Positions 1-64,000 of a DNA stretch of 64,000 nucleotides are shown here, piece by piece. The position numbers and the translations under genes are program-made. Each line of letters opens with the position of its first letter. Positions within the stretch are counted from its first letter, which is position 1. The stretch comes from Anseongella ginsenosidimutans (GTDB taxonomy: Bacteria; Bacteroidota; Bacteroidia; Sphingobacteriales; Sphingobacteriaceae), in the NCBI RefSeq assembly GCF_008033235.1, contig NZ_CP042432.1:4216001-4280000 (forward strand), read 5' to 3'. Below the pieces are notes generated by a model, which made no database searches, had not been told where the DNA came from, and saw nothing but the letters and a program-made list of their open reading frames with translations.

Positions 1-1
1 G

Positions 2-376
2 GCAGCCGTTTCAGATTATGTGCCGGCAACCGTTTCCAATGAAAAGATCAAAAAGGACGAAGGCTCCTTTTCGCTGAAACTTTTGAAAAGCAAAGACATT
101 CTGGCTGAACTTGGTAAGCAAAAGAAAAACGGGCAGATACTGGTTGGCTTCGCATTGGAGACGAACAATGAACTGGAGAATGCAAGGGAAAAGCTGCGGA
201 AAAAGAACCTTGACCTTATTATACTGAATTCTCTCCGCGATAAGGGAGCCGGTTTCGGAACAGAAACCAATAAGGTCACGCTGCTTCGCCCGGAAGGCGA
301 GCCCTTAAGTTTTCCGCTGAAACTTAAATCAGAAGTAGCTAAAGACATTATTCAACACATCCAATCCCTTTTGTAA
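2..376 (+). CDS. coaBC: CoaBC, C-terminal part of the phosphopantothenate-cysteine ligase half (5' end outside window)
   Basis: The window opens inside this gene, so only the last ~124 residues are present. The visible part starts at AAVSDYVPA and continues with KIKK, ILVGFALET and NSLRDKGAGFGTETN. These match the CoaB domain motifs that bind the phosphopantothenate/CTP intermediate. CoaB condenses 4'-phosphopantothenate with cysteine using CTP, and the missing CoaC half would decarboxylate the product, giving 4'-phosphopantetheine for coenzyme A. The stop is followed by a single base and then the ATG of the next gene, so the two are almost certainly cotranscribed. Family assignment is from motif recognition. 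Confidence 0.86.
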   Translation, partial: AAVSDYVPATVSNEKIKKDEGSFSLKLLKSKDILAELGKQKKNGQILVGFALETNNELENAREKLRKKNLDLIILNSLRDKGAGFGTETNKVTLLRPEGEPLSFPLKLKSEVAKDIIQHIQSLL

Positions 377-377
377 C

Positions 378-1310
378 ATGAAATGCAAACCCTTAAGCTG
401 CCTGCTCCTATTTTTCCTTGCGCTCGCGGGCCCTGTACTGTCGCAGGATCTTTATTGCCGCGTCCAGGTGTCGCATCCTCAGATCCAGACCAGCGACAAC
501 AGCATTTTCCAGTCACTGCAGCAAGCCATTACCGACTTTATGAATAACCGGAAATGGACCAGCGATGTATTTGCCCCTCAGGAACGCATTGAAGCCAACA
601 TCATCATTACTGTTTCGGAGTGGGACGGGAACACGCGGTTTAAAGCAAGCGCCCAGATCCAGTCCTACCGGCCGGTTTACGGTACTTCCTATAACAGCCT
701 GGTGTTTACGGTAAATGATGAGAACTGGGAATTCAATTATTCCGAACAGAAACCTCTTGAATACGCGCTGACGGGCCAGAACGAAAACCTTTCCCTGCTC
801 CTGGCCTACTATGCGAACATCATTGCGGGGATAGACTATGATACCTTTTCCAACCAGGGCGGCAGCCGTTTTTTCCTAAGGGCCCAGAATATCGTCAACC
901 AGGCCCAGAATAACGGCTCTACCGGCTGGCGCTCCTTTGAAAATACCCGGAACCGCTATTGGCTGGCCGAAAACCTGCTCAATACGGAATTGAAACCTAT
1001 CAGGGAATTAATGTATATTTACCATCACCAGGGGCTGGACACTTTCTTTGAGAATATGCCTCAAGGCAGAAGTACGCTCCTGGAAAACCTGGAACTGCTG
1101 CGGCAGGCAAATCAAAACCGGCCGTCTTCCATGCTGCTCCAGTTATTTTTTACGGCAAAATCAGATGAAATAGCCAATATACTGAAACAAGCCGCTCCCG
1201 GTGAACGCTCCAAAGCCATTAACCTGCTGGTGGAAATTGACCCCTCCAACGCGGAAAAATACAGGTCGGCAAATACAGAAGAAGCCGGTTCAGTCTTTAG
1301 CGGCCAGTAA
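378..1310 (+). CDS. porD: DUF4835 / PorD-like protein of the type IX secretion neighbourhood
   Basis: The protein has 310 residues. An N-terminal signal peptide (about residues 1-22, hydrophobic LLLFFLALAG then SQ) predicts export to the periplasm or outer membrane. The mature part resembles the Bacteroidota-only DUF4835 family: an early QVSHPQIQTSDNSIFQSLQQ segment, then FMNNRKWTSDVFAPQERI, then a long helical C-terminal half. This family is annotated as PorD, linked to type IX secretion, but its biochemical role is not established to my knowledge. Position between coaBC and recN is, as I recall, common in this phylum. It starts 1 bp after coaBC and ends 11 bp before recN, which suggests one operon. 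Confidence 0.75.
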   Translation: MKCKPLSCLLLFFLALAGPVLSQDLYCRVQVSHPQIQTSDNSIFQSLQQAITDFMNNRKWTSDVFAPQERIEANIIITVSEWDGNTRFKASAQIQSYRPVYGTSYNSLVFTVNDENWEFNYSEQKPLEYALTGQNENLSLLLAYYANIIAGIDYDTFSNQGGSRFFLRAQNIVNQAQNNGSTGWRSFENTRNRYWLAENLLNTELKPIRELMYIYHHQGLDTFFENMPQGRSTLLENLELLRQANQNRPSSMLLQLFFTAKSDEIANILKQAAPGERSKAINLLVEIDPSNAEKYRSANTEEAGSVFSGQ

Positions 1311-1321
1311 CAAATTTACCT

Positions 1322-2980
1322 ATGCTAACCCGCTTAGCCATTAAGAACTATACTATTATTGATGAACTCGGGATCAGCTTTTCCCCGGGCCTGAATATTA
1401 TTACGGGGGAAACAGGCGCCGGGAAATCCATAATTATCGGCGCCCTGGGGCTTATCCTGGGAGATCGGGCAGATAAGAAATCGCTTCATACCGCCGCTGG
1501 AAAATGTGTGATCGAAGGCAGTTTTCAGATAGCGGCCTACGGCCTGCAGGACTTTTTCAGCGCAAATGACCTTGATTACGACGCGGAAAGCACCCTGAGG
1601 AGAGAGATCACGGCCGAAGGCAAATCAAGGGCGTTTATAAATGATACGCCTGTAACGCTTAACCAATTAAAGGAGCTTGGCGAAAAACTGGTTGATATAC
1701 ACTCCCAGCATCAAACAAGGCAACTTAACACTCCGGCATTCCAGCTCATGGTAGTGGACAGTTTTGCCGGGCACGAGAAAATGCTGCAGGAATACGGTGA
1801 AAAGTTCCGTGCTTACCGGAAACTGGAAGCCCGCTTAGAGGACCTGGAAGAGCGGGCCAGGACTGCCCGGGCGGAAACCGACTACCTGCAATTCCAGTTT
1901 GACGAACTGGAAAACGCCGCCTTACAGCCGGGAGAACAGGAACTGCTCGAACAGGAAATGCTCCGGCTAACGCATGCGGAAGAAATTAAAAGAAGCCTTT
2001 CGGGCATTGCTTATCTTTTAGAAGAAGGCGAAACCGCCGTGACCTCCCAGCTGAAGGAAGCCGCCAGGCAGCTTTCTTCCCTGGAACAATACAGCCACGA
2101 AATTACCCAGCTTAACCAGCGCATCAACAGCGCCCTGATTGAACTTAGGGATGTTTCGCAGGAACTTGATCTCATAAACGAACAAACCCTCCTGGACGAA
2201 GGCCGGCGACAGGAAGTGGAAGAGCGGATTGACAGGATCTATCGCCTGGAACAAAAGCATCAATGCGGCTCGGTGGAGGAGCTTATTGCCCGGCGGGAAG
2301 GCTTCAACGAAAGATTAAATAACATCTCGCACCTTGACGAAGAACTGGAATCCCTTCGCCGGCAGCTCGCCGGGGAAAGAGATGCGCTAACGGCGCTGGC
2401 CCGGCAGCTTTCCGCTAAGCGGGAGGCCGTGATCCCCGGGATAGAGGAACAGGTAAACACCCTCCTCAGGGAAACAGGGATGCCGGATGCCCGCTTTAAA
2501 TTAACCCAGGAAAGGCTGCCGGAAGAAGCGCTCCGGGCAACGGGGATTGACCAGGTTCATTTCCTGTTCTCAGCAAATAAGGGGCACGGCATGGCCGAAA
2601 TAAGCAAAGTGGCATCCGGCGGAGAGCTATCCAGGCTGATGTTCTGTATTAAGGGCCTGGCTGCCAGACACACGGCGCTGCCAACGATCATATTCGATGA
2701 AATAGATACCGGTATCTCGGGGGAAGTTGCATTAAAGGTTGGGAAACTGATGCAGGACTTTTCACGCCACCTGCAGGTAATCACGATCACGCACCTGCCG
2801 CAGATCGCCGGAAAAGGCAATACGCATTACTTTGTCTATAAAGAAAGCAAAGCGGATGCTACCTTTGCCAATATAAGAAAGCTGGAAGAGCAGGAACGGA
2901 TCCGGGAAATCGCCAAAATGTTAAGCGGCGACAATCCCTCTCCTTCGGCCCTGAAAAATGCCCAGGAATTGCTGAAATAA
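1322..2980 (+). CDS. recN: DNA repair ATPase RecN
   Basis: This 552-residue SMC-like ATPase acts in recombinational repair of double-strand breaks. The N-terminal ATPase half carries the Walker A motif GETGAGKS near residue 30 and the typical opening MLTRLAIKNYTIIDEL. The middle (about 150-370) is Glu/Leu/Arg-rich coiled coil. The C-terminal half has the ABC signature VASGGELSRLMF followed by Walker B IIFDEIDTGISGE. Length matches the family. It is last in the coaBC-porD-recN run. No hairpin with a T-run follows directly, and the next 800 bp are repeats. Confidence 0.95.
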   Translation: MLTRLAIKNYTIIDELGISFSPGLNIITGETGAGKSIIIGALGLILGDRADKKSLHTAAGKCVIEGSFQIAAYGLQDFFSANDLDYDAESTLRREITAEGKSRAFINDTPVTLNQLKELGEKLVDIHSQHQTRQLNTPAFQLMVVDSFAGHEKMLQEYGEKFRAYRKLEARLEDLEERARTARAETDYLQFQFDELENAALQPGEQELLEQEMLRLTHAEEIKRSLSGIAYLLEEGETAVTSQLKEAARQLSSLEQYSHEITQLNQRINSALIELRDVSQELDLINEQTLLDEGRRQEVEERIDRIYRLEQKHQCGSVEELIARREGFNERLNNISHLDEELESLRRQLAGERDALTALARQLSAKREAVIPGIEEQVNTLLRETGMPDARFKLTQERLPEEALRATGIDQVHFLFSANKGHGMAEISKVASGGELSRLMFCIKGLAARHTALPTIIFDEIDTGISGEVALKVGKLMQDFSRHLQVITITHLPQIAGKGNTHYFVYKESKADATFANIRKLEEQERIREIAKMLSGDNPSPSALKNAQELLK

Positions 2981-3028
2981 GTAAAGGTTGGGCGGAATTG
3001 AGAGTTTGTTTGCCCGCCGCAGATTGCG

Positions 3029-3129
3029 GGATTTTGGCAGCCGCAATCGCTCAGGCTGATTTCGGGATCCCGGATGCTGCGCATCCACCCTCGAAAATCA
3101 AAGTTCGCTCTTTGCGGCTGCCAAAATCC
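3029..3129. repeat. Large imperfect palindrome 1
   Basis: Outer arms 3029-3046 and 3112-3129 are perfect 18 bp inverted repeats. An inner 6 bp stem GGATGC/GCATCC with a 3 nt loop sits at 3072-3086. Both stems share one centre at 3079, and a TGATTT / AAAATCA pair lies between them. The whole ~100 bp could fold as one interrupted hairpin in RNA or single-stranded DNA. No reading frame or T-run supports calling it a gene or a simple terminator. Confidence 0.8.
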
Positions 3130-3250
3130 TGCAAGGCCACACTCCGGGAACCTACGCTCCGGGAATGCGAGGCCAGAGTTACGGCCTGGCTGGCAAACTC
3201 CACCGGGCAACGCATCGGACGTCCTGGCGATCTCACCGGACCGAAGCCAT

Positions 3251-3414
3251 TAGTGCTGTGTTAAGCGTGAACTTGCAGCACCAAGCCTTGGTATTTTTGG
3301 CCCGGGCGGCTTTAAAAAAAATTTCCGTAGTCACCGCTACGCAGATTTTTTTCGCATTGCCCGGAACAAAAATACCTGCAACTTATGCGACAGTTCACGC
3401 TTAACACAACACTA
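3251..3414. repeat. Large palindromic element 2 with 23 bp terminal inverted repeats (MITE-like)
   Basis: Positions 3251-3273 and 3392-3414 are inverted repeats matching at 22 of 23 bases, beginning TAGTG and ending CACTA. Further inward, GTATTTTTG (3291-3299) pairs with CAAAAATAC (3367-3375), an A-run pairs with a T-run, and CGTAG/CTACG lies at the centre (3326-3341). The 164 bp therefore form one long imperfect hairpin. Short length, inverted ends and no coding capacity suit a MITE-like or REP-like element. I see no clear target-site duplication. Confidence 0.7.
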
Positions 3415-3451
3415 GCTGAAACTTTAAAAGCGGAAACCGGATTTTTTTTTG

Positions 3452-3773
3452 GAACTTTGAACCTTGAACTTAAAACCGTTGCGCAGCAACTTTGAACTTA
3501 AAACCGTTGCGCAGCAACTTTGAACTTGAAACTTTAAACTTTAAACCGTCGCGCAGCAACTTTGAACTTGAAACTTTAAACTTTAAACCGTTGCGCAGCA
3601 ACTTTGAACTTGAAACTTTAAACTTTAAACCGTTGCGCAGCAACTTTGAACTTGAAACTTTAAACTTTAAACCGTCGCGCAGCAACTTTGAACTTGAAAC
3701 TTTAAACTTTAAACCGTTGCGCAGCAACTTTGAACTTGAAACTTTAAACCGTTGCGAAGCAACTTAGAACTTA
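3452..3773. repeat. Heptad repeat array with eight in-register hairpins (42 bp higher-order unit)
   Basis: The stretch reads as 46 consecutive 7-mers without an indel. Most are variants of GAACTTT, GAACTTG or AAACTTT. Pairs of heptads form small palindromes of the type GTTGC-GCA-GCAAC, sometimes GTCGC, starting at 3478, 3506, 3548, 3590, 3632, 3674, 3716 and 3751. Their spacings are 28, 42, 42, 42, 42, 42 and 35 bp, all multiples of seven. The commonest higher-order unit is 42 bp (six heptads). Similar arrays occur at 25504-25643 and 44348-44618. Confidence 0.92.
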
Positions 3774-3783
3774 AAACAAAATA

Positions 3784-4602
3784 ATGGCTCATCATCTCTT
3801 AGAAGGAAAAAAAGGAATTATTTTCGGCGCGCTTGACGAAAAGTCAATTGCCTGGAAAACGGCTCAGAAATGCGTTGCGGAAGGCGCGGAAATTGTACTC
3901 ACCAATGCACCCATTGCCCTGCGTATGGGCGCCATTAATCAACTGGCGGAAGAATGCAATGCCCCCGTGATCCCTGCGGACGTTACCAGCCCGGAGGACA
4001 TTCAAAATCTGTTCGATAAAAGCCTGGAACATTTCGGCGGAAAATTTGATTTCATTCTTCATTCTATTGGCATGAGCCTGAATGTGCGAAAGGGCAAACA
4101 TTATACCGAAGCCAATTATGACTTTATGCACAAGACCCTGGATATCTCAGCCATTTCGCTGCACAGGGTATTGCAGGCCGCCCTGCAAAAAGATGCCCTC
4201 AACGAATGGGGTTCAGTAGTTGCCCTGAGTTATATCGCGGCCCAGCGTGTATTCCCGGATTACAACGAAATGGCGGACGCCAAGTCCTTGCTTGAATCCA
4301 TTGCCAGGAGCTTCGGCTACCACTTAGGCAAACAGAAAAAAGTAAGGGTGAACACGATTTCGCAGTCACCCACTATTACTACCGCGGGCTCCGGGATCAA
4401 GGGCTTCGACGGCTTTTACAATTATGCGGATAAGATGTCGCCGCTTGGAAATGCCAGTTCAGACGAGTGTGCCGATTACTGCGTGACACTTTTCTCAGAT
4501 TATACCCGCATGGTGACCATGCAGAATCTTTTCCATGACGGAGGGTTCTCTTTCACCGGAATGAATGAAGAAATCATACGCTCTTTAAGTAACGGCGAAT
4601 AA
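3784..4602 (+). CDS. fabI: Enoyl-[acyl-carrier-protein] reductase (NADH) FabI
   Basis: This 272-residue short-chain dehydrogenase performs the last reduction of each fatty-acid elongation cycle (enoyl-ACP to acyl-ACP). The N-terminal nucleotide site follows the FabI pattern GKKGIIFGALDEKSIAWKTA, differing from the classic SDR glycine motif. Catalytic Tyr and Lys appear as Y-x6-K in YNEMADAK (about residues 160-167), with HSIGM near residue 96. Its start codon lies only 10 bp downstream of the heptad array, so the array forms its leader or promoter region. No clear TAnnTTTG box lies upstream. Confidence 0.94.
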   Translation: MAHHLLEGKKGIIFGALDEKSIAWKTAQKCVAEGAEIVLTNAPIALRMGAINQLAEECNAPVIPADVTSPEDIQNLFDKSLEHFGGKFDFILHSIGMSLNVRKGKHYTEANYDFMHKTLDISAISLHRVLQAALQKDALNEWGSVVALSYIAAQRVFPDYNEMADAKSLLESIARSFGYHLGKQKKVRVNTISQSPTITTAGSGIKGFDGFYNYADKMSPLGNASSDECADYCVTLFSDYTRMVTMQNLFHDGGFSFTGMNEEIIRSLSNGE

Positions 4603-4621
4603 ACGCGGTTCTTAACAAAAG

Positions 4622-4671
4622 ATAAGGGGTAGCAAGAACCCAGGCAAAACCCGGTACTTGCTACCCCTTAT
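4622..4671. terminator. Bidirectional intrinsic terminator between fabI and clpC
   Basis: A perfect 15 bp stem (4622-4636 with 4657-4671) encloses a 20 nt loop. It lies between the convergent 3' ends of fabI and clpC and is flanked by A-rich and T-rich runs, so it can end transcription from both sides. Confidence 0.88.
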
Positions 4672-4711
4672 TTGCAATTAGCTAAAGCCTTGTTGCCTGA
4701 CTCGCTAACAG

Positions 4712-7261
4712 CTATTTTGAACCTTCTTCTTCTTTCTTCTTTTTCTTCGACTTGCTTTCCGGAGGAGTGCCTCCGCCCTTTACCGTGATCTCATTCTTTT
4801 CCTTGTCGTAGCCTACTTCAATGGGATCGCCTTCGCTTAACTCACCTTTCAGTATCTCTTCGGCGATCGGGTCTTCCAGATATTTCTGGATGGCCCGTTT
4901 CAGCGGCCGTGCCCCAAAGCTTACGTCGAAGCCTTTTTCAGCAATAAACTCTTTAGCCTCATCGGTAAGTTTGATCTCGTAGCCCAGGTCAGTGATCCGG
5001 GTAAAGAGGCCTTTCAGCTCAATATCGATGATCTTAAAGATGTCTTCTTTGCCAAGGCTGTTGAAGATGATCACATCATCAATACGGTTCAGGAACTCCG
5101 GAGAGAAAGCGCGTTTCAGCGCTGTTTCAATTACTCCGCGTGCATGGCTTTCGGCGCCGGCGGTTTTGGCGGCGGTAGTAAAACCGACCCCTTGTCCGAA
5201 ATCCTTCAGCTGCCGGGAGCCGATATTGGAAGTCATTATAATAATGGTGTTCCTGAAATCCACCTTCCGGCCCAGGCTGTCGGTAAGGACGCCTTCGTCC
5301 AGCACTTGCAGCAGGATATTGAATACGTCAGGATGAGCTTTTTCAATTTCATCCAGCAGTACCACGCTGTAGGGCTTCCGGCGGACTTTCTCCGTCAGCT
5401 GACCGCCTTCTTCATATCCTACATATCCCGGAGGCGCTCCAACCAGGCGCGATACAGAGAATTTTTCCATGTATTCGCTCATATCCAGCTGGATCAGGGA
5501 ATCATCAGTATCAAACATAAAGCGGGCCAGCGCCTTTGCAAGCTCTGTTTTTCCAACTCCCGTAGCGCCGAGGAAAATAAAGGAACCAATAGGTTTTTTA
5601 GGATCTTTCAGCCCTGCCCTGGTCCTTTGTATGGCCTTGGTCAGCTTCTTGATGGCTTCGTCCTGGCCGATGATCCGGTCGCGCAACTCGCTATCCATGT
5701 TAAGGAGCTTATTACTGTCCGCCTGGTTCACGCGCTGCATGGGAATTCCCGTCATCATGGCCACTACTTCCGCCACGTTCTCTTCGTTGACCACATAACG
5801 CTTGGTCTTTGTTTCCGCTTCCCACTCCGCTTTGGCCCTGTCCAGTTCTTCCAGCAACTGCTTTTCGGTATCGCGAAGCTTGGCTGCCTCTTCGTACTTC
5901 TGGCTTTTGACTACCCGGTTCTTCTCTACCTTGATATCCTCGATCTTTTGCTCGATCTCCAGGATATTATCCGGCACGTGAATATTGTTCAGGTGTACCC
6001 TCGAGCCGGATTCATCCAGCGCATCGATAGCCTTGTCCGGCAAAAAACGGTCAGTAATATAGCGTGACGTAAGGCTTACGCAGGCTTCGATTGCTTCAGG
6101 AGTATAAGTTACGCCATGATGCTCTTCGTAACGGTCTTTTACCCGGTTCAATATCTCCACCGTTTCCTGCGGAGTAGCCGGTTCTACCATTACTTTCTGG
6201 AAACGCCTGTCAAGTGCGCCGTCTTTTTCGATGTACTGCCGGTATTCGTCCAGCGTAGTAGCGCCAATGCATTGGATCTCGCCGCGTGCCAGCGCCGGCT
6301 TGAACATATTGGAAGCGTCCAGCGAGCCCGAAGCTCCGCCTGCTCCAACAATGGTATGGATCTCGTCAATAAACAGGATCACGTCCGGCGATTTCTCCAG
6401 TTCGTTCATCACCGCTTTCATGCGTTCCTCGAACTGCCCGCGGTACTTGGTACCTGCCACCAGCGATGCCAGGTCAAGGGTAACCACCCGTTTGTTGAAC
6501 AGCACCCTGGAAACCTTCCGCTGCACAATACGCAGGGCCAGGCCTTCAGCGATGGCCGATTTACCAACCCCCGGTTCCCCGATGAGGATGGGATTGTTCT
6601 TTTTCCGGCGCGCGAGTATCTGCGAAACCCGTTCTATTTCTTTTTCCCGGCCCACAATGGGGTCCAGTTTATTTTCTTCAGCCGCCTTGGTCAGGTCCCT
6701 CCCGAAATTATCCAAAACCGGCGTTTTCGACTTGGTATCCCCTACCTTCTTTCCGGAACCGTAAGACTCTTCTTCGCGGAAGCTCTCTTCATCCGAAGGG
6801 CTCTGAGGCGCTTCGCTGCGGATGCCCCGCTTATTGCCTTCTACTTCCGCTTTAAAAACCTCGTAATTAATGCCGAACTGGTTTAGCAGTTGGGAGGCTA
6901 TATTGTCTTCGTCGCGGAGGATGGAAAGCAGCAGATGCTCCGTTCCAATGATCTCGCTCTTGAATATCTTCGCTTCCAGGTAGGTGATCTTCAAAACTTT
7001 TTCCGCCTGTTTGGTCAGCGGAATATTTCCCAGGTTTACCGTGGCGCCGCTGGTGCCTTTCACGGCATCTTCAATTGTCTTGCGTAACCGCACAATATCG
7101 ATCCCCAGGCTTTTGATCAGCTTTATGGCAATCCCGTCCCCTTCCCGGATCAAACCCAACAGGAGATGTTCCGTTCCTATATAATCGTGACCTAATCGCA
7201 AAGCTTCTTCCCTGCTATAGGAAATCACGTCTTTTACTCGTGGTGAAAATTTTGCTTCCAT
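4712..7261 (-). CDS. clpC: ATP-dependent Clp protease ATPase subunit ClpC
   Basis: This 849-residue AAA+ unfoldase feeds substrates to ClpP. Two N-terminal Clp repeats cover about residues 1-145 (RLGHDYIGTEHLLLGLIREG, then IIGTEHLLLSILRDE). D1 has Walker A GEPGVGKS near residue 230 and Walker B ILFIDEIHT. A UVR-type linker (KYEEAAKLRD, about 470) marks it as ClpC rather than ClpA or ClpB. D2 has GATGVGKT near 567 and ends in the C-terminal D2-small domain (SFGARPLKRAI). The tail is Lys/Glu-rich. It stands alone, ending at the shared terminator with fabI. Confidence 0.95.
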   Translation of the reverse strand: MEAKFSPRVKDVISYSREEALRLGHDYIGTEHLLLGLIREGDGIAIKLIKSLGIDIVRLRKTIEDAVKGTSGATVNLGNIPLTKQAEKVLKITYLEAKIFKSEIIGTEHLLLSILRDEDNIASQLLNQFGINYEVFKAEVEGNKRGIRSEAPQSPSDEESFREEESYGSGKKVGDTKSKTPVLDNFGRDLTKAAEENKLDPIVGREKEIERVSQILARRKKNNPILIGEPGVGKSAIAEGLALRIVQRKVSRVLFNKRVVTLDLASLVAGTKYRGQFEERMKAVMNELEKSPDVILFIDEIHTIVGAGGASGSLDASNMFKPALARGEIQCIGATTLDEYRQYIEKDGALDRRFQKVMVEPATPQETVEILNRVKDRYEEHHGVTYTPEAIEACVSLTSRYITDRFLPDKAIDALDESGSRVHLNNIHVPDNILEIEQKIEDIKVEKNRVVKSQKYEEAAKLRDTEKQLLEELDRAKAEWEAETKTKRYVVNEENVAEVVAMMTGIPMQRVNQADSNKLLNMDSELRDRIIGQDEAIKKLTKAIQRTRAGLKDPKKPIGSFIFLGATGVGKTELAKALARFMFDTDDSLIQLDMSEYMEKFSVSRLVGAPPGYVGYEEGGQLTEKVRRKPYSVVLLDEIEKAHPDVFNILLQVLDEGVLTDSLGRKVDFRNTIIIMTSNIGSRQLKDFGQGVGFTTAAKTAGAESHARGVIETALKRAFSPEFLNRIDDVIIFNSLGKEDIFKIIDIELKGLFTRITDLGYEIKLTDEAKEFIAEKGFDVSFGARPLKRAIQKYLEDPIAEEILKGELSEGDPIEVGYDKEKNEITVKGGGTPPESKSKKKKKEEEGSK

Positions 7262-7507
7262 TGAAACCCCTAAATAACACTTACCTTTATCAACGCCTAA
7301 GGTATTAAAATGTTTAAATAATACAACACAACAAAGCTATTCTTTCAACAATCAGGCCATGGGAAATTCTCCTCATTTCTCCTGACAAAATGCCATTCAG
7401 CTATCTCCCTGCTAACAAATATAAAAACAGGAAAAGCAGAATTCGCGGATGGAAGCCCAAGTGTAAAAATACTGTTGTATACAGCAGTATATTGATGCTC
7501 CGAACGG
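7262..7507. other. 246 bp gap between the S41 protease gene and clpC
   Basis: The right part (about 7466-7492) is the terminator of the S41 gene. The rest is A/T-rich next to clpC and should hold its promoter. On the minus strand a TTTG is followed 19 bp later by an imperfect -7-like AT-rich sequence, but no TAnnTTTG match is present. I see no gene here. Confidence 0.5.
7466..7492 (-). terminator. Intrinsic terminator of the S41 protease gene
   Basis: Positions 7469-7490 form a 22 bp palindrome matching at 20 of 22 positions and centred on TGTATACA. On the minus strand it is followed by five T residues, 18 bp beyond the S41 stop codon. The same palindrome could in principle be an operator, but the T-run and position favour termination. 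Confidence 0.65.
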
Positions 7508-8920
7508 TTATTTTTGCGAAGGCAATTCCCAGGGTTTCACGAACATTTCCCCTGCCCCCGGTTTACGGTCCAGCGAGCTGCCGATCTCCTGCCCGTGTTG
7601 CGTTGCCAGCTTCCTTAAAGATTCTGCTGTCACCACTCCCCCCGAAATTTCGCTGAGGGCGGCGCTCAGAAAACTTTCATTCATATCTCCGAACGGCGCA
7701 AAGTTTTCCTCCACATTGATATCCGGTTCAAACCCCTCTTCAAAATCCGATTCCATCTGTGAATTATATATCTTATAGATAATCGGCTGAAGCCCGTACT
7801 TGATCCGCTCGTTTTCGGGAATATTCCTCCGCTGGTCAGTAATGGTGGTAGAAGCCACATTTTTACCCACTGTCACATCATCGCCAATCAGCGTCACTTC
7901 CATATAGGGCTTCAACCCATTAATGATCAATTCGCTGGCAGAAGCCGTGTTCGTGGAGACCAAAACATATAAACGATTAAGGGTACCCAGATTGGGCGGA
8001 GTTTCTCCTTCTTCATAGAAGATGCTCACGGGAAGCGCCATTAGTTCCTCCTCGTTATCCTCGTATATCGCGAATATCTTATCTTCCTGGTAGCCTTGCA
8101 TGATGTAGCCGGCCAGCTTGGTGGCGGATGATACGGCCCCGCCAAGGTTATAGCGAAGATCAAGTATGAGTTCATTCACTCCGCCGGCTTTGAAGTTGCT
8201 GAAAATATCCTTCAGGGCCTGGTCATAGATCTCATCGGTATCATCCGCAGGACCTGGAATAAAGCTGTTATAGACCAAATAGCCGACCTTTCTTCCGCCG
8301 TGTTCGATTATATTATGATAATGTATCGGGTTTTCCTGTATCTCCGTCGCCTGCACGGTAACCGTTTCCTCAGTGGTGAAATTACCTTCTGCATCCAGCT
8401 GGCCTACCGCCAGTTCCTGGGGCTGTCCGGTATCAAAGAGGAGTTCGGTATAATTGCCGTCGGTCAGTTCCTCTCCGTTTACTTCTCCTATCCACATTCC
8501 CCGTTCAAGTCCTTTTGAGGCGGCGTCCGACCCGTCGTACGCATAAACCACCACAGCCGCAATGCGGTTATCGTTCGGATCATTGGTACGGTAATACAGC
8601 TTTACTTCATAACCAAAAGATTCAAATTTTCCGGACAGATTGTCAGAAAGCTCGTCACCGCTTTCCTGGATCCAGGAAAACCGGTCTTCGCTGCTGAGGA
8701 TCGATTCGAAAAATTCCAAGGGATCCTGGTCCATATTCGGATTAGCCGGGATGTCGTCGTTCCAGTAATATTCCCGTTCCATGTTCACAAGTATCCAGTC
8801 ATTTACCCGGCGGTTCTCCTTTACCTGGCCGGGAACGTCATCTTTCTGGCAGGAAGCGATAAGGGCTGCACAGCATAAGGCGGCCATCCACCGGCTGCTG
8901 CTTGTAAATATTCTCTTCAT
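7508..8920 (-). CDS. S41-family C-terminal-processing-type protease, lipoprotein
   Basis: The protein has 470 residues. A lipoprotein signal ends at IASC (Cys about residue 24), predicting a membrane-anchored periplasmic enzyme. An N-terminal S41 helical region is followed by a PDZ-like segment (about 95-190) and the tail-specific protease core starting at GYLVYNSF. The likely catalytic Ser is in TASASEL (about 329) and the likely Lys in TVGKN (about 353), the Ser/Lys dyad of CtpA/Prc-type proteases. ELILDLRYNLGG is the core strand motif. Its substrate is unknown. It is monocistronic, with its own terminator, and divergent from ettA. Confidence 0.87.
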   Translation of the reverse strand: MKRIFTSSSRWMAALCCAALIASCQKDDVPGQVKENRRVNDWILVNMEREYYWNDDIPANPNMDQDPLEFFESILSSEDRFSWIQESGDELSDNLSGKFESFGYEVKLYYRTNDPNDNRIAAVVVYAYDGSDAASKGLERGMWIGEVNGEELTDGNYTELLFDTGQPQELAVGQLDAEGNFTTEETVTVQATEIQENPIHYHNIIEHGGRKVGYLVYNSFIPGPADDTDEIYDQALKDIFSNFKAGGVNELILDLRYNLGGAVSSATKLAGYIMQGYQEDKIFAIYEDNEEELMALPVSIFYEEGETPPNLGTLNRLYVLVSTNTASASELIINGLKPYMEVTLIGDDVTVGKNVASTTITDQRRNIPENERIKYGLQPIIYKIYNSQMESDFEEGFEPDINVEENFAPFGDMNESFLSAALSEISGGVVTAESLRKLATQHGQEIGSSLDRKPGAGEMFVKPWELPSQK

Positions 8921-9036
8921 ACATCTGAGGTATAAGCTACTAAAGTAAGAAAATTCAGCACAATTTACATGCCGTACAAAGGCCCGCTTTCTTCCTATAT
9001 ACGAAGCAAATCATAAATTAGTTTGTTGGGCCGGTC

Positions 9037-9068
9037 ATTGCGTTTGTTAAACGAATGGCGTAGGTTTG
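9037..9068 (+). promoter_or_regulatory. Putative ettA promoter (ATTG-N20-TAGGTTTG)
   Basis: A full -7 box TAGGTTTG lies at 9061-9068, 20 bp before the ATG. The -33 partner is an imperfect ATTG at 9037-9040 with 20 bp spacing. Start would fall near 9074. Confidence 0.5.
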
Positions 9069-9087
9069 CAGGTTCAATTTCAATAAC

Positions 9088-10770
9088 ATGGCAGACGAAA
9101 AAATCATCTTCTCAATGGCGGGAGTCAGCAAGACCTATCCCCCGAACAAACAGGTACTTAAAAATATTTATCTCTCGTTTTTCTACGGGGCTAAAATAGG
9201 TGTGATCGGGCTGAACGGATCCGGGAAATCTTCGCTGCTGAAGATCATCGCGGGCCTGGATACCGCCTACCAGGGAGAAGTGGTCTTTTCCCCGGGGTAC
9301 AGTATAGGCTACCTTTCCCAGGAGCCGGAGCTGGATCCGGGCAAAACCGTTCGCCAGGTAGTGGAGGAAGGCGCCCATGAGATTATGTCCGTATTGAAAG
9401 AGTACGAAGAGATCAATGAAAAGTTCGGGCTGCCGGAAGTTTACGAAAACCCGGATGCAATGGAAAAGCTGATGAACCGGCAGGGAGAACTCCAGGATAA
9501 GCTGGAGGCCGCCGGCGGCTGGGAAATTGACAGCAAGCTGGAAAGAGCAATGGACGCCCTGCGATGCCCGGAACCCGATACGCTGATATCGGTACTTTCC
9601 GGCGGGGAACGCCGGCGGGTAGCTCTGTGCCGCCTTTTGATCCAGGAACCGGACGTCCTCCTGCTGGACGAACCCACCAACCACCTGGACGCAGAATCCA
9701 TTGATTGGCTGGAGCAACACCTTCAGCAATATAACGGGACGGTGATTGCCGTTACCCATGACCGCTATTTCCTTGATAATGTAGCCGGCTGGATCCTTGA
9801 ACTTGACCGCGGGGAAGGTATTCCCTGGAAGGGCAACTATTCGTCCTGGCTGGATCAGAAAGCCAAACGCCTGGCCCAGGAAGAAAAGCAGGAAACCAAG
9901 CGGCAGAAAACGCTGGAACGGGAGCTGGAATGGGTGCGGATGGCGCCTAAAGCAAGGCATGCAAAGTCCAGGGCGCGTCTTGCCAATTACGAAAAGCTAG
10001 CCGGCCAGGAAGCCCGGGAAAAAGAAGAAAAACTGGAATTATTTATTCCTTCCGGGCCACGCCTTGGAGATAAGGTGATTGTCGCTGAAAACGTATCCAA
10101 GGCTTACGGCGATAAATTATTATTCGAAAACCTGAATTTTATGCTGCCCCCGGCGGGAATCGTGGGCATCATCGGCCCCAACGGTGCAGGAAAGACTACA
10201 TTGTTTAAACTGATCACCGGCCAGGAAAAACCGGATACAGGTTCCCTCAGCATCGGCCAGACAGTAGCCCTTGCTTATGTGGACCAAACCCATGATGACC
10301 TGGACCCGGAGAAAACCGTTTGGGAAAATATTACGGGAGGTCATGAAACCCTGATGCTCGGCAGCCGCCCGGTGAATTCCAGGGCCTATGTTTCGCGCTT
10401 CAATTTCAATGGGGCCGACCAGCAGAAAAAAGTGAACGTACTCTCAGGCGGTGAACGTAACCGGGTACACCTGGCCATTACCCTGAAAAAGGATGCTAAC
10501 GTACTCCTCCTGGACGAACCGACCAACGATATTGACGTAAATACACTGCGCGCGCTGGAAGAAGGGCTGGAGAATTTTGCAGGCTGCGCCGTGATCATTT
10601 CCCACGACCGCTGGTTCCTGGATCGCATTTGTACGCATATCCTCGCTTTTGAGGGCAACTCACAAGTGTATTTCTTTGACGGCAATTACACGGAATACGA
10701 AGAAAACCGCAAAAAGCGCCTGGGCGATGATACGCCCCACAGGATCAAATACAAGAAGCTGACAAGCTAG
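9088..10770 (+). CDS. ettA: ABC-F translation factor EttA (energy-dependent translational throttle)
   Basis: This 560-residue soluble protein has two ABC ATPase domains and no membrane segments. It has Walker A GLNGSGKS near residue 40 and GPNGAGKT near 358, signatures LSGGERRR and LSGGERNR, and Walker B VLLLDEPTNHLD and VLLLDEPTNDID. The charged linker between domains (about 245-325, Lys/Glu-rich, ending ARHAKSRARLANYEKL) is the ABC-F P-site tRNA-interaction motif. EttA binds the ribosomal E site and gates entry into elongation according to ATP/ADP. Length and ends fit EttA better than Uup or the resistance ABC-Fs. Confidence 0.93.
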   Translation: MADEKIIFSMAGVSKTYPPNKQVLKNIYLSFFYGAKIGVIGLNGSGKSSLLKIIAGLDTAYQGEVVFSPGYSIGYLSQEPELDPGKTVRQVVEEGAHEIMSVLKEYEEINEKFGLPEVYENPDAMEKLMNRQGELQDKLEAAGGWEIDSKLERAMDALRCPEPDTLISVLSGGERRRVALCRLLIQEPDVLLLDEPTNHLDAESIDWLEQHLQQYNGTVIAVTHDRYFLDNVAGWILELDRGEGIPWKGNYSSWLDQKAKRLAQEEKQETKRQKTLERELEWVRMAPKARHAKSRARLANYEKLAGQEAREKEEKLELFIPSGPRLGDKVIVAENVSKAYGDKLLFENLNFMLPPAGIVGIIGPNGAGKTTLFKLITGQEKPDTGSLSIGQTVALAYVDQTHDDLDPEKTVWENITGGHETLMLGSRPVNSRAYVSRFNFNGADQQKKVNVLSGGERNRVHLAITLKKDANVLLLDEPTNDIDVNTLRALEEGLENFAGCAVIISHDRWFLDRICTHILAFEGNSQVYFFDGNYTEYEENRKKRLGDDTPHRIKYKKLTS

Positions 10771-10780
10771 GGTGCAAGTA

Positions 10781-12028
10781 CTAGCGCTGCGTTAAGCGAT
10801 ATTCGCCGGCAATGCTCCCGTCATCAAGGAGCATTTGCACATGCAGTTCCTCGTTGCCCGCCCGCCCTTTTATCAGCGTACGGACACCGCGGCCTTCGAA
10901 CCCGGGACCTCCCCCGATCATGATCGGAAAATGATGGTCCTCGTTGGCATCGTGTGTCTTGTAACGATGGGTATGCCCGGAAAGCTGCAGGTCAAACTTT
11001 CCTTTGTTCATCAGGGGGCCAAAAACTTTCCGGCAATGAAGCGTACCATGCCAGTCGCCCGAATGCCAGGGAGAGATATGGATAAGCGCCACCCGGAAGG
11101 CGGCCTTTTTAAATTCCCGGCTTTCTATTTCTTTTTCCAGCCAGCGCGCTTGTTTCTCCCGGTAACGGTCATAAGATACCAGGCCTGAATATTCTTCGGA
11201 ACTGTCCTCCTTGTCTTCGCCTGAATCCAGTACTACAAACCGCACCGGGCCCTGTGAAAAAGCAAAGTAACAGTTCCCGCCCGGATAATTGAAGTAGTCG
11301 AACATTTGCCGGGCGTACTTTCCTCTTGGCTCATGATTACCCTGTACCATAATAAAAGGTGTACTGCTGGCAAACAGGCTGGCGCTGGGCTCCAGCAGGT
11401 TTTTGATGATCATGGGTTCGTCATCCACCCAGTTAAAGGAATCCCCGTTGTATACCACAAAGTCATAGTCCTTTTCCGGCGCCAGCTTCCCCAAAAGTTC
11501 CGAAATATTCTGCGGACGCTCATGCAGGTCATTGAACACGGCAAAACGTACCTCCTTCTCTTCACCCGAAAGCGTTTTAAACTCAAACGGCCCCTGTTCG
11601 ATGGTTTCCCCGAAGGTAATGCTGTATGGTTTGAACACCGTTATCTCAGTAGACACTACTTTATACTGATAAGGAGTGCCGGGCTTCAAGCCTTCCAGCG
11701 GAATATTATTTATCCGGTTATTTGCCTGTATAAGCCCGTTTTTCTCGGAAAAGAATTTCCTGGGTGGTTTTCCCTCTTCATATAGCTCTACCCAGTTAAA
11801 GCTGCGGCGGGAATTGATCCACATGATATTGACGGAATCAACGGACAGATGCTGCAGATAGGGAGCTGTTAAAAAGGTGTTGGGGCCTTCCGGCAAACCT
11901 TCCGGTGCGTCCGCCCCAGGGAGGGCCTCCGCTGCCGGAACCGCAAAGGCAGCAGCAGGCATCAGGCCAAGGAGTCCGGCGGTTGAAATATTCTTTAAAA
12001 AGTCTCTTCTTTTAATGTCTTCTGTCAT
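10781..12028 (-). CDS. Tat-exported calcineurin-like metallophosphoesterase with N-terminal Ig/FN3-like domain
   Basis: The protein has 415 residues. A twin-arginine leader (KRRDFLKNIS, then GLLGLMPAAAFA) predicts export in folded form. An N-terminal beta domain (about 50-140, VNIMWINSR) precedes the phosphoesterase core with the metal-binding series FNDLHE, VYNGDSF, VQGNHEPRG, IHISPWHSG and LSGHTHRYK. The architecture resembles purple acid phosphatase-type enzymes, but the substrate cannot be read from sequence. Its 3' end meets ettA with only a 10 bp gap. Confidence 0.86.
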   Translation of the reverse strand: MTEDIKRRDFLKNISTAGLLGLMPAAAFAVPAAEALPGADAPEGLPEGPNTFLTAPYLQHLSVDSVNIMWINSRRSFNWVELYEEGKPPRKFFSEKNGLIQANNRINNIPLEGLKPGTPYQYKVVSTEITVFKPYSITFGETIEQGPFEFKTLSGEEKEVRFAVFNDLHERPQNISELLGKLAPEKDYDFVVYNGDSFNWVDDEPMIIKNLLEPSASLFASSTPFIMVQGNHEPRGKYARQMFDYFNYPGGNCYFAFSQGPVRFVVLDSGEDKEDSSEEYSGLVSYDRYREKQARWLEKEIESREFKKAAFRVALIHISPWHSGDWHGTLHCRKVFGPLMNKGKFDLQLSGHTHRYKTHDANEDHHFPIMIGGGPGFEGRGVRTLIKGRAGNEELHVQMLLDDGSIAGEYRLTQR

Positions 12029-12175
12029 GGCTCGACAATGGTTTAGTGTATCGCTGAATCAAAAATGCAAATTAATTTTGTAAAGCCGCGACAGAGAGCC
12101 GGGCTTCACCGTTTCTTCATGATTTTTTAATACAAACCTTCCGGATTAAGCGAAGAATACATTACCTTAGTATCT

Positions 12176-12649
12176 ATGGCCTGGAGAAAATTTAACGGAG
12201 AACAGGTCCATTTTGCCATCACTGACGAAGTGGAAACCGCCCTTGAACGGGAAATACAGGCAGGGTTTCGATTGAAAGTCTGCATAGGTACCGATTCACA
12301 GGTAAAAAACGGCATCACCGAATTTGCTACCGTTATTGTTTTCCTTCGGGAACGCCGGGGCGGCTTTATGTACATTCACCAGGAACGCACCAGGAAGAAA
12401 ATGAGTATCCGGGAGCGTATGCTGAACGAGGTACAGAAATCTATTGAAGTTGCCTATTCGCTCTGCGATCTGCTTGATCTATACGATGTGGACATGGAAG
12501 TACATGCAGATATCAATACGAACCCCCAGTTTAAATCCAACGCCGCCCTGCATGAAGCAATGGGGTATATTCTGAGCATGGGCTTTGTCTTCAAGGCAAA
12601 ACCGGAAGCTTTCGCCAGCAGCTGCTGCGCCAATAAGATCGTTAATTAA
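12176..12649 (+). CDS. RNase H-fold protein of the YkuK/DUF458 family
   Basis: The protein has 157 residues. The pattern KVCIGTDSQVKNG followed by TVIVFLRERRGGFMYIHQE and later VHADINTNPQFKSN matches the YkuK/DUF458 family, predicted to adopt a ribonuclease H-like fold with acidic residues in the first and fourth strands. Biological role and nuclease activity are unproven to my knowledge. A TACCTTAG sequence (one mismatch to the -7 box) lies 9 bp before the ATG. Its stop codon overlaps that of the convergent small membrane-protein gene. Confidence 0.82.
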   Translation: MAWRKFNGEQVHFAITDEVETALEREIQAGFRLKVCIGTDSQVKNGITEFATVIVFLRERRGGFMYIHQERTRKKMSIRERMLNEVQKSIEVAYSLCDLLDLYDVDMEVHADINTNPQFKSNAALHEAMGYILSMGFVFKAKPEAFASSCCANKIVN

Positions 12650-12903
12650 TTGATAAAAAACACGATTCCCAGAACCGAACTTATTATAGCGATTAACTGC
12701 ACCAGCCCTACGCCGTAGACCGATGTCAGAATGCCGGACCGGAGCTTTTCCAGGTCTTCCTTGGTCGCATAAATCTCCTTCCTGAAGTCAAGCTGCTGTT
12801 TCATTTCATCCTTTAAATAACCGACCATCGTTTCTGCTTCATTTTCTCCAAGCTTGTTTTTCAATGCCTGGAACAATTGGATTTCTCTGGTAGTAGCTAT
12901 CAT
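12646..12903 (-). CDS. Small coiled-coil protein with a C-terminal membrane anchor (DUF1640-like)
   Basis: I choose the ATG at 12903 (MIATTREIQLFQ, 85 residues). An upstream ATG at 12927 would add eight residues. The first ~60 residues are charged and helical (EAETMVGYLKDEMKQQLDFRKEIYATKEDLEKLRSG). The last ~24 are hydrophobic (VQLIAIISSVLGIVFFI), a single membrane segment ending the protein. The layout resembles small DUF1640/CCDC90-type proteins. Function is unknown. It overlaps the preceding gene's stop by four bases tail to tail. Confidence 0.68.
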   Translation of the reverse strand: MIATTREIQLFQALKNKLGENEAETMVGYLKDEMKQQLDFRKEIYATKEDLEKLRSGILTSVYGVGLVQLIAIISSVLGIVFFIN

Positions 12904-12911
12904 GGCAGATA

Positions 12912-12919
12912 TAGGTTTG
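12912..12919 (+). promoter_or_regulatory. -7 box TAGGTTTG upstream of the methyltransferase gene
   Basis: The box matches the -7 consensus fully. It sits downstream of two possible in-frame start codons of the methyltransferase (12854 and 12902), so it argues for the ATG at 12977. The -33 region is poor. Confidence 0.45.
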
Positions 12920-12976
12920 TCTAGCAAATCTAAAAAAATTTCCGCTTACCTTTACGGGAAAATACAAAAAAAATTA

Positions 12977-13873
12977 ATGCAGCATACCGTTCATAAAAAA
13001 TGCCCCGTTTGCGGAAGCAGCAGGATCCGGCACGACCTGAAGTGCAGGGATCACCTGGTTTCCGGAATGGTCTTTCCTGTTGACAAATGCCTTGATTGCG
13101 GCCTGGGCTTCACCCAGCATATTCCCTCCGGAGACGTCATGGGAACCTTCTATAAATCTGAAAATTACGTTTCTCATACTGATACCCGGAAAGGGATGGT
13201 GAACCAACTTTACCACCGGGTGCGGACAATCATGCTCTCACGCAAGCAAAAACTCGTTGAACAATATACCAGGGAGCGAAAGGGAAAATTGCTGGACATC
13301 GGCTGCGGCACCGGCTATTTTATCAGCCACATGCAAAAGGCCGGATGGGAAGTCCACGGCGTAGAGCCTGACCCCGATGCAAGGAAGCTGGCCGAGAAAT
13401 TAATCAAACAGCCCGTAAGCGATGTTGAAGGGCTTTTTCAGCTGGAAAATGCCGGCGCAGACGTAGTCACCATGTGGCATGTCCTGGAACACGTGGAAGA
13501 CCCGGCGTCTTATTTGGCCCGGATCCACGCCCTCCTGAAAGACGGGGGGTATTTTATAGCCGCAGTCCCTAACCACCAGAGCTTTGATGCCAAGGTGTAC
13601 AAGGAATACTGGGCCGCCTATGACGTTCCCCGCCATTTATGGCATTTCAGCCCTGATTCCATCAGGAAACTTACCGAAGCGCAGGGCTTCCGCCTGGTAG
13701 GAAAACAACGGATGCCCTTCGACTCCTTTTATGTATCCATCCTGAGCGAAAAAAACAAAAAACGCAGCTTTGCCCTGTTCCTCGGCGCCGTTAACGGAGG
13801 CCTCTCCTACCTGCAAAGCCTGGTAAATATTAACAAATCCAGTTCACTGATCTATATTTTCAGGAAGTACTGA
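12977..13873 (+). CDS. Class I SAM-dependent methyltransferase with N-terminal zinc ribbon
   Basis: The protein has 298 residues from the chosen ATG (MQHTVHKK), which lies downstream of a -7 box. A zinc ribbon CPVC...CLDCGLGF occupies about residues 9-45. The Rossmann core begins at LLDIGCGTGYFISHMQKAGWEVHGVEPD (shown here in parts: LLDIGCGTGYF, then GVEPD), with post-motif VVTMWHVLEHVEDP. This two-domain form is common among methyltransferases acting on sugars or lipids in envelope biosynthesis, but the acceptor is unknown and no sugar genes adjoin it. Confidence 0.83.
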   Translation: MQHTVHKKCPVCGSSRIRHDLKCRDHLVSGMVFPVDKCLDCGLGFTQHIPSGDVMGTFYKSENYVSHTDTRKGMVNQLYHRVRTIMLSRKQKLVEQYTRERKGKLLDIGCGTGYFISHMQKAGWEVHGVEPDPDARKLAEKLIKQPVSDVEGLFQLENAGADVVTMWHVLEHVEDPASYLARIHALLKDGGYFIAAVPNHQSFDAKVYKEYWAAYDVPRHLWHFSPDSIRKLTEAQGFRLVGKQRMPFDSFYVSILSEKNKKRSFALFLGAVNGGLSYLQSLVNINKSSSLIYIFRKY

Positions 13874-13887
13874 AGTTTGGCATTCCC

Positions 13888-14529
13888 TTAAAGCGCCTCT
13901 TCGTTCTTCACGTGTGTCCGGAGATGGCGCTCTAGCTTTGTGTATATACTGTCTTTGAAAAGATAGGTATCAGGGCCCTTGATGAACTTTACGTCGCCCC
14001 GGTTATAGGCCATAAGGCTGTAATCCACCTGGGTTGTATCGCCCCGGCTGGTGATGGTCAGGTATTCAAAATCTGAAAAAGAGGAGGCGCCGCTTGGACG
14101 CAGGTAGCAGTCCTGTTTAAGTACCGTAGCTGCTACGGGATCACCGGGGAAATAATTTTTTATGAGTTCTTTATGCGCGTCCGAACCTTGTTTGCCAAGC
14201 CCCAGCGCGGTGGTTAACTCACAGGTTTCTCCGTGACAATTTGTTCCTCCCATTGCAGCGTAAAAAGCAGCCAGCGCCCTGAGCGGCTCGTTCAATCCGC
14301 TGATCACGTCCGGGTCAAGCCTGCCGGGGACCGTATCGGTATCCAGGATGAGTTGATAGACAGCATTTGTTGCTGCCGGCCTGTTTGTTTCAGCATCAAT
14401 ACTTTCGTTTGCCCCGGCTAAGGTTTCGCTCTGCGCAGCGCCACCGCTTCCGGCCGTTTTATCATTTTGCCCCGGCCCGGCGCAGGCAGCCAGAAGTATC
14501 ATTCCGAAAAAGTAACCAAGTCTTTTCAT
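13888..14529 (-). CDS. Lipoprotein of unknown function
   Basis: I choose the ATG at 14529 (MKRLGYFFGMILLAAC), which puts a lipobox LLAAC at the right distance; a start at 14568 would bury the signal. The protein has 213 residues. A low-complexity Gly/Ala/Ser/Asn stretch follows the lipidated Cys, then a compact domain with a Cys pair in GGTNCHGETCELTTALGLG and another Cys in KQDCYLRPSG. I do not recognise the domain. It lies alone between two unrelated genes. Confidence 0.72.
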   Translation of the reverse strand: MKRLGYFFGMILLAACAGPGQNDKTAGSGGAAQSETLAGANESIDAETNRPAATNAVYQLILDTDTVPGRLDPDVISGLNEPLRALAAFYAAMGGTNCHGETCELTTALGLGKQGSDAHKELIKNYFPGDPVAATVLKQDCYLRPSGASSFSDFEYLTITSRGDTTQVDYSLMAYNRGDVKFIKGPDTYLFKDSIYTKLERHLRTHVKNEEAL

Positions 14530-14614
14530 TTTTGAATATCTGTGATCTTCCTGTAAAATAGGAAACAATTTGAAGAAACACGAATACGGTATGAAGCAAC
14601 CAGGGGAGGCGGCT

Positions 14615-15556
14615 TCAACAGGCCGGAAGGAAGGCGCTTCCCTGGCGGACGCCGGCGGACTCCAGCGAATTATCGATGAAAGCCTGGATCTCTGAGCGTT
14701 TCAGCTTCCATTGAGGGGCGATCAGCAGGTTTTTGTCGGCAAGGCCGAAGAGACGCTGAATGACCACATCTTCGCGGAGAAGGGGAATAAATTCACAGAT
14801 AAAATCGGTGTATTCTTCGAGGGAAAACAGCTTAAAGGGGTTTCGCTTATAATGTACGCCCATGATAGAACCTTCTACGATATGCAGGTGGTGCAGTTTT
14901 ATGAAACGGATCCCGGGGAAATTATTGATTACTTTCGCGTAGCGAAGCATCATTTCCCGGCTCTCCCAGGGGAACCCGAAAATGGTGTGGACGCACACGT
15001 CAAGGGGGCTGTGTTCCAGTAAGCGGAGCGCATTCTCCAGGTCGGCATGGGTGCATCCGCGGTTAATGCGGCCGAGGGTTTCGTCATAAATGGATTCCAT
15101 TCCCATTTCCAGGTCCACGTCTACTCTTTCGGCATAAGATTCCAGCAGGGCAATCTTCTCCGCGTCAAGGCAGTCCGGGCGGGTGCCTACCGATAAGCCC
15201 ACCACATCTGCGGAATTTACCGACAAGGCTTCGTCGTACAACACTTTCAACTCCTTAGCCGGGGCGTAGGTATTGGTATTGGGCTGAAAATAAATGATGA
15301 ACTTTTCGGCCTTGTAGCTGTGCCGGGCTCGTTCCATTCCCTTTTCCACCTGCTCGGCAAGAGAAGGAAGGTGACGGGCGGCGTCGGGAGTAAAGGAATC
15401 CACGTTGCAATATGTGCAGCCTCCGAAGCCTTTTTTCCCGTCGCGGTTGGGGCAGGTAAAGCCGGCATCCACAATAACCTTATATACCTTCTTCCCGCCG
15501 TACTTTTGCCGGAGATAGCTTCCGTAATTATTATATACTTTTTTACCCTGCTCCAT
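14615..15556 (-). CDS. Radical SAM protein of the TIGR01212 (YhcC-like) family
   Basis: The protein has 313 residues from ATG 15556; an in-frame ATG at 15580 is possible. The radical SAM cluster motif is CPNRDGKKGFGGCTYC, a long CxnCxxC spacing typical of the YhcC/TIGR01212 group. Further motifs are FQPNTNTYAP, GLSVGTRPDCL and DLEMGMESIYDETL. The family is widespread and has been placed near tRNA modification enzymes, but its reaction is unsettled as far as I know. A -7 box TACCTTTG ends 7 nt before ATG 15556, which supports this start. Confidence 0.85.
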   Translation of the reverse strand: MEQGKKVYNNYGSYLRQKYGGKKVYKVIVDAGFTCPNRDGKKGFGGCTYCNVDSFTPDAARHLPSLAEQVEKGMERARHSYKAEKFIIYFQPNTNTYAPAKELKVLYDEALSVNSADVVGLSVGTRPDCLDAEKIALLESYAERVDVDLEMGMESIYDETLGRINRGCTHADLENALRLLEHSPLDVCVHTIFGFPWESREMMLRYAKVINNFPGIRFIKLHHLHIVEGSIMGVHYKRNPFKLFSLEEYTDFICEFIPLLREDVVIQRLFGLADKNLLIAPQWKLKRSEIQAFIDNSLESAGVRQGSAFLPAC

Positions 15557-15562
15557 TCCCTG

Positions 15563-15570
15563 CAAAGGTA
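15563..15570 (-). promoter_or_regulatory. -7 box TACCTTTG of the radical SAM gene (possibly leaderless)
   Basis: This is a full -7 consensus on the minus strand. Its last base is 7 nt from the A of ATG 15556, so transcription would start at or beside the start codon. No good -33 TTTG lies 19-21 bp upstream. Confidence 0.45.
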
Positions 15571-15604
15571 AGGAAAGCATTCGGCCATATCACGGCTTTT
15601 TTCA

Positions 15605-15612
15605 TAGTTTTG
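15605..15612 (+). promoter_or_regulatory. -7 box TAGTTTTG of icmF (possibly leaderless)
   Basis: The box ends 7 nt before the icmF ATG, the same spacing as the divergent box at 15563-15570. The -33 element is weak (TTCG). Confidence 0.45.
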
Positions 15613-15618
15613 TAAAGC

Positions 15619-18600
15619 ATGAAGCCGGAAATATACAAGCCGAAAAATATAATACGGATCGTCACCGCCGCGTCCTTATTTGACGGGCACGACGTAGCAA
15701 TCAATATTATGCGGCGGATCCTGCAGGCCTCCGGAGCGGAAGTGATCCACTTGGGCCATAACCGCTCGGTAGAGGAAATTGTGAATTGCGCTGTCCAGGA
15801 AGACGTGCAGGCCATTGCCATTACTTCCTACCAAGGCGGGCATAATGAATTCTTTAAATACCTGTTTGACCTTCTCCGGGAAAAAGGCGCCGGCCATATT
15901 TTGGTTTTTGGAGGAGGGGGAGGGACCATCCTGCCCGAAGAAATAGCCGAGTTGGAAGCATACGGCATTACCCGAATTTATTCTCCTGATGACGGCCGGA
16001 AGATGGGCCTGCAGGGAATGATCGATGATCTGCTGCGCAAATGTGATTTTCCTCCCGGAAGCAGAAACACCGGAAGCAATAATACCGGAAGCAAACACAG
16101 TAGAATACCGGAAGATCTTTCAACGGCGGAGCCCGGTAAAACCGCACGGCTTATTACCGCCATTGAAAATCAATGGGATCACGCAGGAACACCGGGTAAT
16201 GCAGGAACACCGGGTAATGCAGGAACACCGGGCAATACAGGAACACCGGGTGATGCAGGCACGAAACCGACGGCCGGGCTCACACCCAATGCGGGTAAAA
16301 AAACAATCCCGGTGATTGGCATTACCGGCACCGGCGGGGCCGGAAAATCTTCCCTGACCGATGAGCTGGTGCGGCGTTATCTGAATGATTTCCCGGATAA
16401 GACCATTGCCATTATTTCCGTAGATCCCTCGAAAAGAAAAACAGGCGGCGCCTTGCTCGGGGATCGCATCCGGATGAACGCCATTGATAACCCCAGGGTA
16501 TATATGCGATCGCTTGCCACGCGTGAGTCCCATATTTCCCTTTCGCGGCATATACAGGAGATCATTGACCTTTGTAAGCTCGCGGGATACGACACCATCA
16601 TTGTAGAATCCTCCGGTATCGGCCAGTCGGATACGCAGATCGTGGAACATTGCGATGTCTCGCTTTATGTAATGACCCCGGAATTCGGGGCGGCTACGCA
16701 GCTTGAAAAAATAGACATGCTTGATTTCGCCGATCTCGTGGCTATTAACAAGTTCGACAAAAGGGGCGCTGATGATGCTCTCCGCGACGTAAAAAAGCAG
16801 TACGTCCGCAACCGCGGCTTGTGGGACGCCGCCACGGAGGATCTTCCGGTTTACGGAACCATTGCTTCCCAGTTCAACGACCCGGGCATGAATAATCTTT
16901 ACCTCGCCATCCTGGAAAAGATCGGGAGCGTAAGCGGCCTGCGCTTTACCTCCGCGTTGGCCAAAAACCCGGGCGGCGCAAAAAAAATCTATGTTATTCC
17001 GCCCCAATGCAGCCGCTACCTGGCAGAGATCGTGGAAAACAACAAGGAATATGACCAGTGGGTAGAGGAACAATGCGCTATTGCCCGGCAGCTGTACCAG
17101 TTGAGCGGAGCTATGGAACTGTTAAAAAACGACCGGAAGGATAATGAAAGCCCGGCAGAAAATCTGGCGGAAAGACCGGCGGAAAATCTGGCGGAAAACC
17201 CAGCTGAAAACGCGCATGCCGAAATTTCGGCGCTTTACGGCCGCCTGAACGAAAAACTGCACCCGGAATGCCGGAAACTGATCGAATCCTGGCCTTCAAT
17301 GCAGGAAAAATATGCTGCGGACGAACTGATCTATAAAGTGCGCGGCAAAGAAATACGTCAGCCGCTCAGCAGCCTGTCGCTCTCTAATCTCCGGATCCCG
17401 AAAATTGCTTTGCCGGAGTATCGAGATTGGGGCGATTTGCTGCGCTGGCAGCTTACTGAAAACCTGCCGGGAGAATTTCCTTATACCGCCGGCGTATTTC
17501 CCCTGAAACGCCAGAACGAGGATCCCACCCGCATGTTTGCCGGAGAAGGAGGCCCGGAACGTACCAATAAACGTTTTCACTACCTGGCGCTGGAACAGCC
17601 GGCCCAGCGCCTTTCTACCGCTTTCGACTCGGTGACGCTTTATGGGGAAGATCCGCATCCGCGGCCGGATATTTATGGGAAAATAGGTAATTCCGGAGTT
17701 TCTGTCGCTACGCTGGACGATTGCAAAAAGCTCTACTCAGGTTTTGACTTGTGCAAGCCCTCTACTTCGGTTTCCATGACCATCAATGGCCCCGCACCCA
17801 TGCTGCTCGGCTTTTTTTTAAATACCGCCATTGACCAGCAGTGCGAAAAATACATTCTGGCAAATGGACTAGAAGAAAGCGCCAGGGAAAAGATCCGCGG
17901 CATTTATGAAGAAAAGGGCCTTCTTCTCCCCGCTTATCATCCTACGCTACCTGAAGGGCATGACGGGCTGGGCCTGCTGCTGCTGGGCGTAACCGGTGAC
18001 CAGGTACTCCCGGAGGACATTTACCAAAATATAAAAGAACAGACGCTTTCCACTGTACGGGGGACCGTCCAGGCCGATATCCTTAAAGAAGACCAGGCAC
18101 AGAACACCTGCATCTTTTCTACTGAGTTCGCGCTGCGGATGATGGGCGACATCCAGGAGTATTTTAGCCGTAATAAAGTAAAGAACTTCTATTCGGTTTC
18201 CATTTCCGGCTATCACATCGCCGAAGCGGGTGCGAACCCCATTACCCAACTGGCATTCACCCTCGCCAACGGGTTCACCTTCGTGGAATACTATCTCAGC
18301 AGGGGCATGCACATTGATGATTTTGCTCCCAATCTTTCTTTTTTCTTCTCAAATGGAATTGACCCGGAATATTCGGTTATCGGCCGGGTAGCCCGCCGCA
18401 TCTGGGCAAAGGCCATGAAGTACAAATACAAAGGAAATGAGCGCTCGCAGAAACTCAAATACCATATCCAGACCTCCGGCCGCTCCCTGCACGCACAGGA
18501 AATTGATTTCAACGATATTCGTACTACATTACAGGCTTTATACGCGGTCTACGATAACTGCAATTCCCTGCATACCAATGCCTATGATGAAGCCATTACC

Positions 18601-19158
18601 ACCCCGACAGAAGAATCGGTCCGCAGGGCAATGGCTATTCAGCTGATCATCAACCGGGAACTGGGCCTGGCAAAAAATGAAAACCCGCTGCAGGGCGCCT
18701 TTATCATAGAAAAGCTTAGTCACCTGGTGGAAAGCGCCGTATATGAAGAATTTCAGCGCCTGTCGGAACGCGGCGGTGTCCTTGGCGCCATGGAAACCAT
18801 GTACCAGCGCGGCAAGATCCAGGAGGAATCCCTGCATTATGAAGCGCTGAAACACAGCGGGGAATACCCGATCATCGGCGTAAACACCTTTCTCAACAGC
18901 CAGGGCTCCCCTACTATCCTCCCCCGGGAAGTGATCCGCGCAATGGAACCCGAAAAGCAATTCCAGATCCAGGCCCTGGAAGCATTTAAACACCGGAACC
19001 AACATGCGGCTCCCATGCAGCTGGAAAAGCTAAAGTCAGCCGCCCTGCAGAACCGCAACACCTTCGAAGAACTGATGGAAGCCTGCAAAGTTTGCTCCCT
19101 GGGCCAGATTTCGACCGCTCTCTACGAAGTCGGCGGACAGTATCGCCGTAATATGTAA
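15619..19158 (+). CDS. icmF: Fused acyl-CoA mutase IcmF (B12 domain + G-protein chaperone + mutase)
   Basis: The 1179 residues comprise three modules. The B12-binding domain (about 1-140) has the cobalt-ligand motif [10 protein letters not shown]. The MeaB-type GTPase (about 230-470) has [32 protein letters not shown] and NKFD. The mutase barrel and C-terminus cover about 560-1179. Substrate positions equivalent to Tyr89/Arg207 of methylmalonyl-CoA mutase read Phe (NKRFHYL) and Gln ([10 protein letters not shown]), the IcmF signature. It should interconvert isobutyryl- and n-butyryl-CoA or similar acyl-CoAs, and the G domain loads and protects the cobalamin. Both interdomain linkers are expanded by tandem repeats, making it longer than the usual ~1080-1130 residues. 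Confidence 0.92.
16057..16101. repeat. 15 bp minisatellite in the icmF B12-GTPase linker
   Basis: Three units of 15 bp beginning GGAAGCA encode [10 protein letters not shown] and GSKHS. They are in frame and lie just after the B12 domain. Confidence 0.8.
16183..16263. repeat. 18 bp minisatellite in icmF encoding collagen-like Gly-X-Y triplets
   Basis: Four near-identical 18 bp units and a half unit start at 16183, 16201, 16219 and 16237, each encoding AGTPGN or a close variant. In the right phase this reads as GTP-GNA triplets, a short Gly-X-Y tract, inside a predicted cytoplasmic enzyme. Confidence 0.88.
17152..17223. repeat. 24 bp minisatellite in the icmF GTPase-mutase linker
   Basis: Three 24 bp units start at 17152, 17176 and 17200 and encode [16 protein letters not shown] and PAENAHAE, an acidic helical linker before the mutase domain. 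Confidence 0.82.
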
Positions 19159-19179
19159 CCAGCCATAAATTGGATAAAT

Positions 19180-19210
19180 TTTCGTGTACGATCGAAAATT
19201 ATTACATTTG
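19180..19210 (+). promoter_or_regulatory. Promoter of the DUF4143 ATPase gene (TTTC-N19-TACATTTG)
   Basis: -33 TTTC at 19180-19183, 19 bp spacing, and -7 TACATTTG at 19203-19210, with a start site predicted near 19216. It lies downstream of an in-frame ATG at 19170, so translation should begin at 19227. Confidence 0.6.
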
Positions 19211-19226
19211 TTTTCACTTTTCAGAC

Positions 19227-20495
19227 ATGGACGAAAAATTATTGGCTTTAGAGAAGTTTAATTTTTGGAATGGAAACGTTCCGTCTCTCGGTTTTCCACG
19301 AACCGGGTATACGGAAAAGATTTATGATTATACGGGGAATAAACTCATTAAAGTTCTTGTGGGGCAGCGGCGAGTGGGAAAGAGCTATATCCTGCGGCAA
19401 ATAGCTAAGCGTTTGATTGATGATGGCGTAAACCCAAAGAATATCCTTTATATCAACAAAGAATTCATAGAGTTCGATTTTATTTCAGACTATAAAGATC
19501 TTGAAGGGGTATTGAATATTTACAAAAAGAAGATAAGCGCCTCTGGAAAAAAGTTCCTTTTCGTCGATGAAATTCAAAATATAAAAGGCTGGGAACACTT
19601 TGTAAATTCACACTCTCAGGATTTTGCCGAACCTTATGAAATCTTTATCAGCGGCTCCAATTCAAAGATGTCATCCGGAGAATTGGCTACGTTATTGTCG
19701 GGGCGATACGTACAATTTGAAATATTTCCATTCAGCTTCATTGAATATTCGGGAGTGATGCAAGTGGATATTTCAAAACAAAGTTTCCTGCAATATATGG
19801 AAGGCGGCGCTTTACCCGAATTATTCGGGTTACCTAATGAGGAAACCCGGCGTAATTATATAGCAGCTATTAAGGACACCGTATTACTACGCGATATCAT
19901 ACAACGTCATAGTATTAAGGACCCCAGGTTGCTCGAGGATATCTTTGTCTATTTGGTTAACAACGCTTCCAACCTGGTCTCGATAACCAATATTGTTAAC
20001 TTTTTTAAAAGCCATAAGCGGAACACATCATACGACACGATTTCAAACTATATCGGTTATATTACAGATACATTCCTGATACACAAGGCCGCACGTTATA
20101 ATATCAAAGGCAAGGAAACACTCACCGGTAATTGCAAGTATTACATAAATGACCTTTCTTATAAAAATTATCTTTATTCCGGCTTTGGTTACGGCATAGG
20201 ATACAAGCTTGAAAACCTTGTCTATTTGGAACTTAGAAGAAACGGGTACCAGGTATATACGGGTACTCTTGGCGCTAAAGAAGTAGACTTCGTAGCAACT
20301 AAAGGAGACCGCCTGATATATTTGCAAAGCGCTTATCTTTTGCCGGATATGCAAACTGCTGACCGCGAGTATGCTCCGCTAAAAGCTATCCGGGACAATT
20401 ACGAGAAGCTGGTAATTTCCCTGGACGATATCACCCTTCCATCCAACGAGGGCATAAAGCATGTACAAGCCTGGAATTTACCGGCAATACTTTAA
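19227..20495 (+). CDS. AAA+ ATPase with C-terminal DUF4143 (mobile orphan ATPase family)
   Basis: The protein has 422 residues from ATG 19227 (MDEKLLALEKFNFWNG). The AAA_14 module has Walker A GQRRVGKS near residue 45, Walker B FLFVDEIQNIKGWE, and the sensor-like FISGSNSKM. The C-terminal DUF4143 half ends in a nuclease-like patch (YTGTLGAKEVDFVATKGDRLIYLQ), reminiscent of PD-(D/E)XK folds, but function is unproven. Codons are visibly more A/T-rich than in the flanking genes, and such ATPases occur patchily in Bacteroidota genomes. Both facts suggest recent transfer. It has its own promoter and no partner gene. Confidence 0.82.
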   Translation: MDEKLLALEKFNFWNGNVPSLGFPRTGYTEKIYDYTGNKLIKVLVGQRRVGKSYILRQIAKRLIDDGVNPKNILYINKEFIEFDFISDYKDLEGVLNIYKKKISASGKKFLFVDEIQNIKGWEHFVNSHSQDFAEPYEIFISGSNSKMSSGELATLLSGRYVQFEIFPFSFIEYSGVMQVDISKQSFLQYMEGGALPELFGLPNEETRRNYIAAIKDTVLLRDIIQRHSIKDPRLLEDIFVYLVNNASNLVSITNIVNFFKSHKRNTSYDTISNYIGYITDTFLIHKAARYNIKGKETLTGNCKYYINDLSYKNYLYSGFGYGIGYKLENLVYLELRRNGYQVYTGTLGAKEVDFVATKGDRLIYLQSAYLLPDMQTADREYAPLKAIRDNYEKLVISLDDITLPSNEGIKHVQAWNLPAIL

Positions 20496-20544
20496 ACTGA
20501 TCTTTCCTTCACCCAGGCCTTAACTTCGGCCGGGCAGGGAGTTC

Positions 20545-22983
20545 TTACATGCCCATCTGGTTCCCGTCTCCCTGCTTCTGGTCGTTATTGTCGATGCCTC
20601 CGCGGCGGCGGCGCTGCTGCTTAAAGTCTACTTTACCGAAACGATAGCTGAAATTAAGGCTTACCGAGCGGAACTCGAAGCCGAAGACGCTGTTCTGGGT
20701 GAAATTCACACCGGTAAGGTCTCTTTTAAATTCCTGATGTTTCTTATATGGGTTGTTCACGTTGATGCCGATACTGGCTTTTTTGTCGAACAATTCCTTT
20801 TTAAGCCCTACTGACATCATTGACCAGGATGAAGATGTTCCCTGTAAGGTAGTCCGGGGGGAATTGAACATGGCAAAAAGGCTGGCGCTGAAGCCCTCTC
20901 CGAAAGAAAGGTTGGAATTCATATTCAGGTTATACATGAAGCTTTCGTTGCTGTACTGGTTATCCACGTTGCTTTTGATCCGGTAATCATACAGGTTCAC
21001 CGAGCCGCTGACCGTCCATTTTGGGGTGATCTGGGTGGAACCGAACAAATTAAGGCCCACGGAGGTACTGCTGGAGACGTTACTGAACGTAGTGCTGGTT
21101 ACGCCTTCCTCGATAGTACTCACGCTTTCGATCACATCACTGGTATTTCTCCAGTAAAGGGAGGCGTTCAAAGAGGTCTTTTTAAAGAAGGTACTCCATC
21201 CAAGCTCGTAGGAGTTGCTCAGTTCCGGTTTGAGTTCCGGGTTCCCGTAACGGACATTCAGGGAGTCGGACTGGTCAACATAGGGGTTAAGGAACCAGAG
21301 GCTGGGACGCTGGATACGCCGGCTGTAACTGGCTTTAATAGTTTGACCGGGTTTCAGCTCCCGGGAAAGCGTAATACTCGGGATCAGGTTGCCATAGGTA
21401 TTGCTGAAGCTGGTACCTGTAGAGGCGAAGTCCCCGTCTATCTGGGTTTGTTCCCAGCGGGCGCCCAGCTTGAGGCCGTATTTTTTTCCGAATTTAAAGG
21501 CGAAAGTGGTATAAGCTGCATAAACATCCTGGCGATAATCAAAAACATTGGAGCGCGAAGGGTCGGGGATATACGCCCCGTTTTCATCCATGATGCTGAA
21601 TTGGTAATCGCTGCTGATATCCCGGAGAATACTTTTTGCGCCTGCTTCCAGGACCGTTCCTTCTTTTTTAAAGGGATGAATATAATCTACCTGGAAAGTG
21701 GTTTCCTTATTCAGGTTATCATTGAAGCTCTTTTCCCTGAGGTTGATCTCCCCGGCTTCATTGGTCTGAAACAAATCATAACCGTTACCGCGGGTTCCCT
21801 TGCTGTACTGGGCCGAAGCGGTGAGTTCCTGCTGCGGGCGCTTGAACGTTTTACGGTAATCCATGGTCCAGTCCAGGCCTTCCATGTCCATGCTTCCGTC
21901 AGTATTCCGCGAAAACTGGCTTACCGGGACTTCGCCGGCATTCATCATGATGGTTCCCTGGTAATTATCAAAATCGCGGCTGAAATCATTGAAGCGTATG
22001 CTTGTGCTGATATTACTAGTGGTGTCTATATCGTAATCCATACCGAACTGTCCGCGCAAGCCCGAATTGCTCATGTCGTTGTTGCCTTCCTGCAAAAGGA
22101 AACGGTTGGCATCGCTGGCATTGTTTATCCGTTCGCTGCTTTGGTAGCCGTTTGAATTGAAGAGGTTCCCGCCCAGGCCGGCATTGATGCCAAACCTGTT
22201 CTTCCGGTAATTCACATCCAGTCCGGCATTGCTGTTGCGGGTACCCGCCGAAAGGTTTACGTTTCCGCTGAGTCCCTGGATACCTTTTTTCTTGGTAATG
22301 ATATTGATGATCCCCGCCGTACCTTCGGCATCGTACTTTGCGGAGGGGCTGGTGATCACCTCCACGCTTTTTATTTCGTCAGAGGGAATCATTTTCAGTG
22401 CATCCTCCACGTTTGAAGCAATGACGCTCGAAGGCTTGCCGTTGATCAGCACCCGTACGTTGCCGCTGCCGCGGAGCTGCACGCTTCCTTCCAAATCTAC
22501 CGTCACCATAGGAACTTTGCGAAGCACATCACCTGCATTGCCGCCGGAATTGGTAGCGTCGCGTTCCGCATTATAAACCAGCTTGTCGATCTTATTTTCA
22601 TATAAGGCCTTTTGCCCTTCCACGGTCACGCCTTCCAGCACTTCCGCATCGGGAGCGATGGCCAGTGCGCCGGCGTTCAGCTCCGCCTGCCCTTGCTTCA
22701 ACTCCAGCAGCTGGCTTGTTTTGGTAAGGTATCCTACAAAAGCTGCCTGCAGCCGGTAACTGCCGGCCGGCACGTTCTCAATGACAAAATTGCCATTATC
22801 ATCGGTTAACGCCCCGTTGACAGTTTTACCCTGCGGATTGAGCAGGGAAACGGATGCAAATGCGAGCCCCTGGCCCGAAAGAGAATCGGTAACGGTACCG
22901 GTAATTTTTCCACTTACCTGCGCCTGCGCCCAGGCAGAGCAGGAAACAATTACAGCCGTTAATAAAATAAGAAGTTTTTTCAT
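20545..22983 (-). CDS. TonB-dependent receptor-type outer membrane beta-barrel protein
   Basis: The protein has 812 residues. Signal peptide about 1-21 (CSAWAQA), then a CarboxypepD_reg-like domain (GKITGTVTDSLSGQGLAFAS, about 25-110). A plug domain follows with DVLRKVPMVTVDLEGSVQLRGSGNVRVLINGK (as DVLRKVPMV and LRGSGNVRVLINGKPS) and EVITSPSAKYDAEG, then a long barrel of the OMP_b-brl_3 type rich in alternating aromatic strands. It ends with a charged RRRRGG tail, not a terminal aromatic. No SusD partner is adjacent, so a glycan role is not supported. The ligand is unknown. Confidence 0.85.
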   Translation of the reverse strand: MKKLLILLTAVIVSCSAWAQAQVSGKITGTVTDSLSGQGLAFASVSLLNPQGKTVNGALTDDNGNFVIENVPAGSYRLQAAFVGYLTKTSQLLELKQGQAELNAGALAIAPDAEVLEGVTVEGQKALYENKIDKLVYNAERDATNSGGNAGDVLRKVPMVTVDLEGSVQLRGSGNVRVLINGKPSSVIASNVEDALKMIPSDEIKSVEVITSPSAKYDAEGTAGIINIITKKKGIQGLSGNVNLSAGTRNSNAGLDVNYRKNRFGINAGLGGNLFNSNGYQSSERINNASDANRFLLQEGNNDMSNSGLRGQFGMDYDIDTTSNISTSIRFNDFSRDFDNYQGTIMMNAGEVPVSQFSRNTDGSMDMEGLDWTMDYRKTFKRPQQELTASAQYSKGTRGNGYDLFQTNEAGEINLREKSFNDNLNKETTFQVDYIHPFKKEGTVLEAGAKSILRDISSDYQFSIMDENGAYIPDPSRSNVFDYRQDVYAAYTTFAFKFGKKYGLKLGARWEQTQIDGDFASTGTSFSNTYGNLIPSITLSRELKPGQTIKASYSRRIQRPSLWFLNPYVDQSDSLNVRYGNPELKPELSNSYELGWSTFFKKTSLNASLYWRNTSDVIESVSTIEEGVTSTTFSNVSSSTSVGLNLFGSTQITPKWTVSGSVNLYDYRIKSNVDNQYSNESFMYNLNMNSNLSFGEGFSASLFAMFNSPRTTLQGTSSSWSMMSVGLKKELFDKKASIGINVNNPYKKHQEFKRDLTGVNFTQNSVFGFEFRSVSLNFSYRFGKVDFKQQRRRRGGIDNNDQKQGDGNQMGM

Positions 22984-23015
22984 GGTGTTAATATGACACT
23001 ATCGCAATTAGAGGG

Positions 23016-23023
23016 CAAAAGTA
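23016..23023 (-). promoter_or_regulatory. -7 box TACTTTTG of the TonB-dependent receptor gene
   Basis: Full -7 consensus on the minus strand, 33 bp before the start codon at 22983. No TTTG lies at the expected -33 distance, so an activator may be needed. Confidence 0.42.
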
Positions 23024-23143
23024 ATAAGAGGTTACATGGAAGGGCTGTAACAAGTCTGTTATCTTGCATAGCGAAGCGCTGCGGCGAACAGGAAAGCTCC
23101 CGCAGGCGGCAGCAGGCGGCAGAAATAAGGGGTTTAGCCGGGT

Positions 23144-25456
23144 TTACCGGCCAATGTAACTATTTCGTTGGAGCAGTTCATCCGCCTGTTTGCGATAGTC
23201 GGCAGCTTCGGCCTGCATCAGCTTAACGAAGTCATTTTCTTCCAGCTTTCCTATTACGGCTTCCATTTCTGAAGTACTCTCGTAGAGCATTTTCCGGAAG
23301 GGGTTCCTGTAGTCCTTTTCCCGGGAAGTATGGACACCCTCCGCGAGCCGCTCCATGGTTTCCACGCTGCGTTCCAGGAAAGAGGGCCATAAAGAAAGAA
23401 GTTCTTCCTCCCCGGCCCCGTTCACTTCCAGCAGGGTCAGCCAGGCATGATTCAGCTTATCGGCGGGATAAGCCGTTCCCAATTCCAGGTAACGCGCATG
23501 GATTTCGTCCCAGGAACTGATCCGGCCCTGTTTAATATCGTCCTTTAGCTGCTCCAGGTCTTGTTCATGGATCAGCTGTCCGCCCACATTGACCCAACTA
23601 CCCCTGCTGCTAAAGCGAAAGTCCTCCCTGAGCGCGAGCAGGTCCGCAGCCGCCTTCCCCGAAAAATGGTGAACAAGCGTGCTGACTCCGTAATGATGAA
23701 GCATTTCTGCGTACCAGCGATAAGCCTGCCCGACTTTGATCACGATTACTTCCCGCCGGGAATTCTCAACGTTCCTGGCCTTTATCGTTAACCCGCGAAC
23801 CGTTTCTTCCTGGTTGAGCAGCAGATCCTTTCCTATTTGCCTGAGCTGATCTTCATCCGGCTCGCTGCCTTGCGTTGCGGCTGTTTCGCCGGGCTTTGTT
23901 CCGGTTGTATCAATGGGCTTCGTTCCGTCCGTTTCGCCGGCTTGCGTTCCGGCTGTTCCGCCGGCCTTCCCTTGCTGTTCAAGGTAAGCCTGGCCCACCC
24001 ATTTTTCCAGCAGCCTCATTGCGGTTATCATTTCATTGGCCGTGTCCGGCGCCAGGTAATCGTACTCGATTTCCTGTCTTTTATGGATCCGCTTATCACG
24101 GGTCCGGTATTTCCATGCGTTCCTGGCGAGGGCATATATATTGTACATGAACCAATAGGCGGGCATCAGGTACAGCTTTGCCGTGGATTCGTCATTGTAA
24201 ACAAAAGTGAAGGGCAGGGGAATGTCCATCTCGTAGAGATAATTCCCTTTGTTCACCAGGCAGTAGGAGGCAAAACGGCTGTTATGCTTCAGGCTTACGC
24301 ATAAGCCAGGCCAGAATCCGCGCCTGGCGACAATTTCGCCATCGTTCCCCCGTGAATTATGATTGGAACCTATGGTAGCGCCGGCGGCCATATTGGATTG
24401 TCCTTCGATTCTGGAGGCGCAGAGGAAGGAATTATTATGATGCTGTTCATGACCGGGGTAAATCAGGGAGTTCAGCACTTCGCAGCAGGAGACCGTCGCA
24501 TTATTCCCCAGGTAGGAATTGATCAGGCGGGCGCCGTATTTCAGATTCGAATGCGAGCCCATGAAAAACCGGACGGCTTTCACGCCATAAAATACGCGGC
24601 ATCCCTGGTTGATAATGCCGTTCACCAGCTCACAACCTTCGCCGATCTGGGTCCCTGCATCCGGCAGGCTGTGGACGGTAAGGTTCTTCAGTTTGTTAGC
24701 CCCTTTGATATAGGCATCGGAACCGATCTTCGCATCCTTGATGATCTTGCAGTTTTTTATGACCGTACGGTCGCCAACAGTACCATAAAAACCTCTCCTG
24801 GAATCATTCTTCTCGTCTACCAGCTTTTTAAAGCTTTCCATAAGCTGCTGGTCATCCCGGTATTTTGTCCAGAGGAAGGCGTCGCCGGCCAGCATGCCTT
24901 CAAAGGGCAGAATGCGGCGGCCGCCGTTCTCGTTACACAGCTCCAGCCAGATGCGCACTTTCTCCTCTTCACCTTCTTTCAGAATTCCACTCCCGAATTT
25001 TGCATGATTGCTGGTGGCCATTTCATTGATGTTCATCAGCATACATTCATTTCCCACCTGGTAATGGGAAAGATGATTCACATTGTCCACCACCACGTTA
25101 TCCCCGAAATCGCAGGAAATAATGGTGCTGTTATAAAGCCCCACGGGGTGCTGTATTTCATGATATTCGAGCAGGTAGGGCTCCAGGTCTCCTATCCTGA
25201 TCTTCCCGAAGAAATTACATCCCTGCACATAGCCGGCGTTGAACTTGTCGGTGACGAGGATCATGTTCCAGTCATCGGACGTATTTTCATTCTTTACCAG
25301 GACTTCTATTTCATGGGCCTTCAGTTTCCGGTATTTTTTATCCGTACGGAACTGTTCATCCCGCAAATAATATTCGTCCTTGCTTTCCGGCAGGTAAACA
25401 CCTTCAATAAAACCGTAACCCAGCTTATCTATTGGCTTTTTTACAATCCTGTTCAT
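23144..25456 (-). CDS. DUF4954 protein with left-handed beta-helix (hexapeptide) core
   Basis: The protein has 770 residues. The N-terminal ~450 residues show spaced hexapeptide-type turns (STIISCDFGDNVVV, KIIKDAKIGSDAYI, GTQIGEGCELVNG, MAAGATIGSNHN), typical of trimeric left-handed beta helices found in acyl- and nucleotidyl-transferases. The C-terminal part is helical. DUF4954 is common in Bacteroidota and has no assigned reaction to my knowledge. About residues 497-536 form a Thr/Gly-rich low-complexity insert of GT-containing repeats, probably a flexible linker. The upstream gap to glmS is a heptad repeat array. Confidence 0.8.
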   Translation of the reverse strand: MNRIVKKPIDKLGYGFIEGVYLPESKDEYYLRDEQFRTDKKYRKLKAHEIEVLVKNENTSDDWNMILVTDKFNAGYVQGCNFFGKIRIGDLEPYLLEYHEIQHPVGLYNSTIISCDFGDNVVVDNVNHLSHYQVGNECMLMNINEMATSNHAKFGSGILKEGEEEKVRIWLELCNENGGRRILPFEGMLAGDAFLWTKYRDDQQLMESFKKLVDEKNDSRRGFYGTVGDRTVIKNCKIIKDAKIGSDAYIKGANKLKNLTVHSLPDAGTQIGEGCELVNGIINQGCRVFYGVKAVRFFMGSHSNLKYGARLINSYLGNNATVSCCEVLNSLIYPGHEQHHNNSFLCASRIEGQSNMAAGATIGSNHNSRGNDGEIVARRGFWPGLCVSLKHNSRFASYCLVNKGNYLYEMDIPLPFTFVYNDESTAKLYLMPAYWFMYNIYALARNAWKYRTRDKRIHKRQEIEYDYLAPDTANEMITAMRLLEKWVGQAYLEQQGKAGGTAGTQAGETDGTKPIDTTGTKPGETAATQGSEPDEDQLRQIGKDLLLNQEETVRGLTIKARNVENSRREVIVIKVGQAYRWYAEMLHHYGVSTLVHHFSGKAAADLLALREDFRFSSRGSWVNVGGQLIHEQDLEQLKDDIKQGRISSWDEIHARYLELGTAYPADKLNHAWLTLLEVNGAGEEELLSLWPSFLERSVETMERLAEGVHTSREKDYRNPFRKMLYESTSEMEAVIGKLEENDFVKLMQAEAADYRKQADELLQRNSYIGR
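23850..23970. repeat. In-frame degenerate repeat encoding the Thr/Gly linker of the DUF4954 protein
   Basis: Imperfect copies of a ~30 bp pattern (TTCCGGCTGTTTCGCCGG-like on the plus strand) encode GTQAGETD, GTKPIDTT and GTKPGETAAT. The tract has no fold-forming pattern. Confidence 0.6.
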
Positions 25457-25503
25457 GCTTTCTTTTTTCTGGTGTGAGGTTCAAAGCTCAACTAGAATAC
25501 CGT

Positions 25504-25643
25504 TAACCTTGAACTTGGAACCTTGAACTTGGAACTTTAAACCTTAAACTTGGAACTTTGAATTTGGAACTTTGAACCTTGAACTTTAAACTTTAAACCT
25601 TGAACCTTGAACTTTAAACTTCGAACCGTTGCGAAGCAACCCG
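25504..25643. repeat. Heptad repeat array between glmS and the DUF4954 gene
   Basis: Twenty consecutive 7-mers without an indel, mostly GAACTTT, GAACCTT, GAACTTG, AAACTTT and AAACCTT. It ends in the hairpin GTTGC-GAA-GCAAC (25628-25640), directly against the glmS stop codon (25644). It is the same family as 3452-3773, in the same plus-strand orientation although the flanking genes run on the minus strand. Confidence 0.9.
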
Positions 25644-27482
25644 CTATTCAACAGTTACCGATTTAGCCAGGTTCCGCGGCTGATCCACATTATAGCCCTT
25701 CATGGTCCCAATATGGTAAGAGAGCAGCTGGAGTGGGATCACGGATACCATGGGCATCAGTAATTCATCGGTTTCAGGAACCTCAATGACGTCGTCGGCC
25801 ATTTGAGGGATCACGTCATCCCCTTCGCTGACGACAGCGATCACTTTTCCGCCGCGGGCCTTGATCTCCTGGATATTGGAGACGATCTTTTCATAGGAGC
25901 TGTCCCTGGTGGCTATAAAAACCGAAGGCAGATTTTCGTCCACGAGGGCAATATGACCGTGTTTCATTTCGGCCGCCGGGTAACCTTCGGCATGAATATA
26001 GGAGATCTCCTTCAGCTTTAGGGCTCCCTCAAGGGCAACGGGGAAACCATACCTTCTTCCCAGGAACAGGAAGCTATGAGCATCCTTATATTTCCCGGCT
26101 ATTTTGCGGATATGTTCATCCATATCGAGCGCTTGCTTCACTTTCTCCGGGATGCGGTACAGTTCGGCGAGTAATTCCCGGAAGCGCTTATCGTCTATCG
26201 TGCCTCTTTCATGGGCCGACTTCAGGGCGATCAGGGTCAGCACCGTCAGCTGAGCGGTAAAGGCCTTGGTGCTGGCCACACCTATCTCCGGCCCGGCATG
26301 GGTATAAACCCCTTCATGCGAAGCCCGGGGGATGGAAGATCCTACCACGTTGCAAATGCCGAAAATAATGGCGCCCTTTTCTTTCGCACCTTCAATGGCT
26401 ACCAGGGTGTCGGCCGTTTCACCGCTTTGAGATACGGCGAAGATCACATCTCCTTCCCGGATAACCGGGTTGCGGTAACGGAATTCGGAAGCATATTCAA
26501 CTTCCACGGGAACCCTGCACAATTCTTCAAATACATATTCGGCAACCAGCCCTGCATGCCAGGAGGTGCCGCAGGCTACAAATACGATGCGGTCGGTATT
26601 ATTCAGGTTGGCCGCGTATTCCCGGATGCCGCCCAGCGTGATCCTGCCCGCCTCCACATCCAGCCGGCCCCGCAGGCAGTCGCGGATGGTATTGGGCTGT
26701 TCGTGGATCTCCTTGATCATGAAGTGGTCATAGCCTCCTTTTTCAATGGCTTCCAATTCCACGTCAAGGGTATGAATATAAGGAGTTTGCTCTTCGTTTG
26801 TCAGGTTTTTAAGCACCAGTTCATCCTTGCGGATAATCGCGATCTCATGATCGTTCACGTAAATGACTTTCTTGGTATATTCCACGATGGGAGTCGCGTC
26901 CGAAGCCAGGAAATGCTCGTCCCTCCCCACACCAATAACCAGGGGGCTTCCCTTTCGCGCAGCGATGAGCGTGCCGGGATCATCCTTTGAGGCGATCACT
27001 ATTACATAGGCGCCAACTACCCGCTTTAGTGCTATGCGGACCGCTTCTTCCAGGGAACACTGATTGCTTTTCCTGATCTCTTCGATAAAATGCCCCAGCA
27101 CTTCCGTATCTGTTTCGCTTTCAAAGGAGTGCCCCTTACTTATAAGTTCTTTTTTCAGCGAAGCGTAGTTCTCGATAATTCCGTTGTGGATGATCGCCAG
27201 CCGGCCATCTCCCGAAGTATGCGGGTGCGCGTTCGCATCGGTGGGAGCGCCGTGTGTGGCCCAGCGGGTATGCCCGATCCCGATTTTGCCTTCCTTCGAT
27301 TTCCCTTCGGTATGCGCTTCCAGGTCGCTTACCTTTCCTTTTTTTCGGTAAACCCGCAAGTCATTGCCGTCCAGCAAGGCAACACCGGCGCTGTCGTACC
27401 CCCTGTATTCCAGTCGCTTTAATCCTTTAATAAGAATGGGATAGGCATCCCTGTCCCCAATATAGGCTACGATTCCACACAT
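25644..27482 (-). CDS. glmS: Glutamine-fructose-6-phosphate aminotransferase (isomerizing) GlmS
   Basis: The 612 residues match the family. The N-terminal Ntn glutaminase starts at the catalytic Cys2 (MCGIVAYIG), with GIGHTRWATHGAPTDANAHPH. Two SIS isomerase domains follow (FVACGTSWHAG and SQSGETADT, then FLFLGRRYGFPVALEGALKLKE). It ends in the conserved QPRNLAKSVTVE. It makes glucosamine-6-phosphate, the entry step to UDP-GlcNAc for peptidoglycan and lipid A. I see no glmS ribozyme in the short leader. It lies downstream of the dnaK terminator. Confidence 0.96.
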   Translation of the reverse strand: MCGIVAYIGDRDAYPILIKGLKRLEYRGYDSAGVALLDGNDLRVYRKKGKVSDLEAHTEGKSKEGKIGIGHTRWATHGAPTDANAHPHTSGDGRLAIIHNGIIENYASLKKELISKGHSFESETDTEVLGHFIEEIRKSNQCSLEEAVRIALKRVVGAYVIVIASKDDPGTLIAARKGSPLVIGVGRDEHFLASDATPIVEYTKKVIYVNDHEIAIIRKDELVLKNLTNEEQTPYIHTLDVELEAIEKGGYDHFMIKEIHEQPNTIRDCLRGRLDVEAGRITLGGIREYAANLNNTDRIVFVACGTSWHAGLVAEYVFEELCRVPVEVEYASEFRYRNPVIREGDVIFAVSQSGETADTLVAIEGAKEKGAIIFGICNVVGSSIPRASHEGVYTHAGPEIGVASTKAFTAQLTVLTLIALKSAHERGTIDDKRFRELLAELYRIPEKVKQALDMDEHIRKIAGKYKDAHSFLFLGRRYGFPVALEGALKLKEISYIHAEGYPAAEMKHGHIALVDENLPSVFIATRDSSYEKIVSNIQEIKARGGKVIAVVSEGDDVIPQMADDVIEVPETDELLMPMVSVIPLQLLSYHIGTMKGYNVDQPRNLAKSVTVE

Positions 27483-27573
27483 ATGTTTTAATTTTTGTTA
27501 GATTTTGAGGAAGGAAAGTTACAAGATTTCAGGAAAAACATAGGGGTTTCTTCCTTGCTGATTAAAAAAAGAA

Positions 27574-27598
27574 AAAGGGGACGCAATGCATCCCCTTT
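27574..27598 (-). terminator. Intrinsic terminator of dnaK
   Basis: 8 bp stem AAAGGGGA/TCCCCTTT with a 9 nt loop. On the minus strand it is followed by a run of T with a single C, about 30 bp after the dnaK stop. Confidence 0.88.
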
Positions 27599-27625
27599 AA
27601 TTATTTCCGAAAATAGCGTGAGCGC

Positions 27626-29554
27626 TTATTTTTTATCGTCGTCTTTTACTTCTTCAAAATCGACATCTTTGACGTCTTTGTCATCCGAAGAAGCTTCTCC
27701 GCCAGGTTCCCCGGCTCCCGCGCCGGCATCAGCAGCTGAGCCGCCTTCCGCCTGGCTGGCTTTGTAAAGTTCTTCCGAAGCTGCGTTCCAGGCTTCTGTA
27801 AGGCTGGCGGTGGCTGTCTCGATTGCGGCAAAGTCCCTTTTGGAATGAGCGTCCTTCAGGGAACCCAGGGCTGCTTCAATCGTCGACTTTTTATCGGCCG
27901 GAAGCTTATCGCCGTATTCTTTCAGCTGTTTTTCAGTGGAAAAGATCAGCGCATCGGCCGCATTGACCTTCTCTACTTCTTCACGAGCCTTTTTATCGGC
28001 TTCCGCATTCTGTTCCGCCTCTTCCTTCATTTTCTTTATTTCTTCATCGCTCAAGCCGGAAGAAGCTTCGATGCGGATCTTCTGTTCTTTGCCGGTGCCT
28101 TTATCTTTGGCGCTCACGTGCAGGATACCGTTCGCATCAATGTCAAACGTCACTTCTACCTGGGGTACTCCCCTGGGAGCCGGCGGGATGCCATCGAGAT
28201 GGAAACGTCCGATTGTGCGGTTTTGGGCAGCCATCTGGCGTTCACCCTGTAAAACGTGGATCTCTACGCTCGGCTGGCTGTCCGAAGCAGTGGAAAACAC
28301 TTCACTGCGCTTGGTAGGGATGGTCGTATTGGCTTCGATCAGCCTGGTGAACACGCCGCCAAGGGTTTCGATACCCAGTGAAAGCGGGGTAACATCCAGC
28401 AACAGCACATCCTTTACGTCGCCGGAAAGTACACCGCCCTGAATGGCCGCGCCGATTGCCACTACTTCGTCGGGGTTGACACCTTTGGAAGGCGCCTTTC
28501 CGAAGAATTTTTCTACGGCCTGCTGCACCGCAGGGATACGGGTTGATCCACCCACAAGGATAATCTCGTCAATGTCCTTTATCGTGAGGCCGGCATTTTT
28601 CAATGCAGATCTGCAGGGGTCGATTGTCCGTTGAACCAGGGAGTCTGCCAGTTGCTCGAACTTCGCCCTGGAAAGGGTGCGTACAAGATGCTTGGGAATC
28701 CCGTTCACAGGCATGATATAGGGCAGGTTAATCTCCGTGGACGTTGTGCTGGAAAGCTCGATCTTCGCTTTTTCCGCAGCTTCTTTCAGACGTTGCAGGG
28801 CCATGGGGTCCTGCCGCAGGTCAATGCCTTCATCTTTCTGGAATTCTTCTGCCATCCAGTCAATGATTACCTGGTCAAAATCGTCACCGCCAAGGTGCGT
28901 ATCGCCGTCGGTTGACTTCACCTCGAAAACGCCTTCGCCGAGTTCCAGTATTGATACGTCATGTGTTCCGCCGCCGCAGTCAAATACGGCGATCTTCATA
29001 TCTTTGTTTCGTTTGTCCAGCCCGTAAGAAAGAGCGGCAGCTGTAGGCTCGTTAATGATACGCCGTACGTTTAAGCCGGCAATTTCCCCGGCTTCTTTTG
29101 TTGCCTGGCGCTGCGCGTCGTTAAAGTAGGCAGGCACAGTAATAACCGCCTCGGTTACTTCCTGTCCGAGGAAATCCTCGGCAGTCTTCTTCATTTTCTG
29201 AAGCACCATCGCGGAAATTTCCTGAGGAGTGTACAGACGGCCATCGATGTCCACACGCGGGGTATTATTATCGCCCTTTACCACTTTATAGGGTACACGT
29301 GCTATTTCCTTTTGTACTTCATCGTAACTGTTCCCCATGAAGCGTTTGATAGAAGAAATGGTCTTCTGGGGGTTGGTGATCGCCTGCCGCTTGGCCGGGT
29401 CGCCTACTTTTCTTTCACCACCTTCCACAAAAGCCACAATTGAAGGAGTGGTCCGCTTACCTTCGCTATTGGTAATGACCACCGGCTCATTACCTTCCAT
29501 TACCGCCACACAAGAATTGGTGGTACCTAAATCTATTCCAATTATCTTTGACAT
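27626..29554 (-). CDS. dnaK: Hsp70 chaperone DnaK
   Basis: The protein has 642 residues from ATG 29554, where the conserved [20 protein letters not shown] begins; the open frame upstream lacks DnaK sequence. The nucleotide-binding domain shows [17 protein letters not shown] (Gly-rich phosphate loop) and [13 protein letters not shown]. The substrate domain begins at the linker [15 protein letters not shown], and the helical lid ends in the acidic tail EEVKDDDKK. No grpE or dnaJ is adjacent. It is monocistronic, between the rplQ terminator and its own. Confidence 0.97.
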
Positions 29555-29587
29555 AATGCTTAATTTTTCTTGAAACACAATTAGAGC

Positions 29588-29604
29588 AACAAGGGCTGTG
29601 CCAA
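29588..29604 (-). promoter_or_regulatory. Candidate sigma-54-like promoter of dnaK (TTGGCACA-N4-TTGTT)
   Basis: The -24 half TTGGCACA matches the sigma-54 consensus well. The -12 half at correct N4 spacing reads TTGTT instead of TTGC, missing the important C. A start would fall about 20-25 bp before the dnaK ATG. No strong TAnnTTTG box lies in this leader; TAATTGTG at 29576-29583 is the nearest. Confidence 0.35.
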
Positions 29605-29667
29605 GGAGCCTCCCAGCCCTGAAATGACAGAAACTGCCGTCAAAATGGCAGAAAACCCGCTGCAAAA

Positions 29668-29697
29668 AAAAACCGGCCTTCTGGAGTACCGGTTTTT
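29668..29697 (-). terminator. Intrinsic terminator at the end of the ribosomal supercluster
   Basis: 9 bp stem AAAAACCGG/CCGGTTTTT with a 12 nt loop. On the minus strand it is followed by a run of T, 22 bp after the rplQ stop. Confidence 0.9.
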
Positions 29698-29719
29698 CCT
29701 ATATGAATTATATAAAATG

Positions 29720-30454
29720 TCAGCTTTTCTTTTCCTCGTCTGAAGAGGTTTCATCCGCAGCAGGCGCATCGCCGGGAGCTGTGTCAGAAGACGCTTCTTC
29801 AGCAGGAGCGGCGGCGGTTTCAGCAGCCGGTTCAGCGGCAGCTTCTGCAGCGGGAGCGGCTGCTTCCTTAGCGGCTTTCGCTTCTTTTGCGGGAGCGGCT
29901 TCCTTAGCGGGAGCAGCTTCTTTTGCGGGAGCGGATTCTTTTGCGGGAGCGGATTCCTCTTTTACTTCAGCTGCAGCGGCGGCCGGTGCTTCTTCCGCAG
30001 TTTTACCTGCGGCGGCAGCGCCTTTCTTACCCCTGCCTCTTCCGCGGCGGGTTGTCTTTTCTTTCTTCTCTTCACCTTTGCCCTGGCCGTAAAGTTCGTT
30101 GTAGTCAACCAGCTCGATGAAGCACATTTCCGCGTTATCACCCAGGCGGGTACCTGTTTTAATAATCCGTGTATATCCTCCCGGACGGTCTGCAATTTTC
30201 ACAGCCACTTCCCGGAACAGCTCTGTAACGGATTCCTTATTCTGAAGATAAGTGAACACCGTACGGCGGGAATGCGTAGTATCGCTTTTTGCTTTTGTGA
30301 GGAGGGGCTCCACATATACCCTCAGCGCTTTGGCTTTAGCAACCGTAGTGTTAATGCGCTTATGCATGATGAGGGAAGAAGCCATGTTTGCCAGCATAGC
30401 CTTACGGTGCGTATCCGTTCTGCCCAGGTGATTTATTTTCTTTCCGTGTCTCAT
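29720..30454 (-). CDS. rplQ: 50S ribosomal protein L17 with long Ala/Lys/Glu-rich C-terminal extension
   Basis: The first ~120 residues are a normal L17 ([39 protein letters not shown]). The remaining ~120 form a basic then acidic tail: [13 protein letters not shown], then tandem six-residue APAKE-x units, then an Ala/Glu/Ser/Asp-rich end. Total 244 residues, about twice the core length. Bacteroidota L17s often carry tails, though this one looks long. It closes the alpha operon after rpoA (12 bp gap). Confidence 0.94.
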
Positions 30455-30466
30455 TGTTAATTCTGT

Positions 30467-31459
30467 TTATTCCTCGTCCAGCTTGTACTTGGACAGGTTC
30501 ATACCAAAGGTAAGCCCTTTCGATTTTACAAGCTCCTGTATTTCAGCAAGTGATTTTTTACCAAAGTTGCGGAATTTAAGCATATCAGCAACATCGTACT
30601 GCACCAGGTCGGCAAGCGTTTTAATATCGGCGGCCTTCAGGCAGTTAAGAGCGCGTACTGAAAGATCGAGATCCGTCAGCTCCGTTTTCAGGATCTTGCG
30701 CATATGAAGGATCTCTTCATCCACCTCCTGGGTAAGCTCCTTCGTCTGGGTTTCCAGCATGATGCGCTCGTCAGAGAAGAGCATGAAATGCTGGATCAGA
30801 ATTTTGGCGGCATCCTTCAGGGCGTCTTCCGGATGAATGGAACCGTCCGTAGTAATATCGAATATAAGCTTTTCGTAGTCCGTCTTCTGTTCAACACGGT
30901 AGTTTTCGATCGTGTACTTTACGTTTTTGATAGGCGTAAAGATAGAATCGATCGGGATCACTCCCAGCACCGCATCGGGCTGCTTATTTTCATCAGCCGG
31001 TACATAACCGCGTCCTTTGCTGACAGTAAGCTCCACCTCAAGCGTTACGTCCTTGTTCATGTTGCAGATAACCAGATCAGGGTTCAGCACGGTGAAGTTG
31101 CTGGAGAATTTCCCGATATCACCTGCGGAAAACGTTTCCTGTCCGTTGATCAGCACAAATATTTTCTCGTTCTCGCCTACTTCGCCCGTTTTCTTAAAAC
31201 GAACCTGTTTCAGATTAAGAACGATCTCGGTAACGTCTTCTACTATTCCCTTTATGGTGGAGAACTCATGCGATACACCGGCCAACTTTACTGAAGTAAT
31301 GGCATACCCTTCCAGTGAAGATAATAATATTCTGCGCAGGGCATTCCCGATTGTGACGCCGAAACCCGGTTCCAGAGGACGAAACTCGAAAGTTCCCTGG
31401 AAGTCGGTTGCCTTCTGCATGATTACTTTGTCGGGTCGTTGAAAAGCTAATATTGCCAT
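30467..31459 (-). CDS. rpoA: DNA-directed RNA polymerase subunit alpha
   Basis: 330 residues. The N-terminal dimerisation domain contains [23 protein letters not shown] linker near 235-250 precedes the alpha-CTD, with [23 protein letters not shown] and [21 protein letters not shown] (helix-hairpin-helix that contacts UP-element DNA and activators). Normal position between rpsD and rplQ. Confidence 0.97.
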
Positions 31460-31479
31460 GTGTATAAAAAGGTTATTAA

Positions 31480-32088
31480 TTATTTAGAATAGAGCTCCAC
31501 GATAAGCTGCTCCTTAATGTTCTCGGGAATCTGATCGCGATCCGGGAAATTAAGAAACTTACCGCTCAGGCTTTTTTCGTCCCATTCAAGCCAGTTGTAC
31601 CGGCCTGCGCGGGGAACAGACAGGGATTCAGTGATCGCTTCAAGCGACTGTGAACGCTCCCTTACCTGCACGATATCTCCCGGACGAAGCTCATAAGAAG
31701 GAATATTTACCACCTGGTCATTTACCACGATATGACGATGACTCACCAGTTGGCGTGCGGCTGCACGCGTAGGGGCAATACCCAGGCGGAATACTGTATT
31801 GTCCAGTCTCGCTTCCAGGTATTTCAGCAGCAGCTCGCCGGTAACGCCTTCTTTCCTGCTCGCCTTATCGAAAAGACGGGCAAACTGCCGTTCAAGGAGC
31901 CCGTAAGTATATTTCGCCTTTTGTTTCTCCATCAGCTGCAGCGCGTATTCAGACTGCTTGTTGCGCCTCTTCGAAGTGCCATGCATGCCGGGAGGATAGT
32001 TCTTCTTCTCCAGTGCTTTATCAGGGCCGAAGATAGGCTCGCGGAACTTGCGGGCGATTTTTGATTTTGGGCCAGTATATCTTGCCAT
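31480..32088 (-). CDS. rpsD: 30S ribosomal protein S4
   Basis: 202 residues. S4 nucleates 16S rRNA 5' domain assembly and, in some bacteria, represses the alpha operon. The S4 RNA-binding domain is [30 protein letters not shown]. The N-terminus ([20 protein letters not shown]) lacks the four zinc cysteines, so it is the zinc-free form. Confidence 0.96.
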
Positions 32089-32115
32089 TATAAACTATTT
32101 GAAAATTTCGACTAT

Positions 32116-32505
32116 TTATACTCTTCTTCTTTTCGGGGGGCGGCAGCCGTTATGAGGCATTGGCGTAATATCGCGGATGGTAAGAATCTCCAAACCGTTC
32201 TGCTGCATGGTCCTCATTGCCGACTCGCGACCGGATCCCGGGCCCTTCACGAAAACTTCTACTTTGCGCAAACCAAGATCGTAAGCTGTTTTGGTGCAGT
32301 CAATTGCTGCCTGGGCAGCTGCATAGGGTGTATTCTTCTTAGAACCCCGGAAGCCCATCTTACCGGCAGAGGACCAGGAAATTACCTGTCCGCTGTTATT
32401 GGTAAGGGTAATAATGATATTATTAAATGTTGCACTAATGTGGGCCTGTCCGCTTGCCTCCACATGAACAACACGTTTTTTTGCAGTTTTCTTAGCTTTA
32501 GCCAT
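32116..32505 (-). CDS. rpsK: 30S ribosomal protein S11
   Basis: 129 residues. It contains [14 protein letters not shown] and the C-terminal [14 protein letters not shown], a hallmark of S11, which lines the platform near the mRNA exit. It lies 12 bp downstream of rpsM. Confidence 0.96.
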
Positions 32506-32517
32506 CTCTTAAATATA

Positions 32518-32892
32518 TTACTTGGTCGCTTTCTTCTTGTTGGCAACTGTCTTGCGTCTTCCCTTACGGGTGCGGGAGTTGTTCTTCGTCTTCTGACCGC
32601 GAAGTGGCAGGCCTTTCCGGTGACGGGTTCCGCGATAGCAGCCAATATCCATCAGGCGCTTAATATTAAGCTGTATTTCGGAGCGCAACGCACCTTCAAC
32701 CTTAATTTCATTGATAACGGTCCGGATGGCCGTCAACTGGTCGTCAGTCCATTCTTCCACTTTCGTGTTAACATCAACTCCTGCCTGGGTCAAGATATTC
32801 CGGGCCGTGGAACGGCCTATGCCGAAAATATAGGTCAGCCCTATCTCCCCTCTTTTGTTTCTCGGTAAATCAATACCTGCTATCCTTGCCAT
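32518..32892 (-). CDS. rpsM: 30S ribosomal protein S13
   Basis: 124 residues. It begins [26 protein letters not shown] and ends with the basic tail that reaches the P site ([25 protein letters not shown], seen as [14 protein letters not shown]). It forms bridges to the 50S subunit. Confidence 0.96.
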
Positions 32893-32913
32893 ATTTTAAT
32901 TTTCAATCAATGA

Positions 32914-33030
32914 TTATCCCTGACGTTGCTTGTACTTCGGGTTCTTCTTGTTGATCACGTACAACTTGCCCTTGCGCCTGATGATCTTGCAATCAACACT
33001 ACGTTTTTTTATGGATGCTCTAACTTTCAT
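32914..33030 (-). CDS. rpmJ: 50S ribosomal protein L36, zinc-free form
   Basis: 38 residues, read directly on the minus strand: it starts [20 protein letters not shown] and ends [12 protein letters not shown]. Three of the four CxxC...C..H zinc ligands of the classical form are replaced (first Cys, third Cys and His); only Cys14 remains. It lies between infA and rpsM, the normal place. Confidence 0.93.
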
Positions 33031-33056
33031 CGTTTATATTGTCTTGCTACTTGCTA

Positions 33057-33275
33057 TTATTTGTACCGGTAAACTATCCGCCCCTTTGACAGATCGTACG
33101 GCGACAGCTCCAGCTTCACCCGGTCGCCGGGAAGTATCCGGATGTAGTGCATTCGCATCTTCCCGGAAATATGCGCGATGATCTCGTGGCCGTTCTCCAG
33201 CTCCACACGGAACATCGCGTTTGACAATGCTTCCTTTATAATACCATCTTGTTCAATCGAGGCTTGTTTTGCCAT
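33057..33275 (-). CDS. infA: Translation initiation factor IF-1
   Basis: 72 residues, a single OB fold ([32 protein letters not shown], seen as [19 protein letters not shown], and [19 protein letters not shown]). IF-1 blocks the A site during initiation. It starts 4 bp after map. Confidence 0.96.
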
Positions 33276-33279
33276 GTAT

Positions 33280-34056
33280 TCAGTTTTGCTTTATGCGTTC
33301 TTCAATGCATTCAAAAGTCGACAGCATTTCAGCTTTCCCCTTTTTGATCGCCACCGTGTGTTCAAAATGCGCCGATGCCTTACCGTCTTTGGTGGAAACC
33401 GTCCAGCCGTCATCCCAGAACTTCACTCTTGCCGTCCCCATATTGATCATCGGTTCAATAGCAATTACCATTCCTTCTTCCAGCTTCGGCCCGCTTCCCC
33501 TTTTTCCAAAATTGGGGATCTCCGGTTTTTCATGCAACTCCTTGCCTACTCCGTGCCCTACCAGTTCCTTAACGATCCCGTAGTTAAATTGTGCGGCATA
33601 TTCCTGAACAGCATAACTGATATCCCCTACCCGGTTGCCGGCCGTCGCCTTCTCAACACCCCGTCGCAGGCATTCCTTAGTAACGTCCAGCAGGGTCTGA
33701 AGGTCTTCGCTGATGGCCCCAACCGCAAAGGTGTAGGCAGAATCACCTATAAAACCGTTCCAGGCAACGCCGCAGTCAACAGAGATGATATCCCCTTCTT
33801 TCAACTCTTCCTCCGAGGGAAAACCATGCACCACCTTATCATTCGGCGATATGCAGAGTGAGTAAGGGAAACCGTTGAAGCCTTTAAAAGCAGGCTCCGC
33901 GCCATGATCCCGTATGAATTCCTCCGCTCTTTTATCCAGGGCAATACCGGTTATCCCGGGTTTGATCATCCCTGCAATTTCAGCGAGGGTTTTCGAAACA
34001 AGCAAAGAACTCTTGCGAATTAATTCAATTTCTTCCGCTGTCTTATAATATATCAT
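33280..34056 (-). CDS. map: Methionine aminopeptidase, type I
   Basis: 258 residues. It removes N-terminal Met from nascent proteins. The five metal ligands are visible: Asp in SVDCGV, Asp in IGDSAYTF, His in LVGHGVGK, Glu in VIAIEPM and Glu in AHFEHTV. No N-terminal zinc finger. It sits between secY and infA. Confidence 0.96.
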
Positions 34057-34073
34057 CCGCTCCTGAATCCCGA

Positions 34074-35399
34074 TTATATGGAAGCGCCTACTGCCGCTCT
34101 TCCCTTGATCCGGCCGGTTTTCATCAGACCATCGTAATGCCTCATCAACAAGTGGCTTTCAATCTGCTGCAGCGTGTCAAGAACAACCCCTACCATAATC
34201 AGCAGGGAGGTTCCCCCGTAAAATTGCGCAAACTGAGACGAAACGCCTACCTGCACCGCAATGGCTGGCAGTATGGCAATCAGCGCCAGAAACACCGAGC
34301 CAGGCAATGTGATCCTGGACATGATCGTATCAATGAAGTCGGCCGTTGCCCTGCCTGGCTTTACACCGGGGACAAAACCTCCGTTCTTTTTCATATCCTC
34401 CGCCATTTGCATCGGGTTCACCGTAATTGCCGTATAGAAATACGTGAACAAAATAATCAGTATGGCGAACGTTACATTGTAACTTACCGATGTATAATCA
34501 TTAAAGGAACTCCAGAAGCCAGACTCAGCAGCCGAAGGGAATATCTGCCCTACGGTTGCCGGTATGAACATAATGGCTTGTGCGAAAATAATGGGCATTA
34601 CCCCGGCAGCATTCACCTTCAGGGGAATATACTGCCTTACCCCGCCATACTGCTTGTTCCCTACTATTCTCTTTGCGTACTGAACCGGTATTCTCCGGAC
34701 GCCTTGGACCAGCAGGATGGTGAACATGACCACCACGGCCAGCGCCACCATTTCTACGATCAGGGCAATAAGGCCGCCGCCACCGGATTCAAATTTGGCA
34801 ACGCTTTCCTGTATCAGGGCCTGGGGCAACCAGGCAATAATACCGATCATAATGATCAGCGAAATACCGTTGCCTATTCCTTTATCGGTGATCTTCTCGC
34901 CAAGCCACATGACAAACATGGTTCCAGCGGTAAGAATGACGACGGAAGACACGGTAAAGAGCGTCATGTTCACCATGATGGCATTGGCCGGGACCTGCGC
35001 CTTGATAAAGGCCATTGCCTGTCCGGCAGTAATAATAATTGTCAAATAACGTGTGATCTGATTGATCTTCTTCCGCCCGCTTTCCCCTTCCTTCTGCAGT
35101 TTCTGAAAATAAGGAACCGCTACCGTCAGCAACTGAATAACAATGGACGCCGAAATATACGGCATCACCCCAAGCGCCATTACGGAAGCATTCGCAAACG
35201 CTCCCCCGGCAAACATATTCAGCAGCCCAAGAAGTCCGCTCTGGTCAAATGACTGGTTAAGGATGGCAGGATTAACTCCCGGAAGTACTACATATGATCC
35301 CAAACGGTAAATGGCCAGGAACATGATGGTATTCAATATCCTGGTCCGAAGATCTTCAATCTTCCATATGTTTACCAGCGTATCAATCAGTTTCTTCAT
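34074..35399 (-). CDS. secY: Protein translocase subunit SecY
   Basis: 441 residues with ten hydrophobic segments. Typical stretches include LGVMPYISASIVIQLL, GEKITDKGIGNGISLIIMIG (cytosolic loop) and AGVMPIIFAQAIMF. SecY forms the SecYEG channel in the inner membrane for Sec-dependent export. It starts 4 bp after rplO. Confidence 0.97.
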   Translation of the reverse strand: MKKLIDTLVNIWKIEDLRTRILNTIMFLAIYRLGSYVVLPGVNPAILNQSFDQSGLLGLLNMFAGGAFANASVMALGVMPYISASIVIQLLTVAVPYFQKLQKEGESGRKKINQITRYLTIIITAGQAMAFIKAQVPANAIMVNMTLFTVSSVVILTAGTMFVMWLGEKITDKGIGNGISLIIMIGIIAWLPQALIQESVAKFESGGGGLIALIVEMVALAVVVMFTILLVQGVRRIPVQYAKRIVGNKQYGGVRQYIPLKVNAAGVMPIIFAQAIMFIPATVGQIFPSAAESGFWSSFNDYTSVSYNVTFAILIILFTYFYTAITVNPMQMAEDMKKNGGFVPGVKPGRATADFIDTIMSRITLPGSVFLALIAILPAIAVQVGVSSQFAQFYGGTSLLIMVGVVLDTLQQIESHLLMRHYDGLMKTGRIKGRAAVGASI

Positions 35400-35403
35400 C
35401 TAC

Positions 35404-35853
35404 TTACTGCAATTTAACCGCGCTGCCGCCTAATGCTTCAATAGCTTTTACGGCGCTTTCTGAAAACGCGTGAGCTTTAACTTCCAGCTTTGCAGTCAAC
35501 TCGCCCCTGCCCAATACCTTTATCAGGTCGTTTTTAGAAACCAGGCCGTGTTCTCTCAGGGTATCGATGTCAATGCTTTCTAATTTAAACCGCTCTGCAA
35601 GGCTTTGCAGGGAATCCAGGTTAACGCCAACATACTCCACCCGGTTAATATTCTTAAACCCGAATTTAGGTACACGGCGCTGAAGAGGCATCTGCCCGCC
35701 TTCAAACCCGATCTTCTTGGAATAACCGGAGCGGGAACCCGCGCCTTTATGCCCTCTGGTTGAAGTGCCGCCGCGGCCGGAACCGGGGCCTCTTCCTATT
35801 CTCTTACGTTTCTTTACCGAACCTTCTGCCGGCGTGAGTGTGCTTAAGTTCAT
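35404..35853 (-). CDS. rplO: 50S ribosomal protein L15
   Basis: 149 residues. The Gly/Arg-rich N-terminus (KKRKRIGRGPGSGRGGTSTRGHKGAGSR, seen as RIGRGPGSGRGGTSTRG) threads into 23S rRNA, and the C-terminal domain includes HAFSESAVKAIEALGG. It lies 5 bp after rpmD. Confidence 0.96.
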   Translation of the reverse strand: MNLSTLTPAEGSVKKRKRIGRGPGSGRGGTSTRGHKGAGSRSGYSKKIGFEGGQMPLQRRVPKFGFKNINRVEYVGVNLDSLQSLAERFKLESIDIDTLREHGLVSKNDLIKVLGRGELTAKLEVKAHAFSESAVKAIEALGGSAVKLQ

Positions 35854-35858
35854 CCTAC

Positions 35859-36038
35859 TTAAATTTTTTCAACAGCTACCAAATGACTAACCTGCTTTAC
35901 CATGCCAATGATCTGGGGGGTTGCTTCCAGTTCCACCGCCTTGTTCATCTTGGTAAGCCCAAGTGCCCGCATGGTCTTTTTTTGCTTTTCGCTTCTATCG
36001 ATAACGCTTCTGATCTGCGTAATTTTAATCTTTGCCAT
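35859..36038 (-). CDS. rpmD: 50S ribosomal protein L30
   Basis: 59 residues read on the minus strand, starting MAKIKITQIRSVIDRSEKQK and continuing TMRALGLTKMNKAVELEATP. Normal length and position between rpsE and rplO. Confidence 0.93.
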   Translation of the reverse strand: MAKIKITQIRSVIDRSEKQKKTMRALGLTKMNKAVELEATPQIIGMVKQVSHLVAVEKI

Positions 36039-36051
36039 GTTGGTTGCCTAT

Positions 36052-36570
36052 CTATCCGTTAAATACTTTATCCAGGTCTACTCCCCGCTGATCTGCTACA
36101 GCAAGCGGGTCGCGAAGCTTGCCAAGCGCATCAATGGTAGCCTTTACTACGTTGTGAGGATTGGATGAACCTCTTGATTTGGCAAGTACGTCGGTGATAC
36201 CGGCGCTCTCAAGGACAGCGCGCATGGAACCGCCGGCGATTACACCGGTACCGTGTGCCGCAGGTTTCAGCAGCACAAACCCGCCGGAATACTTTCCGTA
36301 TTGTTCATGAGGAACCGTTCCTTTTAACACAGGAACCTTGATCAGGTTCTTCTTTGCGTCGTCAATACCTTTCTGAATGGCTTCGGTAACTTCCTTGGCC
36401 TTACCCAGGCCATAGCCTACCACGCCGTTTTCATCACCTACCACTACGATTGCCGAAAAGCTGAAAGTACGCCCGCCCTTGGTGACCTTGGCCACCCTCT
36501 TTATCGCTACCAGGCGGTCTTTAAGCTCGATCTCGCTTGACTTAACTCTTTTTATGTTTACAGTTGACAT
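36052..36570 (-). CDS. rpsE: 30S ribosomal protein S5
   Basis: 172 residues. dsRBD-like N-terminal half ([39 protein letters not shown]) and C-terminal [20 protein letters not shown]5 shapes the mRNA entry channel and affects decoding accuracy. Confidence 0.96.
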
Positions 36571-36593
36571 TTTCCTGACAATTTCATTTCAAA

Positions 36594-36944
36594 TTAAAAC
36601 CGGAGACCGCCTTCCCGGGCGCCGTCAGCCAGTGACTTTACACGGCCGTGGTACAGGTAACCGTTCCTGTCAAACACCACTTCGGATATCCCGGCAGCAG
36701 CCGCCTTTTCAGCCAGCTTTTTGCCAACTTCCTTTGATTGGTCTGTTTTATTTCCTGTCGACTCAACATCCTTTACAGATGCGGCCAGTAACGTTTTGCC
36801 TTCATTGTCGTCGATCAATTGCGCATAAATGGCTTTATTGCTTCTGAAAACAGTAAGACGCGGACGCTCACTCGTCCCTGCTATGCGCTTACGGATTGAT
36901 AACCGTATACGATCCCTGCGTGAAAATCTTTTACCCTTTGCCAT
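36594..36944 (-). CDS. rplR: 50S ribosomal protein L18
   Basis: 116 residues from ATG 36944 ([20 protein letters not shown]); a TTG two codons upstream is a less likely start. It binds 5S rRNA with L5. The motif [18 protein letters not shown] is characteristic. Confidence 0.95.
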
Positions 36945-36950
36945 GATCAA

Positions 36951-37508
36951 TTATTTTTTAGCTGCTGCTTTACCGGCTTTTCTTCTTAATACTTCACCCG
37001 CATAACGGATACCTTTTCCTTTATATGGTTCAGGTGCGCGTAATGAGCGGATCTTTGCAGCTATTTGTCCCAACAGCTGCTTGTCAATGCTTTCCAAAAT
37101 GATCTTCGGATTCTTTCCCTTTACGGTTTCGGTAGTCACCTTTACTTCCGGCGGAAGCTGGAAAACAAAGTGGTGGGAGTACCCGAGTACCAGGTCAAGC
37201 ACATTGCCCTGGTTACTGGCGCGGTAACCTACACCAACCAGCTCCTGCTCAATTTTAAATCCTTCAGTAACACCTTTGACCATATTATGGATAAGGGAAC
37301 GGTACAAACCGTGCAGCGCCTTATGGCGTTTTTGTTCCGAGGGCCGTTTTACCAGCAATACGCCTTCTTCCAGACTGATGGTAATGTCACGGTCTACCTG
37401 TTGTGAAAGCTCCCCTTTGGGGCCTTTCACCTTTACGGTATTATCTTCGCTTATGTCTACCTTTACCCCGCTTGGGACCTCAATGGGTAGTTTTCCTATT
37501 CTTGACAT
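36951..37508 (-). CDS. rplF: 50S ribosomal protein L6
   Basis: 185 residues. It starts MSRIGKLPIEVPSGV and carries the C-terminal RNA-binding signature PEPYKGKGIRYAGEVLRRKAGK. It lies near the factor-binding site of the 50S subunit. Confidence 0.96.
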   Translation of the reverse strand: MSRIGKLPIEVPSGVKVDISEDNTVKVKGPKGELSQQVDRDITISLEEGVLLVKRPSEQKRHKALHGLYRSLIHNMVKGVTEGFKIEQELVGVGYRASNQGNVLDLVLGYSHHFVFQLPPEVKVTTETVKGKNPKIILESIDKQLLGQIAAKIRSLRAPEPYKGKGIRYAGEVLRRKAGKAAAKK

Positions 37509-37529
37509 GGACGATTACTTTCAGCTTTA

Positions 37530-37928
37530 TTAATAAACACTACATAGAACTTCACCGCCGATATTCAGGCGGCGGGCTTCCTTATCGGTCATTACCCCTC
37601 TTGAGGTGGAAATGATTGCGATCCCCAGCCCGTTGAGTACGCGCGGCATGGTCTTCATATCGGCGTACCGGCGGGAGCCCGGTTTACTTACCCGGTTGAT
37701 TGCCCGGATGGCCGGGATCTTGGTTACCGGGTGATATTTAAGGGCGATCTTAATAGTCCCCTGAATATCGTTGTCCTCGAACTTAAAGTTGGCAATGTAT
37801 CCCTTATCAAAAAGGACCTTGGTTATTTCCTTTTTGATATTAGATGCAGGAATTTCAACAACCCTGTGGTTGGCCTTAACAGCATTCCTTACTCTGGTCA
37901 AATAATCTGAAATTGGATCGCCGTGCAT
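37530..37928 (-). CDS. rpsH: 30S ribosomal protein S8
   Basis: 132 residues from ATG 37928 (MHGDPISDYLTRVRNAVKAN), the family's normal N-terminus; an upstream in-frame ATG at 37973 lies inside a predicted leader hairpin and adds non-homologous residues. C-terminal STSRGVMTDKEARRLNIGGE is the S8 signature. It binds 16S helix 21 and in E. coli represses the spc operon. The gap to rpsN is unusually long (112 bp). Confidence 0.95.
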   Translation of the reverse strand: MHGDPISDYLTRVRNAVKANHRVVEIPASNIKKEITKVLFDKGYIANFKFEDNDIQGTIKIALKYHPVTKIPAIRAINRVSKPGSRRYADMKTMPRVLNGLGIAIISTSRGVMTDKEARRLNIGGEVLCSVY

Positions 37929-37958
37929 TGTATTTTTAGCTATATATTTAATCCATAA

Positions 37959-38002
37959 GCCGCCTCCGGGCATCCCCCTTCAGGATGCGGATACGGGGCG
38001 GC
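37959..38002 (-). promoter_or_regulatory. Leader stem-loop upstream of rpsH
   Basis: Outer arms GCCGCC/GGCGGC (37959-37964 with 37997-38002) enclose an inner hairpin GCATCC/GGATGC (37970-37975 with 37983-37988). The structure begins at the end of the putative -7 box. It could be a regulatory leader or an attenuator. No T-run follows, so simple termination is unlikely. Confidence 0.5.
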
Positions 38003-38033
38003 AAAGATCGTAATTTTTTATAATAAAACCAAA
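38002..38033 (-). promoter_or_regulatory. Putative internal promoter upstream of rpsH (TTTG-N20-GATCTTTG)
   Basis: On the minus strand, -33 TTTG at 38033-38030, 20 bp spacing, then GATCTTTG at 38009-38002 (one mismatch to TAnnTTTG). It would drive rpsH and the following genes in addition to read-through. Confidence 0.45.
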
Positions 38034-38040
38034 TCAAGCC

Positions 38041-38310
38041 TTACCAGCTCGCTTTGGTTACTCCGGGGATCTTTCCGGCCAGCGCCATGTCGCGGAACGT
38101 TACCCGTGATATGCCGAACTGGCGGATGTAACCCCTTGGGCGGCCCGTTAATTTACAGCGGTTACGCACACGTACAGATGAAGAATTGCGCGGAAGCTTG
38201 TCAAGCGCTTCCCAGTCGCCGGCTGCTTTCAGCTCTGCTCTTCTCTCTGCGTATTTTTCAACAAGCCGCCTGCGCTTCAGGTCCCGTGCTTTAATGCTTT
38301 CTTTTGCCAT
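38041..38310 (-). CDS. rpsN: 30S ribosomal protein S14, zinc-free form
   Basis: 89 residues. It lacks the CxxC...CxxC zinc motif of short S14 and has the long-form C-terminus [20 protein letters not shown]. It overlaps the rplE stop by one base. Confidence 0.95.
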
Positions 38311-38870
38311 TACTGGTTATTTTGATTTCTGAATGGTAAGCCAAATTGTTTTAAAAGTTCCAGCGCTTCTGCATCCGTGGTAGCGGAGGTTACAAACGTA
38401 ATATCCATACCCGCAATGCGATTGATCTTGTCAATGTTGATCTCGGGAAAGATGATCTGTTCGGTAACGCCCATGGTATAGTTTCCGCGTCCGTCGAAGC
38501 CCTTGTCTGAGATCCCGCGGAAGTCGCGGATACGCGGAAGCGCTACGGAGATCAGCCTGTCCAGGAATTCGTACATTTTCCTGTCGCGAAGCGTTACACG
38601 AACGCCCACAGGCATATTCTTACGAAGCTTGAAATTGGAAATATCCTTTTTCGATTTAGTGGCTATGGCGCGCTGTCCGCTGACAATAGTCATTTCCTCT
38701 ACCGCGTTATCGACAAGCTTTTTGTCGGTTACGCCTGCGCCGACTCCCTGGTTAAGACAGATCTTTTCCAGCTGAGGCACCTGCATCACGCTTTTATACG
38801 AAAACTTTTCCTTCAGTGCAGGAACGATCTCTTCCTTGTACCTGGTCTTTAATCTTGGAATATAAGTCAT
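38310..38870 (-). CDS. rplE: 50S ribosomal protein L5
   Basis: 186 residues. It binds 5S rRNA and touches P-site tRNA. It contains [37 protein letters not shown] and [20 protein letters not shown]. It overlaps one base with both neighbours, suggesting translational coupling. Confidence 0.96.
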
Positions 38871-39211
38871 TACTTAATTACCTCCCCTGACTTTTTAGCA
38901 TATCTTTCCAACTTCCCGTTCTCGTTGAGCCTGCGGCCCGTACGGCTGGCTTTCCCTGATTTAGGGTCAATCACCATCAGGTTGGAAATATGAATAGCGG
39001 CCTCCTGCTTAACGATTCCCCCGTTCGGGTTCTTGGCGTTAGGCTTGGTATGTTTGGATACGATATTGGCTCCCTCTACGTAAGCGCGCTGCTTATCGGA
39101 AAGTACTTCCAGCACCTTGCCTTCTTTACCTTTGTCGTTGCCGGTTATAACTAGCACCTGGTCTCCTTTTTTCAGGTGCAATTTGGCTTGCTTGTTTTTC
39201 TTCCTTTCCAT
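38870..39211 (-). CDS. rplX: 50S ribosomal protein L24
   Basis: 113 residues. KOW motif [23 protein letters not shown] near residues 15-38, then [12 protein letters not shown]. An assembly-initiating protein binding the 5' region of 23S rRNA. Confidence 0.96.
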
Positions 39212-39212
39212 A

Positions 39213-39581
39213 TTACAATACCTCCGGGGCTAATGAGACGATCTTCATGAACTGCTTTTCCCTAAGCTCCCTGGCAACAGGCCCGAAAATACGGGTGCCC
39301 CGCGGCTCATCGGTCGCATTCAGCAACACAGCAGCATTATCGTCAAAACGAATATAGGAACCGTCTTTCCGGCGAACTTCTTTCTTGGTACGTACTACCA
39401 CCGCCTTGGATACCGACCCCTTTTTTATATTGCCTGAAGAAACAGCCTGTTTTACGGTCACAACGATCTTGTCGCCGAGCGTTGCGTACCGCTTACCCGT
39501 TCCTCCGAGTACCCTGATACAAAGCACCTCTTTGGCGCCGCTGTTATCAGCTACATTTAACCTGGTTTCCTGCTGTATCAT
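39213..39581 (-). CDS. rplN: 50S ribosomal protein L14
   Basis: 122 residues. Begins [20 protein letters not shown] and contains [27 protein letters not shown] (seen as [19 protein letters not shown]). It binds L19 and forms a bridge to the 30S subunit. Overlaps rpsQ by one base. Confidence 0.96.
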
Positions 39582-39835
39582 TATTTTGCCCTTTCAATGA
39601 TATTGACTAACCGCCAGTTCTTGTTCTTGCTCAGCGGGCGGGTTTCCATGATCAGGACCTTATCGCCGATATTGCACTCATTCTTTTCATCATGAGCCAT
39701 GAACTTGGTTGCCTTGTTAACGAACTTGCCGTAAATAGGGTGTTTCACCTTCCGCTCTACGGTCACCAAAATGGACTTGTCCATCTTGTTGCTGACAACC
39801 TGGCCTATCCTGGTTTTTCTTAAATTCCTTTCCAT
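39581..39835 (-). CDS. rpsQ: 30S ribosomal protein S17
   Basis: 84 residues, OB fold. Characteristic [19 protein letters not shown] and [20 protein letters not shown]. Primary 16S 5'-domain binder. Confidence 0.96.
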
Positions 39836-39844
39836 TTTCTGCTA

Positions 39845-40045
39845 TTAATTAGTAGCCTCTTTCCGGCGACGGGTCAATTCGGTATTCAAACGGGCAATGT
39901 CCCTTTTCAGCAACCTGATCCTCAACGGGTTTTCAAGGGCCGATACAGCATGACTGAACTTAAGCCGGGTCAGATTGGATTCCTCCTCAGCGATGCGGTC
40001 GGTCAGTTCCTGCGTGGTTAACTCTTTTACCTCTTCGTATTTCAT
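39845..40045 (-). CDS. rpmC: 50S ribosomal protein L29
   Basis: 66 residues, two helices: MKYEEVKELTTQELTDRIAE and NPLRIRLLKRDIARLNTEL. It lies at the polypeptide exit tunnel beside L23. Confidence 0.95.
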   Translation of the reverse strand: MKYEEVKELTTQELTDRIAEEESNLTRLKFSHAVSALENPLRIRLLKRDIARLNTELTRRRKEATN

Positions 40046-40065
40046 GTGTGAAATTATATTTGTGA

Positions 40066-40485
40066 TTACTCAGCGTAATCCCTGCGTACGATAAATTTGG
40101 TCGTCACCGGGAGCTTCTGCGCCGCCAGGCGCATGGCTTCGCGGGCAACATCCAGCGGAACGCCTTCGGCTTCAAACAGGATCCTTCCGGGCTTCACAGG
40201 GGCCACCCAGTATTCCGGAGCTCCCTTACCTTTACCCATCCGCACTTCTGCCGGCTTCTTCGTTACCGGTTTATCCGGGAAAATCCGGATCCATACCTGG
40301 CCTTCACGTTTCATGAAACGGGTTACCGCGATACGGGCGGCTTCGATCTGCCGGGCGGTAATCCAACAGGTTTCCAGTGATTTTATTCCGAAAGAACCGA
40401 ATGCGAGTTCATGCCCTCTCTTGGCATTGCCTTTCATCCGGCCTTTTTGCATCTTCCTGAACTTGGTTCTCTTTGGCTGTAACAT
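40066..40485 (-). CDS. rplP: 50S ribosomal protein L16
   Basis: 139 residues. Begins [20 protein letters not shown]; includes [20 protein letters not shown] and [10 protein letters not shown]. It organises the A-site region near the peptidyl transferase centre. Confidence 0.96.
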
Positions 40486-40527
40486 CGCTACTAAATTGAC
40501 TTGAAAATCAGAAAATTTCCAAACTGA

Positions 40528-41286
40528 CTATTGTTTTTTTCTTCTGCCACCGCGATTTCCTCCGCCGCCACCCGGACGACGATCACGCTGCTGATCCATA
40601 TCACGCGAACTTCTGCCGCCGCCGCCGGTGTTGCCGGTGATATTTGGCGAAAGGTCTCTCTTACCAAATACTTCACCCTTGCAGATCCATACTTTCACAC
40701 CCAGTTTTCCATAGGTGGTCTGAGCTTCGGTAAGCGCGTAATCGATATCGGCCCGGAAAGTGTGCAAAGGCACTCTTCCCTCTTTGTACTGTTCCGTACG
40801 GGCCATTTCAGCTCCTCCGACACGGCCGGAGACCATTACCTTAATGCCTTCCGCACCCATGCGCATGGTAGAAGCCAATGCAGTTTTCATGGCACGACGG
40901 AACGAAATCCGGGCTTCGAGCTGCCTGGCAATGCTTTCGCCTACCAGCTGTGCATCTACTTCAGGGCGCTTTATTTCGAAAATATTGATCTGAACGTCCT
41001 TCTTGGTAAGCTTTTTAAGCTCTTCTTTGATCTTATCCACTTCCTGGCCGCCTTTACCGATCACGATTCCCGGACGGGCCGTATGAATAGTGACAGTAAT
41101 GCGCTTCAGCGTCCGTTCAATTACTATTTTAGACACGCCGCCCTTGGTGATACGGGCACGCAGATACTTGCGGATCTTTTCGTCTTCTACCAGCTTATCG
41201 GCATAGTTATTACCGCCGTACCAGTTAGACTCCCATCCGCGGATGATGCCCAATCTATTACCTACCGGATTTGTCTTTTGTCCCAT
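40528..41286 (-). CDS. rpsC: 30S ribosomal protein S3 with Gly/Arg-rich C-terminal tail
   Basis: 252 residues. KH domain around [20 protein letters not shown] and S3 C-terminal domain [20 protein letters not shown]. The last ~40 residues are a Gly/Arg/Asn-rich tail ([18 protein letters not shown]) beyond the usual core. S3 forms part of the mRNA entry helicase site. Confidence 0.96.
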
Positions 41287-41298
41287 TTATTCCTTTGA

Positions 41299-41658
41299 TT
41301 AGCTTTCTTTTTGATCTTTTTTGCTGTCCACAACCAGTGTTACGTGGTTGGACCGTTTCCTGATACGGTGCCCTCTTCCCTGCGGAGCAGGACGTAACCG
41401 CTTCAGTTGCCGGCCGCCGTCAACGAAGGCTTCCTTTACGATCAACCCGCTCTCCTCAATGGCCGCCCCTTCGTTCTTAGCCTGCCAGTTAGCTACCGCT
41501 GAAAGCAGTAATTTCTCCAGCCGGATAGATGCCTCTTTAGGGTTGTATTTCAGTATATGTAAAGCATATTCTACCTTTTGCCCGCGGATCAGATCCACTA
41601 CGAGGCGCATCTTGCGGGGAGAGGTAGGACAATCTCTTAATTTTGCAACTGCTTCCAT
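41299..41658 (-). CDS. rplV: 50S ribosomal protein L22
   Basis: 119 residues. It contains [20 protein letters not shown] and the tunnel-lining beta-hairpin region [20 protein letters not shown], where macrolide-resistance changes occur in other species. Sequence here looks normal. Confidence 0.95.
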
Positions 41659-41668
41659 TTTTCAATTT

Positions 41669-41938
41669 TTATTTCTTTCTGTCTCCTGAGTGTCCGCGGA
41701 AAGTACGTGTCGGAGCGAATTCACCCAGTTTATGCCCAACCATGTTTTCGGTAACATATACCGGAATAAACTTATTGCCATTATGAACGGCAAAGGTATG
41801 GCCCACGAAATCAGGCGAAATGGTAGAACGGCGTGACCATGTTTTCAGAACCGACTTTTTTCCGGATTCTACCAACGTCAGCACCTTCTTCTCCAGGTTA
41901 TGATCGATATAGGGGCCTTTTTTAATTGAACGAGCCAT
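41669..41938 (-). CDS. rpsS: 30S ribosomal protein S19
   Basis: 89 residues. [19 protein letters not shown], then [10 protein letters not shown]-type ([20 protein letters not shown]) and [20 protein letters not shown]. It sits in the 30S head with S13. Confidence 0.96.
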
Positions 41939-41941
41939 GGC

Positions 41942-42766
41942 TTATTTCTTTCTTCTTTCTATGATATAACGATTAGACGCTTTCTTATCGTGGCGGGTCT
42001 TGTACCCTTTGGAAAGCAAGCCTTTCCTTGAACGCGGATGGCCTCCTGAAGCACGGCCTTCACCACCACCCATCGGGTGATCTACCGGGTTCATGGCAAC
42101 ACCTCTTGTACGGGGCCTTCTTCCAAGCCAGCGTTTGCGTCCCGCTTTTCCAAGCTTTTCATTGGTATGCTCCGAGTTGGAAACCGTACCGATGGTAGCC
42201 ATGCAGGTTTGAAGTATCAGCCTGGTCTCGCCTGAAGGAAGTTTTATCACTGCATACTTGCCGTCCCGGTTGGTCAGCTGGGCATATGTGCCTGCACTGC
42301 GCGCCATGGAAGCACCCTGGCCGGGGTTCAATTCAATATTATGAATAATGGAACCCAGGGGCATCTTACCTAGCGGAAGCGCATTCCCGACTTCAGGGGC
42401 GGCGGTCTCTCCTGAAACTACCTGCTGCCCTGTCTTCAGGCCTTCCGGCGCAATAATGTACCGCTTTTCCCCGTCAGCGTAATGTAAGAGCGCGATGCGT
42501 GCGGTACGGTTAGGATCATATTCGATCGTAGCCACGGTGGCCGGAATATCAAACTTGTTCCTTTTGAAATCAATGATCCGGTATTTCTTTTTATGCCCTC
42601 CGCCGATATAGCGCATGGTCATTTTACCTTTATGATTTCTTCCTCCGCTGCGTTTCTTTACGGCGACAAGCGACTTCTCAGGAACATTAGTGGTAATGTC
42701 GCTGTAATTGCTTCCTATCCTGAATCTGGTTCCCGGCGTTACCGGTTTAAATCTTTTTACTGCCAT
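41942..42766 (-). CDS. rplB: 50S ribosomal protein L2
   Basis: 274 residues. Near-invariant C-terminal segment [17 protein letters not shown] includes the His close to the peptidyl transferase centre. N-terminal [20 protein letters not shown]. Needed for subunit association. Confidence 0.97.
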
Positions 42767-42778
42767 TTCCTTCTGGAA

Positions 42779-43069
42779 TTAATCGTTACCGTAAAAATCA
42801 ATCGCATCACCGCTGGCAAGGGATACAACCGCTTTCTTAAAACGGGGCGAGCGTCCGCTTACAAAGCCGCGTTTTGTGCCGCGGGCTTTCCGTTTACCGT
42901 CATACCGGAGGGTATTGACAGCGGCAACGCTTACACCGTACATTTTCTCAACTGCTTCCCTGATCTGGATCTTGTTTGCTTTCAGATCCACGAGGAAAAC
43001 ATATTTATTAAGCTTATCGGTCAACAGGGTGACTTTCTCAGTCAGAACCGGTTTCTTTAAAATTTCCAT
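42779..43069 (-). CDS. rplW: 50S ribosomal protein L23
   Basis: 96 residues. PVLTEKVTLLTDKLNKYVFL and the basic loop RKARGTKRGFVSGRSPRFKK. Docking site for trigger factor and SRP at the exit tunnel. Confidence 0.95.
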   Translation of the reverse strand: MEILKKPVLTEKVTLLTDKLNKYVFLVDLKANKIQIREAVEKMYGVSVAAVNTLRYDGKRKARGTKRGFVSGRSPRFKKAVVSLASGDAIDFYGND

Positions 43070-43071
43070 AA

Positions 43072-43701
43072 TTACTTCGTAAACGCCTCCTCGATCGTTT
43101 TAACAGCGCTCTCGGTGATCAGCAGCTTACCCGCGTTCAATACGTCGTAGGTATTGAGGTCGCCTGCGGAGATCACGTTCGCCTTTTGCAGGTTCCTGCT
43201 GGAGAGAAAAATATTTTTGTCATTCCCCGGAAGGACCAGCATGCTCTTTACACCGTCCAGCTTCAGGCTGTTGATCAGGTTCAGGTAATTTTTCGTTTTG
43301 GGTGCATCAAAATTGAAATCAGCCAATACGACTATATTATTTTCCTTTGCCTTATGGCTCAATGCCGATTTACGGGCCAGTTTCTTGGTTTTCTTGTTGA
43401 GCTTGAAACCGTAATCCCTGGGCTGCGGGCCGAAAATGCGTCCCCCGCCCCGGAACACCGGGCTCTTAATACTTCCTTTACGGGATCCGCCGGTACCTTT
43501 CTGGCGGTGGAGCTTACGGGTTGACCCGGATATCTCATTCCGCTGCTTGGACTTGGAGGTGCCCTGGCGCTGGTTAGCCAGGTACTGCTTTACATCCAGG
43601 TAAATCGCGTGATCGTTAGGCTCAATGCCGAATACCTCATCAGACAATGTAACCTTGTTACCCGTTTCCTTGCCTGTTATATCGAATACCTTCAGTTCCA
43701 T
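43072..43701 (-). CDS. rplD: 50S ribosomal protein L4
   Basis: 209 residues from ATG 43701 ([19 protein letters not shown]); an ATG four codons upstream falls inside the rplC end and is less likely. The tunnel loop [20 protein letters not shown] and [21 protein letters not shown] are intact. In E. coli L4 represses the S10 operon by binding its leader; no equivalent leader is evident here. Confidence 0.96.
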
Positions 43702-43702
43702 G

Positions 43703-44320
43703 TTATTTCTCAATGATTACGTAAGAGCCCTTAGCACCCGGAACAGATCCGCTTACTACCAGTACATTTTGTTCGGGATACACTTTAACTACCCGCAGGT
43801 TCTGGATCTTCACCCGGTCTCCTCCGGTTCGTCCTGCCATGCGCATGCCCTTAAATACCCTTGAAGGGAAAGAGGAAGCACCCAGTGAACCGGGAGCGCG
43901 CAGACGGTTGTGCTGGCCGTGAGTCTGGCCGCCGACACCGCTGAAGTTATGCCTTTTCACAACACCCTGGAATCCTTTTCCCTTGGAAGTGCCGACTACG
44001 TCGATAAAATCACCTTCATTGAAAAGTTCCACGGTAAGGGTTTCGCCCTGCTGCTTATCTTCTTCAAAATACCTGAATTCCACCAGGCGGCGCTTTGGAG
44101 TGGTACCGGCCTTTTTAAAGTGCCCGGCAAGCGCTGCGGTAGTCTTCTTTTCCTTCTTCTCGTCGTAAGCCAGCTGAACAGCTGTATAGCCGTCCTTTTC
44201 CAGGGTTTTTACCTGCGTAACCACACAGGGCCCTGCTTCGATGACCGTACAGGGAACTTGTTTCCCGTCGGCATCAAAAATACTGGTCATTCCAACCTTT
44301 TTACCAATTAATCCTGACAT
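43703..44320 (-). CDS. rplC: 50S ribosomal protein L3
   Basis: 205 residues. [20 protein letters not shown], then the loop near the peptidyl transferase centre [20 protein letters not shown] and [20 protein letters not shown]. It follows rpsJ only after a 306 bp repeat-filled gap, so its 5' leader is unusual. Confidence 0.96.
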
Positions 44321-44626
44321 GTTATTTAGTTTAGCATCGATCCCGGAGCGCGCGAAGCGCGCAGTTTAAAGTTTGAAGTTTAAGGTTTAAAGTTTCCAAG
44401 TTCAGGCTTTCAAATTCCAAACCTGGGCTTTGAACCTCTTTCTTCTCTTTTTTACTTTCTTCCGGGACTTACCAATTAATTTACTCTTTTTCGTTTCCAG
44501 CCTGATCAGGCTCTTCCAGTTCCGGCTCTCCGGCAAAGGTTTCCATGAAAACCTTGAACTTTAAACCTTGAACCGTTGCAAAGCAACCTTGAACTTTGAA
44601 CTTTGAACCTTAAACTATTAAGGTCG
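44321..44626. other. 306 bp gap splitting the S10 operon between rpsJ and rplC
   Basis: The gap holds an inverted pair of heptad tracts (44363-44400 on the minus orientation, 44549-44618 on the plus orientation) around ~150 bp of non-repetitive sequence. No gene or clear promoter box is visible inside. The rpsJ stop codon itself lies in an 8 bp hairpin (44618-44637). Confidence 0.8.
44348..44618. repeat. Composite heptad element with inverted arms and terminal hairpins
   Basis: The left arm begins with hairpin GCGCGC-GAA-GCGCGC (44348-44362) followed by heptads TTTAAAG, TTTGAAG, TTTAAGG, TTTAAAG, the reverse complement of the family unit. The right arm (44549-44618) is ten heptads of GAACTTT/AAACCTT type including hairpin GTTGC-AAA-GCAAC (44575-44587). 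The arms could base-pair imperfectly across the intervening sequence. Confidence 0.85.
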
Positions 44627-44637
44627 TCAGACCTTAA
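44618..44637 (-). promoter_or_regulatory. Hairpin overlapping the rpsJ stop codon
   Basis: Perfect 8 bp stem TTAAGGTC/GACCTTAA with 4 nt loop. The rpsJ stop (44627-44629) lies in the loop/stem. No T-run follows on the minus strand, so it is unlikely to terminate efficiently; it may protect or pause the transcript. Confidence 0.5.
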
Positions 44638-44932
44638 TCTCAACTTCCACCCCGCTGGGCAATTCCAGCTTCATCAGTGCGTCTACGGTTTTAGCGGTGG
44701 AGCTGTAAATATCCAGCAGTCGTTTATAAGCGCAAAGCTGGAACTGCTCCCTTGCTTTCTTGTTCACGTGCGGTGAACGCAACACGGTGTAAATCTTCTT
44801 TTCCGTGGGCAGGGGAATAGGACCGCTAACCACTGCGCCCGTAGGCTTTACCGTCTTAACGATCTTCTCAGCTGACTTATCAACCAGGCTGTAATCGTAG
44901 GACTTTAATTTGATTCTGATTCTTTGGCTCAT
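44627..44932 (-). CDS. rpsJ: 30S ribosomal protein S10
   Basis: 101 residues. [20 protein letters not shown], then [20 protein letters not shown] and SREQFQ-type ([20 protein letters not shown]). It acts in the 30S head and, as NusE, in antitermination. It directly follows fusA without a tuf gene. Confidence 0.96.
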
Positions 44933-44946
44933 TATTTCTATTTTAT

Positions 44947-44984
44947 TCAGCCGGAAGATAGAGCAATGAACACCCTCCGGCTGA
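44947..44984 (-). promoter_or_regulatory. Hairpin between fusA and rpsJ
   Basis: Perfect 9 bp stem TCAGCCGGA/TCCGGCTGA (44947-44955 with 44976-44984) with a 20 nt loop. On the minus strand it is followed by AATAAAAT, not a T-run. It could be a weak attenuator or an RNA-processing site that sets the ratio of fusA to S10 expression. Confidence 0.55.
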
Positions 44985-44998
44985 TTCTTAATCTGATA

Positions 44999-47134
44999 CT
45001 AGTTCTTCGCTTTACTTCCCTTTACCTTTGCAATTACCTCGTCCGCCACGTTCTTAGGCGCCTCGGCAAAGTGCGAGAACTCCATGGTAGAAGTAGCACG
45101 GCCGGAAGTGATCGTACGCAGCGTGGTCACATATCCGAACATTTCGGACAGGGGAACCTTTGCCTTGATCACCTGGGCGCCGCCACGGGTATCCATACCT
45201 TCGAGCTGGCCACGACGTTTGTTCAGGTCGCCCATTACGTCACCCATGTTCTCTTCCGGAGTAGTTACTTCTACTTTCATAATGGGCTCCATCAGCACAG
45301 GTCTGGCTTTCGGAAGGGCCTCGCGGAAAGCGGTACGGGCAGCGATCTCAAAGGAAAGCGCGTCAGAGTCCACCGCGTGGAAGGACCCGTCAAACAACCG
45401 CACCTTCATGTCGGTGACCGGGTAACCGGCAAGTACGCCATTTTGCATGGCTTCTTTGAATCCCTTCTCCACGGAAGGAATGTATTCCCTCGGGATAGAA
45501 CCGCCTACGATCTCGTTTACAAACTGCAGACCGCTCTGACCTTCGTCAATGGGGGAAATTTCCACCTGTATATCGGCAAACTTACCACGGCCGCCCGTTT
45601 GTTTCTTATATACTTCGCGGTGAGAAACCTTGCCGGTAATAGCTTCCTTGTAAGAAACCTGTGGCGCTCCCTGGTTACATTCCACCTTGAACTCCCTGCG
45701 GAGGCGGTCAACAATGATCTCCAGGTGAAGTTCACCCATTCCGCTGATCACCGTCTGGCCTGTTTCTGGATCGCTGTTTACTTTGAACGTAGGATCTTCT
45801 TCGGAAAGCTTTGCCAGCGCAACGCCCAGCTTGTCAATATCAGCCTGTGTTTTCGGTTCAATGGCCAGGCCAATTACCGGTTCCGGGAACTCAATAGCCT
45901 CGAATACGATCGGCGCCTTTTCATTACAAAGCGTATCTCCGGTGCGGATATCCTTGAAACCTACAGCGGCTCCGATATCTCCGGCTTCGATACGGTCAAT
46001 GGGGTTTTGCTTGTTGGCGTGCATCTGCATGATACGCGAGATGCGCTCCTTTTTCATCGTCCGGGTATTCAGTACGTAAGAACCGGCATCCAGCCCTCCT
46101 GAATAAACACGGAAAAATGCCAGTCGTCCTACGAAAGGATCGGTCATGATCTTAAAGGCAAGCGCGGCAAAATTATCGGCAGGGTCAGGCCTGCGCTCTT
46201 CTTCCTTACCGCTGTCCGGGTTGGTTCCCTTCACAGCAGGAATCTCGTCAGGTGCCGGCAGGAACTTACATACGGCATCCAGCATCGTTTGCACACCCTT
46301 GTTCTTAAAGGAGGATCCGCACATCATCGGCGTAATCTTCAACGCCATTGTCGCTTTGCGGACCGCCTCATTCAATTCCTGGGGGGTGATAGCCTCCGGG
46401 CTCTCAAAAAATTTCTCGAGCAGTGCATCGTCAAACTCCGCCACGGCCTCGATCAATTTGCCCCGGTACTCGTCTACCTGTTCTTTCAGGTCTTCCGGAA
46501 TAGGAACTTCCGTATAGGTCATCCCCTGGGTATCTTCGTCCCAGATATAAGCTTTATTGAAAATAAGGTCGACAATTCCTTTGAACGTATCTTCGGAACC
46601 GATTGGGATCTGCAGGGGAACCGGGTTACCGTGAAGGCGTTCCTTCACCTGCTTAACAACGCTCAGGAAGTCAGCGCCGGAACGGTCCATCTTATTCACA
46701 AAACCAATACGCGGTACATTGTACTTGTTCATCTGCCGCCATACGGTTTCGGACTGGGGCTCTACGCCACCAACCGCGCAAAAGAGCGCAATGGCTCCGT
46801 CCAGTACGCGAAGCGAACGCTCTACCTCTACGGTAAAATCCACGTGGCCCGGCGTATCAATGATATTGATCTGGAAATCATGCGAATCAGGAGTAGGCAC
46901 CCCGTGATCGGTAGGGAACTTCCAGAAAGTAGTCGTAGCAGCCGAGGTAATGGTAATACCGCGTTCCTGCTCCTGTACCATCCAGTCCATCGTAGCGGCG
47001 CCGTCATGGACCTCGCCGATCTTGTGGACCTTTCCCGTATAATATAATATTCGTTCGGTTGTCGTGGTTTTACCAGCATCAATATGGGCTGAAATCCCAA
47101 TATTACGAACGTATTTTAATTCTCTGTTAGCCAT
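44999..47134 (-). CDS. fusA: Translation elongation factor G
   Basis: 711 residues. GTPase motifs AHIDAGKT (G1), DTPGHVDF (G3) and NKMD (G4), and the conserved RGITI switch. Domains II-V follow, with domain [12 protein letters not shown]. It catalyses translocation and, with RRF, ribosome recycling. It contains the standard fusidic-acid region; no resistance variant can be judged without alignment. Confidence 0.97.
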
Positions 47135-47145
47135 CGTGAATTTCC

Positions 47146-47613
47146 TTAAAATCTAAAATGGGAGAAAGCCTTGTTGGCTTCTGCCATTCTGTGCGTGTCT
47201 TCTTTCTTTTTAACGGAAGCTCCTTCTCCCTTGGCCGCCGCCATAATTTCACCGGCCAGTTTTTCCTGCATGGTCTTTTCGTTCCGCTTACGGGCGTACC
47301 CGATCATCCATTTCATTGCCAGGGCAATGCGGCGCTCGGGACGTACTTCGGTAGGGACCTGGAAATTCGCTCCGCCAACCCGGCGGCTCTTTACCTCAAC
47401 GGCAGGCATTACGTTATTCAATGCCTTACGCCAGGCTTCCAGCCCGCTCTCGCCGGTCTTTTCCTGTACAATGTCCACAGCATCATAAAAAATGCGATAG
47501 GAAAGGCTTTTCTTTCCATCCCACATCATGTTATTCACGAACCTGGTCACCATTACTTCATTAAAGCGGGGATCAGGTAAAATTATCCGTTTTTTAGGAG
47601 TATCTTTCCTCAT
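47146..47613 (-). CDS. rpsG: 30S ribosomal protein S7
   Basis: 155 residues. [39 protein letters not shown] and [13 protein letters not shown]. It nucleates the 16S 3' domain and lies at the E site. It is 2 bp after rpsL. Confidence 0.96.
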
Positions 47614-47615
47614 TG

Positions 47616-47993
47616 CTATTTCTTTTTAGCCCGTTTTGTTCCGTATTTTGAACGGCGCTGATTGCGGCCTTCCACACCTGCAGTATCCAGGGCGCCCCTG
47701 ACAATATGGTAGCGGACACCGGGAAGGTCTTTTACCCTTCCGCCGCGGACCAATACGATGGAGTGTTCCTGAAGATTATGCCCTTCGCCCGGGATATACG
47801 CGTTCACTTCCTTCCCATGAGACAAACGTACCCTGGCTACTTTACGCATGGCCGAATTCGGCTTTTTTGGCGTAGTAGTATACACCCTGGTACAAACTCC
47901 CCGTTTCTGAGGACAGGAATCCAACGCAGGCGACTTGCTCTTGTCAACAAGCTGAACACGCCCCTTTCTTACTAACTGCTGTATAGTTGGCAT
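47616..47993 (-). CDS. rpsL: 30S ribosomal protein S12
   Basis: 125 residues. Decoding-centre loops [17 protein letters not shown] and [17 protein letters not shown]. Lys43 and the Lys of RVKDLPG are both present, the wild-type state at positions where streptomycin resistance normally arises. First gene of the ribosomal supercluster. Confidence 0.97.
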
Positions 47994-48018
47994 TTATCAA
48001 GTTATTTATCAATGAAAA

Positions 48019-48039
48019 AGTCCCTTTTTCTGAGGGACT
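48019..48039 (-). terminator. Hairpin overlapping the rpsL start region; likely terminator of the DUF5686 gene
   Basis: 7 bp stem AGTCCCT/AGGGACT with a 7 nt loop and, on the minus strand, a following TTTTTC. It lies between the DUF5686 stop and rpsL but directly abuts the rpsL -7 box, so part of it is probably also the first segment of the rpsL mRNA. Confidence 0.65.
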
Positions 48040-48040
48040 G

Positions 48041-48071
48041 CAAAGGTAGCAACAATAAATGAATTTACAAA
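48041..48071 (-). promoter_or_regulatory. Promoter of the ribosomal supercluster (TTTG-N19-TACCTTTG)
   Basis: On the minus strand TTTG at 48071-48068, exactly 19 bp, then TACCTTTG at 48048-48041. This is the best match to the Bacteroidota -33/-7 consensus in the window. The start would be near 48036, about 43 nt before the rpsL ATG. Confidence 0.82.
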
Positions 48072-48091
48072 CGCGAGAATTGAAAATAATT

Positions 48092-50560
48092 TTATAGCCC
48101 CAGGCCAATCCGGAGGCCGTTACTCATTTTCCCGTCCGGACCCCATGAAAAAGCCCAGCCCGCCTTCAGCCCTATTTTCTGCACGCCCAGGAATAGCTCC
48201 CAGTAATGCTGCAGGTTTTCGGTGTACAGGTAATTGACGCCTACTGTCTCCCGCAGCTTCAGCTGCCTCAGCAGGGGAACTTTATTCAGAAGGAAGCCTT
48301 CCAGGTTATGTTCAAAATGCCCTTCCAGGAAATAATCGGTGGAAAAGGCGCTGTAGTTGCCCAGCAGGTAAAAACGGTCAAAGTTCAATCCTGCATAAAT
48401 ATCGGTATTCCCGGAGAACTGGTGCGCATCCATGTAATACAAGGAACGATTGTTCAGGAACCCTCCCCCACCGAGGCTGAAGGCTGACTGCCCGTAAAGG
48501 CCCAGGTTCACCCGCCGGTCATATACGCTCAGGGACAGCACATCATAATCTACCTCCGAGCCCGCCAGGGGAATCCCCTTCGTGTAAGAAAGGCGCAGCC
48601 GCGGCCAGGGCGATCCCAGCCGCCAGCGCTCGTCAGGGAGGGTCTTGTACTGCTGCCCGAAGACAATATCGGCCTGCACCTTCCAGCTCAATGCATTATG
48701 AGCGGCAAAGGCCGGCGCATTCCCTTCCTCCTTCAGCGGGTCATTTGCCTCGAAACGACGGTCTTCTTCCTTCCGGAAGGAATAGTAATTTGTATTTACC
48801 AGCGGTAGCCGGCGGGCATAGCCTATTTCAGTATGCAGCGTGAGGCCGTTCCATACTTCCCTTCCGGCGAATAGCTCAAGGAAACGCCTTTCATAAATCT
48901 TTTTCAGGTTCCTCCCCGCAGCCAGGGTAAATATGCTGTTGACAAGCGCGTTTACCGGCGAATGCGCATTAAAGTCCGCCACTTCGGAACCGCCCCGCAA
49001 TCCCACGCTCGCCTGGTGAAGCGGAGAATAATGGTATTCCGCTTCTGCCGAAGGGTTAAAATGGTGGTTGGAGAACCCATATCGCAACCTGGGGGAAACC
49101 GACCAGGAGCGCCCGTCCTCCAGCTCTTTCCGGTACCGGTAAGCCATCTCCAGCGCGGCCCCTTCCACCGTATTGAATTGCAGGCCCAGCAGCAAGGGTG
49201 AAATATGATGGCTTTGCTTATGGAAACGATCATTATAGACATAGCCGGGAAAAATAAACTTCCCGATCTTAAAGCGATTGTTCTTTGCATCCAGCGAATC
49301 CAGGTAGGCTTCGGTCTCTTTCAGCCGGGCAATGCTGTCCTTTTCATGATAGCCCTCCCGTTCTTCACCCGTCAGGGGAACCGGCCGGTCCGCTGCCCAG
49401 TAAGCGGAATCCTTTTCATTCGCCCCTTTTTCGATGCGTACCACTTCATTGTTAAAAAAGCCTTCTTCAAATTCAACCGGCATCCGGTAATTATCGAAGA
49501 CGCCAAGGAAATAGCCGGTAAGATGGAATTTAAGCAGTTTTATCCCGTAACGCAGCCTTTTGGTGGCCGGCATCCACAGCGAATCCCCGGTTTCACGGAA
49601 AGTCTGCTTTATATTCAGAGAATCCACGAAATTCAATTGCGCATCCCTGGTAAGGGTCAGGTCCAGGCTATGAATACGCCAGTTATTCTCCATAATATAA
49701 ATATGCCCCCTGAATACAGGATCATGCCGGCGGCGTGGAATAACAGCGATCTTGTTGACCAGATAGCCGCTTTCTTCAAACGTCCCCTCCAGGCGGTAGC
49801 GGTAATAGAACAAGGCATTGTCCGCAACGGGCGAAACAAAGCCCCGGTTATTCAGGTCCCTGAGCAACAAGTTCTGGTAAAAGCTGAACAGCATTTCCGA
49901 GGCTTCGTTAAAGCTGAACCCGCTGTTATCTCCCGCAACTTTAGAAGAATAAACGATCTCCTTATATGTATCCGGGTCCTTTACAAATAATTCAGACTGC
50001 GATTCGGAAAGGTAAACGATGCCCTGGTTATTGGAATCCAGCTCAAGGGCGTTGCGAACGTCCATCCCCAGGAACTTTTCCGGGGCGTCTTCCATTCGCT
50101 GCAACCCTTTTATATATACGTCCGCGGCATAGTTTTGCTCCTGCCTGAGATGAGTCTGCCTTCGCGCTATGGCTTTCCTGATAATGGCGTATGCAGGGTC
50201 CTCCCGGCTGGCAGTCACTGCAACCGTTTCCAGGCGGAGCCGCTCCTGGGAAAGCCTTACATCCAGAACGGTATCGGAAGAAAGGCTTAAAGGCCGGGTT
50301 TCCTGCCGGTAGCCGATGCTTTTGAACAGGAGTTTCCAGTCACCCTTCCCGAGCCGGAGCATATAAAAGCCGTTCTCGTTCGCCGTCACTCCCCGGCTGC
50401 TTCCCGAAACGAATACACTGGCGAAAGGAACAGGTTCCCCCAGCGAATCGCTGACAGTTCCCGCAACGGAGTACGTCTGAGCCTGGGTTTGCGCTTCTGT
50501 TAAGACCGTCATGCATATGCCGGCCAGGAATAGCAATACCTTAAAACCGTTGATTATCAT
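48092..50560 (-). CDS. DUF5686 outer-membrane protein with N-terminal carboxypeptidase-regulatory-like domain
   Basis: 822 residues from ATG 50560 (MIINGFKVLLFLAGICM), which gives a proper signal peptide; an ATG at 50650 would place 30 charged residues before it. After the signal, a CarboxypepD_reg-like domain (TVSDSLGEPVPFASVFVSGS, about 28-110) is followed by DUF5686 (YAIIRKAIARRQTHL, GHIYIMENNWRIHSLDLTLT). The C-terminal ~400 residues alternate aromatic strands like an outer-membrane barrel. DUF5686 proteins are Bacteroidota-specific; function unknown to me. Divergent from kbl. Confidence 0.82.
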   Translation of the reverse strand: MIINGFKVLLFLAGICMTVLTEAQTQAQTYSVAGTVSDSLGEPVPFASVFVSGSSRGVTANENGFYMLRLGKGDWKLLFKSIGYRQETRPLSLSSDTVLDVRLSQERLRLETVAVTASREDPAYAIIRKAIARRQTHLRQEQNYAADVYIKGLQRMEDAPEKFLGMDVRNALELDSNNQGIVYLSESQSELFVKDPDTYKEIVYSSKVAGDNSGFSFNEASEMLFSFYQNLLLRDLNNRGFVSPVADNALFYYRYRLEGTFEESGYLVNKIAVIPRRRHDPVFRGHIYIMENNWRIHSLDLTLTRDAQLNFVDSLNIKQTFRETGDSLWMPATKRLRYGIKLLKFHLTGYFLGVFDNYRMPVEFEEGFFNNEVVRIEKGANEKDSAYWAADRPVPLTGEEREGYHEKDSIARLKETEAYLDSLDAKNNRFKIGKFIFPGYVYNDRFHKQSHHISPLLLGLQFNTVEGAALEMAYRYRKELEDGRSWSVSPRLRYGFSNHHFNPSAEAEYHYSPLHQASVGLRGGSEVADFNAHSPVNALVNSIFTLAAGRNLKKIYERRFLELFAGREVWNGLTLHTEIGYARRLPLVNTNYYSFRKEEDRRFEANDPLKEEGNAPAFAAHNALSWKVQADIVFGQQYKTLPDERWRLGSPWPRLRLSYTKGIPLAGSEVDYDVLSLSVYDRRVNLGLYGQSAFSLGGGGFLNNRSLYYMDAHQFSGNTDIYAGLNFDRFYLLGNYSAFSTDYFLEGHFEHNLEGFLLNKVPLLRQLKLRETVGVNYLYTENLQHYWELFLGVQKIGLKAGWAFSWGPDGKMSNGLRIGLGL

Positions 50561-50631
50561 AGGTTGTTGAAAGCGCTTGATTTCATTTGATCGCGTTGTA
50601 TCCGCAAGATGTGCAATAATAGAAAAATTAA

Positions 50632-50639
50632 TACTTTTG
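50632..50639 (+). promoter_or_regulatory. -7 box TACTTTTG of kbl
   Basis: Full -7 consensus 27 bp before the kbl ATG. The -33 partner is poor (GATG at 20 bp spacing). It lies downstream of an in-frame ATG at 50609, supporting the start at 50666. Confidence 0.5.
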
Positions 50640-50665
50640 TTGAATTCCAATCAAAAAATTACAGC

Positions 50666-51862
50666 ATGTACGAAACCCTTCAACCTGTATTGAAAAAAGA
50701 ACTGGCTGCCATTGAAGAAGCAGGCCTGTATAAACAAGAACGCATCATCATTTCTCCGCAGGGAGCGGATATCCGCGTAAAGGACGGCGGCGAAGTGATT
50801 AACTTCTGCGCGAACAATTACCTTGGGCTGTCTTCGCATCCGCAGGTGCTGGAAGCGGCAAAAAAATCCATTGACGAACGGGGCTATGGCATGTCCAGCG
50901 TCCGCTTTATCTGCGGGACCCAGGATATCCATAAAGAACTGGAACAGAAGATCGCCGCGTACCTGGGCACGGAGGACACTATATTGTATGCAGCCGCCTT
51001 CGATGCCAACGGCGGGGTCTTCGAACCCTTGTTCAATGAAGAAGACGCGATTATTTCCGACGAACTGAACCATGCCTCTATTATAGACGGGGTTCGGCTG
51101 TGCAAGGCCGAACGTCACCGTTATAAAAACGTGAACATGGAGGATCTCGAGGAAAAGCTGAAGGCAACCCAGCATAAACGTCACCGCATTATCGTTACCG
51201 ACGGCGCCTTTTCCATGGACGGCACCATTGCCCCGCTGAATAAGATCTGCGAGCTGGCAGATAAATACAAAGCCCTCGTCATGAGCGATGAAAGCCATTG
51301 TACCGGTTTCCTGGGTAAAACGGGAAGGGGTTCGCATGAATACAATGACGTAATGGGCCGTATAGACATTATTACCGGCACGCTGGGGAAAGCGCTCGGC
51401 GGCGCCTCCGGCGGGTTTACCAGCGGCCGAAAAGAGATCATTGATATGCTGCGCCAACGCTCAAGGCCTTACCTGTTCTCGAACACACTGGCCCCGGGCA
51501 TTACCGGAGCATCCATTGCCGTATTCGATATGCTGAACGAAACCACCGGGCTGCGCGACAAGCTGGAGCGGAACACCCTGTATTTCCGCGAAAAAATGAT
51601 GCAGGCCGGCTTCGACATCAAGCCCGGCGTCCATCCCATCGTGCCTATTATGCTGTATGACGCTCCCTTGTCACAGCAATTTGCTTCGCGCCTGCTGGAA
51701 GAAGGAATTTACGTGATCGGCTTTTACTACCCGGTAGTAGCCAAAGGGCAGGCCCGTATCCGCGTACAGCTTTCAGCCGCCCACGAACAACATCACCTGG
51801 ACAAGGCCATAGCGGCGTTTACTAAAATAGGCAAAGAACTGGGCACGCTCCAGGGATCCTGA
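50666..51862 (+). CDS. kbl: Glycine C-acetyltransferase (2-amino-3-ketobutyrate CoA ligase)
   Basis: 398 residues from ATG 50666 ([20 protein letters not shown]), the normal family length. PLP-dependent alpha-oxoamine synthase: [14 protein letters not shown], the PLP-stacking segment [29 protein letters not shown], and the Schiff-base Lys in [13 protein letters not shown] (about 244). It cleaves 2-amino-3-ketobutyrate with CoA to glycine and acetyl-CoA in threonine breakdown. No tdh is adjacent. The [14 protein letters not shown] context separates it from BioF and serine palmitoyltransferase, though those remain alternatives. Confidence 0.92.
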
Positions 51863-51891
51863 TAATTTCTCTGACACTTGATACGAAATGC

Positions 51892-52353
51892 ATGATACTC
51901 AATAGCCGATACCTGATACGAACCAGGGCAGCCCGGATGCTGGCCTTCGCCGCACTATGCGGCGCAAGTCAATTACTGAACGCCTGCGGGCCGGCCGGCC
52001 AGAAAAGCGCCGGCCACGAAATGGTTTTTGAAGACACCATCCCCTGCGCAGACTGCCCGGGAATTATTATGCAAGTGAGTTTTGATACGGCCGATCATAC
52101 CTACAAACGGACCATGACCTACCTGGAAGCCACGGAAGACGGAAAAGACGCTACGTTTACCACGTCAGGATCTTATATTATCGAAAAAGGTTATAAAGAG
52201 AATAAGAACGCCCTTTTGTATGTGCTGCAAGCGCCTCCCTCCGGAGGAGAACAGGTATTTCTGGCAGCGGGGGACAGCGCTATTACCGCACTGGACGGCA
52301 ACCGGGAAATAATCCAGTCCGGCCTGAACTTCACTTTGCGAAAAAAGGAATAG
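51892..52353 (+). CDS. NlpE-like lipoprotein (copper-resistance NlpE N-terminal domain)
   Basis: 153 residues. Lipobox LLNAC near residue 32 after a short Arg-containing N-region. The domain begins VFEDTIPCADCPGIIMQVSF: the CxxC followed by Pro-Gly-Ile is the NlpE N-terminal signature. It ends GLNFTLRKKE. In E. coli NlpE senses surface attachment and lipoprotein stress via Cpx, but a Cpx system is not implied here. It lies 29 bp after kbl on the same strand. Confidence 0.8.
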   Translation: MILNSRYLIRTRAARMLAFAALCGASQLLNACGPAGQKSAGHEMVFEDTIPCADCPGIIMQVSFDTADHTYKRTMTYLEATEDGKDATFTTSGSYIIEKGYKENKNALLYVLQAPPSGGEQVFLAAGDSAITALDGNREIIQSGLNFTLRKKE

Positions 52354-52396
52354 ACACCGCAAGAAGCCGTATGGTATTCGTAGCCGAATGTGACGA

Positions 52397-52699
52397 TCAT
52401 TGGGCAGCCTGATCCAGAAATGCCTTCACAAGGCCTTCCCATTCCTGCTCCAGGGAAAGCCCGGAAGGAAAAGGCTTACCTGCCCTGCGGTACCAGTAGG
52501 CAGCATTCCCCGCATCTCCTTCCTTTCGGTGCAGATAGGCGTGTATCCAGGAGCCTTCGCTGCTTTCAAGATCCTGGGCAATATCATGCGCGTTCTCCCA
52601 GTCTCCCCTGGCATCGTACCACATCGCGGTTAAAGCGGGCGGCAGGCCGGGAGGCGGATCATTTTTAGAAAAAGTGGCTTTGAATTCGTCCAGGGTCAT
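52397..52699 (-). CDS. Small conserved-looking protein of unknown function downstream of dnaA
   Basis: 100 residues, soluble, Trp/Tyr-rich: MTLDEFKATFSKNDPPPGLP, then MWYDARGDWENAHDIAQDLE and WIHAYLHRKEGDAGNAAYWY-RRAGK. The helix spacing resembles a single TPR-like or Sel1-like pair. It starts 14 bp after the dnaA stop on the same strand, so it is probably cotranscribed. I know no assigned function. Confidence 0.7.
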   Translation of the reverse strand: MTLDEFKATFSKNDPPPGLPPALTAMWYDARGDWENAHDIAQDLESSEGSWIHAYLHRKEGDAGNAAYWYRRAGKPFPSGLSLEQEWEGLVKAFLDQAAQ

Positions 52700-52713
52700 T
52701 GAATGAACGGTTT

Positions 52714-54138
52714 TCAGGTCATCTTCAATTTCTTCTGGATGTCCTGCACCCAGCTTTTGAATTTTTTGTCGGTGTCGATCAGGTCGTCTACCGTTTGACA
52801 GGCATAAATAACGGTGGAATGGTCACGGCCGCCAAAGAACTGGCCGATGGACTTAAGGGAAGCTTTTGTATGACTTTTTGCCAGGTACATGGAAATCTGG
52901 CGGGCCTGGACGATCTCTCTTTTCCTGGATTTAGACTTCACGGCATCCACCGGTATTTCAAAATATTCGCATACCAGCTTCTGAATATATTCGATGGAAA
53001 TTTCTTTATTCGAATGTTTAATGAAGTTCTTCAGCATCTGCTTTGCCAGGGGAAGGTCTACTTCCTTCCTGTTCAGCGTTGACTGGGCCAGCAGGGAGAT
53101 CAGGGCGCCTTCCAAATCGCGCACGTTCGAATCTATATTATGCGCGACGTATTCGATCACTTCATCGGGAAGAATAATGCCGTCGGCTTTCATTTTCGTC
53201 TGCAGGATGGCGATGCGCGTTTCCAGGTCAGGCGACTGCAGGTCGGCGGAAAGGCCCCATTTGAAGCGGGAAAGGAGGCGTTCCTGTACCCCGATCAGGT
53301 CCTTGGGCGGCTTGTCCGAAGTCATTACGATCTGCTTTCCGCTGGTATGCAGGTGATTGAAAATGCTGAAAAATACCTCCTGTGTTTTTTCCTTACCGGA
53401 AAAGAACTGGATATCGTCAATCAGCAGGACATCTATCAGCTGGTAAAAATTCACAAAGTCGTTAATCGTGCTGTTCTTTACCGAATCGATATATTGCTGA
53501 ACGAACTTCTCCGCCTGCACATACAGCACCATTTTATCCGGATAGTTGGTTTTAACCGAAGAACCGACAGCCTGGACCAGATGTGATTTCCCGAGGCCGG
53601 TCTGACCATAGAGAAAGAGCGGGTTGAATGAAGTCCCTCCCGGCTTGGCGGCCACGGCAAAACCAGCCGAACGCGCCAGGCGGTTACAATCGCCCTCAAT
53701 AAAATTATCAAAGGAGTATTTGGGATTCAACTGAGGGTCGATATTCACTTTCTTCAGGCCCGGGATAACGAAAGGGTTCTGAATGGAAGCATTGATATTG
53801 ACCGGCATTGGTACTGACTGGTTTCTTAGCTCCCCGTTGCTGCTTGTGGGGATATTAATGGTATAAGGCTTTTTCTCTTCTGCCTTTTCCATGATAATAT
53901 TATACTCAAGCCGGCCTTCCACACCCAGATGATGTTTGATGGTCCGTCTCAGCAGCGACACATAATGCTCTTCAAGCCATTCGTAAAAAAACAAACTCGG
54001 CACTTGTATGGTCAAAATTTTGTTTTCCAGCTTAATCGCTTTAATGGGCTCAAACCATGTTTTGAAGCTTTGCGCCGGAACGTTGTCCTTGATGATCCGC
54101 AGACAATTTTCCCATACCCCATGACAAGTCTTCTCCAT
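52714..54138 (-). CDS. dnaA: Chromosomal replication initiator DnaA
   Basis: 474 residues. Domain I is residues 1-90 (WENCLRIIKDNVPAQSFKTW). Domain III AAA+ has Walker A GQTGLGKSHL near 180 and Walker B VLLIDDIQFFSGKEKTQEVF. Domain IV has the DnaA-box-binding helix GGRDHSTVIYACQTVDDLI. It opens the origin and regulates initiation. It is not followed by dnaN or gyrB here. The upstream region has no clear cluster of DnaA boxes. Confidence 0.97.
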   Translation of the reverse strand: MEKTCHGVWENCLRIIKDNVPAQSFKTWFEPIKAIKLENKILTIQVPSLFFYEWLEEHYVSLLRRTIKHHLGVEGRLEYNIIMEKAEEKKPYTINIPTSSNGELRNQSVPMPVNINASIQNPFVIPGLKKVNIDPQLNPKYSFDNFIEGDCNRLARSAGFAVAAKPGGTSFNPLFLYGQTGLGKSHLVQAVGSSVKTNYPDKMVLYVQAEKFVQQYIDSVKNSTINDFVNFYQLIDVLLIDDIQFFSGKEKTQEVFFSIFNHLHTSGKQIVMTSDKPPKDLIGVQERLLSRFKWGLSADLQSPDLETRIAILQTKMKADGIILPDEVIEYVAHNIDSNVRDLEGALISLLAQSTLNRKEVDLPLAKQMLKNFIKHSNKEISIEYIQKLVCEYFEIPVDAVKSKSRKREIVQARQISMYLAKSHTKASLKSIGQFFGGRDHSTVIYACQTVDDLIDTDKKFKSWVQDIQKKLKMT

Positions 54139-54421
54139 ACTTGGAATCGTATTAATTTGATTTACAGATAATCTGAAAACGAGGTGGTGTTCTCAGATGC
54201 TTCTTCAATAATATAACAAAAATGTTAATAAAAAAAAGATTTTTGCAAAAAGTCAAAAATTGCGTTTTTGACCCCGTGAAGGCAATTTTTGGCCTTCTTC
54301 TTGCGGGCCGGGCAACAGAGTTATTAACAAGGGAAGATAAGGTGTTGAAACTGACACTAAAGCGGGTAATTTGTCAACAATCGGATTAAGATAAAGCCGC
54401 CGGCCTCAGCAGCGGGAAGGC
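54139..54421. other. A/T-rich 283 bp region upstream of dnaA with two hairpins
   Basis: Contains a perfect 8 bp stem GTCAAAAA/TTTTTGAC (54252-54272), a 6 bp stem GAAGGC/GCCTTC (54278-54297) and A/T-rich stretches. Only degenerate DnaA-box-like sequences (TTATTAACA) are seen. It may hold the dnaA promoter; I do not call an origin. Confidence 0.5.
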
Positions 54422-55972
54422 TCAGCTCCCGTACTCTCCAAAAACACTTCTCAGCTCGCCGGCGATTTCTCCGAGCGTACAGGAAGTCTCCACACACTGA
54501 AGAATAAAAGGCATTAAATTTTCCGTTCCGGCGGCGGCCAGCCGGAGGTTCTCCAGGGATTGCGCGGCCACCTGCCCGTCCCTGCCTGCCTTTAGCCGCT
54601 GCAGCTTCTCCGCCTGAACCTGCCTGATCGAATCGTCTACCTGGAAAGAGGCGGGTAAAGGGCCTTCCTCCATGACAAAACGGTTTACGCCGACAATCAC
54701 TTGCTCTCCTTCTTCCAGCGTCTTCTGGTAGCGGTAGGCCGCTTCGCCTATCTGTTGTTGAATATAGCCCGTTTCTGTGGCCTTTACGGCGCCGCCAAGC
54801 TCATCTATTTTACGTATGTAACTCCAGGCGGCCTGTTCCAGCTCGTCGGTCAGGGATTCTATAAAATACGAGCCCGCCAGGGGGTCCACCGTATCCGCCG
54901 CCCCGCTTTCATAAGCAATGATCTGCTGGGTTCTGAGCGCAATCCTGGCGGCTTCTTCCGTGGGAAGGGAAAGTGCCTCATCATAGCCGTTGGTATGCAA
55001 GGATTGAGTGCCGCCCAATACGGCCGCGAGAGCCTGCAAGGTTACGCGGGAAATATTATTCCGGGGCTGCTGCGCCGTGAGCGCCGAGCCGGCGGTTTGC
55101 GCATGGAACCGCAGTTGCTGCGCTTTTACATCGGTAGCGCCCATGCCGCTGGTGATCCGGGCCCACATCCTCCGGGCAGCCCTGAACTTCGCGATCTCTT
55201 CAAAAAAGTTATTATGGCAGTTGAAAAAGAAAGAAAGCTGCCGGCCGAACACGTTAATATCCAAACCTTTTTCTATCGCGGCCTCCAGGTAAGCCTTTCC
55301 GTTTGCGAGCGTGAACGCCAGTTCCTGGGCAGCCGTTGACCCGGCTTCGCGTATATGATAACCCGAAATGGAAATGGTATTCCAGCGGGGCAGTTCGCGG
55401 CTGCAATACTCGAAAATATCGGTAATAAGGCGCATAGACGGCTTCGGAGGATAAATATATGTGCCCCTGGCGGCATATTCTTTGAGAATATCATTCTGAA
55501 TGGTTCCCGAAAGCCTGGCCGGATCGGCCCCTTGCTTCCTGGCCAAGGCAATATACATAGCCAGCAAAACGGACGCCGTCGCATTAATGGTCATGGAAGT
55601 ACTGATCTTCTGCAATTCAATACCATTGAATAAGACTTCCATATCTTCCAGCGAATCAATGGCTACACCCACTTTTCCCACTTCGCCTTCAGCGAGCGGA
55701 TGATCGGAATCATAGCCAATCTGGGTAGGCAGGTCGAAGGCGACGGAAAGGCCGGTTATACCTTGTTTAAGCAGGTAATGGTAGCGTTTATTAGAGGCTT
55801 CGGCCGTTGAGAAGCCTGCATACTGGCGCATGGTCCAATGTTTCCCGCGGTACATATCCGGCCGGATGCCCCTGGTATAGGGAAAAACGCCCGGCAGTTC
55901 TTCCATGGGCCGGCAGGAAGTATACACGTCTTTTATTTCAATTCCCGATGTTGTCAGCACCTTTTTTGCCAT
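54422..55972 (-). CDS. Acyl-CoA (methylmalonyl-CoA-type) mutase large subunit, catalytic domain only
   Basis: 516 residues from ATG 55972; ATG 55984, which abuts the upstream stop, is the alternative. Substrate-channel sequence [20 protein letters not shown], active-site [20 protein letters not shown] and [14 protein letters not shown]. The two specificity positions read Tyr (RQYAG) and Arg ([10 protein letters not shown]), as in methylmalonyl-CoA mutase rather than isobutyryl-CoA mutase. There is no C-terminal B12-binding domain, so a separate small subunit encoded elsewhere is required. It may convert succinyl-CoA/methylmalonyl-CoA, but a related 2-methyl-branched acyl-CoA cannot be excluded. 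Confidence 0.87.
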
Positions 55973-55984
55973 ACCCTCTCCCAT

Positions 55985-56488
55985 TTAAAAAAAAGCTTTT
56001 ACCTCTTCCCGCAGTAAAGCAAGCGCCTGCTGATAGGGGTCGTTTTCCAGGGAGCTTACATGGTTCAGCACTGCCCTGGTCAGTTCCATCGCGGCTGCCT
56101 CTTCCGGCAGGCTCCGGGCAATGCCATTGATCATGGAAATGGTCTTGTCCTTTAATGACCTGGTCATTTGCCAGCTCCTTTCGGACACATATAACTGCTG
56201 GGTGATATTATGGTCAAATTCCGCCCTTATTTCGGCAATAAGGATCGCGTTCAGTTCCTTTGCCGAAATCCCAGGCTGATGATTGCGTACCAGGAGGCTG
56301 GAGGGACTGATCCGCTCCACCAGCAATACCAGCCGTTCATAAGCCTGCAGCCGGAGCGGAAGGGTTTGCCCCTGCTCCTTAGGGCCGCCGGAAGCCACTT
56401 TTTTCCATACCAGGGCAGCGGCGGCAAGAACCAGCAGCGCAGGGAGGATAATCTTCATCAGATCAAGGATATAATCGCTATTTTCCAT
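55985..56488 (-). CDS. Single-pass membrane protein cotranscribed with the acyl-CoA mutase
   Basis: 167 residues from ATG 56488 (MENSDYILDLMKIILPALLV); the frame upstream lacks conserved features. One membrane helix (about 9-29, IILPALLVLAAAALVW) and a cytoplasmic helical domain starting LPLRLQAYERLVLLVERISP and containing EIRAEFDHNITQQLYVSERS. Similar proteins are, as I recall, common beside mutase genes in Bacteroidota. Function unknown. Its stop abuts the next gene's first possible ATG. Confidence 0.75.
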   Translation of the reverse strand: MENSDYILDLMKIILPALLVLAAAALVWKKVASGGPKEQGQTLPLRLQAYERLVLLVERISPSSLLVRNHQPGISAKELNAILIAEIRAEFDHNITQQLYVSERSWQMTRSLKDKTISMINGIARSLPEEAAAMELTRAVLNHVSSLENDPYQQALALLREEVKAFF

Positions 56489-56515
56489 GGGTCTCCTTAA
56501 AACAAAAAGCCTTCT

Positions 56516-56546
56516 TATGCCTTTTATAAAGAAAAAATTAACTTTG
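56516..56546 (+). promoter_or_regulatory. Promoter of the Fe-S carrier gene (TATG-N19-TAACTTTG)
   Basis: -7 TAACTTTG at 56539-56546 with TATG at 56516-56519 and 19 bp spacing. Predicted start near 56552, about 60 nt before the ATG. Confidence 0.6.
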
Positions 56547-56572
56547 ACAGCGGCGCAGTTTGCGTCTCCGGA

Positions 56573-56580
56573 CAAAGTTA
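56573..56580 (-). promoter_or_regulatory. -7 box TAACTTTG of the membrane-protein/mutase operon
   Basis: Full -7 consensus on the minus strand, predicted start near 56567. It faces the plus-strand box at 56539-56546, so the two transcripts would overlap by about 15 nt at their 5' ends. Confidence 0.5.
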
Positions 56581-56610
56581 TTAAAAATAAAACGTGAAAA
56601 TTCGGAAGAT

Positions 56611-56952
56611 ATGGCAACGACAACGATACCAATAGGCTTTACCCCGGGCGCCCTGAAAGAGCTCAAAAGCTTAATGGTGGAAAAAGAATTGGGGGCCGGC
56701 CACGGTCTCCGCGTGGGAGTGGAAGGCGGCGGCTGTTCCGGGATGAATTATATACTTGGTTTTGACGAAAAGAAAGAAGGCGACGAGGAGTTTGACGTGG
56801 AAGGCATTCGCGTTTTCCTGAATAAAGCTCATGCCCTTTACCTTGCCGGAATGGAGATCGATTTCCGGAATGGGCTCGATAACCGGGGATTCACTTTTTC
56901 CAATCCAAATGCCAGCAGCACCTGCGGCTGCGGAAGTTCCTTTTCGGTTTAA
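56611..56952 (+). CDS. Iron-sulfur cluster carrier of the IscA/SufA/ErpA family
   Basis: 113 residues from ATG 56611; the upstream frame is the leader. A-type carrier with the three conserved cysteines: GGGCSGMNY and the C-terminal CGCG in STCGCGSSF. The family delivers Fe-S clusters to target apoproteins. No suf or isc operon is adjacent, so the precise subtype (SufA or ErpA) is open. Its last codons start a tandem repeat that continues past the stop. Confidence 0.88.
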   Translation: MATTTIPIGFTPGALKELKSLMVEKELGAGHGLRVGVEGGGCSGMNYILGFDEKKEGDEEFDVEGIRVFLNKAHALYLAGMEIDFRNGLDNRGFTFSNPNASSTCGCGSSFSV

Positions 56953-57041
56953 TGTTCTTTTTTCGGCTTAACGCTTCGTTTGCGGTTAAAACGTTCGCCT
57001 TCGGTTTATAAAAGTCGTTTTCGGTTTAAAAGATTCGCCCG
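56945..57041. repeat. Five ~19-20 bp tandem repeats spanning the 3' end of the Fe-S carrier gene
   Basis: Units starting CGGTTTAA, CGGCTTAA, CGGTTAAA, CGGTTTAT and CGGTTTAA recur every 19-20 bp from 56945. The first includes the gene's stop codon, so the tract looks like repeated copying of the 3' end. Confidence 0.7.
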
Positions 57042-57057
57042 ATGCGACCACCAGGCG

Positions 57058-58461
57058 CTAAAACTGCCTGTATTCCCTCCCGGTTAACCTGTTTGCAGGC
57101 TCGAAGTTCGTAATCCGCATAGCTTCCCCGTCCCATAGTAATTGCTTGCGTCCCGGATATACGTATTGATTTCCCTCCTTTTCCCGGTACATATAGCTGA
57201 GAATGGCAAGGTTTCCCATCAATACGGTTTCCGTCAGCGGACCTGCCGCATCAAAACTGCTGCTGGTATAAGCGCCATAGCCCTCCTTGCAGGCTCGAAC
57301 CCATTGCTGCTGATGGCCTTCCTCGGCCCCATCCACCAGGGGGCGCTGCGGAGCGGGCAGGCTGGCCTCCTGCATTAAAGCAGTAGGAAGCAGTGTGGGA
57401 TTACGACCGAACAAGCCCGCCATTAATTTCGCCTTGCTGCCTTCAAAAATAATCCCGCCGTCCCATTCTCCCATTTGTTCGTCCGGCTTCAGCTCTTTGG
57501 GGCGTTTGGGCAGTATCCCGCCGTCATACCAGATGAGTTCCACTTCGGGCAAATTTCCCCTGGCAGGAAATTGAAGGTGGATCTTGGAAGAAGGCGGGTA
57601 ACTTTCAGGATAATACGCTTCCTCGAAAAAGCCATTCCAGACAGCGCCTATACTGCACTCTACCGCTACCGGGTAAGCAAGTTTCAGCGCCCGGTAAGGC
57701 ACATCTATGAAATGACAGCCCATATCGCCCAAAGCGCCGGTTCCAAAATCAACCCAACCCCGCCATGTTGCCGGCAAATAGGCAGGGTGATAGGCACGCT
57801 GCTTCGCCGTACCCAGCCAGAGATCCCAGCTCAATTCGGCAGGGACCGGCGGACCGCCTTCCGGTAGCGAAATACCCTGGGGCCATACAGGCCGGTTGGT
57901 CCAGATATGCACCCTTCGGACTTCTCCAATAAGGCCGGACTGTATCCAGGCTTCAATTTTACGGGTGCTGTCGCCGCTGCTGCCCTGGTTCCCCATTTGT
58001 GTTACCACTTTGAACTTTGCGGCGGCTTCGGTCAGTTTCCTTGCTTCCCGGATGTCATGAGTCAGGGGCTTTTCGCAATATAAATGTTTTCCATGCTCCA
58101 AAACCGCCATCGCCTGTACGGCATGCATATGATCCGGCGTACTGACGATGACCGCGTCGAATTTCCGGTGCCTTCTGTCAAGCATTTCCCGGTAGTCCCT
58201 GAAATACCTGGCCCTGGGCCATTTTTTGCGCGCTTCCGCCGACATCCTGTCGTCCACATCACAAAGCGCTACGATGTTGTCGGAGCCGTTATTCCAGGAA
58301 TTGTTAAGGTTTACCATGCCCTTTCCGCCGGTACCGATAGCGGCAATATCCAGTTTATCGCTGGGAGGGATCTTTCCTTTACCGCCCAGTACATGCGGGG
58401 GAACAATAAAGAATCCTGCTGCCAGGCCGGCCCCGCTGCGAATGAACTTTCTCCGTTCCAT
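57058..58461 (-). CDS. Tat-exported Gfo/Idh/MocA-family oxidoreductase
   Basis: 467 residues. Twin-arginine leader (MERRKFIRSGAGLAAGFFIV). NAD(P)-binding Rossmann motif IAAIGTGGKGMVNL, the conserved EKPLTHDIREARKL (Lys of the EKP motif) and the following alpha/beta domain. Family members oxidise or epimerise sugars and inositols, and several Bacteroidota secreted forms act on glycans with a tightly bound cofactor. Substrate unknown. It ends 17 bp from the repeat tract. Confidence 0.87.
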   Translation of the reverse strand: MERRKFIRSGAGLAAGFFIVPPHVLGGKGKIPPSDKLDIAAIGTGGKGMVNLNNSWNNGSDNIVALCDVDDRMSAEARKKWPRARYFRDYREMLDRRHRKFDAVIVSTPDHMHAVQAMAVLEHGKHLYCEKPLTHDIREARKLTEAAAKFKVVTQMGNQGSSGDSTRKIEAWIQSGLIGEVRRVHIWTNRPVWPQGISLPEGGPPVPAELSWDLWLGTAKQRAYHPAYLPATWRGWVDFGTGALGDMGCHFIDVPYRALKLAYPVAVECSIGAVWNGFFEEAYYPESYPPSSKIHLQFPARGNLPEVELIWYDGGILPKRPKELKPDEQMGEWDGGIIFEGSKAKLMAGLFGRNPTLLPTALMQEASLPAPQRPLVDGAEEGHQQQWVRACKEGYGAYTSSSFDAAGPLTETVLMGNLAILSYMYREKEGNQYVYPGRKQLLWDGEAMRITNFEPANRLTGREYRQF

Positions 58462-58543
58462 GGAAGTACTATTATTTCAAAAGGTAAAATAAACAGAAAA
58501 TTATTCAGAATGCTTTATTATTTTTACAAATCATTCCCTGCAG

Positions 58544-59776
58544 ATGGTTTATTCGGAAGACATTAAAGTTGGCATACAATCAATTGGTGCAAACAGGCTG
58601 CGCAGCATTCTAACCGCATTGATCATCGCTATTGGTATAACCGCCCTGGTAGGGATCCTTACCGTAATAGACGGGGTGAAGAAAAATATCAATGAGAACT
58701 TTGCCGCCATGGGCGCCAATTCCTTCACCATCCGCAACCGGGGCTTTAATCTACGCATCGGCGAAGGAGGAAACCGGCCCAAGCCTTATCCCCCCATCCG
58801 TTACGAAGAAGCCATGGACTTCAAGCAGCGTTACACTTTTTCAGAAGTTGTGTCAGTTTCAGATAATATCAGCGGAAGTTCAACCATAAAGTATGAAGGC
58901 GCCCAAACGGATCCGAACGTAAGAGTGATAGGAGGCGACGAAGACTGGGCCATCGCCTCCGGCTATGAAATTGCGCTTGGCAGGAATTTCTCCGCCAATG
59001 AACTCAATTACGCCAACAGCGTCACTATTATCGGCAACGATATTAAAGAAAGGGTCTTCGGAAACGAGGATCCGATTAACAAAGTGATCACCGTAGGCAG
59101 CAACCGTTTCAAGGTGATTGGCGTATTCAAGGATAAAGGAGATGCCATTATCGGACCAGGAGACCGTTTTTGCTTAATTCCAATTTCAAAGGCCAAACAG
59201 TTGGAAGCGAGCGAAAATACCAGCTATACGATTACGGTCATGGCAGGCAATCCGCAAACCGTCGAAGGAACCATTGGTGAAGCCAAAGGATTGCTGCGGA
59301 GCATCAGGAAATTAAATACGCGTGAAACGGATAATTTTGAGATAACCAAAAGCGACGCGTTTGCCACGTCGCTTATCGAGAACTTGAAGTACATTAATAT
59401 CGCGACCACCGCTATTGGTGGAATCACCCTCTTTGGGGCGGCTATTGCGCTGATGAACATCATGCTGGTATCGGTTACCGAACGTACCCGGGAAATAGGG
59501 GTCCGGAAATCCATCGGCGCCACTTCGGCGGTCATCCGGCGGCAGTTCCTGATAGAAGCGATCATTATTTGTATCCTTGGCGGCGTAGGAGGCGTTATTT
59601 TTGGCCTCGGCGTCGGCAACGGGCTTTCCGTCCTCATTGGCGGCACCTTTGTAATACCCTGGTGGCCCATTGTCATGGGAATCCTGCTTTGCGTTGCGGT
59701 GGGAATTGTCTCCGGTCTTTACCCGGCCGTCAAAGCTTCCAAGCTGGACCCGGTGGACGCGCTTCGGTACGAGTAA
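58544..59776 (+). CDS. ABC transporter permease, MacB/FtsX type
   Basis: 410 residues. One membrane helix near 20-40 (ILTALIIAIGITALVGIL), a periplasmic MacB_PCD domain (about 45-265), then three C-terminal helices of the FtsX domain (TTAIGGITLFGAAIALMNIM, then RREFL-type EVGVRKSIGAT as REIGVRKSIGATSAVI). Partners with an ATPase that is not adjacent. Such permeases export lipoproteins, peptides or antibiotics; the cargo is unknown. Confidence 0.87.
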   Translation: MVYSEDIKVGIQSIGANRLRSILTALIIAIGITALVGILTVIDGVKKNINENFAAMGANSFTIRNRGFNLRIGEGGNRPKPYPPIRYEEAMDFKQRYTFSEVVSVSDNISGSSTIKYEGAQTDPNVRVIGGDEDWAIASGYEIALGRNFSANELNYANSVTIIGNDIKERVFGNEDPINKVITVGSNRFKVIGVFKDKGDAIIGPGDRFCLIPISKAKQLEASENTSYTITVMAGNPQTVEGTIGEAKGLLRSIRKLNTRETDNFEITKSDAFATSLIENLKYINIATTAIGGITLFGAAIALMNIMLVSVTERTREIGVRKSIGATSAVIRRQFLIEAIIICILGGVGGVIFGLGVGNGLSVLIGGTFVIPWWPIVMGILLCVAVGIVSGLYPAVKASKLDPVDALRYE

Positions 59777-59791
59777 GGCCCGCAGGGCAGG

Positions 59792-59806
59792 CTTCGCCAG
59801 GCGAAG
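59792..59806. terminator. Short hairpin between the ABC permease and galE
   Basis: CTTCGCC-A-GGCGAAG inverted repeat in the 36 bp gap between convergent genes, with TTTTTAT beginning about 10 bp further on. It may act as a weak terminator for the permease gene. Confidence 0.4.
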
Positions 59807-59812
59807 GGATGC

Positions 59813-60835
59813 TTACTTTTTATCCGCCAGGCGCTGTTCCCATTTCCATGCCGAAGCGACCATCTCCTCCAGGCCCAGGTTTGCTTTCCATCCCAGTTCG
59901 CTGTTCGAAAAAGAAGTATCGGCATATACCTTTTCAATATCGCCGGCCCGCCGGGGGCCAATGGTATAATTCAGCTTTACGCCGTTTACCTTTTCAAAAG
60001 CTTTGATCACCTCCAGTACCGAATAGCCGCTGCCGGTCCCCAGATTAAAAAATTCAATGGACGCTTTGTTCTGGCCGGCGATAAGCCGCTCGCAAGCTTT
60101 CACATGCGCTTTTGCCAGATCCACGACATGGATATAGTCCCTGATACCGGATCCGTCGGGAGTATCGTAATCATCGCCGAAAACCGTCAGTTTCTCCCGC
60201 TTGCCGATGGCCGTCTGTGTAATAAAAGGCATCAGGTTATTTGGTACGCCGCGCGGCAGCTCCCCGATGAGGGCGCTTTCATGAGCCCCGACAGGATTGA
60301 AATACCGGAGGGATATTGCTTTCAGCGCGGTAGCGGCGGCCACGTTCCGCAGAATATCCTCGCACATCTGCTTGGTATTGCCATAAGGCGATTCCGCCTG
60401 CTTAATGGGGGCCGATTCAGAAACGGGCAGCTCATCCGGCTGGCCGTAAACTGTACAGGACGAAGAAAATACAAAATTAGGTATACCTGCGGCGAGCATA
60501 CATTCCAGCAGGTTGATCGTCGAATCAAGGTTATTCCTGTAATAAGAAAGGGGTTTCTGAACCGATTCGCCAACCGCCTTAAAAGCGGCGAAATGAATAA
60601 TTGCCGTAATGTCGGGGTGGGCTGCTATTATTTTTTCAACTGCTTCCCGGCTGCCGGCATCTTCCTGGTAAAAACCAGGGCTGTGTCCTGTTATCTGCCG
60701 GATCCCCTCAAGAACGGAAATCTCTGAATTGCTAAGGTTATCGATGATCACCGGTTCATGCCCGGCGTTTATCAATTCCACTATTGTGTGGGACCCGATG
60801 TACCCCGTCCCGCCGGTAACAAGTATTTTTGACAT
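59813..60835 (-). CDS. galE: UDP-glucose 4-epimerase GalE
   Basis: 340 residues, extended SDR. NAD motif GGTGYIGSHT at residues 8-17, catalytic Ser-Ser-Ser in FSSSCTVYG and Y-x3-K in YGNTK, then RYFNPVGAHESALIGE and GIRDYIHVVDLA. Converts UDP-glucose and UDP-galactose. Third in a run of nucleotide-sugar genes with uxs and ugd. Confidence 0.95.
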   Translation of the reverse strand: MSKILVTGGTGYIGSHTIVELINAGHEPVIIDNLSNSEISVLEGIRQITGHSPGFYQEDAGSREAVEKIIAAHPDITAIIHFAAFKAVGESVQKPLSYYRNNLDSTINLLECMLAAGIPNFVFSSSCTVYGQPDELPVSESAPIKQAESPYGNTKQMCEDILRNVAAATALKAISLRYFNPVGAHESALIGELPRGVPNNLMPFITQTAIGKREKLTVFGDDYDTPDGSGIRDYIHVVDLAKAHVKACERLIAGQNKASIEFFNLGTGSGYSVLEVIKAFEKVNGVKLNYTIGPRRAGDIEKVYADTSFSNSELGWKANLGLEEMVASAWKWEQRLADKK

Positions 60836-60849
60836 GCCTGTATTTTTTC

Positions 60850-61833
60850 CTACCGGATATACTCCGAAAAATCCTTTGGGGTAATATCCACTTCCGGCAG
60901 GGATTTAAAATAGTCGTAAGTGATCTGCAAGCCTTCCGAGCGGTCTACCCGCGGCTCCCAGCCAAGCAACTCCCTGGCCCTGCTGATATCCGGCTTCCTT
61001 TGTTTCGGATCATCGGCGGGAAGAGGTTTATAAATGACCTTCCGGTCCGAACCTGTGAGCTTCAATATCTCCTCCGCAAACTCGTTGATAGTGATCTCGC
61101 CGGGGTTCCCGATATTGACCGGGTTTACATAATTGCTGAACAACAGCCGGTAAATTCCTTCTACAAGGTCATCCACGTAACAAAATGAACGTGTCTGGCT
61201 TCCATCGCCAAAGGCGGTAAGGTCCTCTCCCCTGATCGCCTGCCCGATAAAAGTAGGCAGCACACGGCCGTCGTTCAGCCGCATGCGGGGGCCGTAAGTA
61301 TTAAAGATGCGTACAATGCGCGTATCTACTTTATGATAAGTATGATAGGCCATAGTCATGGCCTCCTGGAAACGTTTCGCTTCGTCATAGACGCCGCGGG
61401 GCCCTACCGGGTTCACATTTCCCCAGTAATCTTCATGCTGCGGGTGGACCAGGGGATCGCCGTACACTTCGCTGGTGGAAGCTACCAGAATGCGCGCCTT
61501 TTTGGCCCGGGCCAGTCCCAGCAGGTTATGCGTGCCCAGCGAACCTACCTTGAGTGTCTGAATGGGTATTTTCAGGTAATCGATCGGGCTGGCAGGGGAG
61601 GCAAAATGTAAGATATAATCCAGGTTCCCGGGAACATGTACGAATTTTGAAACGTCATGATGATAGAATTCAAAATTCTCCAGCTGAAATAAGTGTTCTA
61701 TATTTCGCAGCGATCCGGTTATCAGGTTATCCATCCCAACGACCCGGAAACCTTCTTTTATAAAGCGGTCGCAAAGATGAGAACCGAGGAAACCTGCGGC
61801 CCCGGTTATCAATACACGTTTATCACCATTCAT
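60850..61833 (-). CDS. UDP-glucuronate decarboxylase (UDP-xylose synthase)
   Basis: 327 residues, extended [18 protein letters not shown] at 11-25, [38 protein letters not shown] (seen as [14 protein letters not shown] and [10 protein letters not shown], with Y-x3-K), and [13 protein letters not shown]. The sequence fits UXS-type enzymes that turn UDP-glucuronate into UDP-xylose. It lies between ugd, which makes its substrate, and galE; 14 bp separate it from galE. Confidence 0.9.
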
Positions 61834-61838
61834 TTTTA

Positions 61839-63161
61839 TTAGTTTTTACGTCCGTCCGTCAGCGCGCGGCCGACACTATTGTAATAGAATCCAAGCCCTG
61901 CCATTTTTTCCGGGTCATAGAGATTCCTCCCGTCAAAAATAACGCTTTCTTTCAGTGAATTCTTCAGCACCCCGAAATCAGGGGCGCGGAATACCGGCCA
62001 TTCCGTAAGTATCGCCAGGGCATCGGCCTGCCGCACGGCCTCGTACTGATCTGCGGCGTAACTTATCTTATCGCCAAACAAGGCTTTTATATTTCCCATG
62101 GCCTCCGGATCATATACAGCCAGGGAAGCCCCCTGCGCGAGCAGCTCCCGGATCACATAAATAGCTGGCGCTTCGCGGATATCGTCCGTTTCAGGCTTAA
62201 AGGCCAGGCCCCAGATAGCTATTCGTTTGCCTTGCAGCCCGTTATGGTAAAAGCGAAGCAGCTTGCTTACAAAATATTCGCGCTGAAAGGCGTTCACTTC
62301 CATTACTGCTTCGAGTATCCTGAACTCATAATCGCATTCAACCGCTGAGCGGGCCAATGCTTTTACGTCCTTGGGGAAACAGCTTCCTCCGTAACCGATC
62401 CCGGGGAAAAGAAATCGTTTCCCGATACGGTCATCCGCACCGATCCCCAGGCGGACCATATCCACGTTGGCGCCGAGCCGTTCGCACATATGAGCGATCT
62501 CGTTCATAAAGGAGATCTTGGTGGCAAGAAATGAATTTGCCGCGTATTTGGTAAGTTCCGCCGAACGCACGTCCATAAAGATCACGGGATTGCCCTGCCG
62601 CACGTAAGGCGCATATAGCTCCGACAGTATTTTTTTTACGGTTTCGGAGGAGGTTCCGATCACGATCCGGTCAGGCTTCATGAAATCATCCACCGCTACT
62701 CCTTCCCGTAGGAACTCCGGGTTTGAAACCACATCAAAATCTGCGGTGGCGAATTGGGAAATCCTTTGCTGCACTTTATCCGCCGTCCCTACCGGGACCG
62801 TGCTTTTATCAATGATGATGGTGTAGCCTTTTAATAATTTGCCGATATCTTCTGCCGCTTCCAGCACGTAGGAAAGATCGGCTGAACCGTCTTCGCCCGG
62901 CGGCGTTGGAAGCGCCAGGAATATGATGGAAGCGCCTTTTAGCCCCTCTTCAAGGCTGGAAGTGAACCGGAGCCTTTTTTGTGCAACGTTCCTGTAAAAC
63001 AAGGTATCCAGGCCGGGCTCATAAATAGGAATAATCCCCTGGTTGAGCTTTTCAACTTTTTCCAGGTCAATATCCACGCAGGTTACATTATTTCCGGTTT
63101 CCGCCAGGCAGGTCCCTGTGACCAGACCTACATAGCCCGTTCCTACTACTGCAATATTCAT
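61839..63161 (-). CDS. ugd: UDP-glucose 6-dehydrogenase
   Basis: 440 residues. NAD motif [20 protein letters not shown], the [17 protein letters not shown] segment, and the catalytic Cys in [15 protein letters not shown] near residue 258. It oxidises UDP-glucose to UDP-glucuronate. First gene of the nucleotide-sugar operon (5 bp gap to the decarboxylase). Confidence 0.95.
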
Positions 63162-63216
63162 GAATATGGTAAAATTGAAAAAAAATGCTTACTTCGGTGC
63201 GAATATAAGAACTACC

Positions 63217-64000
63217 ATGGTATTCCTTTATAATTGGGGCATTAAATTGTTACACGGCCTGGCCCGTTTAAGCGCCTTTTTCGGCAACGGAAAAACCCGG
63301 AAATGGCTGCGGGGACAGGCGTCGGTCTTTCCCGCCCTTGAAAACATGCCTTCCCGTCCGCGAAAAGCCATATGGTTTCACTTTGCCTCCCTGGGGGAAT
63401 TCGAGCAGGGCAGGCCGGTCCTGGAAAGAATAAAGGAAAACCATCCCGGGCAAGCCGTTGTGGTAAGCTTTTTTTCCCCTTCAGGTTATGAGATCAGGAA
63501 AAATTACCCGCTGGCGGACCTGGTCACCTATCTTCCCCTGGATACGCCGGGAAATGCGCGGCGATTTATAGAACTTGTCCAGCCCTCCTGCGCTATTTTT
63601 ACCAAGTATGAATACTGGTTTCATTTTTACCGCGAATTAAAAAGACAGGAAATCCCCTTGTTTGTAATTTCAGCCATCTTCAGGAAGGAACAGGTATTCT
63701 TCCGGTGGTACGGGGGATTTTTCAGGAAAATACTAGCTTGCGTCACCCGCTTTTTCGTACAAACCGATGAATCCCGGCAATTGCTGGCATCCATTGGCTT
63801 TAGCAACAGCCAGGTAAGCGGCGATACCCGTTACGACAGGGTGTATGAAAACTCGCTGATGCCGCAATCTTTCCCGGAAATTGCCCGCTTTGCCGCCGGG
63901 TCACATTGCCTGGTAGCCGGAAGCACCTGGCCGCAGGAAGAAGAAATGCTGGCCAGGTACCTGCAGCGAGGCCAAGGCTGGAAATATATTATTGCCCCGC
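63217..64000 (+). CDS. waaA: 3-deoxy-D-manno-octulosonic acid transferase WaaA (5' part; runs off the window)
   Basis: 261 residues of the N-terminal half are visible from ATG 63217 (MVFLYNWGIKLLHGLARLSA). Typical Kdo-transferase segments: WFHFASLGEFEQGRPVLERI with the catalytic Glu region, VVSFFSPSGYEI, AIFTKYEYWFHFYRELKRQ and SGDTRYDRVYE. WaaA adds Kdo to lipid A precursor in the inner membrane, forming the inner LPS core. Divergent from ugd. Confidence 0.93.
   Translation, partial: MVFLYNWGIKLLHGLARLSAFFGNGKTRKWLRGQASVFPALENMPSRPRKAIWFHFASLGEFEQGRPVLERIKENHPGQAVVVSFFSPSGYEIRKNYPLADLVTYLPLDTPGNARRFIELVQPSCAIFTKYEYWFHFYRELKRQEIPLFVISAIFRKEQVFFRWYGGFFRKILACVTRFFVQTDESRQLLASIGFSNSQVSGDTRYDRVYENSLMPQSFPEIARFAAGSHCLVAGSTWPQEEEMLARYLQRGQGWKYIIAP

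Follow-up and report, generated by a model that had tools for sequence, protein, structure and literature searches.

Heptad array upstream of fabI

In the 64,000-nucleotide window of the Anseongella ginsenosidimutans chromosome analysed here, fabI is preceded by a run of seven-base units, which raises the question of whether this run arose by copying in 7-bp steps and whether it serves the gene as a leader. The preliminary description had read it as 46 consecutive heptads without indel, stopping 10 bp before the fabI start codon, and both points were borne out (322 bp at positions 3452-3773, with fabI starting at 3784; Table 1). Thirty-eight of the gap-free units started with AAC and the other eight were GCGCAGC or GCGAAGC, the whole set including, among others, AACTTTA, AACTTTG, AACTTGA, AACCGTT and GCGCAGC. 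The self-identity of the array at lag 7 was 0.51, compared to 0.27±0.02 in shuffled sequences (n = 2000, maximum 0.35), and as it exceeded every one of the shuffles, chance was excluded.

Table 1. Coordinates of fabI, heptad arrays, hairpins and associated features, numbered from the first base of the window. TRF, Tandem Repeats Finder.
Feature	Position	Strand	Description
recN-fabI spacer	2981-3783		803 bp (in G007, of the same genus, 16 bp)
fabI-proximal heptad array	3452 to about 3773-3776	+	38 AACnnnn units and 8 GCGNAGC units, 0 indels
Hairpin 1	3478-3490	+	GTTGC-GCA-GCAAC
Higher-order 42-bp tandem block	3488-3749	+	6.2 copies, 97% matches, 0% indels (TRF)
Hairpin 2	3506-3518	+	GTTGC-GCA-GCAAC
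Hairpin 3	3548-3560	+	GTCGC-GCA-GCAAC, imperfect
Hairpin 4	3590-3602	+	GTTGC-GCA-GCAAC
Hairpin 5	3632-3644	+	GTTGC-GCA-GCAAC
Hairpin 6	3674-3686	+	GTCGC-GCA-GCAAC, imperfect
Hairpin 7	3716-3728	+	GTTGC-GCA-GCAAC
Hairpin 8	3751-3763	+	GTTGC-GAA-GCAAC
fabI (enoyl-ACP reductase)	3784-4602	+	downstream neighbour of the array
Second heptad array	25505-25640	+	one GTTGC-GAA-GCAAC hairpin; adjoins glmS (25644-27482, - strand)
Left heptad array, rpsJ-rplC spacer of the S10 operon	44360-44394	-	GTT on the + strand
Right (AAC) heptad arrays, rpsJ-rplC spacer	44550-44619	+	hairpin at 44575

An AACCGTT or AACCGTC heptad stands before each GCGNAGC unit, and the two, together with the AAC of the following heptad, form a GTYGC-nnn-GCAAC unit. 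The eight GTTGC-nnn-GCAAC hairpins proposed earlier were all located at the exact starts given and in a single phase, but only six of them are perfect, the GTCGC arms at 3548 and 3674 having lost one stem pair and giving no fold in the DNA model. By their sequence, the GCGNAGC units would correspond to the extraordinarily stable DNA mini-hairpin d(GCGNAGC), with a GNA triloop and two closing G-C pairs; GCGAAGC has a melting temperature near 78 °C, and the class of GNA loops is a general one (PMC4686876). A folded structure spanning the entire array was rejected, as the whole strand folded no better than its shuffles (z = 0.88), and so was a known RNA family, the only matches being to eukaryotic microRNA models below threshold.

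The gaps between the hairpins (28, 42, 42, 42, 42, 42 and 35 bp) are multiples of seven, as had been claimed, but they do not amount to seven independent observations. The five full 42-bp blocks of the array are identical or differ by one base, so that the five 42-bp gaps derive from one block copied repeatedly and are not independent evidence of a register. The strict hairpin spacing before fabI is mostly due to this recent copying of a single 42-bp block. For the same reason, the argument that the lack of indels at this locus in itself implies a special mechanism was not supported: a copied block keeps the phase of its source, and out-of-register steps do occur in other arrays of the genome.

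Genome-wide distribution of heptad arrays and hairpins

Pattern searches detected AACnnnn arrays at many places across the genome, which is a single contig of 4.32 Mb. A survey of 81 stretches totalling 1.66 Mb, some of them picked for their arrays so that densities are not genome estimates, contained 46 segments self-similar at lag 7, all of them intergenic (46/46), and no segment at lags 4, 5, 6, 8 or 10 under the same similarity threshold. Lags 14 and 21 are harmonics of 7, and segments at lag 18 were mostly coding. These counts support the earlier proposal that copying in 7-bp steps exists, and the possibility, also raised there, that arrays occur only at this locus by chance did not withstand the genome scan. 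The fabI array is one of many intergenic 7-bp arrays in this genome and belongs to a known kind of bacterial tandem repeat.

The commonest trimers spaced by seven bases were, by a wide margin, AAC and GTT, its complement (67 runs each, compared to 30 for the next). Within the AAC units, bases 4 to 7 were variable: position 4 was mostly T or C, position 5 T or A, and position 7 A or G. Most arrays lie away from fabI, many are on the non-coding strand of the neighbouring genes, and many lack any hairpin.

The hairpin pattern GTTGC-N3-GCAAC was present in 93 copies in the genome, against one copy of a backward control pattern. Among the sampled hairpins, 50 of 53 were near an array, and 38 of these 50 were in phase with it. 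The loop read on the AAC strand of these 50 was GAA in 34, GCA in eight and AAA in four, with two in reverse orientation; as a GNA loop was thus on the AAC strand in 42 cases compared to two reversed ones, the hairpin unit is oriented. Spacings between hairpins less than 200 bp apart, among the places listed (n = 31), were multiples of seven in 15 cases and were offset by +1 in nine, -1 in four and +2 in three. The gaps between successive AAC runs in other arrays were also often out of the 7-bp register. The claim of a strict register is therefore broken at other arrays of the same genome, and such a register is local to the fabI array.

Comparison with related genomes

The sole same-genus genome compared (G007), whose FabI is 91% identical, was nearly empty at all three array-bearing spacers of the window (Table 1 for recN-fabI). 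The aligned flanks were 8 bp apart in G007 and about 180 bp apart here at the glmS site, and 19 bp compared to about 280 bp at the rpsJ-rplC site. A fourth site was not clean, a larger block being missing there in G007. The G007 recN-fabI spacer reads TAG-AACTTAATTTTGAAAA-ATG, while the spacer here ends in TAGAACTTAAAACAAAATA-ATG, and the ten bases TAGAACTTAA are at the same distance from the fabI start in both genomes. The last heptad could be ancestral and the array could have grown from it, but this alignment is suggestive only, the G007 TAG being the recN stop codon. At the rpsJ-rplC site, 15 nt of the spacer found in G007 (CCGGGACTTACCAAT, near 44462) are kept between the left and right arrays, indicating that the spacer took at least two insertions.

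FabI is about 80% identical to that of Sphingobacteriaceae and Parapedobacter relatives, and a long array before fabI was found in none of the about 100 other genomes examined (GTDB relatives and whole-genome loci). As arrays are absent at this position in the wider relatives, they were probably gained here rather than lost in G007. Separately, in the region upstream of fabI, several Mucilaginibacter and relatives (L065-L144) have two to four heptads, of the AACTGTA-AACTGCA-AACTAAT or the TCTAAAA-TCGTAAA type, directly in front of a box resembling TATAACTTTG.

Other repeats were observed in the same spacers. The recN-fabI spacer contains a 164-bp palindromic, MITE-like element (3251-3414) with 23-bp inverted ends (TAGTGCTGTGTTAAGCGTGAACT), of which the genome has one near-full copy (90%) at G000:C1:315245-315411 and several partial ones at other places. 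It also contains a second palindromic repeat (3024-3134) with 23-bp arms that are 96% complementary, and whose relatives are found near G000:C1:2721200 and at other places. At 44348-44476, the insertion on the left side of the rpsJ-rplC spacer interrupts the loop of an inverted repeat (CCCGG/CCGGG) of the G007 spacer and starts with GCGCGC-GAA-GCGCGC, another GNA hairpin.

Position and polarity of arrays between genes

The distribution of the arrays relative to gene ends was then considered in sampled spacers, using a simple ORF-based gene model on which the polarity counts rest. In spacers with arrays on both strands (n = 25), the minus arrays were wholly to the left of the plus arrays in 23, mixed in two and reversed in none. 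Their median relative position within the spacer was 0.71 for plus arrays and 0.28 for minus arrays, with peaks near the matching edge; the AAC heptads on either side thus read outward to the gene that flanks them, whichever of its ends is adjacent. In other genomes of the family, all five two-sided spacers agreed with this rule, and 18 of 22 one-sided runs were in the expected half, the halves being counted by eye. The two arms within one spacer were no more alike than arms taken from different spacers (P = 0.79), and an origin of both arms from one inverted duplication was rejected on that ground.

Arrays were present in only two of 192 divergent spacers compared to 46 of 570 other spacers (P = 1e-4), and in 13 of 146 convergent spacers. 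A similar arrangement has been described for the GGGAATC arrays of Xanthomonas, which occur as convergent pairs near the neighbouring ORF and seldom between divergent genes (Rehm et al., PMC4692102).

Origin and possible function of the arrays

The best-supported account, which we regard as probable, is that the intergenic heptad arrays expanded in 7-bp steps through slippage or unequal recombination and are carried because the spacers tolerate them. Each step would add 7 bp, or, in the recent history of the fabI array, one 42-bp block. The slipped strand would re-anneal through the three-base AAC core, leaving the remaining four bases to drift, and the GCGNAGC mini-hairpin may favour slippage and thus drive the 42-bp copying at fabI. 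As mismatch repair handles loops no longer than about 4 nt, steps of 7 nt may escape it; smaller slips, which leave the register, would be corrected and the period thereby kept. In Escherichia coli, MutS acts on loops of up to four nt, and MutS-alpha of Schizosaccharomyces pombe leaves 7-nt loops unrepaired (PMC5427490). Differences between Cyanothece siblings are mostly indels in 7-nt increments (PMC4679880). Such an escape does not explain the absence of 5, 6 and 8 bp periods, and the out-of-register steps present in many arrays count against slippage. That the arrays are neutral is suggested by their avoidance of two-promoter spacers, their presence between convergent genes and their absence in relatives.

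A regulatory role appears unlikely for the arrays in general. They would then be leaders in which an RNA- or DNA-binding protein, bound to AAC every 7 nt or to the hairpins ahead of start codons, sets the translation or transcription of fabI and other genes. In favour of this, the fabI array has AAC on the coding strand and stops close to the ATG; the polarity rule also directs AAC to the start of the second gene in tandem pairs, and most of the BOGUAY TAACTGA repeats are just upstream of start codons, regulation having been proposed in Beggiatoaceae (MacGregor, PMC4679880). However, arrays are rarest where two starts diverge and do occur between convergent genes, which is the opposite of leader function, and the array beside glmS lies on the non-coding strand. 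A promoter inside the fabI array was rejected, as the Bacteroidota -7 box TAnnTTTG is absent from it. A conserved fabI leader was rejected as well, the long array being missing in the relatives examined, although short AAC heptads are present before fabI in some Mucilaginibacter. With a 16-bp spacer in G007 and most arrays located elsewhere, the reading of the array as the fabI leader was not upheld.

Directional synthesis, in which GTT-strand heptads are added at 3' ends, as intergenic breaks or stalled forks are repaired, by a polymerase or a telomerase-like enzyme stepping 7 nt, seems quite improbable. Growth from 5' to 3' away from the gene edge would place GTT arrays on the left and AAC arrays on the right of a spacer, as found in the two-sided spacers of this genome and of the others, with the positions peaking near the matching edge. 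The convergent GGGAATC pairs close to ORFs in Xanthomonas and the dissimilarity of arms within a spacer also agree with it. On the other hand, one break filled from both ends was rejected at rpsJ-rplC, as the ancestral CCGGGACTTACCAAT remains between the arms, and no candidate enzyme was identified. Ku-dependent end joining was rejected too, Ku not being associated with arrays (34 of 48 array-bearing genomes compared to 73 of 103 array-free ones; P = 1).

It is highly improbable that the GTTGC hairpins are RAYT/REP-like mobile palindromes spread by a Y1 transposase, with the heptads as debris. The hairpin is dispersed and mostly intergenic, its arrays are scarce between divergent genes, and Y1_Tnp was present in 32 of 48 array-bearing compared to 45 of 103 other family genomes (P = 0.009, uncorrected for kinship). 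Nevertheless, this origin is largely refuted here, as the genome has no Y1_Tnp (PF01797) match, four array-rich genomes (G062, G065, G084 and G103) likewise lack it, and many arrays are without a hairpin. Finally, an assembly artefact or low-complexity sequence arisen by chance, for which nothing speaks but the repetitive nature of the array, is scarcely credible given the shuffling result and the recurrence of arrays at many loci here and across many independent genomes.

Relation to known heptanucleotide repeats

AACnnnn x 9 arrays were detected in 48 of 151 family genomes and in 94 of the 395 phylum genomes; their variable bases differ by species. In the G065 spacers (L298-L317), mosaics of other heptads were observed, such as runs of GCTTTCA and GGCTTTC, AAC not being the sole core in the family.

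Among the closest known repeats are the TAACTGA repeats of Beggiatoaceae, Cyanobacteria and some Bacteroidetes (MacGregor 2015, PMC4679880), which are also intergenic head-to-tail heptamers with an AAC core, form long arrays in Bacteroidetes, and differ between siblings by indels in 7-nt increments. Two related genomes (G138 and G190) contain AACTGAT arrays, AACTGAT being TAACTGA in another register. No exact TAACTGA direct repeats were found in the fabI array, which has in common with them the AAC core and the period only. The arrays described here differ in that four of the seven bases vary within an array and GCGNAGC hairpin units are present. Moreover, they occupy both sides of spacers, occur between convergent genes and beside stop codons, and are not mainly located before starts.

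The (GGGANTN)n and GGGGA(T/C)T repeats of Xanthomonas and Nostoc (Rehm et al. 2015, PMC4692102) are likewise degenerate intergenic heptads with a fixed core, and the Xanthomonas GGGANTN heptads share with the present arrays the scarcity between divergent genes and the convergent opposite-strand pairs. They are G-rich and quadruplex-forming, whereas the AAC/GTT units lack G-tracts and are accompanied by hairpin units. The short tandemly repeated repetitive (STRR) heptanucleotides of Calothrix and other cyanobacteria, as cited in PMC4692102, comprise several tandem heptanucleotide families with a different consensus. According to Mrazek et al. 2007, as reported in PMC4679880 and PMC4692102, heptanucleotides outnumber the other classes in most genomes where long simple sequence repeats (LSSRs) with long units (5-11 bp) are plentiful, and slippage linked to a 7-nt polymerase contact has been proposed. 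Compared to the LSSRs as presented there, the arrays here show strong degeneracy, three of the seven bases being fixed and the other four variable. As in repeats of the LSSR and STRR kind, the 7-bp head-to-tail unit is over-represented relative to other periods, intergenic and dispersed over the chromosome.

A directional process adding 7-nt units at 3' ends that point away from gene edges, with a three-base anchor and four free bases, and with the same polarity from Bacteroidota to Xanthomonas, would be a wider reading of these patterns, and one that we hold to be very unlikely. The arrays offer a clean case for heptanucleotide repeats, combining a single period, a fixed core with a variable remainder, and empty sites in G007, one of which is inside the S10 operon. 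Their outward polarity, seen in other genomes too, is a testable clue, and plain slippage does not predict it.
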